The position numbers and the translations under genes are program-made. DNA of 64,000 nt from Nocardia ninae NBRC 108245 (lineage in GTDB: Bacteria; Actinomycetota; Actinomycetes; Mycobacteriales; Mycobacteriaceae). A model generated the notes under the pieces. That model was not told the origin of the DNA. It made no database searches and saw only the letters and a program-made list of their open reading frames with translations. The stretch is from contig NZ_BJXA01000004.1 of the NCBI RefSeq assembly GCF_007990755.1, forward strand, positions 124,001 through 188,000, given 5' to 3'. Shown here piece after piece: positions 1 to 64,000 of this stretch. Each line of letters opens with the position of its first letter. Position 1 is the stretch's first letter.

Positions 1-795
1 ATCGGTGCCGACGTCGGGCCGGAGCACGCCGAGGCAGGTGCCAGGCATCGGGTTGGACGACTCGCGTCCCTGCTCGGAGCTCAGCTGGTAGCGGGCGTAG
101 CCGAGCACGGTGAAGTTGCCGCTGGCCAGCCAGCGCAGCAGGTTCGCGGTGTCGGACAGGTCGGTTTCCGCGAACGGTGCCGTGCCCGACTTGGCGGCCA
201 GCTCCAGGTCGTCGGCCAGCCTGCTCTGGACATCCTTGATCGCCTCGGTGTCACCGATGACCTGGCGGACATCGGCGATCACGTTCGGCATGCCGGATTC
301 GATCCGGCTGAGCAGCGCCCGGCTGGTGGCCGGGTGCAGTTGCAGGTGCATCCATGATTCGCGCAGTGCGGTGGCACCGTTGGTGCCGTCCACTACTTCG
401 TGCGGGGCGGCGTGCTGCAGGCGTCCCTCCGCATCGCGCTCGACTTCGAAGATCGGGTGGATTACCTCGCTCACACTGACGCCGAGCCTGTTCAGCGACG
501 AGGTGATCGATTCGACAAGCAGGGGCATGTCGTCGGTGACCAGCTGCACCGCCGCGCCGAGGCCGGAGCCGTCGTCGGGGTGATACACCCGGACCAACGC
601 CCGGCCCGCCGGGCGGTGCATGGCCAACTCCATGTGCCGCCGGAAGATCTGGGTGATGCCGGTGATCGCGCAGTCCACATCGCCAGCGTCGACGTGGCGG
701 AAATACGCCTCCTCGAGGGTCGCCAGTTCGCCGCGCAGTACCTGCGGCAAACTCGCGGCCCACGCCGCACTGGACAATTCGGACGAGACCGTCAT
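1..795 (-). CDS. gdh: NAD-dependent glutamate dehydrogenase, large type (N-terminal part, cut by window edge)
   Basis: The reading frame is open from an ATG at 795 to base 1, giving the first 265 residues of a much larger protein. Segments such as DDMPLLVESITSSLNRLG, VIHPIFEVERD and ESWMHLQLHP are typical of the N-terminal regulatory (ACT-like) region of the roughly 180-kDa bacterial glutamate dehydrogenases, which convert glutamate to 2-oxoglutarate and ammonia with NAD in the cytoplasm. The start is supported by GAGGAG about 11 nt upstream. The catalytic domain lies beyond the window. The same neighbour order, with ettA and an ssb-like gene upstream, is known to me from Mycobacterium tuberculosis (Rv2476c-Rv2478c), which supports the call. 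Confidence 0.9.
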   Translation of the reverse strand, partial: MTVSSELSSAAWAASLPQVLRGELATLEEAYFRHVDAGDVDCAITGITQIFRRHMELAMHRPAGRALVRVYHPDDGSGLGAAVQLVTDDMPLLVESITSSLNRLGVSVSEVIHPIFEVERDAEGRLQHAAPHEVVDGTNGATALRESWMHLQLHPATSRALLSRIESGMPNVIADVRQVIGDTEAIKDVQSRLADDLELAAKSGTAPFAETDLSDTANLLRWLASGNFTVLGYARYQLSSEQGRESSNPMPGTCLGVLRPDVGTD

Positions 796-983
796 TTTTT
801 CGCCAACTCCTCGGATTCGGTTCCGTAACAAAGCGACGCCGGTCCGAGAGTAGCTGTGCGTTGCAGGCGAGGGGGTGAAATCCCTTCCAATCCTGGGGTG
901 TTCACCATCACCGCGGTGTTCGCCACGCGATTGCCCAGCTCGGATGAAGGATCCAGGCACAGCATCGTTCGGACTCGCGAACG

Positions 984-1175
984 TCAGGTGTGCGCGACAG
1001 GGTCTTTCTGCGGCGGCAGCGGGGCCGAAGCACCTCGGATCAGCTCGGCCACCATGTCGACGGTGGGAACCGCCGATTGCTCGAACTGTGCCTGCGCATT
1101 CACGTGTCCCACACTAGCGAGATTCGAACTGGCTGTGGGCGGCGGTGGGGTGCGGTTGTACCGGATCCGAGACAT
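984..1175 (-). CDS. small hypothetical protein between ettA and gdh
   Basis: A 63-residue frame on the same strand as ettA and gdh. It starts with ATG preceded by GAAGGAC about 8 nt upstream, a reasonable ribosome binding site, and the codons look actinobacterial. The protein has a proline-rich N-terminus, then a stretch (FEQSAVPTVDMVAELIRGA) that could form a helix. I do not recognise a family. It occupies most of the 560-nt gap between ettA and gdh; nothing else is visible there except the ettA terminator. It may equally be a leader or a chance frame. Confidence 0.35.
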   Translation of the reverse strand: MSRIRYNRTPPPPTASSNLASVGHVNAQAQFEQSAVPTVDMVAELIRGASAPLPPQKDPVAHT

Positions 1176-1315
1176 AACGGACGTCCTTCATCGTGGCGCG
1201 ACGAACTCGTCGGTCCGGGCCCGACATTGTGGGCTCGGTGGAAGCCGGGATCGGGGCGTGACCGCGTGGCAACGGTACGGATGGATCCCGGAGCAAAGTC
1301 AGCTATGCCGAGGCA

Positions 1316-1350
1316 CCGCGGGCCGACCCGAGGGGTCGGCCGGCCCGCGG
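1316..1350 (-). terminator. rho-independent-type hairpin after ettA
   Basis: An inverted repeat (CCGCGGGCC...GACCC against GGGTC...GGCCCGCGG, with a 4-nt bulge and a 3-nt loop) lies 7 nt beyond the ettA stop codon on the minus strand. There is no T-tract, as is common in actinobacteria. Confidence 0.6.
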
Positions 1351-1356
1351 TCTCGA

Positions 1357-3033
<1,677 letters not shown>

Positions 3034-3121
3034 AAGGAGGAAGCCTATCGGTGTCGGAAACGGTGAGTTGAACCGGCGGATACCCCTCGCAACGCGCGGC
3101 CGGAACTGCGCCGCGCCGGGG

Positions 3122-3613
3122 TCAGGCGTCGGCGTGCTCGGGGTGGGTTGTCCGGGGTGGCGCCGCAACTGCGGCAGCGACATTCTCCCCCGGCCCATCG
3201 CCTGCCGGCCCTGGTTGTTCAGCGCCGAAGCCATCTCCAGTATTCCGCATCTCCGACCACCGGGTCACCTGGGCGACGCAGCGCGCGAGGTCGGGGCCGA
3301 CGGCGCTGGCCCGCATCTCCAGGTCGCGTCGTTCCGAGCCGTCCTTGCTGCGATATTCCAGCGAACGCAACTGACCGTGGGCGATCACCGGATCGCCGCG
3401 GCGCAACGAGCCCTCGACGCCCGCCGCCAGCCTGCGCCAGCAGTTCACGGTGAGAAACAAGGTGCCGTTGTCCACCCACTCCCCCGTCGCGCGGTCCAGC
3501 CGACGCGAGTTGCTCGCCATCCGGAAGCTCAGCACCTGCTCACCGTTGGACAGGTCCCGCTTCACCGGATTATTGACGATGGTGCCGATCACGGTCGCGT
3601 TCGCCTCGTACAT
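3122..3613 (-). CDS. ssb: single-stranded DNA-binding protein (SSB-like, OB fold)
   Basis: A 163-residue protein with an N-terminal OB fold (ATVIGTIVNNPVKRDLSNG, FRMASNSRR, FLTVNCWRRLA, GDPVIAHGQL) and a low-complexity acidic/proline tail. The tail does not end in the usual DDDxPF-type acidic tip: it finishes PEHADA, so it may not recruit partner proteins as the main replicative SSB does. This suggests an accessory SSB paralogue, as encoded next to ettA in mycobacteria. Start ATG at 3613 is preceded by GAAGGGG with 7-nt spacing; a frame start 18 nt further upstream is less likely. Confidence 0.88.
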   Translation of the reverse strand: MYEANATVIGTIVNNPVKRDLSNGEQVLSFRMASNSRRLDRATGEWVDNGTLFLTVNCWRRLAAGVEGSLRRGDPVIAHGQLRSLEYRSKDGSERRDLEMRASAVGPDLARCVAQVTRWSEMRNTGDGFGAEQPGPAGDGPGENVAAAVAAPPRTTHPEHADA

Positions 3614-3790
3614 GATGACGCCCCTTCGCATTCGACCCGTGGCGGTTGCCCGGGGACTTCCTCCCCGCGAGGAGTGCCTCCAGCCTCATCGATTCGGCGG
3701 GCGGCCGGACGCCTCGATCCGAGAATGTGGACAACTTTCTCGGATGTGGATATCCCGCGCTTCTTTCAGGGCAAAGGGATGCGAAAGTGA

Positions 3791-4765
3791 CTACAGCACT
3801 GAGAGATCCGTGTTGGCACCGCAGAGGACGATGACCGGACGCTCATCGTCGGCCGGCACGTACGCGCCGCTCTGCACCGCCGCCAACGCCGCCGCACCCG
3901 CGAATTCCACCACGACGCGGAACTCGCGCCACAGGTAATCACGGGCCGTCGCGATCGCATCGTCGGTAACCAGCAGCGAGCGCACTTGGTAACGCCGCGC
4001 GATATCCATCGCGATATCGCCGATTCTGGTGGCACCCAAAGATTCCGCCGCAATGCTGGACACCCCGACCTCGACCGGCCGGTTCGCGGACAACGCCGCA
4101 TGCAGGGTCGGAATGCCTTCCGGCTCGACGCCGATCACCTGCTGCCGACGGCCGATCGCAGCCGCAATGCCCGCCACCAGCCCACCGCCGCCCACCGCGG
4201 CGAGCACCGACGGCCGCCCGCGCACCTGTTCCTCGATCTCCAAGCCGACCACACCCGCGCCCGCGACGATCGCGGGCAGATCATAGGCATGCAGTTGCAG
4301 CGCATTACGTTCCGCGGCGAGCTCGTTCGCGTAATCCAGCGCCTCGGCGTATGTCGTTCCGTGCCAGAGCACCTCGGCACCGTGCGACCACATCGCGGCC
4401 ACCTTGGTATGCGGCGCCGACTCCGGAACGACTACGGTGCAGGACTTTCCGAGCTGCGCGGCCGCCAGCGCGGCGGCGATACCCGCGTTGCCGCCGGACG
4501 CGATGACCACCTGGTCGATGCTCGCCGCGGATTCCAGCAGCGCGTTGAGGCTGCCCCGGACCTTGAAAGTGCCGCCGTGCTGCAGGTATTCGAGCTTCAT
4601 GGTGACCGGTACCGGACCGTTCGGCCCGGTCACGGTGGTGTGGAAGACCGGTGTCTTGCGGATCCGTCCGGCCAGCCGCTTACGCGCGGCCCGCACATCG
4701 GATCGGTAGATCCGATCGATCGGTCTGTGTTCGGAGAAAACTACGGACCGTTCGTTCACAACCAC
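3791..4765 (-). CDS. threonine/serine dehydratase-type PLP enzyme
   Basis: A 324-residue fold-type II PLP enzyme. Lys68 in GGTFKVRG is the expected Schiff-base lysine, GGNAG at 91-95 binds substrate and phosphate, and the glycine loop VGGGGL is at 191-196. It lacks the C-terminal ACT regulatory domain of biosynthetic IlvA (about 500 residues), so it resembles catabolic threonine/serine dehydratases that release ammonia and a 2-oxoacid. Substrate is not determined by sequence. The start is GTG at 4765, with an in-frame GTG two codons later; AAGG lies a few bases upstream. It stands between ssb and the CopD-CtaG gene on the same strand and is probably transcribed alone. Confidence 0.85.
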   Translation of the reverse strand: MVVNERSVVFSEHRPIDRIYRSDVRAARKRLAGRIRKTPVFHTTVTGPNGPVPVTMKLEYLQHGGTFKVRGSLNALLESAASIDQVVIASGGNAGIAAALAAAQLGKSCTVVVPESAPHTKVAAMWSHGAEVLWHGTTYAEALDYANELAAERNALQLHAYDLPAIVAGAGVVGLEIEEQVRGRPSVLAAVGGGGLVAGIAAAIGRRQQVIGVEPEGIPTLHAALSANRPVEVGVSSIAAESLGATRIGDIAMDIARRYQVRSLLVTDDAIATARDYLWREFRVVVEFAGAAALAAVQSGAYVPADDERPVIVLCGANTDLSVL

Positions 4766-4803
4766 ACCTTGACCACGCTCGACTCCACCATGACCTGAGA
4801 CCT

Positions 4804-4819
4804 CATGCCCGCAGGCATG
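4804..4819 (-). terminator. short hairpin after the CopD-CtaG gene
   Basis: CATGCC and GGCATG flank a 4-nt loop 10 nt downstream of the minus-strand stop codon at 4829. The stem is short and may be only part of the termination signal. Confidence 0.35.
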
Positions 4820-4828
4820 GTCCTACCC

Positions 4829-6862
4829 CTACTTGTGTACCCCTCCATCGCGTTTGGCCAGCTCGGCGAACATCGCGTTGTGCGCGGAGAGGGCGGCGTC
4901 ATGGTCGCGGTCGGCGGCTCGATCGGTGCGCTGCGCCAGCTTTCGATCGCTGCGCGACCACTGGATGAGCAGGGCGAGCATCACCACGACGAGCGGGACC
5001 TCGCCGCTGGCCCAGGCCAGGCTACCGCCGGTGCGCTGGTCGCCGAGCAGGTCGCCGTTCCAGTCGAGGCCGAGGCTGCGGTAGAACCAGCCGCCGAGCA
5101 CCGTGGTCATGCTCATCAGCGCGATACCGAAGAAGGCGTGGAACGGCAGCGAACCGAACACCATGCCGAGTTTGGTCAGCGGTTCCACCTGGCGCGGTTT
5201 CGGATCGATGCCGATGACAACCCAGTAGAAGAGGTAGCCGCTGAGCAGGAAGTGCAGGTTCATCAGCAGGTGTGCTGCATGCGAATCCGCGTACGTATTG
5301 AAGATCCCGCCGAGGTACAGCGCGTAGAAGCCGCCTACGAAGATGACCGACGCCACGATCGGGTGGGTCAGGAAGCGCGACACCGGATTGTGCACCGCGG
5401 CCAGAATCCACTCGCGTGGTCCGGGAGCGCCGTTGCGTCCGGCGGGCGGCAGGGCTCGCAACGCCAGCGTCACCACCCCGCCCAGCGCGAACAGAATCGG
5501 CGCGAGCATGGACAGCGCCATGTGCGCGCCCATGTGCACGCTGAACATCGCGGGCGCATACCGCCCCACCCCGGACGAGGTGGCGATCAGTAGGACAACG
5601 CAGCCGGACAGCCAGGCGATGGTCCGCCCGACCGGCCACGCGTCGCCGCGGGCCCGAAGTCGGCGCACGCCGAGCAGGTACACCACCGCGAGCACGATGG
5701 CCAACGTCCCGAAGATCAGGTCGAAGCGCCAGTCGAACAGCAGTCGCCCGACGGTCGGCGGACCGGCCAGGTTGTAGCCGAGTTCCACCTCGGCGGCCGT
5801 CGGGATCGAGGTCGGCGGGGGTGGCGGGGTCCGGCCGAGGCCGACCGCGAGCCCCATGGTCGCCGCGAAGATCAGCACCTCGACACCCGCGAACCGGATC
5901 AGCGCGCCACGGTCCGCCGGGTTCGCGGCGAGCGCGGGCAGTGCGGCGCGGCGCTGCGCAAAGCCGATCAGACCGAGGATCAGCAGCGCGGCGGCTTTGG
6001 CGAGCACCAGCCTGCCGTAGGTGGTGGTGAACAGTTCGTCCCATGGCACCCGGACCCAGGAGTTGATCACGCCGCTGACCCCGATGGTGACGAACGCGAG
6101 GGTGGCGGTCAGCGAGAACCGCCGCGCGGCCAGATCGGTGTGCGCGCCGCCACGGCGTGCATGCGCCAGTAGCGCGAACAAGCCGCCGACCCAGACCGCG
6201 GCCGAAACCAGGTGCAGGATCAGGCTGTTGGTGGCGACGTCGTGCGCGCCGCCCGAAGACGAGTGCCCGGTCAACGCCAGCGGCATCATCGTCACGATCG
6301 ACCCGGCCAACAGCACCGGCGTCCACCCCCAGCGCAACGCGAGCCGCGCACCGACCGCCACGATCAGCGCGAAGATCACCGTGGTCCGCCAGGCGCCCGC
6401 CAGCTCGATCTGATCGATGGCGCGCCACAGGCCGTCCGGTCGCAGCGTGTCACCGACTGGCTGCCCCGTGGTGTCCGACACCGTCAACGGAACGAGCAGG
6501 GCGGCGCACACAGCCCAGATGAGCGCGAAATTCGAGGCGCGCCGAATCGCGCGATAACCACCCACGTCGAGCAGGCCGCTCGCTTGCGGGGGCACCAGAA
6601 ACGCGGCGAACAGCAGCGAGCCGACGGTCAGCGCCGCCGACAGATCGGCGAGCGCGCGCACCGCGGGCAGGCCGTACGTGGTCAGCGGACCCGGATCCGG
6701 AATGCCGAGCAGACTCAACGCGTGCGCCGCGGACATCGCGACCACCAGCGCCGCGACCACCGCCGCGATCGCCCCCGCCAGCGCGATGATCACCGCGTAT
6801 GTCGCCGCCGACCGAGTGACCTCCGGACCTGATGAAGCGGACGGATCCTGCGCTGACGACAT
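4829..6862 (-). CDS. CopD - CtaG fusion: copper-handling / cytochrome c oxidase assembly membrane protein
   Basis: A 677-residue polytopic membrane protein with two fused domains. The N-terminal half (to about 350) has the helices and histidines of the copper resistance D family (LTGHSSSGGAHDVATNSLILHL region). The C-terminal half matches caa3_CtaG, with HMGAHMALSMLAPILFALGG and LMNLHFLLSGYLFYWVV. CtaG-type proteins deliver copper to the CuB site of haem-copper oxidases; CopD-type domains are thought to move copper across the membrane. The fusion is common in mycobacteria and relatives. Start ATG at 6862. It is divergent from the next gene, separated by about 80 nt. Confidence 0.9.
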   Translation of the reverse strand: MSSAQDPSASSGPEVTRSAATYAVIIALAGAIAAVVAALVVAMSAAHALSLLGIPDPGPLTTYGLPAVRALADLSAALTVGSLLFAAFLVPPQASGLLDVGGYRAIRRASNFALIWAVCAALLVPLTVSDTTGQPVGDTLRPDGLWRAIDQIELAGAWRTTVIFALIVAVGARLALRWGWTPVLLAGSIVTMMPLALTGHSSSGGAHDVATNSLILHLVSAAVWVGGLFALLAHARRGGAHTDLAARRFSLTATLAFVTIGVSGVINSWVRVPWDELFTTTYGRLVLAKAAALLILGLIGFAQRRAALPALAANPADRGALIRFAGVEVLIFAATMGLAVGLGRTPPPPPTSIPTAAEVELGYNLAGPPTVGRLLFDWRFDLIFGTLAIVLAVVYLLGVRRLRARGDAWPVGRTIAWLSGCVVLLIATSSGVGRYAPAMFSVHMGAHMALSMLAPILFALGGVVTLALRALPPAGRNGAPGPREWILAAVHNPVSRFLTHPIVASVIFVGGFYALYLGGIFNTYADSHAAHLLMNLHFLLSGYLFYWVVIGIDPKPRQVEPLTKLGMVFGSLPFHAFFGIALMSMTTVLGGWFYRSLGLDWNGDLLGDQRTGGSLAWASGEVPLVVVMLALLIQWSRSDRKLAQRTDRAADRDHDAALSAHNAMFAELAKRDGGVHK

Positions 6863-6944
6863 ACGACACAGCGTAGTTCGATTGTTATCGCGTGGCCGCG
6901 TCGGGTTTGTGCCGATAGGGTGGTCGGCGAATCACGGAGGTGCA

Positions 6945-7331
6945 ATGTCGATCGTGTCGATCGTGTTGATTGCCTTGGTGGCGTTGTTCTTCGCCGCCAT
7001 GGGCGTCTACGGGCTACTGCGGCCCAGCCAACTCGTCGACCCACTCGGGCTGCTCGCCGACCGCGCGGACGCCCGCGCCGAGGTGCGAGCCGTCTACGGC
7101 GGTTTCGGCATCGCCATCGCCGTAGTTCTCGGGTTGGCCGCCGCCGATGTCGGCAACCTCAGATTCGGGGCCTGTGTCGCGGTCGCCGCCGCGCTCGGCG
7201 GTATGGCGGTCGGCCGGATCTGGTCGGGTTTCGTCGAAAGCCCGTCCGCTTTCTTCCCCGTCTGGTTCTACCTGGTGCTCGAGGTGATCATGGCCGCAAT
7301 GCTTGTACTCGCCGTCACGGTCGACCCCTAG
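6945..7331 (+). CDS. DUF4345-type small membrane protein
   Basis: A 128-residue hydrophobic protein with four predicted membrane helices. It begins with a helix (VSIVLIALVALFFAAMGVYGLL) and contains VRAVYGGFGIAIAV, the conserved core of DUF4345-like proteins. Function is unknown. The start ATG at 6945 is fixed by CGGAGG 4 nt upstream; the frame is open further upstream but there is no better start. It stands just before the tRNA-Arg gene on the same strand. Confidence 0.75.
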   Translation: MSIVSIVLIALVALFFAAMGVYGLLRPSQLVDPLGLLADRADARAEVRAVYGGFGIAIAVVLGLAAADVGNLRFGACVAVAAALGGMAVGRIWSGFVESPSAFFPVWFYLVLEVIMAAMLVLAVTVDP

Positions 7332-7400
7332 CCATCTGGTCGGTCGCTATAATTGGCGCGCTGGACAGCACGACCAATGTCGGCCATGGTGGAACCCACT

Positions 7401-7477
7401 GCCTCCGTAGCTCAGTTGGATAGAGCAAGGGCCTTCTAATCCCTAGGTCGCAGGTTCGATTCCTGCCGGGGGCGCCA
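7401..7477 (+). tRNA. tRNA-Arg, anticodon TCT
   Basis: A cloverleaf folds with acceptor GCCTCCG / CGGGGGC, D stem GCTC/GAGC, anticodon loop CTTCTAA and T arm GCAGG-TTCGATT-CCTGC. The CCA end is encoded. The last anticodon-stem pair (C31-T39) is mismatched. This tRNA reads AGA/AGG codons, which are rare at high GC. The right side is an unusual, gene-poor patch, so the tRNA may have served as an integration site. Confidence 0.92.
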
Positions 7478-7479
7478 CA

Positions 7480-7516
7480 CCCCCTGTGGTCTGCACAAAC
7501 AGTGCGCCACAGGGGG
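7480..7516 (+). terminator. hairpin after tRNA-Arg
   Basis: CCCCCTGTGG (7480-7489) pairs perfectly with CCACAGGGGG (7507-7516) across a 17-nt loop, three bases after the tRNA CCA end. Probably the tRNA terminator. Confidence 0.65.
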
Positions 7517-8428
7517 ATTACCCACCTAGCGCCGCGGTCAAACAGGTGGGATGTTTGCGAGCAGCCCTCTACGTGTCGCCTAACTGCCGACGCAATTCGG
7601 AGCCCGCGCCAACGGTGCGAGCTGAGCTAGCAGCAGGCCACCGCCGACACCATCAAAGGTGCCTCACTCGGCGCGACCCGGCGAGCTCTCACCACATCAC
7701 CTATGCGGCGTTCCACCTGCGTATCCAGCCCTCACCGTCACACCGGGCCCAGTTGACGCAGCCAGCACCCGCACGAGCATCGACTCCGCCTTCCAGCCGC
7801 CGGAATCCAACGGCCCATCCAGGACGAAGTGAGTGATTACTCCAGCGCCGCAAGTCTGATCCGCCACCGCTCCGGCCGACGTCATCGTCGGGTTCGCGCC
7901 CCATGACGCCACCCGATGCGACTCAAAAGTCTTGCCTGGCAAGTGGTCCCACAGAGTTGTGGGCAGACGTCGTCCGATCCGAGTCGGCACGGCGTCGATC
8001 TCGGACAGAGCGTAAGCCCAGCGAAACCGCCGTGACGCGGTGAAGTAATCATCTCCAGGGGCGGATGAAAATCTGCACTGACGAAGGTAGACATTTGCCA
8101 ACAGTCGGTATACAGTCGCTGTCGTTCGCATGAAGAAGTCCAGTGGCCGGGCAGGTGAACTGCCCGGAACAGCAAGTTCCACTGTCCCCCTCCGGCGGAG
8201 AAGAGAATCCGGTGCAGTTGGCCGGACCGCCGGAGGGGACGAGGAAGTCAGTGAAGTAGTAGCAAGACACGAACAACTCTGAAGTAAGACCGGCGATCTG
8301 GGAGGTGGTCACTGAGTAGTCACTTATCGGTTCCGCGTCCCAGGCAGTGTCGGGAGCGGTGTAAGACATCGGCCGACAGGGCCGGTGAAAGGAATTGAAG
8401 TCGATCAAACCCCCTCTTCTGTAAATCC
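7517..8428. other. gene-poor stretch with atypical base composition
   Basis: About 900 nt without a convincing gene. The base composition is visibly more AT-rich than the surroundings, especially 8040-8420, with several TAG/TAA-containing runs. Three overlapping minus-strand frames cover it but none has clear codon bias throughout. A hairpin (CCGGGCAG, 5-nt loop, CTGCCCGG) sits at 8147-8167. At about 8205-8240 the minus strand can encode GGPANCT, a heptapeptide that recurs in the real-looking gene at 9298-9717, which suggests decayed genes of a related family. Confidence 0.5.
7697..8182 (-). pseudogene. possible remnant of a hypothetical gene
   Basis: A 161-codon minus-strand frame (MELAVPGSSPARPLDFF start, end GYAGGTPHR). 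The part from about residue 20 on (DYFTASRRFRWAYALSEIDAVP) looks more protein-like than the two competing frames. There is no recognisable family and no clear ribosome binding site, and an adjacent frame upstream (8183-8370) carries GGPANCT in a different phase. It could be the C-terminal part of a frameshifted gene or a chance frame. Confidence 0.22.
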
Positions 8429-8458
8429 CAGGCCCCGGCGCACCCGCGCCGGGGCCTG
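8429..8458 (+). terminator. strong hairpin just upstream of the MerR-like gene
   Basis: CAGGCCCCGGCGC (8429-8441) pairs perfectly with GCGCCGGGGCCTG (8446-8458) around the tetraloop ACCC. It ends 25 nt before the start codon of the MerR-like gene, so it may act as an attenuator for that gene rather than only as the end of an upstream transcript. Confidence 0.65.
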
Positions 8459-8483
8459 CCGACGTTGACGCCCGAGAGGTGCT

Positions 8484-8840
8484 GTGCAGCAACCGAACAA
8501 CCATCCCGCCGACGGTCCCAGCCCCTCGGACAAACTCGATGACGACGACTACCCTGCCTACAGCATGGGGCGTGCCGCGGAAATCCTCGGCGTCACCCAA
8601 TCGTTTCTGCGCGGACTCGACGCCGCGCGACTGTTGACCCCGCAACGCTCGGCCGGCGGGCACCGCCGCTACTCGCGCTACCAATTACGTATTGCCGGGC
8701 GCGTACGTGAACTCGTCGACGCGGGCAACCCGCTCGAGGCCGCCTGCCGCATCGTCATCCTCGAAGACCAACTCGCCGAAGCCCAACGGCTCAACACCGA
8801 TCTGCAACACAGCCTCGACCAGCGCACCGACCGAGACTGA
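8484..8840 (+). CDS. MerR-family DNA-binding protein
   Basis: A 118-residue protein with a MerR-type winged helix-turn-helix at about 28-65 (MGRAAEILGVTQSFLRGLDAARLL, SAGGHRRYSRYQL) followed by a short helical tail (VILEDQLAEAQRLN). There is no sensor domain, so it belongs to the small stand-alone MerR-like regulators common in Streptomyces and Nocardia. The start is GTG with GAGAGG 4 nt upstream. A perfect 13-bp hairpin immediately upstream suggests control by attenuation. Target genes are unknown. Confidence 0.82.
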   Translation: MQQPNNHPADGPSPSDKLDDDDYPAYSMGRAAEILGVTQSFLRGLDAARLLTPQRSAGGHRRYSRYQLRIAGRVRELVDAGNPLEAACRIVILEDQLAEAQRLNTDLQHSLDQRTDRD

Positions 8841-8848
8841 GTGCTCAG

Positions 8849-9256
8849 GTGACCGATGCGGGTCGGGTCGTGCAGTTGGCCATCGTCGGACAGCAGGTAG
8901 CGGACGTAATCGTAGGGTTCACGGCGACGATTCGGTTGGGTTCGCCGAACGGGTTCGAGTTGCAGATCGAGGGCGACGTGACCTTTGGGACGCATGCGGG
9001 CAACCGGCGACAGGCCACGGCCGGTGAGTACGCCGACATCAGTTCCGAACTGGAATCACTCGTTGGTTCTACCGTGACGAGGGCCGATGCCAGTGAAGTC
9101 GAAGGGTTGAGTCTCGGGTTCGATTCCGGCGCTACGATTCACGTTCCTGTCCACGACAGGTATGAATCCTGGGGAGTTGCGGGGCTGGATCACTCCCGGG
9201 TTATTTGTTTGCCGGGTGGGGAGTTCGCCATTTGGTCTGCCCGCAAAAGCAAGTGA
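8849..9256 (+). CDS. hypothetical protein, DUF6188-like
   Basis: A 135-residue soluble protein rich in predicted beta strands (VVQLAIVGQQVADVIVGF, TIRLGSPNGFELQIEGD, VICLPGGEFAIWS). Its pattern resembles DUF6188, small proteins of unknown role frequent in actinobacterial accessory regions. Start GTG at 8849, eight bases after the MerR-like stop codon, so the two may be co-transcribed. No catalytic motif is seen. Confidence 0.6.
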   Translation: MTDAGRVVQLAIVGQQVADVIVGFTATIRLGSPNGFELQIEGDVTFGTHAGNRRQATAGEYADISSELESLVGSTVTRADASEVEGLSLGFDSGATIHVPVHDRYESWGVAGLDHSRVICLPGGEFAIWSARKSK

Positions 9257-9297
9257 CGTAAACCGGTAGGCAGACCGCTCCACGTATGCCGCTCCGC

Positions 9298-9717
9298 TCA
9301 CCGTGGCCGGGGGCCGAAGAGCGCTTCCCGAAGCGCGACGGCAAGCTTTCGCTGCACTCTCCGAAGAGTTTTTACCGTCGTCTCGTCGGAGAGCCCGGTG
9401 GTGATCGACCAGTCTTGTCCGGATCCGAAAACGTCACTGGCGAAGACGAACTCGGTTGCGACCAGAGTGCGCCGCCAATCTCGTGCAGTCAGCGGTTCCT
9501 CCGCAATCAGAGCCGTACGCAGTCGTCGACCTTCCTGGAAGAGGTCCGCTACGGTTTGAAAGCCCATAGCGACGGCGAGTGCATCGGTGCAGTTGGCCGG
9601 GCCACCCCATTCGCTCAACCCGCAGCGTAGAAGCTCACGCTCATCCTCCGATAGGTCTATAGCCACCAAGCAGTCAGGCTCCACGAACACATGATCACCT
9701 ACGACATGCCCGGTCAC
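9298..9717 (-). CDS. hypothetical protein with GGPANCT motif
   Basis: A 139-residue acidic protein. The motif CGLSEWGGPANCTDALAVAMGF (about 32-53; key residues Trp-Gly-Gly-Pro-Ala-Asn-Cys-Thr) resembles a conserved stretch I associate with short Nocardia proteins of unknown function. The remainder is helical (RRLRTALIAEEPL, RDWRRTLVATEF). It is convergent with the 8849 gene and nearly divergent from the 9752 gene. Function unknown. Confidence 0.6.
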   Translation of the reverse strand: MTGHVVGDHVFVEPDCLVAIDLSEDERELLRCGLSEWGGPANCTDALAVAMGFQTVADLFQEGRRLRTALIAEEPLTARDWRRTLVATEFVFASDVFGSGQDWSITTGLSDETTVKTLRRVQRKLAVALREALFGPRPR

Positions 9718-9751
9718 ATAGAAGTCGTATCTGCTTGCCAGACTTGGGAGT

Positions 9752-10754
9752 ATGCGAGAGGTTCATCGGGATGTGGTCGCGGTCGAGGGTGCGAAGGCGC
9801 TGGTCTGGACTGACGAAGGGCTGTACGACGTCGCTGCGGGCTGGCGGTCGATTCCGTTGGACGGGTCCTCGAGTTCATCGAGGTTCAGCGGCTACGGTGC
9901 CGAGTTCGATGCCGCGACGGCGTCACCGCGCGGCGATGTTGTCGCACTGGTGGCGAGCACCGGCGACACGGGGCTGCTGCTGAGGCCCGACGGCGAGCTC
10001 ATCCGCGAAATCAACCGCAGCGACTACTGCGCCGATGCGTATCGATATCCGTTGGCGCTGTATGCACTTCCGGACGGCCGTACCGGGCTGGTGCATTGTC
10101 CTGAGGACTACAACCGCCTGGAAGTCGAGGTCGCGGTGAGCGGTGAGCGGTGAGCGCATCACCGTCGACACGGATCGTGAGCCTGAGGATGTCTTCCATT
10201 CTCGTTTGGCGGTCTCGCCCAACGGGCGGTATCTGCTCAGCGCCGGATGGGTATGGCACCCCGTGGATTGGCTGGCTGTCTACGAGCTGTCTCGGGCATC
10301 GACCGAACCGGCCTTACTCGATTCTCTGCGCGGATTCGCGCCGACAAGCGCTGATGTCGCCGGCGCGTGCTTCCTCGACAACGACGACGTCGTCATCAGC
10401 ACCTGCCCGGCTGCGGCTGTTCCTGAAGATCCCGAATCGCTGGGGCCCGATATGTTGGCGCGCTGGTCGCCCGCCACCAAGACTTTCGCGTGGCGCAAAC
10501 AGCTTGATTCGACTGCGGGCGACGTCGTTGCGATGGCGGGGCACTTCCTGGCGCTCCACGAGTACCCCCGCCTATATGACGCCACGAGTGGCGCACTGAT
10601 GGCCGAATGGCCCGACCTCTCGACTGGCCCGTCGACCAGCTCCATCGTGTGGGACGAATCCTTTTCCGGGACAGCGCGAGTGGCGATCGACCCCGCCGGT
10701 CAGCGGTTTGCAGTGACCGACGGCGAGCGGATCACGATCGTCCGGCTCGAATAG
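9752..10754 (+). pseudogene. beta-propeller-like hypothetical protein, frameshifted at a 7-bp repeat
   Basis: Two frames form one protein of about 330 residues. The first (9752-10153) ends ...EVAVSGER then stop; the second (from 10143) begins ...SGERITVDTDREPEDVFHSRLAVSPNGRYLLS. The joint is exactly at three tandem copies of CGGTGAG (10134-10154). With two copies the frame would read straight through as EVAVSGERITV, so a 7-bp duplication broke the gene. Repeated strand-like blocks (SPRGDVVALVAS, SPNGRYLLSAGW, DPAGQRFAVTDG) suggest a beta-propeller. The break may be a fixed mutation, a phase-variable switch, or mixed within the population. Function unknown. Confidence 0.72.
10134..10154 (+). 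repeat. three tandem copies of a 7-bp unit, cause of frameshift
   Basis: CGGTGAG occurs three times in a row at 10134-10140, 10141-10147 and 10148-10154. Each gain or loss of a unit shifts the frame by one, so slipped-strand mispairing here would switch the surrounding gene on or off. Confidence 0.9.
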
Positions 10755-10816
10755 ACCACCCATCGACATGACCGTCTTCGACCGCATCCACGACGACGCG
10801 CGGCAACCGCGTGCTC

Positions 10817-11146
10817 TCAATATTGCTGCACATAGGTTGTATCGACTCCCAACGCACCGACCACTGTCCCGCCGCCGGGATGCCCGAGCGGTGTCGTCCG
10901 TCCAGGCAGCGGCTCAGTGAAGAAGCGGGCGTTCTCGGTAACGAATTGCTCTTGCTCGGCGGGAATGTCGTCTTCGAAGTAAATCGCTTCGACCGGGCAG
11001 ACCGGTTCACATGCCGCGCAATCGATGCATTCGTCGGGCTGGATGTAGGCCATCCGATTGCCGATGAAAATGCAGTCGATCGGGCACTCTTCGATGCAGG
11101 CCCTATCCAGTACGTCGACGCAGGCGGCGCCGATCACGAATGTCAC
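10817..11146 (-). CDS. fdxA: 7Fe ferredoxin of the FdxA type
   Basis: A 109-residue ferredoxin with two cysteine clusters: CVDVLDRACIEECPIDC near the N-terminus and CIDCAACEPVCP at about 40-51, the pattern of [3Fe-4S]/[4Fe-4S] proteins. The end (PGRTTPLGHPGGG...GALGVDTTYV) matches actinobacterial FdxA. It carries electrons to monooxygenases or reductases in the cytoplasm. I chose GTG at 11146, preceded by GGAGGGG with 7-nt spacing; a frame reaching 11449 overlaps the divergent regulator and lacks support. It is divergent from the broken LysR-type gene, whose product may once have regulated it. Confidence 0.93.
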   Translation of the reverse strand: MTFVIGAACVDVLDRACIEECPIDCIFIGNRMAYIQPDECIDCAACEPVCPVEAIYFEDDIPAEQEQFVTENARFFTEPLPGRTTPLGHPGGGTVVGALGVDTTYVQQY

Positions 11147-11255
11147 GATGTTCCCCTCCACTGTCCTGTGCCCGCGACTCGGGACAGCTACGAGCTTGGT
11201 GCCCTTCCCCACCGCTGGGTAGCGGTCAATACTCACCGCCCCATAAGGTGACCTT

Positions 11256-12190
11256 ATGACCCTGCCGCCGGGTACACCCGACCTAGAGGTACTCGATCTG
11301 CTTGTCTCGGTGGCAGAGCTGGGCAGCCTCGGCGCGGCCGCACGACGGCACGGCATCAGCCAGCCCGCCGCAGGCATGCGCATCAGCACGCTGGAACGTC
11401 GTCTGCGCCTACGGCTGCTCGATCGCGGACACACAGGTTCCGCGCTCACGGATGCCGGTCACACCCTCATCGAACTAAGCCGCCCTGTACTAGCGGCCGC
11501 AGCGACGCTGGCCGACGGAATCGCGGCCCTGCACCACACCGCACGCCCGAGCCTGCACATCGCGGCGTCGAAAACCATTGCCGACCATCGCATTCCGCAC
11601 TGGCTATCAGCGCTACGCAAAATCCGGCCGGAACTGGCGGTGGCGTTGGAGGTGGCAAACTCCCAGCAGGTGACCGCGGCCGTACGCGAGCGCGACACCG
11701 AGCTCGGCTTTGTCGAAGGACCCCATTCACCGCCCGGATTGGGTAGCCGCGTACTCGTCGCCGATGACCTGGTGGTGGTCGTCGCACCGACCCACCCATG
11801 GGCCACTCGCCGCCGTGCGGTGACATTGCGCGAACTCGCCGATACCCCACTGCTGTGGCGAGAGAAGGGCTCGGGCACCCGCGATACGGTGTGGCAAGCC
11901 TCGAGATGCATGGCACACCGGCGCCACCGGCAGCCGAACTCGGCTCGGCCGCAGCGATTCTCGCCACTGCGCGCAGCGCCGCCGCACCCGCGGTGGTCAG
12001 CCGCCTCATCGTCGCCCACGAGCTACGCGCCCGCACGCTCCACGAAGTATCTCTGGACGACTCGATCGTCCTGACCCGAAAGTTCCGCGCCATCTGGCAC
12101 CGCCGCACACCGCCCAACGGCCCCGCCCAAGACCTCGTCGAGCTCGCCATCCGCATAGAGGCGACACGCAGACGGCGCTCGCCGCAGTAG
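11256..12190 (+). pseudogene. LysR-family transcriptional regulator, frameshifted
   Basis: The first frame encodes a LysR helix-turn-helix (LLVSVAELGSLGAAARRHGISQPAAGMRISTLERRL) and most of the effector domain up to GSGTRDTVWQA. At about 11895 the sense jumps to the next frame, which continues LEMHGTPAPPAAELGSAAAILATARSAAAPAVV and ends at 12190. Joined, the product would be about 310 residues, the normal size. Loss of one base near 11895 explains the break. It could be a real pseudogene or a sequencing error. It is divergent from fdxA, with 109 nt between the two starts. Confidence 0.8.
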
Positions 12191-12490
12191 GCGCCATGCG
12201 TATAGCCCGATTGCGAAACGCTCAGGGCACAGCCGGAGTTCGCACTCGATCAGATCGCCAATCCACCGGCACTCCTCTGGCGACCAACGACTCACGGCGT
12301 TGATGGATCGATGCACCGCGTGCCGGTTTCGGCGCCGCAGAACGGCAGCGCCAAGCGAACCTTCCACGCGCCGATCGGCGCAATCATCGCCGTCATTGCC
12401 AATTCTTAAGGCCAACCTGGCCGAGCAACCGCGGCCGAGCGGTAGTTGTCATCGCGGGCGCCTCGAGCAGCTGTGCGACGCCCACACAGA

Positions 12491-12522
12491 CAAGTGAGCA
12501 GGTTCTGGTCTGGCAAGTGAGC
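12491..12522 (+). promoter_or_regulatory. shared regulatory motif, copy A (upstream of FAD enzyme operon)
   Basis: GAGCAGGTTCTGGTCTGGCA (12496-12515) is identical to the minus strand at 18340-18359, and TGAGC follows 2 bases later in both copies. Here the motif is also framed by direct repeats CAAGTGAGC (12491-12499 and 12514-12522), 23 bp apart. It ends 77 nt before the start codon at 12599; copy B lies 71 nt before its gene. The rest of the 400-nt gap 12191-12598 shows no gene. Confidence 0.75.
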
Positions 12523-12598
12523 GCCGCACGGGCCGAATGTGGACAGCGGCCGGACGAGTGCCGCGCCGAGAGTCCGAAACAACTTTCAAGGATCCATC

Positions 12599-14038
12599 AT
12601 GCGAACAAGCGATACAGATCAGACGAGGACCGTTGTGGTGCTCGGCGGCGGGCCGACCGGGTTGACGGCGGCGATGCTGTTGGCGGCGGAGGGCCTGCGC
12701 GTCACGGTGCTCGATCGAGACGTGGCGGACCCGGGTGGTGGCGCGGAAGGTGTGTGGGATCGGTGGCGGCGGCCGGGGGTCAATCAATTCCGGCATCCGC
12801 ACATCATGTTGCCCGGCGCGTATCAGCTGCTAGTGCGGGAGTTGCCGCAGGCGGTGGTCGAGCTGAAGACGCTTGGTGCCGTATCGCACAACATGCTCGG
12901 TGGCGCGTTCGATCTGCCGACCATCGGGGGCCGCAGGCCCGGCGATGAGCGGTTCGAGACGCTGTCGGCTCGGCGACCGGTTATCGAGGCCGGGCTGGGT
13001 ATAGCTGCGGCACAGACCGACGGGATCACCGTTCGCCGTGGCACTTCCGTGGCGGGTTTGCTGACCGAGGCCGGGCAGGGGACGCGCGTCATCGGCGTGC
13101 GCACGGGTGACGGCGAGGTGATCACCGCCGACCTGGTCGTCGACGCGCTCGGTCGTAACTCACCCATCGCCGCGATGCTCACCGATCTCGGGTTGCCCGC
13201 TCCGATTCAGCAGAAGGACGAGGTCGGGTTTCTGGCTTACAGCAGGTACTTCCGCTCCCCCGATGGGTCCATGCCTGCGCAGGCCCCGTGGCCGCTCGAG
13301 CATCACAACAGTCTCGGGATCACCTCCGTGCCGGGTGATGCCGGAACGTGGTCACTGGCGTTGTTCGTTTCCGGTCGCGACCGTGCGATGCGGGGGCTCA
13401 GTGATCCGGCGGCCTGGCAGCGGGCGGTAGCCCTGTATCCGGATATGGCGCACTGGGCCACTTACGGCGAACCGATCACCGGGGTGCTCGCCATGGCGGG
13501 CATGGAATCACGGTATCGCCGGTTCGTGGTCGATGGACGGCCGGTGGCGACCGGACTGCTCAGCATCGGAGATGCCTGGGCGACAACCAATCCGACGTTC
13601 GGCATGGGTATCACGATGGGGATGACGCATGCGGCGCTGCTTCGTGACGTGTTGCGGGAAGTGGGTTTCGAGGATCTGGAGAAGCTGGCACTGCGGTTCG
13701 ACGAGATCACCGAGGCCACCCTCGCACCGGTGCAGCAGGCTTCGGCCGCGTGGGATCGGCACCGGCTCGCGCAGATCGACAGTGAAATCAATGGCGTGCC
13801 TTACGAAACCGACGACCAAGAATGGAATCTTCGGCAGGCGATCGAGGTGGCCAAACTGCTCGATCCGGGGGTATTGCGGGCGTTCGGTGAGGTCGGCTCG
13901 ATGCTGAGCTCACCGGAACAGGCGTTGGCCACACCGGGTCTCGTTGATCGGATCATCGAACTGGGTGCGGGCGCAGCGCCTTATCCTTCGTCCGGCCCGT
14001 CCCGCACGGCGCTGCTGGCCGCGATCGGAGCCGAGTAA
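12599..14038 (+). CDS. FAD-dependent monooxygenase/epoxidase-like oxidoreductase
   Basis: A 479-residue flavoprotein. The dinucleotide-binding motif is GGGPTGLTAAMLLAAEGL near 14-31, with a downstream acidic residue (VLDRD), and a second FAD region is GLLSIGDAWATTNPTFGMGI near 325-345. The GVNQFRHPHIMLPGAYQLL stretch resembles flavin epoxidases and hydroxylases that act on olefins. It is translationally coupled (TAATG overlap) to an epoxide-hydrolase-like gene, so epoxidation followed by hydrolysis is a reasonable inference, but the substrate is unknown. Start ATG at 12599 has AAGGA 7 nt upstream; the motif at 12491 lies in front. Confidence 0.82.
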   Translation: MRTSDTDQTRTVVVLGGGPTGLTAAMLLAAEGLRVTVLDRDVADPGGGAEGVWDRWRRPGVNQFRHPHIMLPGAYQLLVRELPQAVVELKTLGAVSHNMLGGAFDLPTIGGRRPGDERFETLSARRPVIEAGLGIAAAQTDGITVRRGTSVAGLLTEAGQGTRVIGVRTGDGEVITADLVVDALGRNSPIAAMLTDLGLPAPIQQKDEVGFLAYSRYFRSPDGSMPAQAPWPLEHHNSLGITSVPGDAGTWSLALFVSGRDRAMRGLSDPAAWQRAVALYPDMAHWATYGEPITGVLAMAGMESRYRRFVVDGRPVATGLLSIGDAWATTNPTFGMGITMGMTHAALLRDVLREVGFEDLEKLALRFDEITEATLAPVQQASAAWDRHRLAQIDSEINGVPYETDDQEWNLRQAIEVAKLLDPGVLRAFGEVGSMLSSPEQALATPGLVDRIIELGAGAAPYPSSGPSRTALLAAIGAE

Positions 14039-14853
14039 TGCGTATCGAAACCAATGGCATCGAACTCCAGGTTCAGGTGAGCGGCTCTGGACCGGATGTC
14101 CTTCTGGTGCATGGCTTTCCGGACACACACGCCAGTTGGCGCTATCAGGTTCCCGCACTGAACGCCGCCGGGTACCGCACGATCGTGCCCGATCTGCGCG
14201 GCTTCGGTGCTTCGGACAAGCCGGTGGATCTGGCGCAGTACGAGCTCACGGAGTACCTCGCCGATCTCGTCGGAGTGCTCGACGAGCTCGGCGTCGAACG
14301 GGCGCATGTCGTCGGCCACGATTGGGGCGCCTCGCTGGCTTACCTGCTGGCCGCGAGCTACCCGGACCGGGTGGCCAGCCTCACCTGTTTGTCGGTCGCC
14401 AGCCCGGCAGCCGTCGTGGACGCGGGGTTGGCCCAACGCGAGAAGTCTTGGTACTTCCTGCTGTTCCAGTTCTCCGGGATCGCCGAAAGATGGTTGGCGC
14501 AGGACGATTTCGCCAATGCTCGGCAATGGCTGGCCACCCATCCCGACCTCTACGAGGTCATCGAGCGACTGCGTGATCCGCGAGCACTCAGTACCAGCCT
14601 CGGCCTGTACCGCACCGGCGCCGGACCGCAGTTGCTGGTGGAGCCGCCCGCGCTGCCGCCGGTACTCGCGCCGATGCTCGGGGTGTGGAGCAGCGAAGAT
14701 CGGTACCTGACCGAGGAATCGATGACCGGAACCGAGAAGTATGTCGGCGGGTCGTGGCGCTACGAACGCCTCGACGGCGTCGGTCACTGGATGCAACTCG
14801 AAGCGCCGGAGCGGGTCAACGAGCTGTTGCTCGACTTCCTTTCCGGGCAATGA
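14038..14853 (+). CDS. alpha/beta hydrolase, epoxide hydrolase / haloalkane dehalogenase type
   Basis: A 271-residue alpha/beta hydrolase. The oxyanion motif HGFPD is at 25-29, the nucleophile elbow VGHDWGAS carries Asp95 (an aspartate nucleophile, as in epoxide hydrolases and dehalogenases), and the catalytic histidine is in DGVGHWMQLE near the C-terminus. Its ATG overlaps the TAA of the FAD enzyme gene by one base, so the two are made together. It probably opens the epoxide, or hydrolyses an ester or halide, formed by that enzyme. A hairpin terminator follows at 14862. Confidence 0.88.
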   Translation: MRIETNGIELQVQVSGSGPDVLLVHGFPDTHASWRYQVPALNAAGYRTIVPDLRGFGASDKPVDLAQYELTEYLADLVGVLDELGVERAHVVGHDWGASLAYLLAASYPDRVASLTCLSVASPAAVVDAGLAQREKSWYFLLFQFSGIAERWLAQDDFANARQWLATHPDLYEVIERLRDPRALSTSLGLYRTGAGPQLLVEPPALPPVLAPMLGVWSSEDRYLTEESMTGTEKYVGGSWRYERLDGVGHWMQLEAPERVNELLLDFLSGQ

Positions 14854-14861
14854 GCCCGGCC

Positions 14862-14883
14862 GGTCCCACCCTCGGGTGGGACC
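14862..14883 (+). terminator. terminator of the FAD enzyme / hydrolase operon
   Basis: GGTCCCACC and GGTGGGACC form a perfect 9-bp stem with a CTCG loop, 9 nt after the hydrolase stop codon. The regulator gene that follows therefore likely has its own promoter. Confidence 0.75.
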
Positions 14884-14919
14884 GCGGGAACCAACCAGGT
14901 CCCGGAGGCATCCCAATTA

Positions 14920-14933
14920 CATCGTCCACGATG
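14920..14933. promoter_or_regulatory. candidate operator before the STAND regulator
   Basis: CATCGT-CC-ACGATG is an inverted repeat with 6-bp arms, about 60 nt before the start codon at 14996. It may be a control site for the regulator; no factor can be named. Confidence 0.3.
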
Positions 14934-14995
14934 CAAGTCCGGGACACTGTCGATAGCGTTGTCACCACGACGGCCGCCGCGCCGGAAGGAGAGTT

Positions 14996-17023
14996 ATGAG
15001 TGCGACCGAGGGCCGAGCGCTACTGGCCCAGAGCTTGGCCGCCGGGCGTGATCGGGCGTTCGTAGGGCGCGATCTCGAACTCGAGCTGTTCAGGGCGGCG
15101 CTGGCCGGAACCGCGACCGCCCGGCCGGTCCACTACCTACACGGACCCGGCGGCATCGGAAAGTCCGCTCTGCTCAGACGATTCGCGAGCGAAGCACGCC
15201 GAGCGGGCAGGTCGGTGGTCGAAGTAGACGGTCGCACCGTCACGCGCACACCGGAAGGCTTCACGACGGCCGCGGGGATCGCGGTCGAGCAGGCAGGCAC
15301 GGTGCTGCTCGTCGATACCTTCGAAATGTGCCAGGGTCTCGAAGGCTGGCTGTGGGAACGGTTTCTCCCGCAGTTGCCGGTCGGTGCCATCGTGGTGATC
15401 GCCGGACGAGCCGCTCCGGACCCGCTGTGTGCCGCCGACCCGGGGTGGGCCGTTCTGCTCCAGGTCACCGCCTTGCGCAACCTCACCCCGAACGAAGCCG
15501 CCGAGTTCCTGCACGTGCGCCAGGTGCCCGCGAGTGCACAGCAAGCCCTGCTGGGCTTCACCGGCGGCAACCCGCTCGCGCTCGCGCTCGCCGCGGCGGT
15601 GGCCGTGAAAGACCGTGCGGTGGCGGCGGATTGGAAACCGAGCCAGGACACCATCGCCACGTTGCTGTACCAACTGGTCGGCGACACACCCAGCACCGAG
15701 CACCGCAAGGTCTTGGAGATGTGTGCGCACGCCTATGTCACCTCGGAATCGTTGCTGCGGGCGGTATTCGGCGACGCGGCCGCCGAGCTGTTCGCATGGT
15801 TGCGGGTGCAGCCGTTCATCGAGTCGACGGACACGGGACTGTTCCCGCACGACGTGGTGCGGGAGGCGCTCGAGGCGGACCTCAAATGGCGCGACCCCGA
15901 GGGTTTCGCCGAGATGCACCACCGGATGCGGGAACTGCATCTGGCACAGCTGCGTTCGGCGCCACACGCCCAGTTGGTCCAGTCCACCGGCGCGCTCATC
16001 TTCATCTACCGCACCGATCGGCAAATGTCGGAGTTCAATATCTGGCGCGAGACCGGACTCGTGCAAGACCATCCTTATCCGCCGAGCGAGCGGGAACGGG
16101 TGCTTGCTCTGGTCGAGCAGCACGAAGGGCCGGAGTCCGCAGCGATAGCGGCCTTCTGGCTCGACCACCAACCCCAGGCGTTTCGCGTCTACTACTCCAC
16201 TCACACCGGAGAACTTGCCGGCTTCTCCGCCTGGCTCGAACTCGCCGAACCCGAAGGGCTGGAGATAGATCCGGTCGTCGCCGAGGCGTGGAACCACGCG
16301 CGGGCCAACGGACCGCTCCGGCCGGGTGAATATATGGCGTTGGCCCGCTTCACCATCGACGGTGTGGCGTATCAGCGGCCCGCCGCGTCAACCACTTTCG
16401 CGCAGTGGCGCGCGACCGGGGAAATGATCCGCGGCGAACGGCTGGCCTGGTCTTTCGTCGTGATGCGCGACGACGGGTACTGGAACGACCACCTCGGCGA
16501 CATCAACATGCTGCCCACTGCCGCGCCGCCCACTGTCGGCGACCATCGGTACGCCCTGTTCGCCCACGATTGGCGCGCCCAACCCCCGGGCCCGTGGCTA
16601 CAGCAGAAGTCCGAGTCCATGCTGTCGGGTGCCGCGATGGCTGGGGCCGTGCCCGCCCGCGGCGAACTGGTGGTGCTGTCCCGGCCGGAGTTCGACGCGG
16701 CGATCCGCGAGGCCCTGCGCACGCTGCGGCAACCGACGGCACTCGCCGACAATCCGCTCAACCGCAGCAGGCTCGTCGTCGAGAGCGGCAAGACATTGAC
16801 CGAGATTCTCGCCGACGCCGCGCAGGGACTGCTCGGGCAGCGCGGCGGCGAGAAGCTGCACCGCGCGGTGACGATCGCGCACTTCCGTGGAGCGCCGACC
16901 CAGGAGGTGGCGGCCGAGCTGCTCGGATTGCCCTTCAGCACCTACCGTCGCCATCTCACCACCGCGGTGGAGCGGATGAGCGAGCTGCTCTGGCGACACG
17001 AATTGAACGGTGACCTTGTCTGA
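14996..17023 (+). CDS. STAND-type ATPase regulator with C-terminal helix-turn-helix-like domain
   Basis: A 675-residue cytoplasmic protein. Residues 20-60 resemble the start of AAA/NB-ARC signalling ATPases (FVGRDLELELF, Walker A GPGGIGKS at 50-57), Walker B is GTVLLVDTFE at 101-110, and a GxP-like winged-helix segment follows (GFTGGNPLALALAAA). The middle has no clear repeats. The last 50 residues (TQEVAAELLGLPFSTYRRHLTTAVERM) look like a sigma-region-4 or LuxR-like helix-turn-helix. It is probably an ATP-dependent transcription regulator of the neighbouring enzymes. ATG at 14996 has GGAAGGAGAG upstream. Its end overlaps the next gene by 14 nt. Confidence 0.78.
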   Translation: MSATEGRALLAQSLAAGRDRAFVGRDLELELFRAALAGTATARPVHYLHGPGGIGKSALLRRFASEARRAGRSVVEVDGRTVTRTPEGFTTAAGIAVEQAGTVLLVDTFEMCQGLEGWLWERFLPQLPVGAIVVIAGRAAPDPLCAADPGWAVLLQVTALRNLTPNEAAEFLHVRQVPASAQQALLGFTGGNPLALALAAAVAVKDRAVAADWKPSQDTIATLLYQLVGDTPSTEHRKVLEMCAHAYVTSESLLRAVFGDAAAELFAWLRVQPFIESTDTGLFPHDVVREALEADLKWRDPEGFAEMHHRMRELHLAQLRSAPHAQLVQSTGALIFIYRTDRQMSEFNIWRETGLVQDHPYPPSERERVLALVEQHEGPESAAIAAFWLDHQPQAFRVYYSTHTGELAGFSAWLELAEPEGLEIDPVVAEAWNHARANGPLRPGEYMALARFTIDGVAYQRPAASTTFAQWRATGEMIRGERLAWSFVVMRDDGYWNDHLGDINMLPTAAPPTVGDHRYALFAHDWRAQPPGPWLQQKSESMLSGAAMAGAVPARGELVVLSRPEFDAAIREALRTLRQPTALADNPLNRSRLVVESGKTLTEILADAAQGLLGQRGGEKLHRAVTIAHFRGAPTQEVAAELLGLPFSTYRRHLTTAVERMSELLWRHELNGDLV

Positions 17024-17504
17024 CGTCGGCCTGACGATTCCGCTCATCTTCTTCCGCCTCGGCATCGTCGTCCCCGACCTCGATGCCGCCATCGCGCGTT
17101 TCGCCGACGGACTCGGCATCGGGTTCACGGACCCTGTTACCCAACGCATTCCACTGATGGAAGTCAGCGACCGTGCGACGCGCTCGTTCGAATTGACCAC
17201 GGCCATGTCGCGCACGGAACCGCCCTACTACGAGCTGATCCAGGCCACCGGCGACAGCATCTTCGCCAGCCCGGCAACCAAGAAGGTTCTGTATTACGGC
17301 TGCTGGGAACAGGATACGGAGCGCCGCCTCACCCGATTGGCGAGCCGGGGCGTGCCGCCCGAAGTGATCTGGCGACCCGCGCCCAACGCGGCCCCGACCG
17401 CCCTTTTCACCCGACCCGACCGCACCGGCGGCCGGATCGGCTATCTGTCCGCGCAGACCAGGCCCGCCCTCGAGGAATGGGTACGGACGGGCAAGTCCCC
17501 CTAG
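17010..17504 (+). CDS. VOC-superfamily (glyoxalase-like) protein
   Basis: A 164-residue protein of the vicinal oxygen chelate fold: FRLGIVVPDLDAAIARFADGLGIGF is the typical first beta-alpha-beta unit, and YYELIQATGDSIFA the metal-side strand with a glutamate. The usual first-strand metal histidine is replaced (FRLGIVV where many have xHIGI), so metal binding is uncertain. It starts with GTG inside the regulator gene, so the two are coupled. Its TAG stop interlocks with the stop of the opposite gene in a CTAG palindrome. It may bind or convert the compound handled by the locus. Confidence 0.7.
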   Translation: MTLSDVGLTIPLIFFRLGIVVPDLDAAIARFADGLGIGFTDPVTQRIPLMEVSDRATRSFELTTAMSRTEPPYYELIQATGDSIFASPATKKVLYYGCWEQDTERRLTRLASRGVPPEVIWRPAPNAAPTALFTRPDRTGGRIGYLSAQTRPALEEWVRTGKSP

Positions 17505-18262
17505 GGATTCCGCTGACCGGGAAACAAGGACTCCCAGAAGTCGCGCAACGCCGTCGCGGCCGCCGCCGGTTGCTCCAGCATCCACCAGTGCCCGGCGTCC
17601 GGCATGATGTAGAACGTCGCACCGAGCTGGCCAGCGACTTCGGCGGCAAGCAGGTAATCGTCGAACCGGTCGTGCACCGGGTTGACGACGAGTCCCGGTG
17701 CGCACGTTCGCTTCAGCTGGTGCCCCCAATCGCGGTACGGGTTGACCGCGGAACGATAGAAGTCCAGCACCGCCCGGCCCATGCGCGCGTCGAACTGCTG
17801 ATGCATCCGCCGCGCCTGCGCGTCGGGCGCGCCGAGCGAACGCAGCGCCGTCGCAACACCTTCCGGAGCATCGAGGTCGGCGACGACGGCCTGCCGGACG
17901 AATTCCTCACCGGCACCGACGGTCTGCCAGGTCTTGGCGAGCTCGTGCCACCCGTAGTCCGGATGCAGGGCACTCGCCCCGTCGGCAACCCAACTACGCA
18001 GCGCCACATCGGAACTAGTCGCAATCCGATAGACGAGCAGAGCGCCGACGTCGTGGCCGACCAGATCGATCGGGCCGGGAATGCGCCGCAGCTCGGCCTC
18101 CAACCACGCCGCGTACCCATCTTTGGTGGCAACGAACGAATCCGGCCTGCCCCGACCGAATCCCGGCAGCGCTAGAGCGACACTGTCGGTGCCGAGGTGT
18201 GCCCGCACGCCATCCCAGACGTCGGCAGTCTCCGGCATACCATGAACGAAGACGACAGTCAT
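17501..18262 (-). CDS. alpha/beta hydrolase (second of the locus)
   Basis: A 253-residue alpha/beta hydrolase. It starts directly with the HGMPE oxyanion strand, has nucleophile elbow VGHDVGALL (aspartate nucleophile near residue 94) and the catalytic histidine in MPDAGHWWMLEQP. Like the hydrolase at 14038 it has an Asp nucleophile, pointing to epoxide or C-halogen hydrolysis, but the two are only distantly similar. Its promoter region carries copy B of the shared 20-bp motif 71 nt upstream. It is convergent with the VOC gene and divergent from the LuxR-type gene. Confidence 0.85.
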   Translation of the reverse strand: MTVVFVHGMPETADVWDGVRAHLGTDSVALALPGFGRGRPDSFVATKDGYAAWLEAELRRIPGPIDLVGHDVGALLVYRIATSSDVALRSWVADGASALHPDYGWHELAKTWQTVGAGEEFVRQAVVADLDAPEGVATALRSLGAPDAQARRMHQQFDARMGRAVLDFYRSAVNPYRDWGHQLKRTCAPGLVVNPVHDRFDDYLLAAEVAGQLGATFYIMPDAGHWWMLEQPAAAATALRDFWESLFPGQRNP

Positions 18263-18332
18263 CAGCGATCCTCTCTGGTCGACAACACCTGCCCTGGCGG
18301 ACGGGCCGCTGCCTACCTTCGGCGCCGAGCCA

Positions 18333-18359
18333 GCTCAGGTGCCAGACCAGAACCTGCTC
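18333..18359 (-). promoter_or_regulatory. shared regulatory motif, copy B
   Basis: Read on the minus strand, GAGCAGGTTCTGGTCTGGCA (18359 to 18340) is identical over 20 bases to copy A at 12496-12515, followed by TGAGC after two bases. It lies between the divergent hydrolase (start 18262) and LuxR-type gene (start about 18433), so it could control both. Confidence 0.75.
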
Positions 18360-18432
18360 AATTTCCGAGGTGGCAGGTATTGAGCACCGGATGACCTGTC
18401 GGCTGAGTATCGGTCGGCCGCATGGTTTTCGA

Positions 18433-19128
18433 ATGGGACACAGCGAGCACGTCGACATCACCGCGCAACTCAGCGCCGACCGGGACCCGCGAACCTCGGC
18501 GCCGGTGTCCGGGCGCGTCCGTGTCGCTGTGCACACCACGGATCCGATCACCCGCATGGGCGTGCTGGCGTCGCTGCGTGGACGGGCAGAGGTGCAGGTC
18601 GTTTCCGGTGACGAGACGGCACGAGCGGCGGTACGGGTGGTCGCCGCAGACCGAGTCACCGCGGAAACGCTTGCGTTGCTGCGTGATTCAGCGGAACAGG
18701 CGGACTGCCCGGTGGTCCTGGTGGTCTCCGACGTCGATCCGGCCTACTTGCTGATGGTCGCCGAGTGCCGCGTCGTCGCGATACTCCCCCGCGCGGCCGC
18801 CACCCCGGACCGAGTGATCGCAGCGGTCGCAGCCGCAGCGGCCGGCGCCGGGCTCATCGCACCGGATCTACTCGGCGAACTGCTGCGCCAACTGGAACGA
18901 CTGCATCGGGAGGTGCTCACCCCCAACGCGCTGACCGCCGCGAGCCTGACCGCGCGTGAGATCGAGGTGATCCGGCTGCTCGCCGACGGTTTCACCGCCG
19001 AGATAGCCAGACGGATCAACTACTCGGAACGCACGGTGAAAACGGTGATCTACGGCGTCACCAGGCGGATGAATCTGCGCAGCCGGGCCCAGCTGGTCGC
19101 CCACGCGGTACGCCACGGTGTGATTTGA
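18433..19128 (+). CDS. LuxR/NarL-family transcriptional regulator
   Basis: A 231-residue regulator with a C-terminal LuxR helix-turn-helix (LTAREIEVIRLLADGFTAEIARRINYSERTVKTVIYGVTRRM, about 170-212). The N-terminal half resembles a response-regulator receiver (VRVAVHTTDPITRMGVLASL) but the acidic pair and surrounding motifs are weak, so it may work without phosphorylation. The start is uncertain: ATG at 18433 is chosen because homology-like sequence starts after it, but in-frame ATG at 18391 is possible. It probably belongs to the enzyme locus 12.5-18.3 kb. Confidence 0.78.
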   Translation: MGHSEHVDITAQLSADRDPRTSAPVSGRVRVAVHTTDPITRMGVLASLRGRAEVQVVSGDETARAAVRVVAADRVTAETLALLRDSAEQADCPVVLVVSDVDPAYLLMVAECRVVAILPRAAATPDRVIAAVAAAAAGAGLIAPDLLGELLRQLERLHREVLTPNALTAASLTAREIEVIRLLADGFTAEIARRINYSERTVKTVIYGVTRRMNLRSRAQLVAHAVRHGVI

Positions 19129-19270
19129 GCCGCCTGCCGCGCCGTCATGTTTAGAACTGAAGTGACGGGGATTACCTGTATCGAAGCGTGACGACCGTAG
19201 GCTCGGGCGGGTCCACTGGGTGGTCGACAGATGTCGCGATGGAAGTAGCCGGCTGGAAGGGCTGTGAGCA

Positions 19271-19939
19271 ATGCTGCGGAAGTTCCTTGATCAGGGTGTC
19301 GTCTCGTTGATCGACAAGTCGGCGCGGGCGCAGGCACCGCTGGTGCGCAAGTACACCGGCTTCGTCCGAGGCAGGCATCCGAGCGAATCCCCCGAGCAGA
19401 TCGTCGACCGGCTCGGACGGCATTACTTGATCGCGGTGACCGCCAGCGGCGTGGTCGTCGGCCTCAGCGCGGCGGTGCCGGGTGTCGGCACCCTGGTCGG
19501 GTTGGCCGCGGCCGGAGCGGACACCGTGTTCTTCATCGAGGCCTCGACGGTGTATGCCGTTGGCGCTACCGAAGTTTCGGGCAGTAAGGCCACGGCCCCG
19601 CGGCCGCCGCTCGTCTCGGCGGTTGTACTCGGCCAAGCGGGAACCGAGGGCCTCGGCGCTGCGGGCCGCTCGGCCAAACAGTGGGATACCAAGCTGGCCA
19701 ACAAGCTTCCGATCATCCGGCGGATGGACGACTCGCCGATCAAGCGGTTCCTCGTCCAATTCATCGTCAAGCGGGGCGCGCTCGCGTTCGGCAAGGTGAT
19801 CCCCGCGGGCATCGGCGCCGTGGTCGGCGGCGTCGGTAACAACGCGCTGGCTCGCGGCGTCATCAAGAACCTGCACGAAGCTCTGGACGAGGCAGAGCCC
19901 GGCCGGGCGGTGTCCGCGTCATCCACCAAGGGCGCCTAA
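19271..19939 (+). CDS. conserved hypothetical protein, possibly membrane-associated (EcsC-like)
   Basis: A 222-residue protein. After a charged N-terminus comes a glycine- and alanine-rich hydrophobic segment (ASGVVVGLSAAVPGVGTLVGLAAAGADTVFFIEA, about 58-91) and another near the end (VIPAGIGAVVGGVGNNALARGV), resembling EcsC-family proteins. Function unknown. The gene overlaps the convergent 19919 gene by 21 bases. ATG at 19271 has a modest AAGGG 9 nt upstream. Confidence 0.6.
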   Translation: MLRKFLDQGVVSLIDKSARAQAPLVRKYTGFVRGRHPSESPEQIVDRLGRHYLIAVTASGVVVGLSAAVPGVGTLVGLAAAGADTVFFIEASTVYAVGATEVSGSKATAPRPPLVSAVVLGQAGTEGLGAAGRSAKQWDTKLANKLPIIRRMDDSPIKRFLVQFIVKRGALAFGKVIPAGIGAVVGGVGNNALARGVIKNLHEALDEAEPGRAVSASSTKGA

Positions 19940-20602
19940 CGGGCCACCGGTGCGCCGCGCAAGTGCGGGAACGCCGTCGCCGGTCAACTGTGCCAACCCG
20001 GCGGGACGGCCGGTGACCACCAGCAGCAGCGCCGCGATCGGACCTCGGACATCGATGCCTGCGCCGTAGGACCAGTCGATGTCGGTGGCGCGCAACGCGA
20101 ATCCGTCGAGGCGGTGTTTCTTCCACACCGGCCAGCCGATCTCCGTCGCGGTGGTGGCGCCGGTCGCGGCCGCGTCGACCGGGAGCTCGATGGTGCGACC
20201 CAGCGGGATGGCGATGTCCTGGCCGTGCACCATGGTGTCGAAGAGGATGTTGCGATAGTTGGTGGGGCCCGGCAGTTTTCGGGACGACGCGTGCGTGCGC
20301 AGCATCCCGACCAGCTCAGCGGGTGGGCGTTCGGCGGCGCGCACGGTGAGGTCGTCGATGAGCCGGTTGTAGTTCCCGTTCGCGCGCAGACCGGCGACGA
20401 ACAGGGCGCCGAGTGACGGCGGGTGCGGCGTCAGTGCGATGTGCGCGGCGACGTCGCGGATCCGCCAGCGGGCGCACAGCGACGGCAGCTCCCATTCCGC
20501 CGGTGTCAGCTCGGCGAGCACGTCGGCGATGGCGAGGCGCTGCTGTTCGATGACCCGCCAGCTGGCCTCGCGGTCGAGCAGCGGTGATGTGTTCGCCGAC
20601 AT
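19919..20602 (-). CDS. maleylpyruvate isomerase / DinB-like family protein (mycothiol-dependent type)
   Basis: A 227-residue four-helix-bundle protein of the MDMPI/DinB family: LAELTPAEWELPSLCARWRIRDVAAHIA at the N-terminus and DTMVHGQDIAIPLGR in the middle, whose histidines (AAHI, VHGQD) form the expected metal site. Members use mycothiol for isomerisation or detoxification; the substrate here cannot be told. It is divergent from a MarR regulator, and the shared intergenic region contains an overlapping palindrome, so it is likely the MarR target. Confidence 0.82.
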   Translation of the reverse strand: MSANTSPLLDREASWRVIEQQRLAIADVLAELTPAEWELPSLCARWRIRDVAAHIALTPHPPSLGALFVAGLRANGNYNRLIDDLTVRAAERPPAELVGMLRTHASSRKLPGPTNYRNILFDTMVHGQDIAIPLGRTIELPVDAAATGATTATEIGWPVWKKHRLDGFALRATDIDWSYGAGIDVRGPIAALLLVVTGRPAGLAQLTGDGVPALARRTGGPLGALGG

Positions 20603-20620
20603 CGGGCACCTCCGGTAGCA

Positions 20621-20650
20621 TTAGTCAGCATCACTGACTAAATTAGTCAG
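20621..20650. promoter_or_regulatory. MarR operator: two overlapping palindromes
   Basis: Three half-sites lie in a row: TTAGTCAG (20621-20628), CTGACTAA (20634-20641) and TTAGTCAG (20643-20650). The last two form a perfect palindrome CTGACTAA-A-TTAGTCAG; the first two form another with a 5-base spacer. It is centred between the divergent MDMPI and marR genes and probably controls both. Confidence 0.8.
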
Positions 20651-20677
20651 CGGATCGTACTATTGTCAAGGAGTGGA

Positions 20678-21157
20678 ATGGCCGACGCCGACCTGAACGC
20701 GGGCCTGCTGATGTTCATCGCGCACCGGTCGATGGAGGATCGGATCTTCGCCGAGCTGCATGCGGCCGGGTTCACCGACATCACCGTGGCGCAGGGCCGG
20801 GTCGCGCAGCGCATCAGCCGCGACGGCATCCGCCTCACCGAGTTGGCCGAGCAGGCGCAGATCACCAAGCAGACCGCGGGGTTCCTGGTCGACCAGCTCG
20901 AACGCGCCGGGTACGTGGAGCGGGTCGCCGACCCGACCGACGGTCGCGCGCGCTTGGTCCGGCTGTCCGAGCGGGGCAGGAAGGTGGCGGTGTTCGCGAA
21001 CTCGATCGCCGACCGGATCGAAGCGGAGTGGGCCGCACACCTCGGGACCCGACGCATGCGCGAACTACGCGCCGCCCTCACCGCGCTGCGCGAGATCACC
21101 GACCCGTACGCCCATCCGGGAGGTGCGGCTGCCCGGCTCGGTAGCGGTCCCCGTTGA
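20678..21157 (+). CDS. MarR-family transcriptional regulator
   Basis: A 159-residue MarR regulator: the winged helix includes ITVAQGRVAQRISRDGIRLTELAEQAQITKQTAGFLVDQLERAGYVERVADPTDGRARLVRLSERGR (about 37-103, recognition helix ITKQTAGFLVDQL). It should bind DNA as a dimer and respond to a small phenolic or similar ligand. ATG at 20678 is preceded by AAGGAG with ideal spacing. Divergent from the MDMPI enzyme, with the palindromic operator between them. Confidence 0.92.
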   Translation: MADADLNAGLLMFIAHRSMEDRIFAELHAAGFTDITVAQGRVAQRISRDGIRLTELAEQAQITKQTAGFLVDQLERAGYVERVADPTDGRARLVRLSERGRKVAVFANSIADRIEAEWAAHLGTRRMRELRAALTALREITDPYAHPGGAAARLGSGPR

Positions 21158-21177
21158 GCAGCGAGGAGACTGGGCGC

Positions 21178-21567
21178 GTGACGGACGGAATTCAGCTGAT
21201 TGTGGTGGATGCCGCGAATGTCATCGGCTCGCGCCCGGATGGCTGGTGGCGCGATCGTGCGGGAGCGGCTCGAAGATTACTCGAGCAGCTGTCGGCTTCG
21301 GCGTTGCGGCGCGAGCAACCTGTCGAGTTGGTCGTCGTGCTCGAAGGCAAAGCGAAGGCGGCGGATCCGGAGGTGGATGACGTGCGGGTGGTGCAGGCAG
21401 CCAGCTCCGGAGACGACGCGATCGTCGACGTTGTCGCTGCAGCCGTCGAGCAGGACAGCACGCGGTCGATCACCGTCGTGACGGCCGACCGCGAACTGCG
21501 CGATCGCGTCGCAGCGCTCGGCGCGGACACCGTCGGACCCGGCTGGCTGTTGGACCGCCTCGGATAG
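21178..21567 (+). CDS. NYN-domain-like (YacP/PIN-type) hypothetical protein
   Basis: A 129-residue protein: VVDAANVIGSRPDGWWRDRAGAARRLLEQL at the start carries the Asp-Asn of NYN/PIN-like nucleases, and SGDDAIVDVVAA plus VVTADRELRDRV supply further acidic residues. This points to a metal-dependent RNase fold. I chose GTG at 21178 because GAGGAG lies 9 nt upstream; a TTG at 21154 overlapping the marR stop would add eight residues. It may be co-transcribed with marR. Confidence 0.68.
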   Translation: MTDGIQLIVVDAANVIGSRPDGWWRDRAGAARRLLEQLSASALRREQPVELVVVLEGKAKAADPEVDDVRVVQAASSGDDAIVDVVAAAVEQDSTRSITVVTADRELRDRVAALGADTVGPGWLLDRLG

Positions 21568-21647
21568 CGAACCGACCAGTCCTCATCTCTTTTGTGAAGG
21601 TTGGCCAACGGCCCCATAACAATTGGTCCGCTGGGTAGTCCCCCGGT

Positions 21648-21971
21648 ATGAGCGATGTATTCGAGGAACGTGGCCAGCCGTCCCTCGGGCGCGCCTCCCC
21701 CGAATTGCTGGCCGCCCGTGCGGTGATCGAACAGGCGAAGGGCGCGTTGATGCTGGTCTACGGGGTAGACGCGCAGCAGGCGTTCGGCATGCTGCGCCGC
21801 CGCTCGCAGGAGACCAACGTCAAACTGCGTGCGCTGGCCGCGCAATTGATCGCCGAACTCCCTTCGCTGGACCTCGCGCCACCGGAACTCCGAGCAAAAG
21901 TCGACTACTTGCTGCACATCGCCCACCCGGGGGGCACCAAATCTTCGGGCACACCACCCGCTGAGCTCTGA
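21648..21971 (+). CDS. stand-alone ANTAR-domain protein
   Basis: A 107-residue protein that is little more than an ANTAR RNA-binding domain: ARAVIEQAKGALMLVYGVDAQQAFGMLRRRSQETNVKLRALAAQLIAEL (about 22-71), with the expected alanines and AKG. ANTAR proteins bind paired hairpins in leader RNA and relieve termination. There is no sensor domain. A close relative with a PAS sensor is encoded at 23089 on the other side of the YdcF gene. Confidence 0.85.
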   Translation: MSDVFEERGQPSLGRASPELLAARAVIEQAKGALMLVYGVDAQQAFGMLRRRSQETNVKLRALAAQLIAELPSLDLAPPELRAKVDYLLHIAHPGGTKSSGTPPAEL

Positions 21972-22085
21972 CCAGCACCGGATCGGCGCGAATCCGTTGG
22001 GACGTATCGGACAATCCGTCCGTGGACACCGGGCGAATCCCGCCCCCGATGCGATCGGCGACGGCACGCCAGCTACGGTGCGCGG

Positions 22086-23087
22086 GTGATCCTGCTCACT
22101 GTCGGCTTGGTTCTGTTGGGTGTCTTCGCACTTCGGTTCCATCTGGATCGGCGGCGGCTGAGCAACGGAATCTATCTGCTGCTAGGGGTGGCGCTACTCG
22201 GCGCGTGGGCGCTCAGCTCGGGTAACGACATCGATCTGACGCGCGCCTTGGTCGGGCTGCTCGTGGTGCTGTCACCGCTGGTGGTGTTGGTGCTGGCCGG
22301 GCTGCTGCTCGCCAACGGCATGCAGATGGTGCGCCGCGAGGGGCTGCGGATCGCGAACCTGCTCTCGATCGGTCCGGGGATCGTCCTGCTGGTGCCCTAT
22401 GTGCTGCTGGGCGTCGCCATCGCTACCGGCAGCCTGCGCTCGGTCCTGCTGGCGTCGCTGGCGATGGCGGTGAGCTACTTCGGGTTCGTCTTCACCGGCT
22501 TCGTGTTGTACTCGCTGCTCTACGGATCGATGCCGTACAAACCGGGAATGGACGCGATCGTCGTGCACGGCGCAGGCCTGGTCGGCGCGCGCGTGTCGCC
22601 GCTGCTCGCCAGCCGGTTGGACCGGGCGATCCAGATCTACTGGGCCGAACTCGCGGAGGGCCGCCGCCCGGTGATCATCGCCAGTGGCGGTAAAGGGTGC
22701 GACGAGGCGGTATCGGAGGCCGCCGCGATGGCGGACTATCTCCGGGCCCGCGGCATACCCGACGACAGCGTGGCCACGGAGGCCAGGTCGACCACCACCC
22801 GGGAGAACCTGCTCTTCATCAAACGGCTGCTCGGCGAGCGCGGCACGTCGACCCGAATGGTCTTGGTCACCAGCAACTTTCATGTGCTGCGCACGGCCAT
22901 TCTGGCCCGCAGGCTGAAGCTGGACGCCGAGGTGACCGGCGCGCACACCGCCTTCTACTACCTGCCGAGCGCGATCCTGCGTGAGTTCGTCGCGATCGTG
23001 GTCGCCTACAAGTGGACCAACGCCATCACCTGCCTGACGCTCGTGGCGTTGCCGCTGGTGCTGGCCCTGGCCACCACCGGACACTGA
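22086..23087 (+). CDS. YdcF/SanA-family (DUF218) membrane protein
   Basis: A 333-residue protein with four to five predicted N-terminal membrane helices (to about 145) and a DUF218 domain: DAIVVHGAGLVG, VIIASGGKGCDEAVSEAAAM, STTTRENLLFIKRLL, LVTSNFHVLRTAILARRL. Family members influence envelope polysaccharide metabolism or vancomycin tolerance, but the activity is not settled. GTG start at 22086 with GCGGG before it. Its stop is directly next to that of the convergent PAS-ANTAR gene. Confidence 0.82.
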   Translation: MILLTVGLVLLGVFALRFHLDRRRLSNGIYLLLGVALLGAWALSSGNDIDLTRALVGLLVVLSPLVVLVLAGLLLANGMQMVRREGLRIANLLSIGPGIVLLVPYVLLGVAIATGSLRSVLLASLAMAVSYFGFVFTGFVLYSLLYGSMPYKPGMDAIVVHGAGLVGARVSPLLASRLDRAIQIYWAELAEGRRPVIIASGGKGCDEAVSEAAAMADYLRARGIPDDSVATEARSTTTRENLLFIKRLLGERGTSTRMVLVTSNFHVLRTAILARRLKLDAEVTGAHTAFYYLPSAILREFVAIVVAYKWTNAITCLTLVALPLVLALATTGH

Positions 23088-23088
23088 A

Positions 23089-23769
23089 TCAGGAGGCGTC
23101 GACGCGTTCGTGCACGGTCAGCAGCAGGTGATCGAAGCGATTGCGGAACCCCGCGCTGTCTTTGCTGAGCATCCGGAGTTCGTTCACGAACTGCGCGGCG
23201 AGGTCACGCAGCTTGGTGTTGGTCTCCTGGGAGCGCCAGCGCAGCACCCGGAACGCCTGATCCGCGTTCACCCCGTAGGCGAGGATCAACGCGCCCTTGG
23301 CCTGCTCGATCACGGCGCGCGCCTCGATCACCTCCGGCAGGATCTCCTCGAGCACCTCCTGCCGCTGTTCCTCGAGCCGTTCGGTCACGTCGACGTAGTA
23401 GCCGGAAGTGCCGACCGCGGTGCCGTCCTCGTCGACCATCAGGTCGCCGACCACGACGACCTCACGGACCTCGTCGTTGGTGTCGATGATCCGGTGCCTG
23501 CCACAGAACGGTTGCCCGGTTTCCGCCGCGGCGGCGATGCAGCTCGCGACATGCTCCCGATCGTCCGGGTGTTTGTGCGACAACAGCAGCTCGGTCGTCG
23601 GTTTCACGGTCCCCGGCTCGTACCCGTACATCGCCGCCAGCTCATCGGACCATTCCCACCGCTGGTCGGCAAACCAGAAGCGGAACCAGCCGGGCTCGGC
23701 GCACGCGTCGATGCCGATGGTCTCTTCCATCGCGCTCACCACTTCCGGTGAGACGTCGTCGCCAAGCGT
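23089..23769 (-). CDS. PAS-ANTAR RNA-binding sensor protein
   Basis: About 226 residues. The first half is a PAS fold (WSDELAAMYGYEPG, HPDDREHV, EDGTAVGTSGYYVDVTERLEEQ); the C-terminal part is an ANTAR domain (ARAVIEQAKGALILAYGVNADQAFRVLRWRSQETNTKLRDLAAQF). It probably senses a ligand or redox state and then binds leader RNA as an antiterminator. The start is uncertain: GTG at 23769 is preferred, but the frame is open to 23820. Its ANTAR domain is very similar to the protein at 21648. Confidence 0.85.
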   Translation of the reverse strand, partial: TLGDDVSPEVVSAMEETIGIDACAEPGWFRFWFADQRWEWSDELAAMYGYEPGTVKPTTELLLSHKHPDDREHVASCIAAAAETGQPFCGRHRIIDTNDEVREVVVVGDLMVDEDGTAVGTSGYYVDVTERLEEQRQEVLEEILPEVIEARAVIEQAKGALILAYGVNADQAFRVLRWRSQETNTKLRDLAAQFVNELRMLSKDSAGFRNRFDHLLLTVHERVDAS

Positions 23770-23968
23770 CACCCGTTCAGTATCCGCCGAAACACTCGTG
23801 CTTCGGAACCCGACCCACAAATACGCCGAACCTGTGACACCGGGCCGAGGGCTGACAAGATCGTCCGGAATGCGTAAGTCGAGAAGCCTGTCCTGACCAC
23901 CGGGGTTGTGCCATGCTCGTCACCGTCGGCGAATGTGGTTGCACCCCAGGCTGATCGCGAGGAGAAAC

Positions 23969-24790
23969 ATGAGCCTTGTTCCGTCGTTGCGGCGCCTCGG
24001 ATCGGCGACACTGGCCGGTGTGCTGGTCATGGCCCTCGCAGCCTGCGGGGATGCCGGACCCGACGCGCCCGCGGAAACCAACGCTCCGGTCGCGACCACG
24101 CCGATGGCCGACGAGACCGCCTTCGTCTCCGTCACCGACGTCGAGCCGACGATCCTGGTCGACGCGCGTTATTACGGGGAGCACAACTTTCTCGGCACCC
24201 GGGTGGCCGGTTACGAGGCGCCCCGCTGTTTGCTGACCAAGCAGGCGGCCGCGGCGCTGGCGGCGGTGCAGCGGGAATTGCAGCCGATGAACCTCTCGCT
24301 CAAGACCTACGACTGCTACCGGCCGCAGCGCGCCGTCGATCATTTCGTCGCGTGGGCGAAGGATCTCGGCGATGTGAAGATGAAGAAAGAGTTCTATCCC
24401 GCCGTGGACAAGGCGAATCTGTTCCGCGACGGCTATATCGCCGAGAAATCCGGGCACAGCCGGGGCAGCACCGTGGACCTCGCCATCGTCGCCCTGCCCG
24501 CGGCCGACCCGGAACCGTATCGGGACGGGGATCCGCTGCGCGAATGCTTCCTGCCCACCGAGCAGCGGTTCCGCGACAACATCCTCGACTTCGGCACCGG
24601 CTACGACTGCTTCGACCCGGCCGCGCACACCGCGAATCCGGCGGTCGGCGGCACCCAGCGAGCCGTCCGCGCGCTGCTGACCGAGCTGATGGAAGAACAC
24701 GGGTTCACCAATCTGGCCGAAGAATGGTGGCACTTCACCCTGAAGGACGAGCCGTTCCCGAAGACGTTCTTCGACTTTCCGGTGCGTTAG
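23969..24790 (+). CDS. VanX/DdpX-type D-alanyl-D-alanine dipeptidase lipoprotein
   Basis: A 273-residue exported protein with a lipoprotein signal (hydrophobic run, then lipobox LAAC near residue 24). The mature part has the zinc dipeptidase motifs: YDCYRPQRAV, SGHSRGSTVDLAIV (His and Asp ligands) and EEWWHFTL (catalytic Glu and His ligand). It cleaves D-Ala-D-Ala, either recycling peptidoglycan precursors or lowering glycopeptide targets. There is no vanHA or VanRS next to it, so a recycling role is more likely than vancomycin resistance. ATG at 23969 is set by GAGGAG 5 nt upstream. Confidence 0.88.
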   Translation: MSLVPSLRRLGSATLAGVLVMALAACGDAGPDAPAETNAPVATTPMADETAFVSVTDVEPTILVDARYYGEHNFLGTRVAGYEAPRCLLTKQAAAALAAVQRELQPMNLSLKTYDCYRPQRAVDHFVAWAKDLGDVKMKKEFYPAVDKANLFRDGYIAEKSGHSRGSTVDLAIVALPAADPEPYRDGDPLRECFLPTEQRFRDNILDFGTGYDCFDPAAHTANPAVGGTQRAVRALLTELMEEHGFTNLAEEWWHFTLKDEPFPKTFFDFPVR

Positions 24791-24961
24791 GCCGACACAG
24801 GGCCTCACCGTTCCTCTTCGCAGGTCGCGGCCTGCTCCTACACTGAAAAACAGCGGCACGGTCGACCGCAGGAGCGCCACGGCAATTCCGCGATCGGCAT
24901 ATCTCCCAGACCCGACCCGCCCAGGGCCGCAGCAGCAGGCCCGTTTCCCGGAGGAGGCGGC

Positions 24962-25504
24962 ATGCCCGATCCATCGCACCTGAAGATCTGCCTATTCGGC
25001 CAGGGGTGCACCTGCCCCACCGTCACCCTGTTCCTCGCGCCCGAACCGCTGATCCCCGGCGGCAGCATTCTGCACCTGCTCGAACAGGCGCCGCTCGCCG
25101 CAGGCACCGCCGCGCCGACCCCGGATGCCGACCTGGTCGACCTGGTGCAGACCGACTCGACCCATGCCGATCCGGGCCCGCTGGTGCGCACCGAATTCCG
25201 GGCGTTCCGGTCCGGCCTGCCCGACCCGCACGAGATCCGCACCATCCTGCACGATCGGCACATCACCGACACCGCACCGGTCGGGCTCGATCTCGACGAT
25301 CCCGCCGAAATGACCCGGCTCGCCCTGCTTCCCGAGCGCCCGATCGGATTCCGGCGCACCGAGGACTTCCAAGAGGAAGCCATCCGCCGCGCCATGCTCG
25401 CCGTGTATCGGCACTTCCAGGTGGACCAGCGAATTCGCCTGACCTATCACGGTTTCGCCGACCCGGCGACCGGCTGGTTTGCCCTGCGCACCGCGATCGC
25501 CTGA
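24962..25504 (+). CDS. hypothetical protein
   Basis: A 180-residue soluble protein with a strong ribosome binding site (GGAGGAGG) before ATG at 24962, so it is well supported as a gene. The start has a small cysteine cluster (ICLFGQGCTCP), the rest is mixed alpha/beta (LVRTEFRAFRSGLPDPHEIRTILHD, AIRRAMLAVYRHFQVDQRI). I recognise no family and see no catalytic motif. It is convergent with the methyltransferase gene, 5 nt apart. Confidence 0.7.
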   Translation: MPDPSHLKICLFGQGCTCPTVTLFLAPEPLIPGGSILHLLEQAPLAAGTAAPTPDADLVDLVQTDSTHADPGPLVRTEFRAFRSGLPDPHEIRTILHDRHITDTAPVGLDLDDPAEMTRLALLPERPIGFRRTEDFQEEAIRRAMLAVYRHFQVDQRIRLTYHGFADPATGWFALRTAIA

Positions 25505-25509
25505 CCGGG

Positions 25510-26316
25510 TCAGTCCTTGCGGGCGATCCCGCCGTACGCGCCGGACCGTTCGGGATGGTCGCCGACGTCGGCCGGATTGTCGGGACGCCACAGCGGCAGC
25601 TGCACCAGCCCAGGCTCGAGCATGGTCCAGCCCTGGAAGAATTCGGCGATCTCGGGCTTGGTACGCAGCACGATCTCGGTGGAGGTGCGCCCGGACAACT
25701 TCTGCGCTTCCAGGACTTCGTCGGGTTGCCCGTCGGCCGTGGCGTGGGTAATCGCCAGATAACTGCCGGGTGCGATCGCGTCCCGCAGCCGCGCGATACA
25801 GCCCGCGGGATCGGCCGCGTCGGGCACGAAATGCAGTACACCGAGCGCCAATACGGCCACCGGCTGCTCGAAGTCGAGCAGCCGCGCCACCTCCGGGTCG
25901 GCCAGAATGGCGTCGGGATCGCCGATGTCGGCTTGCACGACAGCGGCGGCGGGATTTCCCTCGAGGATGGCCCGGCTGTGCGCGACCGCGACCGGGTCGA
26001 TGTCGACGTAAACCACACGGGCCGACGGGTTTACCGCCTGGGCCACCTCGTGCACATTACCGACGGTCGGGATGCCGGAGCCGATATCGAGGAACTGGTC
26101 GATGCCCGCCTCGACCAGGAATCGCACGCACCGACGCAGCAAATCCCGGTTGGCACGCATGGTCTCGGCGACATTGGGCGTGAATTCCTCGATCTGGCGG
26201 GCCAGCATTCGGTCGATCTCGAAGTTGTGCATGCCGCCGACGAAGTAGTCGTAAACGCGAGAGGCGCTGGGACGATCCAGATCGATACCCTCGGGTGCCC
26301 AACTCGGTCTGGTCAT
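25510..26316 (-). CDS. SAM-dependent methyltransferase, DUF574/SCO2525 type
   Basis: A 268-residue protein of the actinobacterial DUF574 family: N-terminal PSASRVYDYFVGGMHNFEIDR, SAM motif FLDIGSGIPTVGN near 75-87, and VVYVDIDPVAVAHSR as motif II. Family members are numerous in Streptomyces and Nocardia, and their targets are unknown. Start ATG at 26316 (a TTG lies directly before it). It is divergent from the GGDEF-EAL gene. Confidence 0.88.
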   Translation of the reverse strand: MTRPSWAPEGIDLDRPSASRVYDYFVGGMHNFEIDRMLARQIEEFTPNVAETMRANRDLLRRCVRFLVEAGIDQFLDIGSGIPTVGNVHEVAQAVNPSARVVYVDIDPVAVAHSRAILEGNPAAAVVQADIGDPDAILADPEVARLLDFEQPVAVLALGVLHFVPDAADPAGCIARLRDAIAPGSYLAITHATADGQPDEVLEAQKLSGRTSTEIVLRTKPEIAEFFQGWTMLEPGLVQLPLWRPDNPADVGDHPERSGAYGGIARKD

Positions 26317-26435
26317 CAATCGCCAACCCTTCTCGAAACATCGCTTGCCAGCGACGAAAGCATCGCCATCGTAGCCGGGTTCGGGAGTGGCCGCAGTTGG
26401 GCGGAGCTCCGCAAATCGGACTACGATCAGACGTT

Positions 26436-28565
26436 ATGGCGTGGGATGCCGGGAGCGGTTCTGATCCTGGCGGACCGCACGCCGAACTGGCCGGGAAATG
26501 GGCGGCCGCACTCGGTGGCGGGCCGCGCAATCACGTCGTGCCCATGAGCTCGGCGGAAACCCGTACCCTGCTGACCACGCTGGCCAAGGAATTCGTCGAC
26601 ATCGCGGCGAATCAGGGACCCACCGATCGAGTCGCCGGACTCGGCGGTGAGCTCGCCCGCTCGCATTTCGTCGGTGACGAGGTGCTCGGTCGCAGTCTCG
26701 CCGTACTGAATACCTACCTCGTCGACGAAGGCGCGATCGCCGTAGATCGAGCCGCCGAGTTGCTGGCCGCCTTTGCCACCGGTTATCTGCGCGCCTTCCG
26801 CTCCTGGCTGCTCGCCGAGCAGGAAAGCGTCCGGGCCGCCGACATCACCGCCCGCCGGCTGGTCGAGCAGCAACTACGTGCCAGCGAGGCGCGGCTGCGC
26901 GCGGTGTTCTCCCAGGCCGGGATCGGCACCGGGCTTTCGGACATGACCGGCCGGATCATCGAGGTCAACAACGCCTTCGCGGGCATGCTCGGCTACCAGC
27001 CCGAGGAGATGTGCCGGCTGTCGGTCACCGATCTGACCCACCCCGACGACGGTCCCGAGATGTGGCAGAAGTACGCCGGGGTGCTCTCGGGCAAGTACGA
27101 CAACGTGCAGTTGGAGAAGGCCTACCGGCACCGCGACGGCGGCACGGTGTGGACCCACATCAACGTCTCGCTCATCCGCGACGAACACGGCAAGCCGCAG
27201 TACACGCTGGTGCTGGTGGAGGACGTGTCCGAGCGCCGCGCGCTGCGCGAACGGTTGCACTACCGGGCCCATCACGATCAACTGACCGGTCTGCCGAACC
27301 GGTCCCGCTTCTTCGACGCGCTCACCGCGGCCTACGCCGACAGTGTTCGGGTCGGGCTCTGCTACATCGATCTCGATCACTTCAAAACCGTCAACGACAC
27401 CTTCGGTCACACGGTCGGTGACGAATTGCTCGCGCAGGTCGCCGCCCGGCTCAACGCGTGCGTCAACCGCTCCGATCAGCTCGTCGCGCGCATGGGCGGC
27501 GACGAATTCGTCGTGCTCATCCCGCATTCCACCGGTGTCGAGGAAGCGGCGGGGGTGGCCAGGACGGTGTTGCACGCGCTGGCGCAACCGTTCTATGTCC
27601 ATGAGCATCAGCTGACCGTCACCGCGAGCATCGGCGTGATGGAGGAACGCGCCGACCGGATGTCGGCCACCGACTTCCTGAAGGCGGCCGACACCAGCAT
27701 GTACTGGGCCAAGGCCGCGGGCCGCGGGCGGTACGCGATCTTCGACGCCGATCGCGGTCGTCGCGAACACACCAGCGCCGAACTGTCGGCGGCCATGCCG
27801 TCGGCGCTCCGGGACGGCGAGTTCTACCTCGACTATCAGCCGATCGTCTCGTTGGCCAGCGGGCAGACCGTGGCGGTCGAGGCGTTGGTGCGCTGGCGGC
27901 ACCCGGATCTCGGCATTCTCAGCCCGGCCCGGTTCGTCGACCTCGCCGAGGACAACGGGCACATCGGCGCGCTCGGCTCCGTGGTGCTGGAGACGGCCTG
28001 CCGGGCCAGCCGCGAGTGGCACGATCGCTATCCGCAGACGCCGACGGTCAGCGTCAACGTGTCCGCCGCCGAAGTCGCCGATCCCGCCTGGCTGGACCAC
28101 GTCCAACAGGTCATCGCGGAGACCGGGATGGACGCGAGCCTGCTGCAACTGGAGCTGACCGAGCGGGCGTTCATGCAGACCACCGGACGGCCGCTGCGCG
28201 CGCTGCACACCCTGGCCGACGCCGGTGTCCGCATCGCCATCGACGACTTCGGCACCGGCTACTCCAATCTGGCCTACCTCGGCCAACTCCCGCTGCACGT
28301 GGTCAAACTCGCCGGGCCGTTCATCCAACGCATCCGCACGCCGGACACCGCGAGCCCCACCGACCTATTGCTCCTCGAGACGATCATCGATCTCACGCAC
28401 GCCCTCGGCTTCACCGTCACCGCCGAGTGCGTCGAAACCCGCCACCAGGCCGACCAATTACGCGACCTCGGCTGTGACACCGCCCAGGGCTGGCACTTCC
28501 ACTATCCGATGCCCGCCGAGCAGGTGACGACGCTGCTGAGCATGTCCGATCTCCGGCTGAGCTGA
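26436..28565 (+). CDS. PAS-GGDEF-EAL cyclic-di-GMP turnover protein
   Basis: A 709-residue cytoplasmic protein. An N-terminal helical sensor region (1-140) is followed by a PAS domain (RLRAVFSQAGIGTGL ... VLVEDVSERRALRERL, about 150-272), a GGDEF domain (MGGDEFVVL near 355) and an EAL domain (VEALVRWRHPD, SVNVSAAE, LELTERAF, DDFGTGYSNL, AECVET). GGDEF and the main EAL metal residues are intact, so both synthesis and hydrolysis are possible; I see no canonical RxxD inhibition site, and the usual KID motif reads KLA. ATG at 26436 is chosen as the first start after the divergent promoter region. Confidence 0.92.
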   Translation: MAWDAGSGSDPGGPHAELAGKWAAALGGGPRNHVVPMSSAETRTLLTTLAKEFVDIAANQGPTDRVAGLGGELARSHFVGDEVLGRSLAVLNTYLVDEGAIAVDRAAELLAAFATGYLRAFRSWLLAEQESVRAADITARRLVEQQLRASEARLRAVFSQAGIGTGLSDMTGRIIEVNNAFAGMLGYQPEEMCRLSVTDLTHPDDGPEMWQKYAGVLSGKYDNVQLEKAYRHRDGGTVWTHINVSLIRDEHGKPQYTLVLVEDVSERRALRERLHYRAHHDQLTGLPNRSRFFDALTAAYADSVRVGLCYIDLDHFKTVNDTFGHTVGDELLAQVAARLNACVNRSDQLVARMGGDEFVVLIPHSTGVEEAAGVARTVLHALAQPFYVHEHQLTVTASIGVMEERADRMSATDFLKAADTSMYWAKAAGRGRYAIFDADRGRREHTSAELSAAMPSALRDGEFYLDYQPIVSLASGQTVAVEALVRWRHPDLGILSPARFVDLAEDNGHIGALGSVVLETACRASREWHDRYPQTPTVSVNVSAAEVADPAWLDHVQQVIAETGMDASLLQLELTERAFMQTTGRPLRALHTLADAGVRIAIDDFGTGYSNLAYLGQLPLHVVKLAGPFIQRIRTPDTASPTDLLLLETIIDLTHALGFTVTAECVETRHQADQLRDLGCDTAQGWHFHYPMPAEQVTTLLSMSDLRLS

Positions 28566-28586
28566 AACGCCCACTGCCACAAGAAT

Positions 28587-30017
28587 TCACACCTGGGCAG
28601 CGGTGTGCACGGTGCCGGTCGGATAGATCATCCGGTCCGGTGGGTTGCTGGTGCGGCGGGCGAGCGGGTAGTAGATGGCGGCGGTGAACACGATGCCGAC
28701 GATCCAGGAAATGTCCGCGCCGAGCATTTCGGTGACCGGGCCGGTGTAGAGCTGCTGGGCCAGGAAGGGGATCTGGGCCAGCACGCCGAGGGTGTAGCAG
28801 GCCAGTGCGGTGCTGTTCCAGCGGCCGTATCGGCCGTCGGGGTCGTAGAGCGCGGGGATGTCGATGCGTTCGCGGGAGATCAGGTAGTAGTCGATCAGGT
28901 TGATCGCGCTCCACGGGGTGAACACCATCAGCAGGGTGAGCACGAAATTCTTGAAGTTGCCGAGGAAGTCGGCGCTGGCCCCGATCGCGACGAGCATCGA
29001 CACGGCGGTGAAGCCGACGATGTAGGCGGCCCGTGCGAACGGCGTGGTGCGTGACTGACCGTTGAAGGCGGTCACCGAGGTCAGGATCGACATGAACCCG
29101 CCGTAGGCGTTGAGACAGTTCACCGTCAGCTTGCCGACCACGATCACCAGGTAGATCAGCAGCGCGAGCACGGCGGGCCCGGCCAGGTCGCCGATGAAGC
29201 CGACCTGGTTGCCCAGGAACGCCTTTCCCGCCACCGCAGCGACCAGCGCGCCGAAGGTCATCGACCACTGGGAGCCGAGCACGGTGCCCGCGAAGGTCGC
29301 CAGGAAGGTGGTCCGGTCGCTGGTCGAGCGCGGCAGGTAGCGCGAGTAGTCGGCCACGTAGGGCCCGAAGGTCAGTTGCCAGCCCGCGCCGAGCGAGATG
29401 GCGAGCACGAACGTCGCCATCTCGAACGGCTTTACGCCGACGTAGCTGCTCACGTCGTATTCAGTGAACAACCGGACGGCGAGGTAGCTGAAACCGACCA
29501 CGCCCACCACCGTGGCGATCCGCCCGACCACGTGGATCAGCCGATAGCCGGTCACCGCCACCACCGCGGTGAGCGCGCCGAAGACGAGGATGCCGACCGT
29601 CGCGTTGTCGATGTGCAGGATCTTGTTCACCGCCTGACCGGCCAGCACCGTGCCGGTCGCGGCGAACCCGAGATACATCACGATGACGAGCAGCAGCGGC
29701 AGCACCGCCCCGAACACCCCGAATTGCGCTCGGCTGGAGATCATTTGGGGCAGCCCGAGCCGCGGACCCTGCGCCGAGTGCAGAGCCATCACGACGCCGC
29801 CGAGGATGTTGCCGATCAGCAGGCCGACGATCGCCCACAGCGCGTCGGCGCCGAACACCACCGCCAGCGCACCGTCGACGATCGCGGTGATCTGCATGTT
29901 CGCCCCGAACCAGAGAGTGAACTGGTTGACGGGCGTGCCGTGCCGTTCGGCGTCGGGGATCACCTCGATGGTGCGGCGCTCGATCGATGCGCCCGCGTCG
30001 AGTTGCTCGTGCGCCAT
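28587..30017 (-). CDS. NCS1-family cytosine/purine permease
   Basis: A 476-residue protein with about 12 membrane helices. The N-terminus (NQFTLWFGANMQITAIVDGAL) and LGLPQMISSRAQFGVFGAVLP are hallmarks of NCS1 permeases that import cytosine, purines, hydantoins or vitamins with protons or sodium. ATG at 30017 has GGAGGGC upstream; a start six codons earlier is possible. A hairpin lies in the leader region. No catabolic gene is next to it, so the substrate is open. Confidence 0.9.
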   Translation of the reverse strand: MAHEQLDAGASIERRTIEVIPDAERHGTPVNQFTLWFGANMQITAIVDGALAVVFGADALWAIVGLLIGNILGGVVMALHSAQGPRLGLPQMISSRAQFGVFGAVLPLLLVIVMYLGFAATGTVLAGQAVNKILHIDNATVGILVFGALTAVVAVTGYRLIHVVGRIATVVGVVGFSYLAVRLFTEYDVSSYVGVKPFEMATFVLAISLGAGWQLTFGPYVADYSRYLPRSTSDRTTFLATFAGTVLGSQWSMTFGALVAAVAGKAFLGNQVGFIGDLAGPAVLALLIYLVIVVGKLTVNCLNAYGGFMSILTSVTAFNGQSRTTPFARAAYIVGFTAVSMLVAIGASADFLGNFKNFVLTLLMVFTPWSAINLIDYYLISRERIDIPALYDPDGRYGRWNSTALACYTLGVLAQIPFLAQQLYTGPVTEMLGADISWIVGIVFTAAIYYPLARRTSNPPDRMIYPTGTVHTAAQV

Positions 30018-30101
30018 GGGCCCGCCCTCCGTCATCCGGGAACAGCTGGAAACGCGGGAAAGCCCGGCGAGCTGTCACTGCGTCCGAGTATCGCGCACAC
30101 T

Positions 30102-30137
30102 GGTCGGTCTCGTACTTCTTTGCACCACAGACCGACC
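30102..30137 (-). promoter_or_regulatory. hairpin between the narI-like gene and permease
   Basis: GGTCGGTCT (30102-30110) and AGACCGACC (30129-30137) form a perfect 9-bp stem with an 18-nt loop. It begins 13 nt after the narI-like stop codon and about 85 nt before the permease start, so it may be a terminator for the former or a leader structure of the latter. Confidence 0.5.
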
Positions 30138-30149
30138 GGGCGCAGTCCG

Positions 30150-30827
30150 CTACGGCGTAGACAGTTCGCGAGGCCGACCGGTCGGCGGTTCGGATCGAAT
30201 GCGCCGGATCAGCCAGTAGACCGGCTCCGCGAGAATGCTCGCCAGACGGGTGTAAGGCCAGATCGCGACGAACAGCATCAGGACCAAACCGCGGGCCTGG
30301 TAGATGAACGGCGCGTGCACCATGGCTTCGGGATTCGGGTGCAGCGTCCACAGCGACCGGAACCAGGTGAACAGGGTTTCGGCGGTGCGATATCCGTTCT
30401 CGGAGGAGTTGGGGTCGAACTTGATCGCCACCCGCGTCAGCAGACCGGCCACCAGCATCGGGAAGGTGATGCTGTCCAACGGGCTGATCACGGGCCGGCC
30501 CGGGCTGCCGATCATATCCGGCACGAACAGCAGCACCGCGCCGACCGTCGCGACCGCGACGGCGCACACCTCGACGGCGACAACGACCACATAGAACGTG
30601 TTGTCGGGGTGCGAGTTCGGCCCGGAGACGAGCAGATCGGTGAGCCTAGCGGCGATCATGCCCGCCATTCCGACGCGAAATGCGGTGCCGCCGATCCGCT
30701 GCGCCCGGTCGGCTTCCGGACCGGTGCTGTACCAGCCGAATCGGTCGTGCCGATATCGCCAGAAATGGCCGATGATGAACGACAGCAGCGCACTGTAGGG
30801 CAGGACAATCCACAGCACCGACATCAT
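30150..30827 (-). CDS. orphan NarI-like membrane protein without haem-ligand histidines
   Basis: A 225-residue five-helix membrane protein that matches the nitrate reductase gamma subunit over its length: GHFWRYRHDRFGW near the start, TWFRSLWTLHPNPEAM and AIWPYTRLASILAEPVYWLIRR near the end. In NarI four histidines bind two b haems (E. coli His56, His66, His187, His205). Here the equivalent positions are Arg51, Arg61, Arg179 and Ser197, with the same spacings of 10 and 18. No narG, narH or narJ lies nearby. It is unlikely to carry haem b and probably has a different role. The frame is intact and well used. Confidence 0.85.
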   Translation of the reverse strand: MMSVLWIVLPYSALLSFIIGHFWRYRHDRFGWYSTGPEADRAQRIGGTAFRVGMAGMIAARLTDLLVSGPNSHPDNTFYVVVVAVEVCAVAVATVGAVLLFVPDMIGSPGRPVISPLDSITFPMLVAGLLTRVAIKFDPNSSENGYRTAETLFTWFRSLWTLHPNPEAMVHAPFIYQARGLVLMLFVAIWPYTRLASILAEPVYWLIRRIRSEPPTGRPRELSTP

Positions 30828-30932
30828 GCCGTCCCCGCCTTCGTCATCGAATCGAGAAATAAAAACTATCCGAGGTACGCACCACCTTCGCAGAGAGCGG
30901 GCTGTCGAACAAGAGCCGGGCGGCCCTCGAGT

Positions 30933-31346
30933 TCAACGGCGATTGTCGTTGGGGCCGAACGGCATCGGGCAATACGGGGACTCCGCGCAGGTGGACAAGT
31001 CGGAGCAGCCCGCGACGAGCGCCGCTTGCAATGTTGTCTTGATCTCGGTCAGCTCGGCGAGTTTCGCGTCCACTTCGGCCAGTTTCGCGGCGGCACGGGT
31101 CGGTAGGTCGGCGCCGGTTCGGGTGCCCTCGAGCAGATCGGCGACCTCCTCGAGCCGGAAACCGAGCCGCTGGGCGGTCTTGATGATGCGCAGCGTCGTC
31201 ACCGTCTCCGGTGGATACATTCGATGGCCGCCCAGCGATCGATCGGGATCGTGCAGCAATCCGCGGCGCTCGTAATAACGCAGGGTCTGCACATTCACTC
31301 CGGCCGCCGCGGCGACCTGCCCCGTTCGTAAAGCCTTGTCATTCAT
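30933..31346 (-). CDS. MerR-family regulator with C-terminal cysteines (metal or thiol sensor)
   Basis: A 137-residue MerR regulator: RTGQVAAAAGVNVQTLRYYERRGLL at 7-31, the dimer helix, then VAGCSDLSTCAESPYCPMPFG with Cys114, Cys120 and Cys126. The cysteine cluster is like those of metal-sensing MerR proteins, although the upstream cysteine of Hg-type MerR is absent. Its ATG at 31346 overlaps the end of the 31339 gene, so both are made from one mRNA and may sense and handle the same compound. Confidence 0.87.
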   Translation of the reverse strand: MNDKALRTGQVAAAAGVNVQTLRYYERRGLLHDPDRSLGGHRMYPPETVTTLRIIKTAQRLGFRLEEVADLLEGTRTGADLPTRAAAKLAEVDAKLAELTEIKTTLQAALVAGCSDLSTCAESPYCPMPFGPNDNRR

Positions 31347-31671
31347 CTATTCGCGCCCTTGCCCGCTCCGTGAGCGCATCGAGGACCTCGACCTGGCTGT
31401 CGGGAACGCCGATCCGCATGACCACATCATCGCCCACCGTGGTGAACGCGAAGTCGAAAAACGAACAGCACTCGGATTCGCGGGCGGCCAGATCCCGGCC
31501 GAGTTCTTCGGCGTCGGAAACAATCAGCAGATCGAGCCGGGTGGGGCGTACCCGGCGCACCTCCCGCACCGATTCCGCGAAGAACCGATCGAACTCCGCG
31601 GTGCGCAAGGGCTGTTCGGCGGTCGGCAACGTGCACGACTCGGCGGCCCAGTTTTCTGAATTATCGATCAT
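31339..31671 (-). CDS. small conserved protein with ECC motif, cotranscribed with merR
   Basis: A 110-residue soluble protein. The adjacent cysteines Cys68-Cys69 in ESECCSFFDFAF, plus Cys13, suggest thiol or metal chemistry. I associate this short family with MerR regulators in actinobacteria but know no proven function. ATG at 31671 begins MIDNSENW; the frame is open a further 13 codons upstream but that stretch contains a likely operator. The stop overlaps the merR start by 8 nt. Confidence 0.65.
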   Translation of the reverse strand: MIDNSENWAAESCTLPTAEQPLRTAEFDRFFAESVREVRRVRPTRLDLLIVSDAEELGRDLAARESECCSFFDFAFTTVGDDVVMRIGVPDSQVEVLDALTERARARIDE

Positions 31672-31688
31672 AAAGCCACGGTAAGTCC

Positions 31689-31700
31689 GTACCACGGTAC
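31689..31700. promoter_or_regulatory. candidate MerR operator
   Basis: GTACC-GT-GGTAC on the minus strand is an inverted repeat with 5-bp arms located 18-29 nt upstream of the first gene of the merR operon, where MerR-type promoters keep their dyad. Confidence 0.4.
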
Positions 31701-31733
31701 CGATTGCCACCCTTGATATCGCGCCCGGACGAG

Positions 31734-32732
31734 TCAGCCCGAAGCGATCGCGGTGATGAGTGTGCGGGACGCGATGGTGCGGGTGGTGATGAGCTGAGTG
31801 AAGGTCTTGGGTTGCTCGCCGGGGTACTGCTGGGTGAGCTTGACCTCCCAGTGCGCCAAGCCGTCATCGCCGTCGCGAGTCCGGGTGATCTGCACGCAGT
31901 AGCGGGTACCGACCGGAATCTGGTTGATGCCGCGCTGGATCTGCTCGGCGGGCGACACGATGGCGTTGTCGGCGACCACCGCGCGCGCCCGGTAGCCGGA
32001 GCGTTCCACGTAGTAGGCGTATTCGAAGGCGAGGATGGCGTCCGGACCGTTGGCGGTGCCGCCGGGGTCGGTGCCGGAGACGGAGTCGGCGGTGCGCTTC
32101 TGCTCGCACCCCTGGGTCGCGATCGCCGCGGGCTGTGCGGGCACCGTTGTCGCTGTGGTGGTGGCGGTTCCGGTGGTACCGCGGGCGGGGATCGTACCGG
32201 TCTCCTCGGCCGCGGGCGTGTCGGTGCCGAACCCGTGCACGGCGGTGTACAGGATCGAGACGACCGCGATCGCGACACCGAGCACGATCAGGACCGCGAG
32301 CACCTTGTTGCCGCCACGCGGCTGCTCGCGACGCCGGGTGGGGTGGCGCAGCGGGACGCCGGGGTGGATGCCGGACCGGTTGATGATCGCGGGCGGCGGA
32401 TTGACGTTGTCCGCCGGGCCTTCGGCGGTGAACTCGTCGACGCGTGTGCGCCGCCGGTCCGGCTCGACCGGCGGTGGCTGCGACGGCTCGACCACCGCGG
32501 GCTGCGGGTCGAGCCAGTGCTCCCAGTCGCCGGTTCGCCGGGGCCGCTCCGGGGTTGGTGGCTCGGACACGGCGACCTCCGGATCTCGGCGACGCACCGG
32601 TGCGCGGCGGCCGGACGGGCGCCGCCGCCGTCGCGCCTTACCGGTGGGTGTGCGCAGCATGGGCAAGCCCATGTCGAACGGATTGCCCTGCCCCTCTTGC
32701 CGACCCGGTGCGTTCGGGTCAGAGGGTGTCAT
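31734..32732 (-). CDS. single-pass membrane protein of a type VII secretion-associated operon
   Basis: A 332-residue protein: a long charged and proline-rich cytoplasmic part (1-140), one membrane helix (NKVLAVLIVLGVAIAVVSILY, about 142-162), a Thr/Ala linker and an extracytoplasmic domain (ILAFEYAYYVERSGYRARAVV, VGTRYCVQITRT) that resembles NTF2-like folds. Two cysteines could form a disulfide. Function unknown. It starts with ATG at 32732 inside the upstream gene (14-nt overlap), so its synthesis is coupled to the other two operon members. Confidence 0.72.
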   Translation of the reverse strand: MTPSDPNAPGRQEGQGNPFDMGLPMLRTPTGKARRRRRPSGRRAPVRRRDPEVAVSEPPTPERPRRTGDWEHWLDPQPAVVEPSQPPPVEPDRRRTRVDEFTAEGPADNVNPPPAIINRSGIHPGVPLRHPTRRREQPRGGNKVLAVLIVLGVAIAVVSILYTAVHGFGTDTPAAEETGTIPARGTTGTATTTATTVPAQPAAIATQGCEQKRTADSVSGTDPGGTANGPDAILAFEYAYYVERSGYRARAVVADNAIVSPAEQIQRGINQIPVGTRYCVQITRTRDGDDGLAHWEVKLTQQYPGEQPKTFTQLITTRTIASRTLITAIASG

Positions 32733-34116
32733 CGTCGTAGTCGCCGAGGACCGGGGTCACGGCGACCGCGGCCGTCGGCACGGTGACGCCGAGCTGGCCG
32801 TCCTTGGGCTTGTGTTCCTGGTCGTCCGGGCGTGGCGGCGGCGGCAACGCCACGCCACCGCCGGTGCCCGGATGGCTCTGCTGATCCGGGTTGCCCGACC
32901 GCGACGGTGCATCCACCGGGGCCTGCGCTTGCGGCGCCGGAGCGGGCGCGGGCCTGGACTCCGGTGCCGGTGGTGGTGGCGCCTCGACCTTCGCCGACGG
33001 CGCGGAGCCGTGCTGCGCGGGCGGGATCACCGTGCCGGGGCCGGTCGGAGATGACGGAGTGGACGGGCGTGCGCCAGCGCCGAAGTCGAACAGCTTCGGC
33101 GAGGCGCTCGAGTTCGGCGTACCGCTCGACTGATCCGCAGCGGTGCTGCCCGGGCGGATCGCCTCCTGCACGGCCTTGTCCGCGCCGGCCGCCACGGTGT
33201 CGATGGCGTGCGTGCCGACCTCGGCGACCTTGTCGACGATGTGCGTGCCGACGCCGGCGATCTTGTCGATGATGTTCGTGCCGATGTCGACGCCCGCGTT
33301 GATGGCGGCGGTACCGAGTTGCACGCCCGCATTGATGAGTTGCTGTTGCAGCTGGAGTTGGGCGGCCAGCGCCGGATCCGCGGGCTGTGTGGTGCCGCCG
33401 ATGCCGGGCGCCACGGCGCCCGGGACGGTGGTGCCGGGGACGAATTGGCTTGTGCCGCCAGGGATGAACTGGCTCGTGGTGCTCGGCTGCGCGGCGGTGA
33501 CGCCGGACGGCTGGGTGACGGTGAGCGGTCCCATCCGGTCCAGTCGCCTGCTGTGGTCGTCCATCTCGGTTTGCGCGACGTTGACCGTGGTGAGCGCGTC
33601 GCGCAGCGCCTGGGTGGCCCGCGCGATCACGGCGTCGGTGTCCGGGGCGGCGGTGGCGTTGCCGAGGATCTGGCGTGCGTCGCGCCGGAAGTCGGCGATG
33701 ATCTGGTCCACCGTCCGCGCGGCGCGGGCGCTGGTGGCGTGCGCGTCGCCGAGCACGCTGAGATACGCCGGTCCCCGGTCGGAGATTTCGCCGATCTCGG
33801 TCTGTGTGGTGCGCAGTGCGGGTACCGCGGCGTCGGCGCCGCGGGAGGTCCACGTCGATTCGAGCGCGTGCAGGCCGTCGCGGTGCGGGCCTTCCACATC
33901 GGCGGCCTGGGTGGAGGCGGCCGACAGCGCGCTCGTCGCGGTCTGATTCGGGGTACCGACACCCGTGCCGAGGCTGGCACGCAACTGGAGCAGCGGGCGC
34001 ACCAGCGCGGCGACGATCGGCGGGTCCACGTTCGGATCCTGGTACGTGGTCACGGGCGCGACGGTATCGGCCGGGGCGGCTTGGGACCGCCTGCGTAGTC
34101 CGGTCAGGCTTCTCAT
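32719..34116 (-). CDS. large Ala/Pro-rich protein with 11-residue repeats, partner of EspC-like protein
   Basis: A 465-residue protein. Residues 30-195 are helical (ALVRPLLQLRASLG, GLHALESTWTSRGADAAVPALRTTQTEIGEISDRGPAYLSVLGDAHATSARAARTVDQIIADF), as in type VII secretion substrates of the EspA/DUF4226 kind. Residues 267-310 hold four 11-residue repeats with consensus [LIV]GTxxI. The C-terminal third is low-complexity Pro/Ala/Ser. There is no signal peptide. ATG at 34116 overlaps the EspC-like stop by four bases (ATGA). It is probably secreted or surface-bound with that partner, which is inference. Confidence 0.7.
   Translation of the reverse strand: MRSLTGLRRRSQAAPADTVAPVTTYQDPNVDPPIVAALVRPLLQLRASLGTGVGTPNQTATSALSAASTQAADVEGPHRDGLHALESTWTSRGADAAVPALRTTQTEIGEISDRGPAYLSVLGDAHATSARAARTVDQIIADFRRDARQILGNATAAPDTDAVIARATQALRDALTTVNVAQTEMDDHSRRLDRMGPLTVTQPSGVTAAQPSTTSQFIPGGTSQFVPGTTVPGAVAPGIGGTTQPADPALAAQLQLQQQLINAGVQLGTAAINAGVDIGTNIIDKIAGVGTHIVDKVAEVGTHAIDTVAAGADKAVQEAIRPGSTAADQSSGTPNSSASPKLFDFGAGARPSTPSSPTGPGTVIPPAQHGSAPSAKVEAPPPPAPESRPAPAPAPQAQAPVDAPSRSGNPDQQSHPGTGGGVALPPPPRPDDQEHKPKDGQLGVTVPTAAVAVTPVLGDYDDDTL
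33187..33318 (-). repeat. four tandem 33-bp units encoding hendecad repeats
   Basis: The units read LGTAAINAGVD, IGTNIIDKIAG, VGTHIVDKVAE and VGTHAIDTVAA in the protein. An 11-residue period fits an amphipathic helix or right-handed coiled coil, as in membrane-surface-binding proteins. Confidence 0.85.
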
Positions 34117-34436
34117 GTCAGCGTCTCCCCGGTCCGGGTGATGGCACCCGCGGTGTCGGTATCGATGCCCTGCATGTCCGAGGTGTAGCCGCGCAGGATC
34201 TGACCGTAGGTGCCGACGAGTTGTCCTGCGGTGGACAGCGCCTGGGCGTGTTCGGATACCGCCGTGGCGAACCGCGCCGCGAAATCTGCGCCGACCAGCC
34301 CCAGGTCGGCGGCCAGCTGGTCTTGATTCACCGCCCCGGAGGCGACCGCGGCCGCCGAGGCCAACTGTTGGGAGACCGCGTCCGCGATCGCGGTGTAAGC
34401 GGCCACCGCCGCCGGATCCAGCTTCAGCGTGTCCAC
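34113..34436 (-). CDS. EspC-like type VII secretion protein (WXG100-like)
   Basis: A 107-residue helical-hairpin protein: LKLDPAAVAAYTAIADAVSQQLASA as helix one, LGLVGADFAARFATAVSEHAQALSTAGQLVGTYGQILRGYTSDMQG as helix two. This is the pattern of the EspC family (PF10824) of ESX substrates. GTG at 34436 is set by GGGAGGGG just upstream, while a frame extending to 34490 has no ribosome binding site. It heads the coupled three-gene operon. No ESX core gene (eccC, eccD, esxAB) lies in the window, so export would depend on a system elsewhere. Confidence 0.8.
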   Translation of the reverse strand: MDTLKLDPAAVAAYTAIADAVSQQLASAAAVASGAVNQDQLAADLGLVGADFAARFATAVSEHAQALSTAGQLVGTYGQILRGYTSDMQGIDTDTAGAITRTGETLT

Positions 34437-34750
34437 CGTTCCCCTCCCGGGTTCCCAGTCTTTCGCTACCGCGACATGATTCGATGACAAGCCTACTGCG
34501 CGACCTGGACACCCTGCGTCCGATCGTCGCTAGTCCGTTCCGCCTGAGTATGGCAACCAACGGGCACGCTGTCATGCGCTGGCGCAGCCGCCGACTCGAC
34601 GGCGCGTCCGAATTCCCGCGCTATGTGCGATTCTTCCGGTGCGGGCGGCGCATCCGGACCTGCGCTGCGGAGTCGGCCGATGCAGCACTTTTACGGAAGA
34701 ATCCGGAAGCTCTTCCACGCTGTCGTCGGCTGGCTTAGGCTTGACTCTTT

Positions 34751-35605
34751 GTGCGCGACAGAGCAGGCGGGGACGGAGGGCTCGGCGCGACCCGGCATCC
34801 ATGGCGCGCCGTCGCGGTCTACACGCAGCTCGCGCGCGCGGGTTTCCGACGGCAGTCACAATACCGGCTGGCGATGTTCGCAGGCCTTTTCACCAACTGC
34901 GTGTTCGGCTTCGTGCGCGCGGCGGTGATGCTGGCGGCCGTGCGCGCCGCCGGCGATTTCGGCGGCTACGACGAAGGTTCCATCGGCGCGTACGTGTGGC
35001 TCTCGCAGGGGTTGCTCGGCGCGATGCAGTTCATGGGTCCACCCCTGGACCTGGCCGATCGGGTCCGCAACGGCGACATCGCGATCGATTTCCTGCGCCC
35101 GGTGGACGTCCAGTTCGGTTATCTCGCCGGCGATCTCGGCCGGGCGGCCGCCACCATGCTGCCGCGCGGAGTGCCGAGCGTGCTGATCGGCGTGCTCACC
35201 TTCGGGCTCGTCATGCCGAGCACACCCGGCCCGTATCTGCTCGGCGCGGTGAGCGTGCTGCTCGCCGTGGCCCTGTCGTTCCTCTGTCTGTTCGGCGTCG
35301 CGCTGATCGGATTCTGGGTGGTCGAGACCCGCGGCATCCGCGTGCTGTATCAGGTCGCCGGCACGTTTCTCGCCGGACTGTTTGTGCCGGTGCACATGTT
35401 CCCTGCGTGGCTGCGCACCGTCGCGCAGGCGACGCCGTTCCCCTCGATCCTGCAAGCGCCGATCGACGTGCTGTCCGGCCGGATCACCGGCATGGCGGCG
35501 GTGAGTGTGGTTGCCGTGCAAGTGTTCTGGGTGCTTGTCGTGGGCGGCACGGGCCGGGTACTGCTGGCGGCCGGGCGGCGCAAATTGGAGGTGCAGGGTG
35601 GTTGA
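34751..35605 (+). CDS. ABC-2 type exporter permease (first subunit, DUF990 family)
   Basis: A 284-residue protein with six membrane helices. RLAMFAGLFTNCVFGFVRAAVMLAAV, LDLADRVRNGDIAIDFLRPVDVQ and LCLFGVALIGFWVVETRGIRVLYQVAGTFLAG match the two-permease exporters related to daunorubicin-type systems. GTG start at 34751 lacks a good ribosome binding site; a later start is possible. It is the first of a coupled three-gene ABC operon. Substrate unknown. About 260 nt upstream to the EspC-like gene hold no other gene. Confidence 0.85.
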   Translation: MRDRAGGDGGLGATRHPWRAVAVYTQLARAGFRRQSQYRLAMFAGLFTNCVFGFVRAAVMLAAVRAAGDFGGYDEGSIGAYVWLSQGLLGAMQFMGPPLDLADRVRNGDIAIDFLRPVDVQFGYLAGDLGRAAATMLPRGVPSVLIGVLTFGLVMPSTPGPYLLGAVSVLLAVALSFLCLFGVALIGFWVVETRGIRVLYQVAGTFLAGLFVPVHMFPAWLRTVAQATPFPSILQAPIDVLSGRITGMAAVSVVAVQVFWVLVVGGTGRVLLAAGRRKLEVQGG

Positions 35606-36425
35606 GCCGAGCACCGTGCGGACCGGGACCTGGGCCACCCCGTACGCGGCGGTGTTGCGCTCGCGGATCCGCGCCCAGCAGTCCTACCGGCTGTCGTTCG
35701 CCAGCGAGGTTTTCAGCGCGTTCCTGATCGGTCTGGTCGAGTTCGCCGAGGTGTGGGTGATCTTCCACAACGTCAGAGTGCTCGGCGGCCTCGATCTGAA
35801 CGCCGCCCTGCTGCTGTTCGGGTTCGGGCAGTCGACGTTCGCGTTGGCTCAGGTGGTCTTCGGTCATCTGGACACCCTCCCGACGCTGATTCGGATGGGT
35901 CAGCTCGACGCCTATCATCTGCGCCCGCAGCCGCTACTCCTTCAGCTCATCACCAGCGACATCTCACTGCGCCGCTTCGCCCGAGCCGCCGTCGCGCTCG
36001 TGGTGCTCGGATTCGGGCTGCTGCGCAACGACATCGACTGGAGCCCGGCCACCGTTCTCTTGGTGCTGCTCACCCTGGTCAGCGGTATCGCATTGTTCGG
36101 TGGCGTTTTCGTGTGCGCGGCCGGCTTGCAGTTCTTCCTGATCGACGGCGCCGAGCTCACCAACAGTTTCACCTACGGCGGCTCGTTCGCCGCGGTGCAA
36201 CCCGCCACCGTCTTTCCGATCCCACTGCGGCTGCTGTTCGGCTTCGCCATTCCGGTCTGCTTCACCGCCTATCTTCCGACCATCGCCCTGCTGCGGCTGC
36301 CCGGTCCCGCGCTGTTGCCCGCGTGGCTGGCCTGGTGGTCCCCGCTGGCGGTGCTCTGGGTGTGGCTGCTGGCCCTGAGTTGCTGGCGGTTCGGTACTCG
36401 GCACTATCAGGGAGGCGGCGGATAA
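35598..36425 (+). CDS. ABC-2 type exporter permease (second subunit)
   Basis: A 275-residue membrane protein paralogous to the first permease: RAQQSYRLSFASEVFSAFLIGLVEFAEVWVIF at the N-terminus, LDTLPTLIRMGQLDAYHLRPQPLLLQL in the middle and five more helices. GTG at 35598 has GGAGG upstream and overlaps the end of the first permease gene by 8 nt, ensuring equal synthesis. The pair would form a heterodimeric channel for the ATPase encoded next. Confidence 0.87.
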   Translation: MVEPSTVRTGTWATPYAAVLRSRIRAQQSYRLSFASEVFSAFLIGLVEFAEVWVIFHNVRVLGGLDLNAALLLFGFGQSTFALAQVVFGHLDTLPTLIRMGQLDAYHLRPQPLLLQLITSDISLRRFARAAVALVVLGFGLLRNDIDWSPATVLLVLLTLVSGIALFGGVFVCAAGLQFFLIDGAELTNSFTYGGSFAAVQPATVFPIPLRLLFGFAIPVCFTAYLPTIALLRLPGPALLPAWLAWWSPLAVLWVWLLALSCWRFGTRHYQGGGG

Positions 36426-36426
36426 C

Positions 36427-37416
36427 GTGGCGGATTCCGGCTTTTCGGACCCGATCATCGACATCGAGGACCTGACCAGACAATTCACCCTGTACCGCAA
36501 GGACGGCCGCCGTTGGCGCCGGCGGCGGGAGACGCTCACCGCGGTGGACCGGATGACCTTCCGGATCGAACGCGGCACGGCGGTCGGCTATATCGGTGCC
36601 AACGGCGCGGGCAAGTCCACCACCATCAAGATGCTCACCGGCATCCTGGTGCCGACCGCGGGCCGGGTACGCACCTGCGGGCTCGAACCCGTCCGGCAGC
36701 GGCGCGAACTCGCCGCCCGAATCGGGGTGGTGTTCGGGCAGCGCTCCCAGCTCTGGTGGGATCTGCCACTGCGCGAATCGTTTTCGATCCTCGCGGCGAT
36801 CCACCGGCTCGACCCGGACGTCGCGCGCAAGCGCAAGCACGAGCTGATCGAGCAGCTGGAGATGGCCGACACGCTGGACACCCCGGTGCGCCAGCTCTCG
36901 CTCGGCCAGCGCATGCGCGCGGAAGTGGCTGCGGCGCTGTTGCACTCGCCCGAACTGGTGATCCTCGACGAGCCGACCATCGGCCTCGACGTGCTGTCCA
37001 AGCAGCGCCTGCGCGAGTTCCTGCGCGCCGAACGCGCCGACCGCGGCACCACGCTGCTGCTCACCACGCACGACATGGGCGACATCGAAAGGCTTTGCGG
37101 CCGTGTACTCGTGGTGGATCACGGCCGCCTGGTCTACGACGGATCGCTGACCGGGCTGGCCGCCACGGTGGGTGCCAGGCGCGTGCTCGTCGTCGACCTG
37201 GCCGAGCCCGCACCGGATATCGACGACCTACCCTGCGCGCAACTGCTGGGCTCCGAGGCCGGCGGGATGCGCCAGCGGCTGGCCTTCGATCCGGAGCAGA
37301 CCACGGCCGCACAGCTGCTCGCGCTGGTGTCCGACCGGGCCGAGGTGCGCGATCTGTCCATCGAGGAACCGGAGATCGAGGACGTGGTCCGCCGGATATA
37401 CGAATCCGCCCGCTGA
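36427..37416 (+). CDS. ABC exporter ATP-binding protein
   Basis: A 329-residue ATPase: Walker A GANGAGKSTT near 58-67, Q-loop region IGVVFGQRSQLWWDLPL, signature LSLGQRMRAEVAAAL, Walker B LVILDEPTIGLD, H-loop TTHDMGDIE. The C-terminal 80 residues form the accessory domain of DrrA-like exporters. GTG at 36427 starts one base after the permease stop. Its stop codon lies inside the terminator hairpin. Together the three genes encode an exporter for an unknown lipid or hydrophobic compound. Confidence 0.92.
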   Translation: MADSGFSDPIIDIEDLTRQFTLYRKDGRRWRRRRETLTAVDRMTFRIERGTAVGYIGANGAGKSTTIKMLTGILVPTAGRVRTCGLEPVRQRRELAARIGVVFGQRSQLWWDLPLRESFSILAAIHRLDPDVARKRKHELIEQLEMADTLDTPVRQLSLGQRMRAEVAAALLHSPELVILDEPTIGLDVLSKQRLREFLRAERADRGTTLLLTTHDMGDIERLCGRVLVVDHGRLVYDGSLTGLAATVGARRVLVVDLAEPAPDIDDLPCAQLLGSEAGGMRQRLAFDPEQTTAAQLLALVSDRAEVRDLSIEEPEIEDVVRRIYESAR

Positions 37417-37432
37417 GACAGCGGGCGGATTC
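37402..37432 (+). terminator. terminator overlapping the end of the ABC ATPase gene
   Basis: GAATCCGCCCGCT (37402-37414) and AGCGGGCGGATTC (37420-37432) form a perfect 13-bp stem with a GAGAC loop; the TGA stop codon sits at the loop edge. It may also serve the convergent gene. Confidence 0.8.
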
Positions 37433-37452
37433 GGAGTGGGACTTGTTGGTGT

Positions 37453-38160
37453 TCAGCCTATTTCGGGATCCCGGGCACCCTGATCGAGCCGGAACGGCGG
37501 GTACTCGTCGCGCATGAGGGTGGCGTAGGCCTGCACCCGGATGCTCCACCGGTTGATGCCGACGACGAAGTCGTACACACCCTGCGGGTAGCGCGCGGTG
37601 AACAACAGCCCGATCACCGCGACGAGCAGCAGGATGCTGATCAGCGTAACGCCGCTCGCGCCGGACCATCCGTCGTCGTCGCTATACATATAGAACGCCA
37701 TGCCGCCCGTCGTCATCGCGGCGAGGATCAGATAATGGGGAATGGCGAGCAGCCACCACTTCACCAGCACCAGACCGCGATGCAGCCGCTCCGGATAATC
37801 GATCGCGAGATCCGCCGGGTATTCGTCGTTCGGCTGGAGGCTGAACGGCGGATACTTGTCGGTGCCCAGCACGGACAGTGCGTAGAACTCGACCCGCCAG
37901 GTCCAGCGCATGACCCCGACATTGAAGTCGAACATCGCCCGCGGATATTTCCCGGTGATCAGAATCGCGAAGAACGCGATCACCGTCACGACGAAGTAGG
38001 CGATGTGCAGAAACAACAGCACGATGTAATGCGGGATGGCCAGCAGCCACTTGACCAGCCACATCCACCGCGACAATGCGGGATCCAGATCTCCTCGGAC
38101 GCGAATCGGATTGACCGGGGTGGCCGGCTTCGCAGTGTAGTCAGCGCTTTGAGGTTCCAT
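37453..38160 (-). CDS. DUF4389 membrane protein with internal duplication
   Basis: A 235-residue protein with two similar halves, each made of membrane helices followed by a R(Y/F)P...YDFVVGxxRW-type motif: WLVKWLLAIPHYIVLLFL ... MFDFNVGVMRWTWRVEFYALSVLGTDKYPPFSL and LVKWWLLAIPHYLILAAM ... VYDFVVGINRWSIRVQAYATLMRDEYPPFRL. This is the DUF4389 family; function unknown. ATG at 38160 has AAAGGAG 8 nt upstream, while longer frames to 38289 lack support. Confidence 0.88.
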   Translation of the reverse strand: MEPQSADYTAKPATPVNPIRVRGDLDPALSRWMWLVKWLLAIPHYIVLLFLHIAYFVVTVIAFFAILITGKYPRAMFDFNVGVMRWTWRVEFYALSVLGTDKYPPFSLQPNDEYPADLAIDYPERLHRGLVLVKWWLLAIPHYLILAAMTTGGMAFYMYSDDDGWSGASGVTLISILLLVAVIGLLFTARYPQGVYDFVVGINRWSIRVQAYATLMRDEYPPFRLDQGARDPEIG

Positions 38161-38308
38161 GATCGATGCTCCTTTCAGGTGCTTTCGATCCACGCCACAA
38201 ACCAGGTGCGGAATATCTGCGATTCTCGCGTATTCGACGGCTACCGACGCCACGATCGGGTACCGACACGCCAACAAATAGGTGCACACTAGTTCGGCGC
38301 GTCACAGA

Positions 38309-38336
38309 TCCCGCCTTAAACGCCCGATAGGCGGGA
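38309..38336 (-). terminator. terminator after the CocE/NonD hydrolase gene
   Basis: TCCCGCCT (38309-38316) pairs with AGGCGGGA (38329-38336), 18 nt beyond the stop codon at 38354 on the minus strand. Confidence 0.6.
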
Positions 38337-38353
38337 ACCCATTCTGCCCCTCG

Positions 38354-40411
38354 TTATCCCAGCGGGCTGCTCAACGGCACATTCACGAAGCTGGGCGCCG
38401 ACGGGTCGAGCACGAGGTGTTGCGGGGCCACCGCATTCGAGATGCCACCGTCGAACAACATCGGCGGTGCGAGGAAACCACGGGGGAAATTGCTCGCGAA
38501 GACGTTGACGCGCAACCGATGTCCGGGCTGTAGCACGGCATCGACCGGGTTGACGGCGACGTCGAGGATGGTCGGCTGCCCCGGCACCAAGGTTTGCCGG
38601 TCGGCGAGCGTCAATTTGTACACGGTGTGCGTGTAGTCGCCGTCCGCGTCCTTCTCGCTCTTCGCCTCGTCCACCGCGCGCAGCGAGGCCGCGAGCTGCC
38701 CGCTCGCCAGCACCGTCGACTGACCGTTCGGCGCGACATCGTTCACGGTGACCGCCCAGTAGCCCTCGATGTTGTCGTACATCGTGTTGAGGTGCACGGT
38801 GATCGGGCCGGACAGCACGGTGGGCTGCTCGACCGGCGCCCCGGTGAAAGTGAGCCCACCGAGCTCGTGGATGCGGTCGTCGCGCCCGCAGAAATTGAGC
38901 AGGCCGATGACGCCTGCGGATTCGACCGCCGCGTCCCGCGAGCACAGCGAGGTGAGGCCGGCGACCGGTGAAACCGTCAAACGCGCTGTGCCCTCGGGCG
39001 TTCCGGCGGTGAGCGAGCCGTCGTGGACACTGGTCGCGGTCCCGCTGGGGGCGGGCGAGAGATACATGCGCTGGTAGTCCATGCCGGGCCTGGGGAAGGC
39101 CGGTGCCGTGGTCCAGCCGCCGCCCTGCTGCCACAGCGCCACCGGCCCGTACTCGTCGATGCCGTTGTCGATGCCCTTGAGCCACTTGTCGTACCAGGCC
39201 ATCTGGAGCACGTCGAGCCGCGGTGGCCGACCCGGATTACCCAGACCCGAACCAGGATTGAAGTGGTAGGTGTCGCCCATGATCAGCTTCTTGCGTTCCG
39301 GCGGCAGCGGGATGTCGGCGAACGACCGAGCACTGGACGAGGCGAAGATGTCCTGCCAGCCGCCGTAGGCGAAGGTCGGTACCTGAATCCGCTCCGGATG
39401 GCTGTCGGTGAACGCCGAGCGCAACGAGCTGCCCGGCAGCAGTTGCTCTTTCAGCGGCGCGGGCACCGAATCCACGCTGAGCGACAGGGCCATCAGAATG
39501 TAGTCGAAGAACTCCAGCGGTGTGGCCACCCGATCCTGGAGCCATTTCAAGTCCAGGTGGCCGAGCGCTATGCCGACCGGGTCCGGGAAATTCGAGATCA
39601 GGTCGACGCCCGCGATGTACAGCGGGCCGAACAACCCCAATCCGCCGCCGGGGAAGGCGACATCGGTGAGGGTGTCGGTGCTGCCCTCGACCGGGAATAT
39701 CGCTTTGAGCGCAGGCGGATTCTGTTCGGCCGCTTTGAATTGATTGATGCCGGAGTACGAGATGCCGGACATCCCGATATTACCGTCCGACCACGGCTGC
39801 TTGCTCGCCCAGTCGATCATTTCGAGGGTGTCCTGACCCTCCCTGCTCTGGAAGAACTGCCAGGCCCCCTGCGAATATCCGGTGCCGCGCACGTCGGCCA
39901 CGATGTAGGTGTAGCCGTGCTGCACCAGCTTGCGATCGGCGCCGAAGGTCCGCGCGGCGCCGCCGCTGAGCGCCCTGGTCAGGTCGGTGATCGAGTCGAA
40001 CGGCGTACCGGCGAAGTCGAACCGGTTGACCAGCTCGATCAGCGCGTCGGACAGCACCGGGATGTTGAGGGCGAGATCCGCGATCAGGGACACGAATTTC
40101 GTGTACGGGGTGAGGTTGAGGATGGTGGGCAGCGGCTCGGTCACGATGTTGCCCGCGGCATCGACCGGCCGATAGATATTGGCCTTCAACACCGTTCCGT
40201 CGCTCATGGTGATCGGCACGTCGAAGTCGATGTGCACCGGCCCGGGGTACTTCGCCGGACCGTCGTGCGCGGCCGTCCACTGCCTGCCGAGCTCACCCCC
40301 GTCCGGCGCGGATTCCGCGACCGCGGTGCTCGGCACGACCCACAACGCGGCCATGGTCGCGGCAACCACCAGGACCCCGACCCGACCCAACCCGCGACGA
40401 AATGTCCTCAT
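38354..40411 (-). CDS. secreted CocE/NonD-family hydrolase (X-Pro dipeptidyl-peptidase type)
   Basis: A 685-residue exported serine hydrolase. A Sec signal (RRGLGRVGVLVVAATMAALWVVPSTAVAE, cleavage near 33) is followed by the alpha/beta hydrolase core: GTGYSQGAWQFF, nucleophile motif GISYSG with Ser218, an aspartate region and the late histidine (GDTYHFNPGSG). The last 200 residues form the jelly-roll domain of CocE-like esterases. Members hydrolyse esters or X-Pro peptides outside the cell. ATG at 40411. It is divergent from a TetR regulator 131 nt away, its likely controller. Confidence 0.9.
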   Translation of the reverse strand: MRTFRRGLGRVGVLVVAATMAALWVVPSTAVAESAPDGGELGRQWTAAHDGPAKYPGPVHIDFDVPITMSDGTVLKANIYRPVDAAGNIVTEPLPTILNLTPYTKFVSLIADLALNIPVLSDALIELVNRFDFAGTPFDSITDLTRALSGGAARTFGADRKLVQHGYTYIVADVRGTGYSQGAWQFFQSREGQDTLEMIDWASKQPWSDGNIGMSGISYSGINQFKAAEQNPPALKAIFPVEGSTDTLTDVAFPGGGLGLFGPLYIAGVDLISNFPDPVGIALGHLDLKWLQDRVATPLEFFDYILMALSLSVDSVPAPLKEQLLPGSSLRSAFTDSHPERIQVPTFAYGGWQDIFASSSARSFADIPLPPERKKLIMGDTYHFNPGSGLGNPGRPPRLDVLQMAWYDKWLKGIDNGIDEYGPVALWQQGGGWTTAPAFPRPGMDYQRMYLSPAPSGTATSVHDGSLTAGTPEGTARLTVSPVAGLTSLCSRDAAVESAGVIGLLNFCGRDDRIHELGGLTFTGAPVEQPTVLSGPITVHLNTMYDNIEGYWAVTVNDVAPNGQSTVLASGQLAASLRAVDEAKSEKDADGDYTHTVYKLTLADRQTLVPGQPTILDVAVNPVDAVLQPGHRLRVNVFASNFPRGFLAPPMLFDGGISNAVAPQHLVLDPSAPSFVNVPLSSPLG

Positions 40412-40542
40412 CGACCTCGACCCTTCTGGCTGACCTGCTTAAAAACACTGCCGTACCTATGATGGGTGTGAGAGTAACCGGGACCACATCGAATGGACAA
40501 GTATGAGTCAGATCACTGGCACGAGGTGTCTATCCTCAGGGG

Positions 40543-41205
40543 ATGGGACTCGAAGCCGGTGTCGACCGCGGCCGCCTACCACGTGGCACCCACGGCATGG
40601 CGCCGGAGGCGGTGGCCCACTCGCAACGCATGCGGATGTATCTGGGGGTGCTGGAGGCGGTCGCCGAACGGGGTTACGCCGCAACGACTGTCGGCGACAT
40701 CGTGGCCCGCGCGAACGTCTCGCGGCGCACCTTCTACGAGCTGTTCCGCGGCCGGGACGACTGCTTCGCCGAGGCCTTCGAGGCGGCTGTCGGGCTGGTG
40801 CTCGGCGAACTCGCAAGCAGCGTGCAGGCCACGCCGCGCAGCGAGTGGCGCGCGCTCATCCGCACCACGCTGGAGACCTACCTGCGCGTCCTGGCCGAGA
40901 ACGGTATCTACGCCCGCGCGCTGCATATCGAATGCCTGGTCGCCGGGCCGGTCGTCGCCGAGCAGCGCCGTCAGATGAAAACGTTACTGGCGCACCGCAT
41001 GCACGCGGCTTTTCGCATCGGTCGGGCCGAGGGCGATATCCCGGTGGACATTCCGGCGGAAATATTCGACGCACTCATCGGCGCGGTCGACGATCGAATT
41101 CGCGACTGCCTGGAAGGCCCTGGCGCCCAGGCGCTGCCCACCCTGAGTGCACATCTGTACCAGATCACCATGGCGCTGTTCGGCGTTCCGGAGTGGGACG
41201 CCTAG
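40543..41205 (+). CDS. TetR-family transcriptional regulator
   Basis: A 220-residue TetR protein: helix-turn-helix GVLEAVAERGYAATTVGDIVARANVSRRTFYELFRGRDDCF at about 35-75 and an all-helical ligand domain. It is divergent from the CocE/NonD hydrolase gene and probably represses it, but no clear palindrome is visible in the 131-nt gap. ATG at 40543 follows AGGGG closely. Its stop overlaps the stop of the next, opposite gene by four bases. Confidence 0.87.
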   Translation: MGLEAGVDRGRLPRGTHGMAPEAVAHSQRMRMYLGVLEAVAERGYAATTVGDIVARANVSRRTFYELFRGRDDCFAEAFEAAVGLVLGELASSVQATPRSEWRALIRTTLETYLRVLAENGIYARALHIECLVAGPVVAEQRRQMKTLLAHRMHAAFRIGRAEGDIPVDIPAEIFDALIGAVDDRIRDCLEGPGAQALPTLSAHLYQITMALFGVPEWDA

Positions 41206-41756
41206 CCGGGACCGCTCCCCTGCGCCGAATACAGGCTCACTTCGCCGTCCTCGCTGAGGAACGCGTTGACCAGCATGATGCGCTGGGCCTGCAGATCGTC
41301 GGTGGCCGGCGCCTCGGTGGTGATCGAAATCTGCGGTATAGCTGCCCAGTTCACCACGTAACGCTCGGGCGGTCCGTTGTCGTCGGAGAGCCTGGCGAGG
41401 CGGAAGACCGACACGGTCTTGCGAACGATGAGCGTGCGCACGACCTCTCCGATTCGCTCGGGGTCTTCCAGCGCGAACATGAACCCGAATGTGAGCTCGG
41501 GCGATGACACGTAGGCGGGCACGAACACCGAGGCTAGCGGATGGACCGAGACCGCGCAGCCGCCGCGCCGAACCGGTTGCTGATCGTGCGCCCGTCCATC
41601 CTTGTCGGAGATACCGACGGTGCACTCATGTGACCGATCCGTAACGGACCATAACGATTTACAAGCGGCTTTCGGTTTCGTACACCATACTATTGCGCCG
41701 ATTCGGCAACCGCGCTTTCCTGAAAGAGTCCCGATTATTCGGGCCGTCTTCCTCAT
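41202..41756 (-). CDS. hypothetical protein, start uncertain
   Basis: The C-terminal 110 residues (SSPELTFGFMFALEDPERIGEVVRTLIVRKTVSVFRLARLSDDNGPPERYVVNWAAIPQISITTEA) look like a genuine conserved protein with alternating strands. The N-terminal boundary is unclear: the frame extends upstream through an AT-rich, promoter-like stretch (41640-41760) with a rare TTA codon, and no ribosome binding site is convincing for ATG 41756 or GTG 41528. A frameshift near 41530 cannot be excluded. Function unknown. Confidence 0.45.
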   Translation of the reverse strand: MRKTARIIGTLSGKRGCRIGAIVWCTKPKAACKSLWSVTDRSHECTVGISDKDGRAHDQQPVRRGGCAVSVHPLASVFVPAYVSSPELTFGFMFALEDPERIGEVVRTLIVRKTVSVFRLARLSDDNGPPERYVVNWAAIPQISITTEAPATDDLQAQRIMLVNAFLSEDGEVSLYSAQGSGPG

Positions 41757-41916
41757 CGCATCGTCGCGGATTTCCCGGTTTCTTTGCCGTGCTGGTGGAC
41801 TATGGGGGTGACGTCCGAGCTCGGGACTGCGCCGGAGCCGAGGGGTGCCCCTCCCCGAAATCCCCCTCGGCCCTGGCGCATCCAGATCGGGATAGATACC
41901 GCAGGGGTGTACGCAC

Positions 41917-42450
41917 ATGCCGACCGAATACGCACGCGTCCGTATCGGGACAGAAGAACTGCCGCCACCCGCTGAACTCTTGCGCGCCTTCCGCGAACCC
42001 GACGATCCGAACCGGCACCGGCACAGCGTGCTCAGCGTCGCCCGGCAACTCGTCGAGTGTCATGAGCGGCGGCACAAGGCAATCGAAGCGGCGCACGCGT
42101 CCGACGCCTCACCGGGGCGGGTCGCGGCGTGCACCCAGCGGGTGGAGGACATCGACGGGCAGCGCGCCGAGCTGGTCGGGCAGATCGACGTGTGGGTGGC
42201 CGACAATGTCGAGCACCGCGGCGGCGCCTCGCTGCATACCGAGACGCTCGGCGCGGTGATCGATCGAATGGCGGCGAAATGGGTTGCGGCACAACGAGCT
42301 CTGCGTCGAGCGCCGCAGCAACGGACCCGCCCGGTGCAGGTGGACGGGGAAGCCCACCTGCAGTGGTGCAGGCTCGCCGAATTGACCGACGGCTACCGCG
42401 ATCTGGTCACCGACGTCACCGAACACCGGCGCAGGCTGCCGGTGTGGTGA
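41917..42450 (+). CDS. DUF4254 domain protein
   Basis: A 177-residue helical protein. LSVARQLVECHERRHKAIEAAHA, VEDIDGQRAELVGQIDVWVADNV and LHTETLGAVIDRMAAKWVAAQRAL match the DUF4254 pattern (conserved RxQWxxED-like helices, with several invariant Glu, Asp and His), common in Mycobacteriales. Function unknown. Its stop abuts the opposite gene's stop in a TGATCA palindrome. Confidence 0.75.
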   Translation: MPTEYARVRIGTEELPPPAELLRAFREPDDPNRHRHSVLSVARQLVECHERRHKAIEAAHASDASPGRVAACTQRVEDIDGQRAELVGQIDVWVADNVEHRGGASLHTETLGAVIDRMAAKWVAAQRALRRAPQQRTRPVQVDGEAHLQWCRLAELTDGYRDLVTDVTEHRRRLPVW

Positions 42451-42768
42451 TCAGCGGGTCTCGTCGACTCCCGGCTCGACCACCTCGGCGTCGACGAACG
42501 GCGTCTCGGTAGCGACCGGCGGCTTCGGCGCCGCGGGTGCCGGATCGTCGGGCTCGAGATCCACCTCCCGCCGCGCCTCGGCGGCATCGCGCCGAGCCGC
42601 GGCGGCGGCCTCGTTCATCTCGATCGCGTCGGTCACCCACTCACCGATCTCCTTGGTGACCTCCGCGACGGTGCCCGCGATGATGCTCGCGATATTGCCG
42701 ACATGTTTGGCGCCCGAGGACGTCAATTCTTGAATGAGGTCCTTGTTGCTTTCGAATTTCCCGATCAT
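42451..42768 (-). CDS. small helical protein at the end of the desaturase operon
   Basis: A 105-residue protein: an amphipathic helical N-terminal half (GAKHVGNIASIIAGTVAEVTKEIGEWVTDAIEM) and an Ala/Glu/Pro-rich tail. Its ATG follows the desaturase stop with no gap, so it is part of that operon. The pattern is phasin-like, and it could bind lipid bodies or the desaturase at the membrane; this is only inference. Confidence 0.65.
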   Translation of the reverse strand: MIGKFESNKDLIQELTSSGAKHVGNIASIIAGTVAEVTKEIGEWVTDAIEMNEAAAAARRDAAEARREVDLEPDDPAPAAPKPPVATETPFVDAEVVEPGVDETR

Positions 42769-43917
42769 TCACACGCCCACTTCGGTTGCCTTTCGCTGAC
42801 GCATCACGATAACACCGGGAGACGGTTCGCTCTTGACCAAGCTGGGCGGCAGTGCAAGCTTGAAAATTTTCAGCCAGACCGAGCCGATCTGCTTGCTGAA
42901 CGAGCCGGTGTTGTACGGGAGTCCGTACTTTTCACACAATGCGCGAACCTCCGGCGCGATGTCCGGATAGCGGGCCGCCGGGATGTCCGGGAACAGGTGG
43001 TGTTCGATCTGGTGCGACAAATTGCCGGACATGATGTGGAACAGTTTGCTACCGGTGATGTTGGCCGAGCCGAGCATCTGCCGGATGTACCACTCGCCGC
43101 GGGTCTCGTCGGCGGTCTCTTCCTCGGTGAACGTCTGTACGCCGGTGGGGAAGTGACCGCAGAAGATGATCGAGTACGCCCAGACGTTGCGGACCAGGTT
43201 CGCCGTGACATTGCCGGCCAGCGTGCTGAGGAACAGCGGACCGGTCAGCGCCGGGAAGATCAGGTAGTCCTTCAGCGCCTGCTTGCCCGCCTTGCGGAAC
43301 TGGCCCGTGACGAGCCGCTTGATGTCGGACCACTTCCGCTTGCCGCGCACGATGTTCTCGACCTCGAGGTCGTGAGCCATCACGCCCCACTCGAACAGCA
43401 TCATCAGCGCGAAGGCGTACAGCGGCTGAGGGAGGCGCAGCACGTTCCAGGACTGGCTCTCGTCCATCCGCAGGATGGAGTAGCCGATGTCGCGGTCCTT
43501 GTTGTGGATGTTGGTGTAGGTGTGGTGGATGTAGTTGTGCGAGTGCTTCCACTGGTCCGCCGGGCAGACCGTATCCCATTCGAAGACACGGGAATTCAGG
43601 CCGGGCTCACGCATCCAGTCGTACTGGCCGTGCATGACGTTGTGGCCGATCTCCATGTTGTCCAGGATCTTCGACACGCTCAGCGCGGCGACGGCGGCCA
43701 ACCAGACCGGCGGCAGGAAGCCGAGATACATCAGGCCGCGCCCGGCGATCTCGAAACCGCGCTGCGCCTTGATGATCGAGTAGAGGTATTCGCGGTCGCG
43801 GTCGCCGAGGTCGGCGACCACCTTGGCGCGCAGTTCGTCGAGCGCCTTGCCGAGTTCCTCGATCTGGTCCGGGCTCAGTACCAGCGGGCCGTCTTTGGTT
43901 TCGGTCAGGATTGTCAT
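42769..43917 (-). CDS. desA3: membrane fatty acid / acyl-CoA desaturase, DesA3 type
   Basis: A 382-residue di-iron desaturase with the three histidine boxes: HNVMHGQYD near 90, HSHNYIHHTY near 125, and HQIEHHLFPD near 320, separated by membrane helices. The family inserts a double bond into stearoyl- or palmitoyl-CoA. ATG at 43917 is supported by AAAGGA 8 nt upstream; a longer frame to 44271 overlaps the reductase gene. It is preceded by its electron-donating reductase (22-nt gap), the order seen for DesA3 and Rv3230c in M. tuberculosis. Confidence 0.92.
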   Translation of the reverse strand: MTILTETKDGPLVLSPDQIEELGKALDELRAKVVADLGDRDREYLYSIIKAQRGFEIAGRGLMYLGFLPPVWLAAVAALSVSKILDNMEIGHNVMHGQYDWMREPGLNSRVFEWDTVCPADQWKHSHNYIHHTYTNIHNKDRDIGYSILRMDESQSWNVLRLPQPLYAFALMMLFEWGVMAHDLEVENIVRGKRKWSDIKRLVTGQFRKAGKQALKDYLIFPALTGPLFLSTLAGNVTANLVRNVWAYSIIFCGHFPTGVQTFTEEETADETRGEWYIRQMLGSANITGSKLFHIMSGNLSHQIEHHLFPDIPAARYPDIAPEVRALCEKYGLPYNTGSFSKQIGSVWLKIFKLALPPSLVKSEPSPGVIVMRQRKATEVGV

Positions 43918-43939
43918 TCGATTAATCCTTTGCTCGGGT

Positions 43940-45055
43940 TCAGATGTCGATGTCGACGTCGCCCACGGGGGCGTTGATGCAGAGCTGGATGGGCTGATCC
44001 GGGTCACTGTCGGTCTCGCCGGTGCGCAGGTTGCGGGTGCAACCGGTGCGCCGAACCGCAGTGCAGGAGAAGCAAATTCCCATCCGGCAGCCGTACTCCG
44101 GGGTGAGTCCGGCGGCCTCGGCCTGCTCGAGCAGGGGCGCGCCGCTGTTGTCCGCGGCGACACCGCTGGCCGAGAAGCGCACCTGGCCGAAGGCCTCGTC
44201 CGCGTCGACCGGGGTGAGCGAGAGGGTGAATTCCTCGGTGTGCAGCCGATCGTCGAGCTGCTCGGCCTCATAGATCTTGCGCACCGAGTCCATCAGCGAC
44301 TGCGGGCCGCAGACGTAGGTGTGCGCATCGGCGAACCACGGTGCCACCCGCTCCAATTCGTCGTAGTCGAAGTATCCGCTCGACTTCGCCGTCGCCACGT
44401 CGACCCACGGCGCCGAGGAGTCGACGCCGGTGGTGTCGGGACGCCACGGATGGCGCAGCTCGATCCGGAAGTTCGAGTGCCGCTTCGCGATCGCGTCGAG
44501 TTCCGCACGGTGCGGAACCACCTTGGGCGATTTCGCGTAGTGCAGGAAGACGACCTCACCCGGGTAGCCCTCGTCGGCCAGGGTGCGCAGCATCGACAGC
44601 ACCGGCGTGATGCCGCTGCCACCGCTGATCAGCAGCACCCGCTCCGGGCGCGGGTCGGCCAACCGGAAGACACCGGCGGCCTGTTCGAGATCGACCACCA
44701 TGCCGGGTGTCGCGTTGCGGGCGAGGTACTGCGAGACCAAGCCCTCGGGGTGCGCCTTGACGGTCAGCTGGATGTGCCTGCCTCGGCCGCCCGCCGGGTT
44801 CACCGGCGAATAGCAGCGCGTGTGGCGGACACCGTTGATCACCACGCCGATCTGGACGTACTGCCCGGCGGCGTGGCCTTTCCATTGCCGGGTCGGGCGC
44901 AGCGTCAGGGTCACCGACCCCGGGACCGAACGGTCGACCCGGATGATCTCGGCGCGCATCTCCCGCGCGGTGAGGGTCGGGCGCACGAGTTCCAGATACC
45001 GGTCCAGCGGATGCGGCGTGGTCAGGGTCTGCACCAGGTTGATGAGATCCACCAT
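43940..45055 (-). CDS. ferredoxin-type oxidoreductase for the desaturase (FAD, NAD(P)H, 2Fe-2S)
   Basis: A 371-residue protein with a ferredoxin-reductase FAD domain (HTRCYSPVN near 75-83), NAD(P) domain (LLISGGSGITPVLSMLRTL, CGPQSLMDSV) and a C-terminal plant-type 2Fe-2S domain (CRMGICFSCTAV...C...C). It moves electrons from NAD(P)H to the desaturase. It is the first gene of a three-gene operon and divergent from a TetR regulator. Confidence 0.92.
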   Translation of the reverse strand: MVDLINLVQTLTTPHPLDRYLELVRPTLTAREMRAEIIRVDRSVPGSVTLTLRPTRQWKGHAAGQYVQIGVVINGVRHTRCYSPVNPAGGRGRHIQLTVKAHPEGLVSQYLARNATPGMVVDLEQAAGVFRLADPRPERVLLISGGSGITPVLSMLRTLADEGYPGEVVFLHYAKSPKVVPHRAELDAIAKRHSNFRIELRHPWRPDTTGVDSSAPWVDVATAKSSGYFDYDELERVAPWFADAHTYVCGPQSLMDSVRKIYEAEQLDDRLHTEEFTLSLTPVDADEAFGQVRFSASGVAADNSGAPLLEQAEAAGLTPEYGCRMGICFSCTAVRRTGCTRNLRTGETDSDPDQPIQLCINAPVGDVDIDI

Positions 45056-45136
45056 TCGTTACTCCGTGCCTCGATGTCGGGGCTGTTCGACTTGCAGGAG
45101 CCGCGACGTTGCGTTCCAATTTCAGTGCACGTATGT

Positions 45137-45151
45137 ACACTCAACTAGTGT
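45137..45151. promoter_or_regulatory. candidate TetR operator of the desaturase operon
   Basis: ACACT-CAACT-AGTGT is an inverted repeat in the gap between the reductase and tetR genes. Its left flank ATGTACACTC resembles ATGTATGCTC at 45233-45242 beside the tetR start, so two related sites may exist. Confidence 0.45.
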
Positions 45152-45220
45152 GACTGATGACCGGGGTCTGGTGTCAACCGGCAAAACATGTGACGCGAAC
45201 AACATCTGGAGATAAGACGA

Positions 45221-45868
45221 ATGGTGAACGGATGTATGCTCACCGTGATGACTGAGCAGGCAGAAACCCGAGGCGAGCGCAAGGAGCGCACGCGACAGGC
45301 CCTACTGGACGGCACCCTCGCACTGGCTGCCGACCGCGGCTTCGCGGCGCTGAGCCTGCGTGAGATCGCCCGCTCGGCAGGCATCGTGCCGACCGCTTTC
45401 TACCGGCACTTCGCGTCGCTGGACGACCTCGGCGCGCAGCTCGTCGACGACGGCATCACCGCGTTGCGCCTCGCGCTGCGCGAGGTACGGCGCAAACCGG
45501 ATGCGAGCCTGTCCGACACGGTGCGGTTCGTGTTCGCTCAGGTGGAGCCGAAACGCGAACTGTTCGGCTTCCTCACCCGCGAACGGCACGGCGGGTCCGC
45601 GGCACTGCGCAAATCCATCGCGCTGGAACTCCAACTGATCGTCCGCGAACTCGTAGCGGACCTCTCCCGCATCCCGGCCCTGGATTCCTGGAGTCACGCG
45701 GACCTGGAGATCGCCGCCGACCTCCTGGTCTCAACAGTCACTGACGGCATCGTCGCCTACATCTCGGCACTGCCCCGCGAACGGGACGCCATCATCGATC
45801 GCACGGTGCAGCAGATGCGGTTGATCTCGCTGGGCATGGGCGCGTGGTGGCCGCCGAAGGAGCGGTAG
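45221..45868 (+). CDS. TetR-family regulator, probable controller of the desaturase operon
   Basis: A 215-residue TetR protein: helix-turn-helix FAALSLREIARSAGIVPTAFYRHFASLDDLGAQLVDDG at about 41-78, then an all-helical domain typical of acyl-CoA-responsive TetR proteins. It is divergent from the reductase/desaturase operon, as DesT-type regulators often are. ATG at 45221 has GGAGAT about 9 nt upstream; the ATG at 45248 is an alternative. Confidence 0.85.
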   Translation: MVNGCMLTVMTEQAETRGERKERTRQALLDGTLALAADRGFAALSLREIARSAGIVPTAFYRHFASLDDLGAQLVDDGITALRLALREVRRKPDASLSDTVRFVFAQVEPKRELFGFLTRERHGGSAALRKSIALELQLIVRELVADLSRIPALDSWSHADLEIAADLLVSTVTDGIVAYISALPRERDAIIDRTVQQMRLISLGMGAWWPPKER

Positions 45869-45984
45869 CTGCCGCCTGGCCGCGGCATAGCGGGTTTCGA
45901 CTTGCCTGATCAGCGGACCTTGCCGCACTGACCGACCAACCCGAATCGCACATGTATAGCCGCTGGCTCTGGGAACCCTTTCCC

Positions 45985-46575
45985 ATGACAATGGCGGCCG
46001 AGGACATCGCGCGAGGTTCCCAGTTCGTCGACTACATCGGTCTGTTCGTGCCTGCGGGGGTCGTCACCGGAGCGCTGATCGCGGCGTTGGTCGCGTGGTG
46101 GAACGAGCGAAGATCGCCCCTGGACGAGCTCGAGTCCCTCATCGAGATCCGCAAAAGCTGGCCGGCGAGTCTCAGCGGCGTCGAAGCCGTCGACTACGAG
46201 ATCGGCAGGCAACTGGCCAAGTTGCGCATCGCCGCCAATGCCGCCTACCTACCCAGCCACCGACTGAAGGTGGACACCGGCCTGGCGGCCGTGCAAGAAG
46301 CGTGGCGGCGCCGACGACGAACGACCCGCAGACTCGCCTTCTGGCTGACGATCGCCGTCATCGGCATCGGCACCAACATCTTTTGGTCCGACCGGGATCC
46401 CGAGGAGCCGCTGAACGAACGCATGATCATCGCCATGCTGGCCGGGGTGGTAGCCGGCTTCACCTTCACGTTGACCTACGAGATCTGGGATCGCCTGCGC
46501 GACAAGGCCGCCCGTGCAGAGTGGCGAAACGACATGAAGGTGCTCCGTGACACGCTGACCAATAAAGACCTATGA
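45985..46575 (+). CDS. hypothetical membrane protein
   Basis: About 196 residues with one N-terminal helix (IGLFVPAGVVTGALIAALVAWW), a soluble helical stretch (LDELESLIEIRKSW, DYEIGRQLAKLRIAANAAY), and two further helices (RRLAFWLTIAVIGIGTNIFW, MIIAMLAGVVAGFTFTLTYEIW) before a charged tail. No family is recognised. Start uncertain: ATG at 45985 or 45952. A terminator hairpin follows its stop. Confidence 0.6.
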   Translation: MTMAAEDIARGSQFVDYIGLFVPAGVVTGALIAALVAWWNERRSPLDELESLIEIRKSWPASLSGVEAVDYEIGRQLAKLRIAANAAYLPSHRLKVDTGLAAVQEAWRRRRRTTRRLAFWLTIAVIGIGTNIFWSDRDPEEPLNERMIIAMLAGVVAGFTFTLTYEIWDRLRDKAARAEWRNDMKVLRDTLTNKDL

Positions 46576-46605
46576 CGCTGACCCCCACGCACAGCGCCAT
46601 AGGTC
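46567..46605. terminator. bidirectional terminator between convergent genes
   Basis: GACCTATGACGCTG (46567-46580) pairs with CAGCGCCATAGGTC (46592-46605) with one mismatch, between the stops at 46575 and 46610. Confidence 0.7.
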
Positions 46606-46609
46606 CGTG

Positions 46610-47368
46610 CTATCGAGCCTCCGGGTCCGGCGCGAGCACTGACCGACCACCGTCGACCGGAAGTACCGCACCGTTGACGAAAGCTGCGTCGTCCGACAAC
46701 AGAAATGCCGCCGCCGCGGCGATTTCCGCCGTAGTCGCGACGCGGCCGAGCGGATGGAGTTCCGCCATCTGCTGCTCGACCCGCTCGGCAGACGAACTGT
46801 CCAGTCCTGCGAGAAATTCCGCGTAGCGTTCGGTTGCAACGGACCCGGGCGCGACGGCATTCACTCGAATCCTTCGCGGCCCGTACTCCACTGCCAGCGC
46901 GCGAGTCAGCCCTTCGATCGCGGCCTTGGCGGTGCTGTACGGCAGCGCGCCCGGCACTGCTCGCTGCGCTTGATGCGACGTGATGTTGACTATCGCACCG
47001 GCGGTTTCGGCCCGCAGGAAGCGGCGCACGGCGGTTGTACAGCCGACCACCGCGGGAGCCAGATTCGCAGTGATCAGTTCCACGACACGCTCAGCTGAGT
47101 CGGAATGCACTGAGGCATCGCGAAATACGGCCGCATTGTTCACCCATCCGGTCAGCGTGCCGAACTGTTGAGCGAGATCAGCGGCTTGCTCAGCTATCTC
47201 CGCTGCGGCGGCATCGCCGGTAAGCGGAATCACCCGGTCGCCCGCCCATGCCAGAGCTTCATGGTCACGTTCGACGGCTACGACGATGTTGTCCGCGCCG
47301 AGCAGGCGTTCCACAATCCCGCGCCCTATCCCCCGGCCGCCCCCGGTCACCACATACGAAAGTGCCAT
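46610..47368 (-). CDS. short-chain dehydrogenase/reductase
   Basis: A 252-residue classical SDR: cofactor motif TGGGRGIGRG at 8-17, NNAAV for the structural Asn, catalytic Ser in NITSHQ, YSTAK (Tyr and Lys), and a VDGG end. It probably oxidises a secondary alcohol or reduces a ketone with NAD(P). The substrate is unknown. ATG at 47368. It stands alone between two terminators. Confidence 0.88.
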   Translation of the reverse strand: MALSYVVTGGGRGIGRGIVERLLGADNIVVAVERDHEALAWAGDRVIPLTGDAAAAEIAEQAADLAQQFGTLTGWVNNAAVFRDASVHSDSAERVVELITANLAPAVVGCTTAVRRFLRAETAGAIVNITSHQAQRAVPGALPYSTAKAAIEGLTRALAVEYGPRRIRVNAVAPGSVATERYAEFLAGLDSSSAERVEQQMAELHPLGRVATTAEIAAAAAFLLSDDAAFVNGAVLPVDGGRSVLAPDPEAR

Positions 47369-47432
47369 GCGACCGATGCTAGACAGAGCTGACGGAAAGC
47401 TGTTCCCAGCTCGGCGGGTTCAAGCGTTCTCC

Positions 47433-47455
47433 CCCGGCGGCTTTTGGGCGCCGGG
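47433..47455 (-). terminator. terminator after the SnoaL-like gene
   Basis: CCCGGCG and CGCCGGG flank a 9-nt loop, 7 nt beyond the minus-strand stop at 47462. Confidence 0.5.
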
Positions 47456-47461
47456 TCGTCG

Positions 47462-47875
47462 CTAGCCGAAGACCATGGTGTTGGCGCGGGCGGTGTCCAT
47501 GTATTCGCGGACGCGGTGGATGCGGCCTTCGTGGAGTTCGAAGATGAAGCAGTAGTCGTTTTCGTAGGCGTTGCCGTTGGCGAGGGTGGCGCTCATGGTT
47601 TCTTCGACGATGACGCGGTCGCCTTCGGCGTAGAAGCCGTGGAAGGTGAGTACGACGTCCTTGGCGAACATTTTGGAGAAGCCGTAGGCGAGGAAGTCGG
47701 CGATCGCGTCGCGGCCGATGATGTGGCTGGGGCCCTTCATGAAGACCGCGGTGGCGTTCTGCGGGGGTGCGAGCCACTCCGCGTCCTCGGTGAAGAACGC
47801 GGATATTTGATCGAAATCGTGTGTGGCGAAGGCTTTCCAGGCGTTTTGGACGATGGTTTTGCTGTCCTGAGTCAC
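47462..47875 (-). CDS. SnoaL-like / NTF2-fold protein
   Basis: A 137-residue NTF2-like protein: IVQNAWKAFATHDFDQISAFFTEDAEWLAP at the N-terminus and VIVEETMSATLANGNAYENDYCFIFELHEGRIHRVREYMDT as the curved sheet. Such proteins are small hydrolases, isomerases or binders; no specific function can be given. ATG at 47875. Upstream are two hairpins, one of which terminates fadH. Confidence 0.82.
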   Translation of the reverse strand: MTQDSKTIVQNAWKAFATHDFDQISAFFTEDAEWLAPPQNATAVFMKGPSHIIGRDAIADFLAYGFSKMFAKDVVLTFHGFYAEGDRVIVEETMSATLANGNAYENDYCFIFELHEGRIHRVREYMDTARANTMVFG

Positions 47876-47880
47876 CCCGT

Positions 47881-47910
47881 CAGCGTCGCGAAGATTCCGG
47901 CGCGACGCTG
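47881..47910. promoter_or_regulatory. hairpin immediately upstream of the SnoaL-like gene
   Basis: CAGCGTCGCG (47881-47890) pairs perfectly with CGCGACGCTG (47901-47910). On the minus strand it ends 6 nt before the start codon at 47875, so it would hide the ribosome binding region of the mRNA and may control translation. Confidence 0.5.
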
Positions 47911-47927
47911 GCGGAAATCAGACGAGG

Positions 47928-47961
47928 TCACCCGGTGTCGCCCACCGGCGACACCGGGTGA
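47928..47961 (-). terminator. terminator after fadH
   Basis: TCACCCGGTGTCGCC (47928-47942) and GGCGACACCGGGTGA (47947-47961) form a perfect 15-bp stem with a 4-nt loop, directly beyond the fadH stop at 47966. Confidence 0.85.
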
Positions 47962-47965
47962 TCAC

Positions 47966-50017
<2,052 letters not shown>

Positions 50018-50575
50018 TCAATCGCCGCGCGGGGCTGTCGCGGGCGGGTGCAGCGCGTGCAGAACTTCGTCGCACCATTCGATGAACCCCGACTCCACGC
50101 GGACGCCCGCGCGTAAGACGAGGTACTGGTGCAGAGCCGTACCGGAGAGCTGATCCGGTGCCGGAAAGTCGCGTTTCTCGATGAGGCGATAGACGTCGAG
50201 GCGTTGGGCGTGCTCGTCGCGGTGCCGCGCGACCTCGGTGCGCAGCGCACCGATATCGCCGTAGGCGGCGGCGCGGATCTTGACCGCGAGCTCGTTGCGC
50301 GGGGTGCCGGTGTCCGAGGGTTCGGCGATCCAGCGGGCCAGCTCGGCGCGGCCGGCCGCACTCACGGCGTAGACCTTCTTGTCCGGTCGGCCGTCCTGGG
50401 CCACCGACTCACTGCTCAGCCAGCCGGATTCCTCCATGCGCTTGAGCACGCGATAGATCTGCTGATGCGTCGCGCTCCAGAAGTACCCGATGGACTTGTC
50501 GAAGCGGCGCGCCAGCTCATACCCCGAGCCGGCCCGCTCGGTCAGCGATACCAGCAATGCGTGCTCGAGGGCCAT
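50018..50575 (-). CDS. PadR-family regulator, probable controller of fadH
   Basis: A 185-residue PadR protein: winged helix MALEHALLVSLTERAGSGYELARRFDKSIGYFWSATHQQIYRVLKRMEESGWL (1-53), then a helical dimerisation domain (ELAVKIRAAAYGDIGALRTEVARHRDEH). PadR proteins repress nearby genes until a ligand binds. The ATG at 50575 has no strong ribosome binding site; a palindrome 30 nt upstream is probably its own operator. It runs into fadH after 21 nt. Confidence 0.88.
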   Translation of the reverse strand: MALEHALLVSLTERAGSGYELARRFDKSIGYFWSATHQQIYRVLKRMEESGWLSSESVAQDGRPDKKVYAVSAAGRAELARWIAEPSDTGTPRNELAVKIRAAAYGDIGALRTEVARHRDEHAQRLDVYRLIEKRDFPAPDQLSGTALHQYLVLRAGVRVESGFIEWCDEVLHALHPPATAPRGD

Positions 50576-50604
50576 GCGGTCAGAGTAACCGTGACACCCA
50601 GTAC

Positions 50605-50622
50605 TATGCAACTGAGTGCATA
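50605..50622. promoter_or_regulatory. candidate PadR operator
   Basis: TATGCA-ACTGAG-TGCATA is a perfect inverted repeat, 30 nt upstream of the padR start codon, in the gap before the divergent MFS gene. PadR sites commonly contain ATGY...RCAT half-sites. Confidence 0.65.
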
Positions 50623-50753
50623 CCCTGGGTTTCGTGTCGGGCGTTGACCCGGTTGCGCGGGCCGAATCGCATTAGGCTGCGCCGCATGGGCGAGCGAATC
50701 GTGTCGGAGCGCGGGTCGCGCATGCCAAGGCCGATTGCCGGCGAGGTGCAGGC

Positions 50754-52112
50754 ATGAGTGAGGTGGACGCGCGGGCGACTGTCGGGCAGGCCGCCGGGCG
50801 CGGGCAGGTGGCGGCATGGGGGCTGTGGGACTGGGGATCGTCGGCGTTCAACGCGGTGATTCTCACGTTCGTGTTCTCCGTGTACCTGACCGACAAGGTC
50901 GGTGATGATCTGCCGGGCGGGATTTCGCCGAGTGCGTGGCTGGGGTGGGCGCTGGGACTGGCCGGGCTGGTGGTGGCGGTGACCGCGCCGGTCAGCGGGC
51001 AGCGGTTCGACGCGACCGCGAAACGTAAACGCTCCCTTGCTGTTTTGACGGCGCTCTGCATCGCGTCGATGACGCTGATGTTCTTCGTGCACGACGATTA
51101 CCACTACCTGTGGCTCGGGCTGGTGCTGCTCGGGTTGGGCTCCGCGTTCTTCGAACTGGCCAGCGTGCCGTACAACGCGATGCTGCGTCAGGTGTCCACG
51201 CCCGCAACGGTCGGCCGGGTGTCCGGATTCGGTTGGGCGATGGGCTATTTCGGTGGCATCTTCTTGCTGCTGATCTGCTACTTCGGTTTCATCGCCGGCG
51301 AGGGTGATACGCGCGGGCTGCTCGGTATACCGACCGATGACGGACTGAACATCCGGCTGGTCGCCATCGTGGCGGCGGTCTGGTTCGCCGCGTTCGCGCT
51401 GCCGGTGCTGTTCACCGTGCCCGAATTGCCGCGCACCGACGCCGATCCCGGCGCGGCCAACGCGGGATTCTTCGCGTCGTACCGGATCTTGGCGCGCGAC
51501 CTGCGCGAGCTGTGGGTGACGGACCGGCGCACGGCCACGTTCCTGATCGCCAGTGCGATATTCCGCGACGGCCTGGTGGGCGTGTTCACCTTCGGTGCGG
51601 TGCTTGCGGTTCGGGTGTACGACATCGCGGACTCCGACGTGCTGTTGTTCGGCATCGCCGCCAATGTGGTTGCGGCGCTGGGCGCGATCGTCGCGGGCCG
51701 CTTCGACGACCGCGGCGGACCGAAGATCGTCATCGTGGTCTCGCTGGTCTCGATGATCATCTGCGGTCTCGCCCTGCTCGTCGTCTCCGGCCCGCTGATG
51801 TTCTGGATCTTCGGCCTGCTGCTCACCGTCTTCGTCGGCCCGGCCCAGTCGGCCGCCCGGTCGTTCCTCGCCCGGCTGGCCCCGCCCGGCCGCGAAGGTC
51901 AGTTCTTCGGCCTCTACACCACCACCGGCCGCGCCGTCTCCTTCTTGGCCCCCACCTTGTTCGGCCTCTTCGTCTGGCTTTTCGACGCCGACCGAGCCGG
52001 CATCATCGGCATCGTCCTCGTCCTCGTCCTCGGCCTGCTCGCCCTGCTCCCCGTCCGCTCCCCCGACCCCACTGAGATTGCCACCCCACCCAAGATCGAC
52101 CGGCTCACCTGA
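50754..52112 (+). CDS. MFS transporter, UMF1/Atg22-like
   Basis: A 452-residue protein with 12 membrane helices. AWGLWDWGSSAFNAVILTFVFSVYL is the signature start of the UMF1 group, and LGLGSAFFELASVPYNAMLRQV, GRVSGFGWAMGYFGGIFLLL and GPAQSAARSFLARLAPPGREGQFFGLYTTTGRA are typical loops. Substrates are unknown. ATG at 50754. An SDR gene follows 70 nt downstream on the same strand. Confidence 0.9.
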   Translation: MSEVDARATVGQAAGRGQVAAWGLWDWGSSAFNAVILTFVFSVYLTDKVGDDLPGGISPSAWLGWALGLAGLVVAVTAPVSGQRFDATAKRKRSLAVLTALCIASMTLMFFVHDDYHYLWLGLVLLGLGSAFFELASVPYNAMLRQVSTPATVGRVSGFGWAMGYFGGIFLLLICYFGFIAGEGDTRGLLGIPTDDGLNIRLVAIVAAVWFAAFALPVLFTVPELPRTDADPGAANAGFFASYRILARDLRELWVTDRRTATFLIASAIFRDGLVGVFTFGAVLAVRVYDIADSDVLLFGIAANVVAALGAIVAGRFDDRGGPKIVIVVSLVSMIICGLALLVVSGPLMFWIFGLLLTVFVGPAQSAARSFLARLAPPGREGQFFGLYTTTGRAVSFLAPTLFGLFVWLFDADRAGIIGIVLVLVLGLLALLPVRSPDPTEIATPPKIDRLT

Positions 52113-52182
52113 GCGGTCCCTCGTTCCCAGTGCCGTATAGGAGGGGTGCGTGGGACGGAGGTGAATCGCATAGGCTCCTGGC

Positions 52183-52986
52183 GTGAGCTTGCCCTCCCCT
52201 ACTTCTGAGAATCGCGCGGTGGTTACCGGCGCCTCCTCCGGCATCGGCATGGCGTTGGCCGCCGAACTCGCCGCGCGCGGGTATTCGTTGATTTTGGTCG
52301 CGCGGCGCGGTGAAGTGCTCACCGAGCTGGCGCAGCGGCTGACGTTGGCGCACGGGATCGCCGCCGAGGTGCGCGCGGTGGACCTCGCCGATCGGACGCA
52401 GCGTGCGGCGCTGGTCGAGGAGCTCTCGGCGCGCAATATCTCGATCCTGTGCAACAACGCGGGCATCGCGACGTTCGGGGCCGTTGCCGAGCTCGATCCG
52501 AGTTACGAGCGTGCGCAGATGGAACTGAATGCTGTTGCGGTGCATGATCTCACGCTTGCCGTGCTGCCCGGCATGATCGAACGCGGCAATGGCGGGATCC
52601 TGATCAGCGGCTCGGCGGCGGGGAACATGCCGATTCCCAATAACGCCACCTACGCCGCGAGCAAGGCGTTCGCCAACACGTTCTCCGAGTCGTTGCGCGG
52701 CGAGCTCAAGGGTTCCGGCGTCCATGTCACGCTGCTCGCACCGGGCCCGGTGCGCACCGACGCGCCCGACCCGGCCGACGCGTCGATCGTCGACCGGCTG
52801 GTGCCCGACTTCATGTGGGTGTCCTCGGAGTACACGGCCAAGGTGTCCATCGACGCGCTGGCCCGCAACAAGATGCGGGTGGTGCCCGGATTGATCAGCA
52901 AGGGGATGAGCGTGGCAGGCCAGTACGGTCCGCGCGCGGTCACCGCGCCGATCGCGGGTGCCTTCTACAAGAAGCTCGGCGGCTAG
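52183..52986 (+). CDS. short-chain dehydrogenase/reductase (SDR), mycobacterial type
   Basis: A 267-residue classical SDR: TGASSGIGMALA at 15-26, NNAG, catalytic Ser in ISGSAAGNM, YAASK, and PGPVRTD. It lacks the usual VDGG-like C-terminus and ends in a hydrophobic helix (GPRAVTAPIAGAFYKKL), as in membrane-associated SDRs such as those in lipid metabolism. GTG start at 52183. The duplicated leader of the two lysA-like genes begins just after it. Confidence 0.86.
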   Translation: MSLPSPTSENRAVVTGASSGIGMALAAELAARGYSLILVARRGEVLTELAQRLTLAHGIAAEVRAVDLADRTQRAALVEELSARNISILCNNAGIATFGAVAELDPSYERAQMELNAVAVHDLTLAVLPGMIERGNGGILISGSAAGNMPIPNNATYAASKAFANTFSESLRGELKGSGVHVTLLAPGPVRTDAPDPADASIVDRLVPDFMWVSSEYTAKVSIDALARNKMRVVPGLISKGMSVAGQYGPRAVTAPIAGAFYKKLGG

Positions 52987-53014
52987 CGAGACGCACCTCA
53001 CGACCGGGGTCAGG

Positions 53015-53121
53015 GATCCGTCAAGATCGGGCCTTCGGTCGTCAAGCAGCCGTAAGCTGGACGTTTGCCCCAGCGGAATCGGCGTAGTCCTGACAGCGGC
53101 CCCGCATACGGAATAGCGGGG
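53015..53121 (+). promoter_or_regulatory. leader of lysA copy 1, shared with copy 2
   Basis: GATCCGTCAAGATCGGG at 53015-53031 is identical to 54538-54554 in front of the second copy. Further on, both leaders have GTCAA, then TAAGC, then a hairpin with arms CCCCGC / GCGGGG (53100-53105 and 53116-53121 here) just before the ribosome binding site. A promoter plus a leader hairpin is likely; whether it senses lysine is unknown. Confidence 0.6.
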
Positions 53122-53139
53122 GCGCACACAGGAGACACC

Positions 53140-54483
53140 GTGACGCTGCTGGAAATCTTCCCGTCGCTGAAGTCGGGAATGCCCTCTCGTCTCGACTCGG
53201 CCGTATGGCCGCGCGACACGCATTACGACGACGCGGGTCGCATCACCATCGGCGGGGTGGCACTGGCCGACATCGCCGACCAGTACGGCACTCCGACCTA
53301 CGTCCTCGACGAGCGTGAGGTCAGGGAGCGCTGCCGCGCCTACCGCAAGGCCTTCCCGGAGGCCGAGATCATCTACGCGGGTAAGGCATTGATGATCCGC
53401 GCGGTCGCCAACTGGGTTTCCCAGGAGGGGCTGTCGGTGGACGTGTGCTCGTCCGGCGAGCTGGCCATCGCCTTGGCCGCCGGGGTCGCCCCGCGCCGAA
53501 TCATCATGCACGGCAACGGAAAGTCGTTCGACGAACTGACCGCCGCGATCAAGGCGGGGGTCGGCCGGATCGTGGTCGACTCGCTGGCCGAGATCACGCT
53601 GCTCTCGGCGCTGGTCACCGACTCGCAGAATGTGTTGCTGCGCCTGTCCCCCGGCATCGACGTGCACGGACATCCCGCCGTGAAGACCGGCGTCACCGAC
53701 CAGAAGTTCGGCTTCCCGCTCGGCGGCGACACGGCTGCGGAGGCGGTGGCGCGCATTCTGCGGCAGCCGAAACTGAATCTGGTCGGCTTCCACTGCCACC
53801 TCGGCTCGCAGATCTGTGACCCGGACTACTACGGCGAGGCCGTGCGCCGGGTGGTCGCCGAGATGGCGCGGGTCCGGCAGGACCACGGACACCTGCTGAC
53901 CGAGCTCGACCTCGGCGGCGGGCACGCCGTCGCCTACCGCACCGGCGACCCCGAGATGAACCTCGGCGAACTCGCCGCGATCATCGAGGACGCGTTGGAC
54001 GCGGCCTGCGCACGACAGCACTTCCCGCGCCCGCACATCTCGCTGGAGCCGGGCCGGGCCATCGTCGCGCACGCGGGCGTGACGCTGTATCGGGTGCTCT
54101 CGGTCAAGCACATCGAGGGCGGGCACACCTATGTGACCGTCGACGGCGGGATGAGCGACAACCCGCGCGTCGCGCTGTACGGCGCGCGCTACAGCGTTGT
54201 CGTCGCGAACCGGCACCCGACCTGCGCCAGCATGACCGCGACGGTGGCCGGCCGCTTCTGCGAGGCGGGCGACATCCTGGCGACCGACGTCCAACTGCCG
54301 GTCGACCTGCGGCCCGGCGAGGTGCTCGCGGTGCCGTCTACTGGCGCGTACCACCACAGCTTGGCCTCGTCCTACAACAGCGTCGGCCGGCCGCCGATCG
54401 TCGCGGTGCGGCACGGGCAGTGCCGGGAGCTGGTGCGCCGGGAGACCATCGCCGATCTGATGTGCCGCGACGTCGGCTGCTGA
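53140..54483 (+). CDS. lysA: diaminopimelate decarboxylase-like PLP enzyme
   Basis: A 447-residue fold-type III decarboxylase. Lys82 in YAGKAL is the PLP lysine, CSSGEL and HGNGKS are near 100-130, HCHLGSQ binds the cofactor, ELDLGGGHAVAY follows, EPGRAIV binds phosphate, VDGGMSDNPR, GRFCEAGDIL (cysteine of the partner active site) and YHHSLASSYNSVGRP complete the family pattern. It should make lysine from meso-diaminopimelate. It does not lie next to argS-thrA, so it may be a second LysA. GTG at 53140 has AGGAGA upstream. The following gene is its degenerate duplicate. Confidence 0.88.
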   Translation: MTLLEIFPSLKSGMPSRLDSAVWPRDTHYDDAGRITIGGVALADIADQYGTPTYVLDEREVRERCRAYRKAFPEAEIIYAGKALMIRAVANWVSQEGLSVDVCSSGELAIALAAGVAPRRIIMHGNGKSFDELTAAIKAGVGRIVVDSLAEITLLSALVTDSQNVLLRLSPGIDVHGHPAVKTGVTDQKFGFPLGGDTAAEAVARILRQPKLNLVGFHCHLGSQICDPDYYGEAVRRVVAEMARVRQDHGHLLTELDLGGGHAVAYRTGDPEMNLGELAAIIEDALDAACARQHFPRPHISLEPGRAIVAHAGVTLYRVLSVKHIEGGHTYVTVDGGMSDNPRVALYGARYSVVVANRHPTCASMTATVAGRFCEAGDILATDVQLPVDLRPGEVLAVPSTGAYHHSLASSYNSVGRPPIVAVRHGQCRELVRRETIADLMCRDVGC

Positions 54484-54490
54484 GTGTCCC

Positions 54491-54530
54491 CGCCGGACCG
54501 CGCGGCGTTTGCTCGCCGTGCGGTCCGGCG
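54491..54530 (+). terminator. terminator after lysA copy 1
   Basis: CGCCGGACCGCGCGGCG (54491-54507) and CGCCGTGCGGTCCGGCG (54514-54530) form a 17-bp stem with one mismatch and a 6-nt loop, 7 nt after the stop codon. Copy 2 is therefore transcribed from its own promoter. Confidence 0.8.
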
Positions 54531-54537
54531 CGTCAGT

Positions 54538-54644
54538 GATCCGTCAAGATCGGGTCGCGGGTGGTCAACGTTGCGCTAAGCGACTGCTCCCTGGCGGTTC
54601 GGCGGCGTAAGTCTTGGTAGGCCCCGCAGATGGAGAAAGCGGGG
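54538..54644 (+). promoter_or_regulatory. leader of lysA copy 2, duplicate of copy 1 leader
   Basis: It repeats the 17-base element GATCCGTCAAGATCGGG (54538-54554), the GTCAA and TAAGC blocks, and the leader hairpin CCCCGC (54622-54627) / GCGGGG (54639-54644) in the same order and spacing as copy 1. Confidence 0.6.
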
Positions 54645-54664
54645 AGCGGATCAGGAGAGCACCC

Positions 54665-55939
54665 GTGACGCTAGTGGACTTCTTCTCGCCGATGCGGTCG
54701 GGAACTGCCGCGCACCTGGATTCCGCGGTATGGCCCAGCGACGCGAGGTATGACGACGAGGGTCGGATTGTGGTCGGTGGGGTCGCGCTGGTCGACATCG
54801 CCGAAACGTACGGCACCGCCGCTCGGGTGCTCGACGAGCGGGAAGTGCGACAGCGCTGCCGCGCGTATCGCAATACCTTCGCCGAGGACGAGATCGCTTA
54901 CGCCGCAACAGCGTTACTGCTGGGCGCGGTGGCCGACTGGGTCACCGGCGAGGGGCTGTCGGTGGTCGTGTGCTCGTCCGGCGAGCTGACCGCCGCGCTC
55001 ACGGCCGGGGTCGATCCGAAGCGAATCATCCTGCACGCCAACGGTGTATCACGCGAGACGCTGGAGACCGCGGTGGCGCGGCAGGTCGGCCGGATCGTGC
55101 TGAGTTCGCTCGCCGAGATCGATCTGCTCACCACCGTTCTCGCGGCCCGCCCGCAGCGGGTGCTGTTGCGCGTAGCTCCTGGTATCGACGGAGACGCTGC
55201 CCACGAGGCGGACCGACCAGGGTTTCCGCTCGGTGCGGCCACCACCGAGGCCGTGGCACGGGTGCTGGGCGCGCCGATGCTCGAGCTGATCGGCTTCCAC
55301 TGCCACCTCGGATCGCAGATCTACAACCCCGATCACTATGGCGAGGCGATCCGCCGGATGGTCGCCGAGATGGCGGTGGTCCGGCACGACCACGAGCGCA
55401 TGCTCACCGATCTCGATCTCGGCGGCGGGCACGCCATCGCCTACCGCAACGGTGACGCGGAGATGAACCTCGCCGAACTCGCCGCGATCATCGAGGATGC
55501 CCTCGACGCGGCGTGCGCCCGGCAGCATTTTCCGCGGCCGAGGGTCGTCCTCGAACCGGGGCGCGGGATCGTGGCGCGGGCCGGGGTGACGCTGTACCGG
55601 GTGTTGTCGGTCAAGCACAGCGACGGCGGGCATGTCTCCGTCGTCATCGACAGCGAGACACGCACGCGGGTAGGAACTTTCGCGGGGACAGTCGTGGCGA
55701 ATCGCCTGGTGACCGGTCCGCTGGTGAGCGCGACCGTCGCGGGGCGAGCGGGCGATGTCATCCTCGCCACCGAGGTGCGGCTGCCCGCCGACCTGCGGCC
55801 CGGTGAGTTGCTCGCGGTGCCGTGCACCGGTGCGTATCAGCATGGTTCGCCACGCACCCGCGTCATCGCCGTACGCGAGGGTCACTACGCACAACTCGTT
55901 CGCCGCGAACCGAGTCTGCTCGATCGTGACGCGAGCTGA
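54665..55939 (+). CDS. LysA paralogue lacking the catalytic lysine (probable pseudoenzyme)
   Basis: A 424-residue tandem paralogue of the preceding LysA. It keeps the fold: LDSAVWP, VCSSGEL, GFHCHLGSQI, DLGGGHAIAY, EPGRGIV. The PLP lysine is Thr82 (YAATAL against YAGKAL), the KxGVTDQKFGFPL loop is shortened, the GGMSDNPR region reads SETRTRV, the active-site cysteine motif (CEAGD) is deleted to RAGD, and the SSYNSVGRP tyrosine segment is missing. The frame is otherwise intact, has its own leader, and the GTG start at 54665 matches copy 1. It cannot work as a normal decarboxylase; a regulatory or binding role is possible. Confidence 0.85.
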   Translation: MTLVDFFSPMRSGTAAHLDSAVWPSDARYDDEGRIVVGGVALVDIAETYGTAARVLDEREVRQRCRAYRNTFAEDEIAYAATALLLGAVADWVTGEGLSVVVCSSGELTAALTAGVDPKRIILHANGVSRETLETAVARQVGRIVLSSLAEIDLLTTVLAARPQRVLLRVAPGIDGDAAHEADRPGFPLGAATTEAVARVLGAPMLELIGFHCHLGSQIYNPDHYGEAIRRMVAEMAVVRHDHERMLTDLDLGGGHAIAYRNGDAEMNLAELAAIIEDALDAACARQHFPRPRVVLEPGRGIVARAGVTLYRVLSVKHSDGGHVSVVIDSETRTRVGTFAGTVVANRLVTGPLVSATVAGRAGDVILATEVRLPADLRPGELLAVPCTGAYQHGSPRTRVIAVREGHYAQLVRREPSLLDRDAS

Positions 55940-56049
55940 CGGGGCTCGATCGCGGTACACACTGACGGACTCATTGCGGCGCGCTTGGTCTGCTGAACCC
56001 CGACGGGGAACTCAACTACACCCTCACGGTTCGAGCTGCGTCTGCTCAC

Positions 56050-56083
56050 GATTTCCCGCACACCACACTGTGCGCGGGAAATC
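56050..56083. terminator. bidirectional terminator between LysA paralogue and HerA-like gene
   Basis: GATTTCCCGCACAC (56050-56063) pairs with GTGCGCGGGAAATC (56070-56083), one mismatch, 6-nt loop, between convergent stops at 55939 and 56093. Confidence 0.8.
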
Positions 56084-56092
56084 GACTGGCTG

Positions 56093-57892
56093 TCAGCGCT
56101 TTCGGGTGCCGAAGATGCTGCGGCTGATCTCCCGGCCCGCAGCGGTGGCCGCCGAGCGCAGGAAGCTCTTGACCGCAGGGTTTTTCATGATGCGTTCGGC
56201 GGTGGAGTCCTCGTCGGTCTTCGACGCCCGACCGGGTGCCGGGGCGGATTCCGGGCTCTGGTCCGCCGCAGCGACTTTCGCGGCGAGCAGCTCGTAGGCC
56301 GATTCGCGGTCGATGGTCTGGCCGTACTTGCTGTGCAGCGAGCTGGACAGTGCGCGCGACTTGATCGCGTCGTCGCCGATGGTGTCCATGAGCGAGCGGG
56401 GCGGCTGAATCCTGGTCCATGCCACCGGGGTCGGTGCGCCCTTCTCCGAAAGCACCGTCACCACGGCCTCACCGGTGCCGAGCGAGGTGAGGGCCTTCTC
56501 CAAGTCGTAGGTGCTGGTCTTGGGATAGGTGCGCACCGTCTTCGACAGTGCCTTCTGATCGTCCGGGGTGAAGGCGCGCAGCGCGTGCTGGATGCGCGCA
56601 CCCAGTTGGGAGAGCACCTGATTCGGGATGTCGGTGGGCAGCTGGGTGCAGAAGAACACGCCGACGCCCTTGGAGCGGATCAGCTTGACGGTCTGCTCCA
56701 CCTGGTCCAGGAACGCCTTCGACGCGTCCGCGAACAACAGGTGCGCCTCGTCGAAGATGAAGACCAGCTTGGGCTTGTCCACGTCGCCCACCTCGGGCAG
56801 CGTCTGGAACAGATCCGCGAGCACCCACATCAGGAAGGTGGAGAACATCACCGGCCGCGCCGCCTGCGCGCCGAGCTCGAACAGCGTGATGACGCCCTGC
56901 CCGCCCGCGGTGCGCACCAGATCGCTCGGATCCAGTTCCGGCTCACCGAAGAACGTGTCGCCGCCGTCGGCCTCCAGATTGACCAGCGACCGCAGGATCA
57001 CGCCCGCGGTGGCTGCCGAGACCCCACCGATGCCCTTGAGATCCTCCTTGCCCTCCGCGCTGGTGAGATGCGTGATCACCGCGCGCAAGTCCTTGAGGTC
57101 CAGCAGCGCGAGACCGTTCTTGTCCGCCCAGTGGAAGATCAGCCCGAGCGTGGATTCCTGAGTCTCGTTGAGCCCCAGCACTTTACTGAGCAACACCGGG
57201 CCGAACGAGGTGATGGTGGCGCGAATGGGGACACCGATGCCGTTGGTGCCGAGCGAGACGAACTCGGTCGGGAAGCCCGTCGGCTTCCAGTCCTCGGCGC
57301 CGGTCTCGGCAGCGCGAGCACTCAACTTGTCGTTGGCCGCCCCCGGCTGTGACAGGCCCGACAGGTCGCCCTTGATGTCGGCGAGCACCACGGGAACCCC
57401 TGCGGCCGACAGCTGTTCGGCGATGCCCTGCAAAGTCTTCGTCTTGCCGGTGCCGGTCGCGCCTGCCACGAGGCCGTGCCGGTTCATGGTGCGCATCGGA
57501 ATGCGCACCCGCGCGGCCGGATCCACCTCGCCGTCGACCACCACGGTGCCGAGCTCCAGTGCCACCCCATCGAAGGCGTACCCGGCCGCGATCTCCTGTG
57601 CGGCCGCCGACCCCTTGCTGGCTGCGGTGTCCGCCTCGCCTGCCCCCGCAGCGTCCGCCTTCTGATCGGCTTTGCTCGCTGCTTCGGCGGCGGCAGCGGC
57701 AGTCTCGTCAGCCTTGGCCGCCGCGCTCTCCGCTTTGGCCTTCGTCTTGGCCTGCACGCCCTTCTCACCCGCCTCCTGCTCGGCAAGCTCACGCTCGGCG
57801 GCCTCCGCAGCCGCAGCCGCCTCCGCAGCAACCCGCGCCGCGTCCTCAGCAGCCTTACGCGCCGCAGCAGCTTTCTCCTGGGGGCTACTCAT
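56093..57892 (-). CDS. HerA-like helicase/ATPase (DUF853 family)
   Basis: A 599-residue protein. Residues 1-105 are a highly charged Ala/Glu/Lys coiled-coil (EKAAAARKAAEDAARVAAEAAAAAEAAEREL). The ATPase core has Walker A GATGTGKTKT near 140-149, LADIKGDLSG, Walker B LVFIFDEAHLLF, and the arginine/sensor region FFCTQLPTDIPNQVLSQLGARIQHALRAFTP. It is the DUF853 group of FtsK/HerA-type motor proteins, often linked to DNA transactions or cell-envelope functions. The N-terminal coiled coil is typical of mycobacterial homologues. It is divergent from orn, as in M. tuberculosis. Confidence 0.9.
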   Translation of the reverse strand: MSSPQEKAAAARKAAEDAARVAAEAAAAAEAAERELAEQEAGEKGVQAKTKAKAESAAAKADETAAAAAEAASKADQKADAAGAGEADTAASKGSAAAQEIAAGYAFDGVALELGTVVVDGEVDPAARVRIPMRTMNRHGLVAGATGTGKTKTLQGIAEQLSAAGVPVVLADIKGDLSGLSQPGAANDKLSARAAETGAEDWKPTGFPTEFVSLGTNGIGVPIRATITSFGPVLLSKVLGLNETQESTLGLIFHWADKNGLALLDLKDLRAVITHLTSAEGKEDLKGIGGVSAATAGVILRSLVNLEADGGDTFFGEPELDPSDLVRTAGGQGVITLFELGAQAARPVMFSTFLMWVLADLFQTLPEVGDVDKPKLVFIFDEAHLLFADASKAFLDQVEQTVKLIRSKGVGVFFCTQLPTDIPNQVLSQLGARIQHALRAFTPDDQKALSKTVRTYPKTSTYDLEKALTSLGTGEAVVTVLSEKGAPTPVAWTRIQPPRSLMDTIGDDAIKSRALSSSLHSKYGQTIDRESAYELLAAKVAAADQSPESAPAPGRASKTDEDSTAERIMKNPAVKSFLRSAATAAGREISRSIFGTRKR

Positions 57893-58099
57893 CGCACGTC
57901 CTCCGTCTGGTCTGACTCGAACTGCTAACGCAGTGTTTGCTGTCGTACCGAAAACGCCTGTGCCGATCTCGGGAAACTGTATCCCTGAGGGACCCTCCAG
58001 TGGTCTCGCCTCCCTGCGACGGCGCGGACTTCTCCCTCGAATGCGCCGTTCGCGCGCCGCCGCAGGCGCTGCAAAAACGACACAGCTAATGTTGCTGCC

Positions 58100-58750
58100 G
58101 TGTCAGATAAATACGTGGTGTGGATGGATTGCGAGATGACGGGCCTGCGCCTGGACAGCGACAAGCTGATCGAGGTGGCCGCGCTCGTGACCGATAGCGA
58201 CCTCAACATCCTCGGCGAGGGTGTGGACGTGGTGATCCACGCCGACGACGCGGCGCTGGCCGCCATGCCCGCGGTGGTCGTCGACATGCATGCGCGCTCC
58301 GGGCTGACCGAGGAGGTGCGCCGCTCCACGGTCACCATGGCCGAGGCCGAGCAGCAGGTGCTGGACTACATCCGCCAGTACGTGCCCACTCCGCGCACTG
58401 TGCCGCTGGCCGGTAACTCGATCGCTACCGACCGCGGCTTCATCGCCCGGGACATGCCCACGCTCGACGCCCACCTGCACTACCGGATGATCGACGTGAG
58501 CTCGATCAAGGAGTTGTGCCGCCGCTGGTACCCGCGCATCTACTTCGGTCAGCCGGAGAAGGGCCTGGCCCACCGCGCGCTGGCCGACATCAAGGAATCC
58601 ATCCGCGAGCTGGAGTACTACCGCCGGACCGCGTTCGTCGCACCCCCCGGACCGTCCACCACGGAGATCGCCGCGATCGCCGCCGAGATCGGCAACGCCG
58701 CGGGACCCGCCGAATCAGCCCAGGTCAACGCCTCGTCGGAAACCGATTAG
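58100..58750 (+). CDS. orn: oligoribonuclease
   Basis: A 216-residue DEDDh exoribonuclease: [24 protein letters not shown] (first Asp-Glu), [31 protein letters not shown] and [21 protein letters not shown] (His and last Asp). It degrades two- to five-nucleotide RNA and pGpG, linking it to c-di-GMP turnover and so to the GGDEF-EAL protein at 26.4 kb. GTG at 58100 as start. The tail beyond about 185 is longer than in E. coli Orn, as usual in actinobacteria. Confidence 0.96.
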
Positions 58751-58804
58751 GGAGACGAAGGGGTGACACGCTAATATCGACGGCGCCGGTGTTCATCCGG
58801 TGAT

Positions 58805-58878
58805 GGTGACCGTAGTTCAGTTGGTAGAGCACCAGGTTGTGATCCTGGCTGTCGCGGGTTCGAGTCCCGTCGGTCACC
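58805..58878 (+). tRNA. tRNA-His, anticodon GTG
   Basis: Acceptor stem GTGACCG / CGGTCAC with the extra G at -1 characteristic of tRNA-His, D stem GTTC/GAGC region, anticodon loop TTGTGAT, T arm GCGGG-TTCGAGT-CCCGT. CCA is not encoded. It follows orn, as in mycobacteria. Confidence 0.93.
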
Positions 58879-58883
58879 CTGAG

Positions 58884-58927
58884 AGGCCCGGGCTGGAGAG
58901 AAATCTCCAGCCCGGGCCTTTTCTTTT
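58884..58927 (+). terminator. strong terminator after tRNA-His
   Basis: AGGCCCGGGCTGGAGA (58884-58899) and TCTCCAGCCCGGGCCT (58904-58919) form a perfect 16-bp stem with a GAAA loop, followed by TTTTCTTTT. This is one of the few canonical intrinsic terminators in the window. Confidence 0.95.
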
Positions 58928-59026
58928 GCCCGGCCCCGCCCCGCACGCCTGCTGACGAGTTGCACACCGACACGCGTGCAGATGTCACAACGTGTGCGAC
59001 TACGGAGATGGGACCCGCAAACGACG

Positions 59027-59058
59027 AACGGGCCACCAGCTACTGCTGATGGCCCGTT
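59027..59058 (-). terminator. terminator after the L,D-transpeptidase gene
   Basis: AACGGGCCACCAG (59027-59039) pairs with CTGATGGCCCGTT (59046-59058), one mismatch, 11 nt beyond the minus-strand stop at 59070. Confidence 0.7.
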
Positions 59059-59069
59059 GACGTCGCCGC

Positions 59070-60284
59070 TCAACGCGGGTCGGCGTTGCCCGCCTTCCAC
59101 ACCGGCCAGGGGATGTTCCAGTCCCCCAAACCGTCTACGCCGGACAACGTTCCGCCGACGGTGTTCTTGATGATGGTGATGTCACCACGCTTGGCGTTCT
59201 GATACACCCACTGCGCGTTCGCCGGGCTCAGGTTCAGACACCCATGGCTGGTGTTGCTGTAACCCTGCTGCCCGACCGACCACGGCGCCGAGTGGAAGAA
59301 GATGCCGCTGTAGGAGATTCGCGTCGCGAAGTCGACCGGCGTCTTGTACCCGTCCGGCGAGTTCACCGCCACACCGTAGGTCGAGGAATCCATGATGATT
59401 TTCTCGTGCCGGTCGCTGACGATATAGATGCCGTTGTCGGTGGGCGTGCTGTTCTTCCCCATCGAGGTCGGCATGGTCCGGACGACCTCACCGTTCTTCT
59501 CGACCACCACCTGCTTGGTGTTGTCGTCCGCGGTGAAGATCACCGCATCACCGATGGTGAAGTACGAGTGGATGTTGTCCTGGCCGTACAGACCGTCACC
59601 CAGATCACGGCCATACACGTTCACGTCGATGGTGACCTTCGTCCCCGGCGCCCAGAAATTCTCCGGACGCCACCGGACCTCGCGATTATTCACCCAGTAG
59701 AACGCGCCCTCCACCGGCGGCTCGGTAGTGATTTTGATCGCATCCTGGGCGGCCTTGCGATCCGGAATCGTCTCGTCGAACTGGATCGCCACCGGCTGGC
59801 CGACGCCGACCACCTCGCCCTCGCCGGGCAGCAGATACGGCTTGGTCTGGCTGTCCGGGGAGCTGGTGGTGAAACTGAGCGTGGTGGAGCTGGCGCCGCC
59901 GAGGCCGATCGCGTCCGCCTTCAGGCGGTAGACCTTGCCGTAACCGAGCACCTCGGTGGTCTCCCAGGACCGGCCATCCGCGGCCAGCCTGCCGTTCACC
60001 GGCTTACCCTGCGCATTCGCCAACGTCACGTTGGTGAGTTTCCCGTCCTCGACCTGGAAGGCCAGCGGTACACCCGGCGAGACCCCCATCTCGCCGTCCT
60101 TGATCGGCGACAACAGCTTCGGCTTGATCAGCTCGACCAGCGGGTTCCGGTCGATGGCGATCGACGACGAGTCCGCCGAGTCCGACGAAGAGCACCCCGA
60201 TAACACCGACGCGGCCACCGCGAATGCGACGAGAGGTGCGGTGATATGTCGTATCCACCGACGCCGACCATGACCAACGCTCAT
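59070..60284 (-). CDS. L,D-transpeptidase lipoprotein (YkuD family)
   Basis: A 404-residue exported enzyme with a lipoprotein signal ([18 protein letters not shown], Cys near 31). Two immunoglobulin-like domains (about 45-260) precede the YkuD catalytic domain, whose motif [23 protein letters not shown] holds the catalytic histidine and cysteine (SHGCxN). It makes 3-3 cross-links in peptidoglycan, resists most beta-lactams except carbapenems, and resembles the mycobacterial Ldt enzymes. ATG at 60284. Confidence 0.94.
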
Positions 60285-60589
60285 TCCAACCCCGTTTCAA
60301 GTCTCGGTGCATCAGAAGCACACCGATGGCTTCGGATCCCAACCGCCTACAGCTCAACCCGCCGTGCCTGCGGAGCGGTCGAGACCACGTTCGGTCATTC
60401 TGCCAGTCCGAGACGCTCGCACCAACGCGAATCCCGCGCCGACACAGACGTGTTACACCGGATAGATCCGAACTGTCCGGTTCGGTGTTAACACCCGCGA
60501 CCGAACCGTCATCACCCCCGCTCAGGAGGCGATTTCACATCTGCCGCCTCGGCCTGTTAAGGTTTGTCCCGCACCGGAACACGGAGCAA
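60285..60589. other. intergenic region before tRNA-Lys
   Basis: No gene is seen. It should hold the promoters of the divergent L,D-transpeptidase gene and tRNA-Lys. A 12-bp perfect palindrome GGTGTTAACACC lies at 60484-60495 and might be a regulator site. Confidence 0.5.
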
Positions 60590-60662
<73 letters not shown>

Positions 60663-60696
60663 CAATTTTGGTACTCCTGGACACCTTCCTCGTATC

Positions 60697-60722
60697 GCGT
60701 GTTCTAGCACGCTAGAACACGC
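60697..60722. promoter_or_regulatory. perfect 12-bp-arm palindrome near the element end
   Basis: GCGTGTTCTAGC (60697-60708) and GCTAGAACACGC (60711-60722) are perfect inverted repeats with a two-base centre, 35 nt after tRNA-Lys and 134 nt before the AbrB-like gene. Candidates are an operator for that gene, an integrase arm site, or the tRNA terminator. Confidence 0.6.
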
Positions 60723-60855
60723 TGCGGAGACGCCGGATATCGCTGGCCTCTTCCCCTTTGCCTTACCCACATCAGGCACGACACCCGATCCCGCCGATGC
60801 AGCACCGGACTCGGGCATCCCGACGGAGCGGTTGCGGGGCGGGCGCCTGGACCCG

Positions 60856-61227
60856 ATGCAGCCGACCTCGCTGGACCGGACTCGTGTCGTCTACGGCTCC
60901 GTGCTGGTCAACCACGCCGGACGCCTGGCCGAGCGCGCGGTACTCGGCTCACTCGACTGGAACCCGGGCACCCCGGTCCGGATCCGGCCCGCCGCGCCCG
61001 GTGTACTGCTGGTCACCGACGGCGAGCCCGGCGGACACACGATCGCACGCAACGGCCAACTCTCCATCCCCGCCGACATCCGCAAGGCGATCCGCCTGCG
61101 CAAAGGCGACCGCGTGCTGCTGGCCGCCCATCCCGACCAGCGGCGGCTGATCATCATCTGTCAGGTCGCGCTCGCGGACCTGGTCACCGAGATCCGCGAC
61201 CGTATCGACGGCGGTGAGCAGCCATGA
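60856..61227 (+). CDS. AbrB/SpoVT-fold DNA-binding protein
   Basis: A 123-residue protein. Residues 60-105 carry the swapped-hairpin motif: HTIARNGQLSIPADIRKAIRLRKGDRVLLAAHP, matching AbrB/MazE/SpoVT-type domains; the N-terminal 55 residues (VVYGSVLVNHAGRLAERAVLGSLDWNPG) are not recognised. The end overlaps the integrase start by four bases (ATGA), so the two are coupled. It may regulate integration and excision, taking the place of an excisionase. The start is uncertain; the frame is open upstream to the tRNA. Confidence 0.75.
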   Translation: MQPTSLDRTRVVYGSVLVNHAGRLAERAVLGSLDWNPGTPVRIRPAAPGVLLVTDGEPGGHTIARNGQLSIPADIRKAIRLRKGDRVLLAAHPDQRRLIIICQVALADLVTEIRDRIDGGEQP

Positions 61228-62249
61228 CAACCGCGACCCCCGCGATCACCTCCGCCGAACTCGACGCCGCACGCACCCTACTGGCCCGGATGGGCATCAC
61301 CGCCGCCGATCTGCTCGACATCCGCCCACCCGCACCGACATTCGCCGATTACATCCCTCTCGTACGCGAGCGGGCGACCTCGGAAAGCACCCTGCGCACC
61401 TACAACACCCACTGGAAATACCTCGAACGGGAATGGGGCTCCCGCCGAATCGACGAACCCACCGCCGCGGAAATCACCGAGATGCGCGACACCGCTCGAC
61501 GCAACGCCAAACAGGACCGTAACGCCCGCGACGGCCGCGGCGCCGCCGAGGCCATGATCAGCGCGTTGCGGTTCCTCTACAAACACGCCGAGAACGACGG
61601 ACTTCTCCGGCCGGGCGACAACCCGGCCAAACGAGTCGCCAAACCGCGTCGCATCCCGTCCACCAGGCGTGGCCTCCCGCTCGAGCAGCTCACCGAGATC
61701 GCGCGGGTCGCCGCGACCACCGGCAACGACCCGGACCTGGACACGCTGCTGCTGCGCTTGCACGCCGAGACCGCGTGCCGCCGTGGCGGGGCCCTGGGCT
61801 TACGCCTCGACGACCTCGACCCCCAGCAATGCCTGATCTACCTCGTCGAGAAAGGCAAAATCCCTCGCTGGCAACCGATCTCGCCCACTCTGATGGCGAA
61901 CCTGCTCCATCACGCCCGCGAGCGCGGCGTGCAACCCGGTGAACAACTGCTGCGCTACCGCAACGGCAAACCGATCACCCGCCGCCGCTACGACGGACTG
62001 TGGACCCGAATCGGGCTCGAATTGCCGTGGGTCGAAAAACAGCAGATCAGCACCCACTGGCTGCGGCACACGACCCTGAAGTGGGTGGAACGCAACTTCG
62101 GCTTCGCCGTGGCCCGCGCCTACGCCGGGCACGCCGAAGGAAAATCCGAGGGCTCGACCGTCATCTACACCCGCGCCAGCCTCGAGGAAGTCGCGTTGGC
62201 ATTGGCCACATTGACCGGCGAGCCCCATCCACTCGCCGCAGCGGCGTGA
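61224..62249 (+). CDS. int: tyrosine site-specific integrase
   Basis: A 341-residue tyrosine recombinase. The N-terminal core-binding SAM-like domain is at about 40-135 (FADYIPLVRERATSESTLRTYNTHWKYLEREWG). The catalytic domain has Arg186 in ETACRRGGALGL, a beta-hairpin lysine in VEKGKIPRWQPI, His278-x-x-Arg281 in THWLRHTT, His303 in YAGHAEGK and Tyr315 in VIYTRA, so the set is complete. It lacks a long arm-binding domain. It should integrate the element into tRNA-Lys. Confidence 0.93.
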   Translation: MTTATPAITSAELDAARTLLARMGITAADLLDIRPPAPTFADYIPLVRERATSESTLRTYNTHWKYLEREWGSRRIDEPTAAEITEMRDTARRNAKQDRNARDGRGAAEAMISALRFLYKHAENDGLLRPGDNPAKRVAKPRRIPSTRRGLPLEQLTEIARVAATTGNDPDLDTLLLRLHAETACRRGGALGLRLDDLDPQQCLIYLVEKGKIPRWQPISPTLMANLLHHARERGVQPGEQLLRYRNGKPITRRRYDGLWTRIGLELPWVEKQQISTHWLRHTTLKWVERNFGFAVARAYAGHAEGKSEGSTVIYTRASLEEVALALATLTGEPHPLAAAA

Positions 62250-62272
62250 ACCGGCCGGATGGAGACACCACT

Positions 62273-63316
62273 ATGACCATCGAAGCGACCTGTCCTACGA
62301 CACGCCCCAGCAGTGAAGGCGCGGTGACACCGCTTTCCGAAGGTTTCAACCCGCTAGAGGAGGTGCCCGACGATGCCATGCTCCGAACAGCCCTCAAAAG
62401 CTGCTCGACCAAGAAGGACATGATGCAGCTCGTGTGCGAGCTGTTTGGAGACCCGAAGACCGACGACGTGCGCTCGGTGCTGGCGCGCTGCGGAGCACAG
62501 GTCTCGCGTCAGCACGCATCAAACGTGGTCAACGATTGGCGGCGAACGCACCACCGCCGGCCTCGGCCTGCCGACCCGGATCGGCACGCTACTGCCGGAG
62601 TCGCCGACGCCCTGCCCGCGTCGCCTGACGGCGTCGGTCTCGCGGATAGGGAGGACACGGTCACTGAGGTGACGACACTCGAGCTCGAACAGCAACCGGT
62701 GGACGCGTCAATTACAAAGTCTCGTACAAATGACGAGATCGACCCGTCGCCTGTCGATGTACTCATGCCGGAGCACCGCCGGGTCGACGCGTCACCCTTC
62801 AACGAGTTGACGGTTGATAGCGTCAAAGACGACGAATCCGGTCTCGACGCTCGAGCAGCTGAAGCGCCGCGGACGTCGTCTCGCCCGGTCAGGATCTGGC
62901 CCGTGCTGCTGATCGCGCTGCCCGCAGCGTTGGCGGTGTGGTCCGGTTGGGTCGGTCTGGGTGAGCTGACCGGGTTCGGTATCATCCATCCTTTGCCGGG
63001 CATCTGGGATTCCGGCCGCCTCAACACCGCGATCACGCTGCCGATCGGCGTCGAAGCGTACGCGTCCTACGCCTTGTATGTCTGGTTGTCGGGTCGCGTC
63101 CGGACCGCGAAGACCGTCAACTACGCCAAGTGGTCGGCCATCGGCAGCCTGACGCTAGGCGCTGTCGGGCAGATCGCCTACCACCTGTTGCAAGCCGCGG
63201 AAACCCGGATCGCACCGTGGCCGATCACGACAATGGTCGCGTGCCTGCCGGTTGTCGTGCTCGGAATGGGTGCTGCGCTCACGCACATGCTCCTGCGCGA
63301 GACCGACGCAGATTGA
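62273..63316 (+). CDS. DUF2637-like membrane protein of mobile elements
   Basis: A 347-residue protein. The N-terminal part (30-90) has a possible helix-turn-helix-like stretch (LRTALKSCSTKKDMMQLVCELFGDPKTDDVRSVLARCG), then a long polar linker, then four membrane helices (WPVLLIALPAALAVWSGWVGL, TAITLPIGVEAYASYALYVWL, KWSAIGSLTLGAVGQIAYHLL, PITTMVACLPVVVLGMGAALTHML). The membrane part resembles DUF2637, frequent in actinobacterial integrative elements. ATG at 62273 has GGAG upstream, 24 nt after int. Function unknown; a DNA-linked membrane protein could act in transfer. Confidence 0.72.
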   Translation: MTIEATCPTTRPSSEGAVTPLSEGFNPLEEVPDDAMLRTALKSCSTKKDMMQLVCELFGDPKTDDVRSVLARCGAQVSRQHASNVVNDWRRTHHRRPRPADPDRHATAGVADALPASPDGVGLADREDTVTEVTTLELEQQPVDASITKSRTNDEIDPSPVDVLMPEHRRVDASPFNELTVDSVKDDESGLDARAAEAPRTSSRPVRIWPVLLIALPAALAVWSGWVGLGELTGFGIIHPLPGIWDSGRLNTAITLPIGVEAYASYALYVWLSGRVRTAKTVNYAKWSAIGSLTLGAVGQIAYHLLQAAETRIAPWPITTMVACLPVVVLGMGAALTHMLLRETDAD

Positions 63317-63323
63317 GGTAGAC

Positions 63324-63474
63324 GAGAGGCCGGTCTTCGCGGGTCGGCGGGCCTTCTCAGTCTGCCTTGGCGGCGGGGGGTGTCAAGCCGCGAAAAGCGT
63401 GCGGCTTGACACCCCTTTTCCGCCGCCAAGGCGGACTGAACGGCCAGCCCGCCGACCCGCAAACCCGGCCCTCT
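63324..63474. repeat. long nested inverted repeat (about 150-nt hairpin)
   Basis: Three nested stems share one centre. Inner: GGGGTGTCAAGCCGC (63377-63391) with 63401-63415, 15 bp perfect, 9-nt loop. Middle: 63357-63376 with 63420-63439, 19 of 20 matching. Outer: GCGGGTCGGCGGGC (63339-63352) with 63447-63460, 14 bp perfect. It begins 8 nt after the stop of the membrane-protein gene. It is far longer than a terminator and could be a replication or transfer origin, a structured RNA or a recombination site. Confidence 0.9.
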
Positions 63475-63632
63475 GTTTGGAGAAGGCGCGTTTCTCGGCG
63501 GCGGGAATTTCCATTCACCCTGTCCCGTCCGAGATTTCCGAGATCCCAGTGTTCCTGGGAGGTGTTTGCCATCCGTGCTAATTCAGACTCCGATCAGCAT
63601 CGCCCCGCAGCAATTCACGGCGGGAAAAGGTC

Positions 63633-63896
63633 ATGGACGCGTTGCGTACCTGCGCCGAGCGTGTGGCGGCCGCCGATCCCGGTCTGTGGTCCGATCCCGT
63701 TCCACCGCAACCTATTCCACGCTCGCTGCGCCGGACCACAGCTACCGGTGCGTGCTCCGGCGTCCCGGCGTCCGGCCAGATTTCGCTGTTCGATCCGTTG
63801 CCCACCCCGCGCGGCGCATCGGCGCGATCCCACCCCATTCCCGGCCATCGGCAACCGAACCCTGAGCGAAGGAAGTTCGTATGTCTACGACATTGA
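63633..63896 (+). CDS. small hypothetical protein of the element
   Basis: An 87-residue frame starting with ATG after AAAAGG. MDALRTCAERVAAADPGLW is a plausible N-terminal helix and QISLFDPLPTPRGA a conserved-looking patch; the rest is Pro/Arg-rich. It overlaps the start of the next gene by 16 nt. No family is recognised. Confidence 0.45.
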   Translation: MDALRTCAERVAAADPGLWSDPVPPQPIPRSLRRTTATGACSGVPASGQISLFDPLPTPRGASARSHPIPGHRQPNPERRKFVCLRH

Positions 63897-64000
63897 GCAG
63901 GAGCCAAGCCAAGCTGCATCGTGAAGCGTGCCTGTTGATCGATGCCGACCGCGACCTCGACGACGATGAGAAGAGATTCGTCCTCGATCACTGGCACGAG
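63881..64000 (+). CDS. N-terminus of a gene cut by the right window edge
   Basis: An open frame of 40 codons from ATG at 63881 to the window end, with AAGGAAG 6 nt upstream. It reads MSTTLSRSQAKLHREACLL then an acidic stretch (IDADRDLDDDEKRFVLDHWHE). The pattern vaguely recalls N-termini of DNA methyltransferases carried by actinobacterial elements, but too little is visible to name it. Confidence 0.6.
   Translation, partial: MSTTLSRSQAKLHREACLLIDADRDLDDDEKRFVLDHWHE

Follow-up and report, generated by a model that had tools for sequence, protein, structure and literature searches.

The locus described here raises the question of why two enzyme genes on opposite strands are preceded by the same 20-nt sequence, and which protein might recognize it. 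In the window (the whole 64-kb stretch of DNA that was analysed), GAGCAGGTTCTGGTCTGGCA occurs exactly at 12496-12515 on the plus strand and at 18340-18359 on the minus strand, and in both copies TGAGC follows two bases later, as the original prediction had it. The distances to the downstream genes are corrected here: the gap between copy A and the monooxygenase ATG (12599) is 83 nt rather than 77 nt, and that between copy B and the ATG of the second hydrolase gene (18262) is 77 nt rather than 71 nt, both earlier values being 6 nt too small. No further match with up to three mismatches is present elsewhere in the window, and 100 shuffled windows gave a mean of 0.01 matches, with two copies in none of them (0/100). 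The source genome (G000; 9,698,742 bases) contains seven matches with up to three mismatches (two exact, one with one mismatch and four with three mismatches), against three for the reversed pattern. The one-mismatch copy is on another contig (C27:59519-59538), 76 nt upstream of the gene for a second FAD monooxygenase, and thus only three copies within one mismatch exist in 9.7 Mb, each of which precedes an enzyme gene.

The 20-mer is probably the core of a longer binding site for a gene switch. The site spans 28 bp and consists of three direct repeats, TGAGCA, TGGTCT and TGAGC, spaced by 11 and 12 bp; a -10-like hexamer follows the last box after a further 12 bp, an offset that is fixed across the family. 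Operator A (12495..12522, plus strand) has its boxes at 12495-12500, 12506-12511 and 12518-12522, with the hexamer GAATGT at 12535..12540. Behind it is the gene for the FAD-dependent monooxygenase (479 aa; 12599..14038), whose closest solved relatives are the epoxidases LasC/Lsd18 and MonCI. This is followed on the same strand by an epoxide-hydrolase-like alpha/beta hydrolase (271 aa; 14038..14853), a STAND ATPase with an N-terminal AAA_16 domain, which is the proposed activator (675 aa; 14996..17023), and a VOC/glyoxalase-like protein (17010..17504), whose frame begins before the STAND gene has ended. Operator B (18333..18360, minus strand), with the hexamer GAAGGT at 18315..18320, precedes the second alpha/beta hydrolase (253 aa; 17501..18262, minus strand). 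A third, weaker operator, TGAGCACCGGATGACCTGTCGGCTGAGT (18381..18408, plus strand), is divergent from operator B and points towards a gene for a LuxR-type (GerE) regulator (18433..19128, plus strand), its possible target. It scores 15/16 in the three-box scan, and the same position in N. suismassiliense scores 14.6 bits with the position weight matrix (PWM), compared with 12.6 for the best reversed control. The -10-like hexamer of this operator (CATGGT, 18421..18426, plus strand) is only 6 bp upstream of the LuxR ATG, and the mRNA may therefore be leaderless. The region 11000-19500 gave no Rfam match.

Within the genus, relatives of the STAND protein at 71% or above are found in 9 of 148 genomes, and the site precedes the monooxygenase gene in all nine, with three mismatches to the 21-mer in G121. 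The common activator site of the original prediction was to be doubted if the motif were scattered over the genome or absent from orthologous loci; the seven genomic matches and these nine loci argue against both, and the reading is supported by the comparison. The strict pattern, TGARCA-N6-GGNCTGG-N4-TGARC, is found exactly in 12 of the 148 genomes, namely these nine plus G025, G095 and G147, so that only 3 of the 139 genomes without a close (at least 71%) STAND relative contain it. In G095, which has a 40% STAND relative, the site precedes a gene whose start resembles that of the second hydrolase; G025 has a perfect match to the pattern, and no STAND relative was found there at E <= 1e-20. 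The second FAD monooxygenase gene is preceded by the site in 6/6 genomes examined for that gene, and in two of the genus genomes (G072 and G108) this gene, the second hydrolase and the STAND gene share one locus. In another clade of STAND proteins (38-46%), whose genes adjoin a monooxygenase gene, a related site that is 1 bp longer was seen by eye in 8/8 regions. In G020 and G006 the called gene start is within or directly behind the site, and these starts were therefore probably called too far upstream. The column consensus of the Nocardia sites omits G127.

With a search rule derived from the Nocardia sites and one relative, sites were located next to the genes of STAND relatives in further actinobacteria, in Chloroflexi and cyanobacteria, and in a Thermaceae MAG. 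For 80 STAND loci, which include three Nocardia loci used in deriving the rule, there were 100 matches of at least 15/17, compared with 9 in reversed sequence. The gaps 6/4 gave 24 matches of at least 16/17, and the 148 other gap pairs a mean of 0.88 and a maximum of 11. That maximum belongs to 7/7; the pair of the second STAND clade, 7/4, has just four. Where a relative of the monooxygenase is near the STAND gene (tblastn, E 1e-6), the site is upstream of it in 11/11 loci, three of which are Nocardia loci that had been used before. Since the multi-phylum loci were chosen by STAND, its presence in them is by construction. The genes assigned behind the wider set of sites are mechanical frames, and the L128 frame departs from the hydrolase match at that locus.

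Nineteen matches have boxes at 11+12 bp and 13 at 11+11 bp, and the others of the 100 spacings have at most six, a number reached by 16/7. Reduction by similarity left 48 of 59 sites, and 31 of these have the -10-like pattern nAnnnT at offset 12, compared with 2.1 +/- 1.4 by chance (runner-up offset 5); overlapping registers of a single array in L153, L172, L128 and L164 are still counted repeatedly. Boxes and -10 occur together in 28 of 79 STAND loci, and in none of the reversed controls. Some arrays are longer: L128 has five boxes whose spacing alternates between 11 and 12 bp, and there are runs in L153 and L172. The three-box scan gave no site within 3.5 kb in 42 of the 79 loci, including the Streptomyces loci L118 and L119 despite STAND relatives of 56-60%; four of the 42 (L123, L125, L132 and L191) have a site by PWM, which was trained partly on 13 loci that it later scored. 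L165, a second copy of L163, was dropped from the gap-pair, PWM, spacing, -10 and 79-locus scans; the near-identical L130, L131 and L168 are retained in the per-locus counts. Among 296 genomes of the class, the only match to the strict pattern is the source genome itself, and the pattern is absent from all 11 other class genomes that have STAND; a looser site is found in 4 of the 13 STAND loci of those 11, a number with no control count alongside, and L201 has the same sequence as L164. Eight records of a plasmid collection have a STAND relative. Several candidates were set aside. The GCGCAGGTGCTGGTCTGGCA rows, 42 of 75 in an earlier genus scan, were treated as coding, one of them (L009) having been inspected, and the gene at that match is presumably panB. 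Matches in L068 (within a coding frame), L214 (within a minisatellite) and L215 (near an unrelated gene) were rejected.

We consider it likely, from the pattern of conservation, that the 20-mer is the operator core for the STAND ATPase at 14996-17023, which would act as an activator through its C-terminus. The protein would sense an inducer, exchange its nucleotide and oligomerize, so that the C-terminal helix-turn-helix domains are set on successive boxes along the same face of the helix. This would put the middle box at approximately the -35 position and the last one within the spacer, and hence the bound protein could make up for a poor -35 and recruit RNA polymerase. Its targets in the source genome would be the monooxygenase/epoxide-hydrolase-like pair (the STAND gene possibly being the third in that operon), the second hydrolase and, on the other contig, the second FAD monooxygenase; the LuxR-type regulator may be a further target.

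Other binders, and another mode of binding, have to be weighed against this. A SARP-type (BTAD family) activator, a type that also uses direct repeats one helix turn apart near the -10, is an improbable binder. Two of the loci, L064 and L066, contain small SARP genes, and L059 contains a SARP-NB-ARC gene, but none of the seven proteins flanking the window sites is a SARP, and the L064 gene is itself preceded by the site, and so is likely a target. BTAD matches pass the cut-off in 12/12 site-bearing genomes queried, and are strong in eight; those of the other four (L170, L172, L175 and L193) are weak at best (E 1.9e-5 to 2.8e-4), and 5 of 14 control genomes pass the cut-off too, with E. coli among the genomes matching, so that such matches may well be cross-matches to repeat proteins. 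Known SARP repeats are 11 or 22 bp apart, which agrees in part with the local spacing, whereas their last repeat is 8 bp from the -10, compared with 11-12 bp here (PMC10936776). The LuxR-type regulator (18433), whose gene adjoins operator B, or a large LuxR-type (LAL) regulator, of which LAL-like genes (898-940 aa, AAA_16 plus GerE) are present in L061, L064 and L112, is a poor candidate. The LuxR-type gene is matched in only one of 25 mapped loci besides the window (L062, N. suismassiliense), and L060 (G060) has the site, monooxygenase, hydrolase and STAND with no LuxR match or LAL-sized frame in 19 kb. Because of this rarity, and of the possible site of its own, the LuxR-type gene looks like a target rather than the binder; of the two regulators named in the original prediction, the STAND ATPase is the likely binder.

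It is also unlikely that the STAND protein binds the site as a repressor. A repressor could also act where the second and third boxes lie, over the presumed -35 and the spacer, but the -10 spacing is fixed across phyla, no good -35 was seen by eye in the Nocardia sites, and the STAND regulators MalT and AfsR are described as activators (PMC4381067, PMC10936776). Chance, coding sequence or a mobile repeat is hardly credible as the origin of the site. One coding stretch did provide the 42 matches mentioned above, and a 23-bp minisatellite in G131 mimics the site; such an origin is contradicted by the counts in the window and genome, the gap-pair test, the scarcity across the class and the -10 offset, as well as by the lack of an Rfam match, by upstream flanks that differ by eye between the copies, and by the conservation observed before orthologous genes in different species.

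To return to the STAND protein as activator, the recurrence of the site beside its relatives in several phyla points to an unnamed group of transcription activators. A tentative extension, which we regard as quite possible, is that this family, in actinobacteria, Chloroflexi, cyanobacteria and others, shares one promoter grammar of phased TGAGCA boxes and a fixed -10, maybe with head-to-tail helical assembly of the protein. If that assembly were an open helix advancing about 11.5 bp per step, it would explain the longer arrays in L128, L153 and L172, and also a possible drift of the middle box to TGGTCT. A literature search, in which subscription journals were largely not covered, gave no recognized description of the site or of this STAND group. 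To our knowledge, the main examples of STAND transcription activators are MalT and some antibiotic regulators. An operator that can be read across phyla would allow targets to be predicted in unstudied genomes, the inducer to be sought, and the assembly of STAND proteins on DNA to be tested. Such a group would also tie monooxygenases, hydrolases, and SnoaL-like and racemase-like proteins of unknown role to one type of switch.

The STAND protein itself matches AAA_16 above the cut-off (E 6.3e-10) and has the P-loop GPGGIGKS, of which G50, G52, G53, G55 and K56 are invariant in 19 STAND sequences; a NOD-type NTPase with Walker A is thus present. Across 19 sequences, PF(S/G)TYRR near the C-terminus is fully or almost fully conserved, and the local segment, PFSTYRRHL, is read as a putative helix-turn-helix. 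The C-terminus has a weak Pfam match to HTH_23 that is under the cut-off (E 0.03), and that of the L177 protein has no HTH match in Pfam; the L192 piece was out of frame and is disregarded. In the search for a repeat-type sensor, the 321-aa middle stretch gave no Pfam match; neither GerE (LuxR) nor Trans_reg_C plus BTAD was found in the protein.

The C-terminal domain of MalT is of the LuxR type. The local protein resembles the LAL-like proteins in combining an AAA_16 ATPase with a putative DNA-binding C-terminal part, but at 675 aa and without a GerE match it differs from the LAL-like neighbors (898-940 aa, GerE). MalT of E. coli is described as a STAND ATPase with an NTPase core, a repeat-type sensor and a DNA-binding effector domain, which multimerizes and binds several MalT boxes cooperatively (PMC4381067). 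The local protein is likewise a STAND ATPase, and its multi-box sites would fit cooperative binding; unlike MalT, it has a short, unnamed C-terminal segment, and its sites are TGAGCA boxes at 11/12 bp rather than MalT boxes. AfsR is also classed as STAND, and the AfsR/SARP sites share with the local ones direct repeats one helix turn apart over the -35/-10 spacer (PMC10936776). The local site differs from these in its three boxes and in the greater distance of the last box from the -10, and its spacing of 11 + 12 or 11 + 11 bp agrees in part with that of the SARP repeats.

The 20-mer at the core of the predicted operators A and B occurs twice in the window, at 12496-12515 (+) and 18340-18359 (-), exactly where the original prediction had located it, and there is no further window match with up to three mismatches (shuffled sequences average 0.01). 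Its distances from the start codons of the FAD monooxygenase and the second alpha/beta hydrolase are 83 and 77 nt, rather than the 77 and 71 nt first given. Genome-wide there is one further near-copy, differing at a single base, on another contig (C27), 76 nt upstream of another FAD monooxygenase gene. The other four matches have three mismatches each and are nearly as few as those of the reversed pattern (3).

The ungapped alignment of the three genome copies extends past the 20-mer, as TGAGCAGKTTCTGGTCTGG-N4-TGRGC-N12 followed by GAATGT, GAAGGT or GAAGGT. Box sequences and spacing are almost constant across the genus orthologues, and the predicted operator is most readily described as a set of three boxes, TGAGCA, TGGTCT and TGAGC, spaced by 11 and 12 bp. 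The middle position holds TGAGCT in a tandem array in locus L128 and TGAGCA in L153, suggesting that the middle box has degenerated from the sequence of the outer two. The three-box scan also gives a third candidate operator in the window, TGAGCACCGGATGACCTGTCGGCTGAGT (18381-18408, +), followed at the usual offset by a -10-like hexamer. It is less strong than A and B (15/16 versus 16/16), and three more window places score 14/16. This site is oriented toward the LuxR-type gene (start at 18433), and transcription would begin at about the ATG of that gene.

Within 1.5 kb of STAND genes, box spacings of 11+12 and 11+11 bp occur 19 and 13 times, compared with at most 6 for any of the other 98 combinations. 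For 48 sites chosen irrespective of downstream sequence, nAnnnT is found at offset 12 in 31, versus 2.1 ± 1.4 in shuffled tails; no other offset between 0 and 35 has it in more than 5. Of 79 loci, 28 have the boxes together with the -10, and the reversed control has none; among offsets 4-23, offset 23, one box further, gives 11, and the remainder at most 5. Fixing the -10 in this way puts the middle box near -35 and the last box within the spacer. A protein on the boxes must either help the polymerase or block it, and of these two roles activation would be the favoured one.

Across the genus, matches with up to two mismatches are present in 62 of 150 genomes (75 in total), and 42 of the 75 are a single look-alike that was set aside as coding. 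Close orthologues (at least 71%) of the window's STAND ATPase (14996-17023, +) occur in 9 of 148 genomes, and in all nine a site lies upstream of the monooxygenase. The strict pattern, TGARCA-N6-GGNCTGG-N4-TGARC, is matched exactly in 12 of the 148, namely these nine plus G095, G025 and G147. G095 has a STAND protein at 40%, and its site precedes a gene whose start resembles the second hydrolase. The perfect site of G025 (L067, 8418-8445, -) adjoins a LAL-like gene and hydrolases; the genome search returned no STAND gene at E ≤ 1e-20, and the site is possibly a relic. The G147 match is probably due to chance. The second monooxygenase (the C27 gene in the window genome), STAND and the sites share one locus in G072, G067 and G108, in G072 and G108 with the second hydrolase as well, which makes it probable that the C27 copy is part of the same regulon.

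Several other features were seen in these genomes. In G121 (L101, about 7914-8362; L100), only remnants with stops are left of the STAND gene close to the sites. A full-frame STAND gene is present elsewhere in the chromosome; a site lies next to it, as does a short hydrolase frame. A minisatellite in G131 (L214, around 7305), with units of ∼23 bp beginning TGAGC, mimics the operator. In the window, the LysR-type gene (11256-12190) looks frame-disrupted, truly or by assembly, since its match to the N. suismassiliense relative changes frame, with residues 1-215 in one and residues 216-272 in another. Between the first hydrolase (14038-14853, +) and STAND there is a hairpin, GGTCCCACC-CTC-GGGTGGGACC (14862-14883), with no T run, which could possibly attenuate STAND within the operon.

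Full-length STAND proteins related at 38-43% occur in nine more genus genomes, and one additional genome has a fragment. A monooxygenase immediately adjoins STAND in seven of the nine, and in these seven, as well as in G182 from another genus, inspection of the printed sequences by eye placed YGARCAR-N6-GGNCTGG-N4-YGARC before or at the called monooxygenase start. G182 deviates in having C as the seventh letter. G142 has a site oriented away from STAND, and in G090 none was seen.

Beyond the genus, a search of GTDB genomes with the STAND alignment as query listed at least 188 relatives, and we used the loci of the 80 best among those listed. The rule was written from the Nocardia and G182 sites, and three of the 80 loci (L117, L120 and L184) are Nocardia whose sites had already been used. 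At ≥15/17, the rule gives 100 matches, versus 9 in reversed sequences. The gap pair 6/4 accounts for 24 matches at ≥16/17, whereas 148 other pairs average 0.88 (top, 11 at 7/7), and 7/4, the gap pair of the second clade, gives only 4 at ≥16/17. The 79 loci (1.59 Mb) have 12 exact strict sites, spread over 10 of the loci, and the reversed sequences have none; the pattern is absent from 295 other genomes of the class, 11 of them with STAND. By PWM, 38 of 79 loci score above every reversed control, and the sequences used in training came in part from 13 of the loci. Of 58 such PWM sites, 27 are outside the STAND gene within 1 kb, 1 is inside it, 12 are at 1-3 kb and 18 beyond.

Where a monooxygenase relative occurs near STAND (tblastn, E 1e-6), a site is upstream in 11 of 11 loci, three of which are the Nocardia loci named above, and the distance to the match start is at most 121 nt in ten and 280 nt in L164. 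Further frames downstream of sites are SnoaL-like, DUF4331, Asp/Glu-racemase-like, D-Ala-D-Ala-ligase-like and luciferase-like, and 8 of the 20 frames tested have no Pfam match at E 1e-5. Nonomuraea, Acrocarpospora and Qaidamihabitans (L129, L133, L134, L135 and L154) have a 230-aa frame downstream of sites, Asp/Glu-racemase-like in L135, the one tested; all of these loci except L154 also have a 318-320-aa frame, which in L129, again the one tested, is D-Ala-D-Ala-ligase-like.

The boxes scan found no three-box site within 3.5 kb in 42 of 79 STAND loci, some of them closer relatives than many that bear sites, although four of the 42 do carry a site by PWM. In site-less loci the operators may differ, the targets may be elsewhere, or the rule may not be family-wide. 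Near STAND genes in L207, L208 and L213 there are TGAGCA-like triples with 10 + 10 bp spacing, perhaps a variant operator.

As for the protein that would occupy these predicted operators, we consider the STAND protein, as an activator, the probable candidate. It combines a P-loop NTPase with the C-terminal segment PF(S/G)TYRR(H/Q)L, which varies little or not at all among 19 sequences. The 80 loci were retrieved with this segment as one of two query words, and so many distant loci have it by construction. The putative HTH was assigned by eye, together with a weak Pfam match in the window protein, and the C-terminus of the L177 protein has no Pfam HTH match. Binding by a SARP (BTAD-family) activator instead seems improbable, and SARP, LAL and LuxR-type (18433-19128, +) proteins were each argued against as binders. 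All 12 site-bearing genomes asked formally are over the BTAD cut-off, however, and for this reason we moved the SARP alternative up very slightly and the STAND protein down by as little.

What the presumed target enzymes do can be guessed: the first monooxygenase and its operon partner would epoxidise some small molecule and then open the ring. The monooxygenase is closest to the polyether epoxidases LasC and MonCI, and its partner is closest to epoxide hydrolases.
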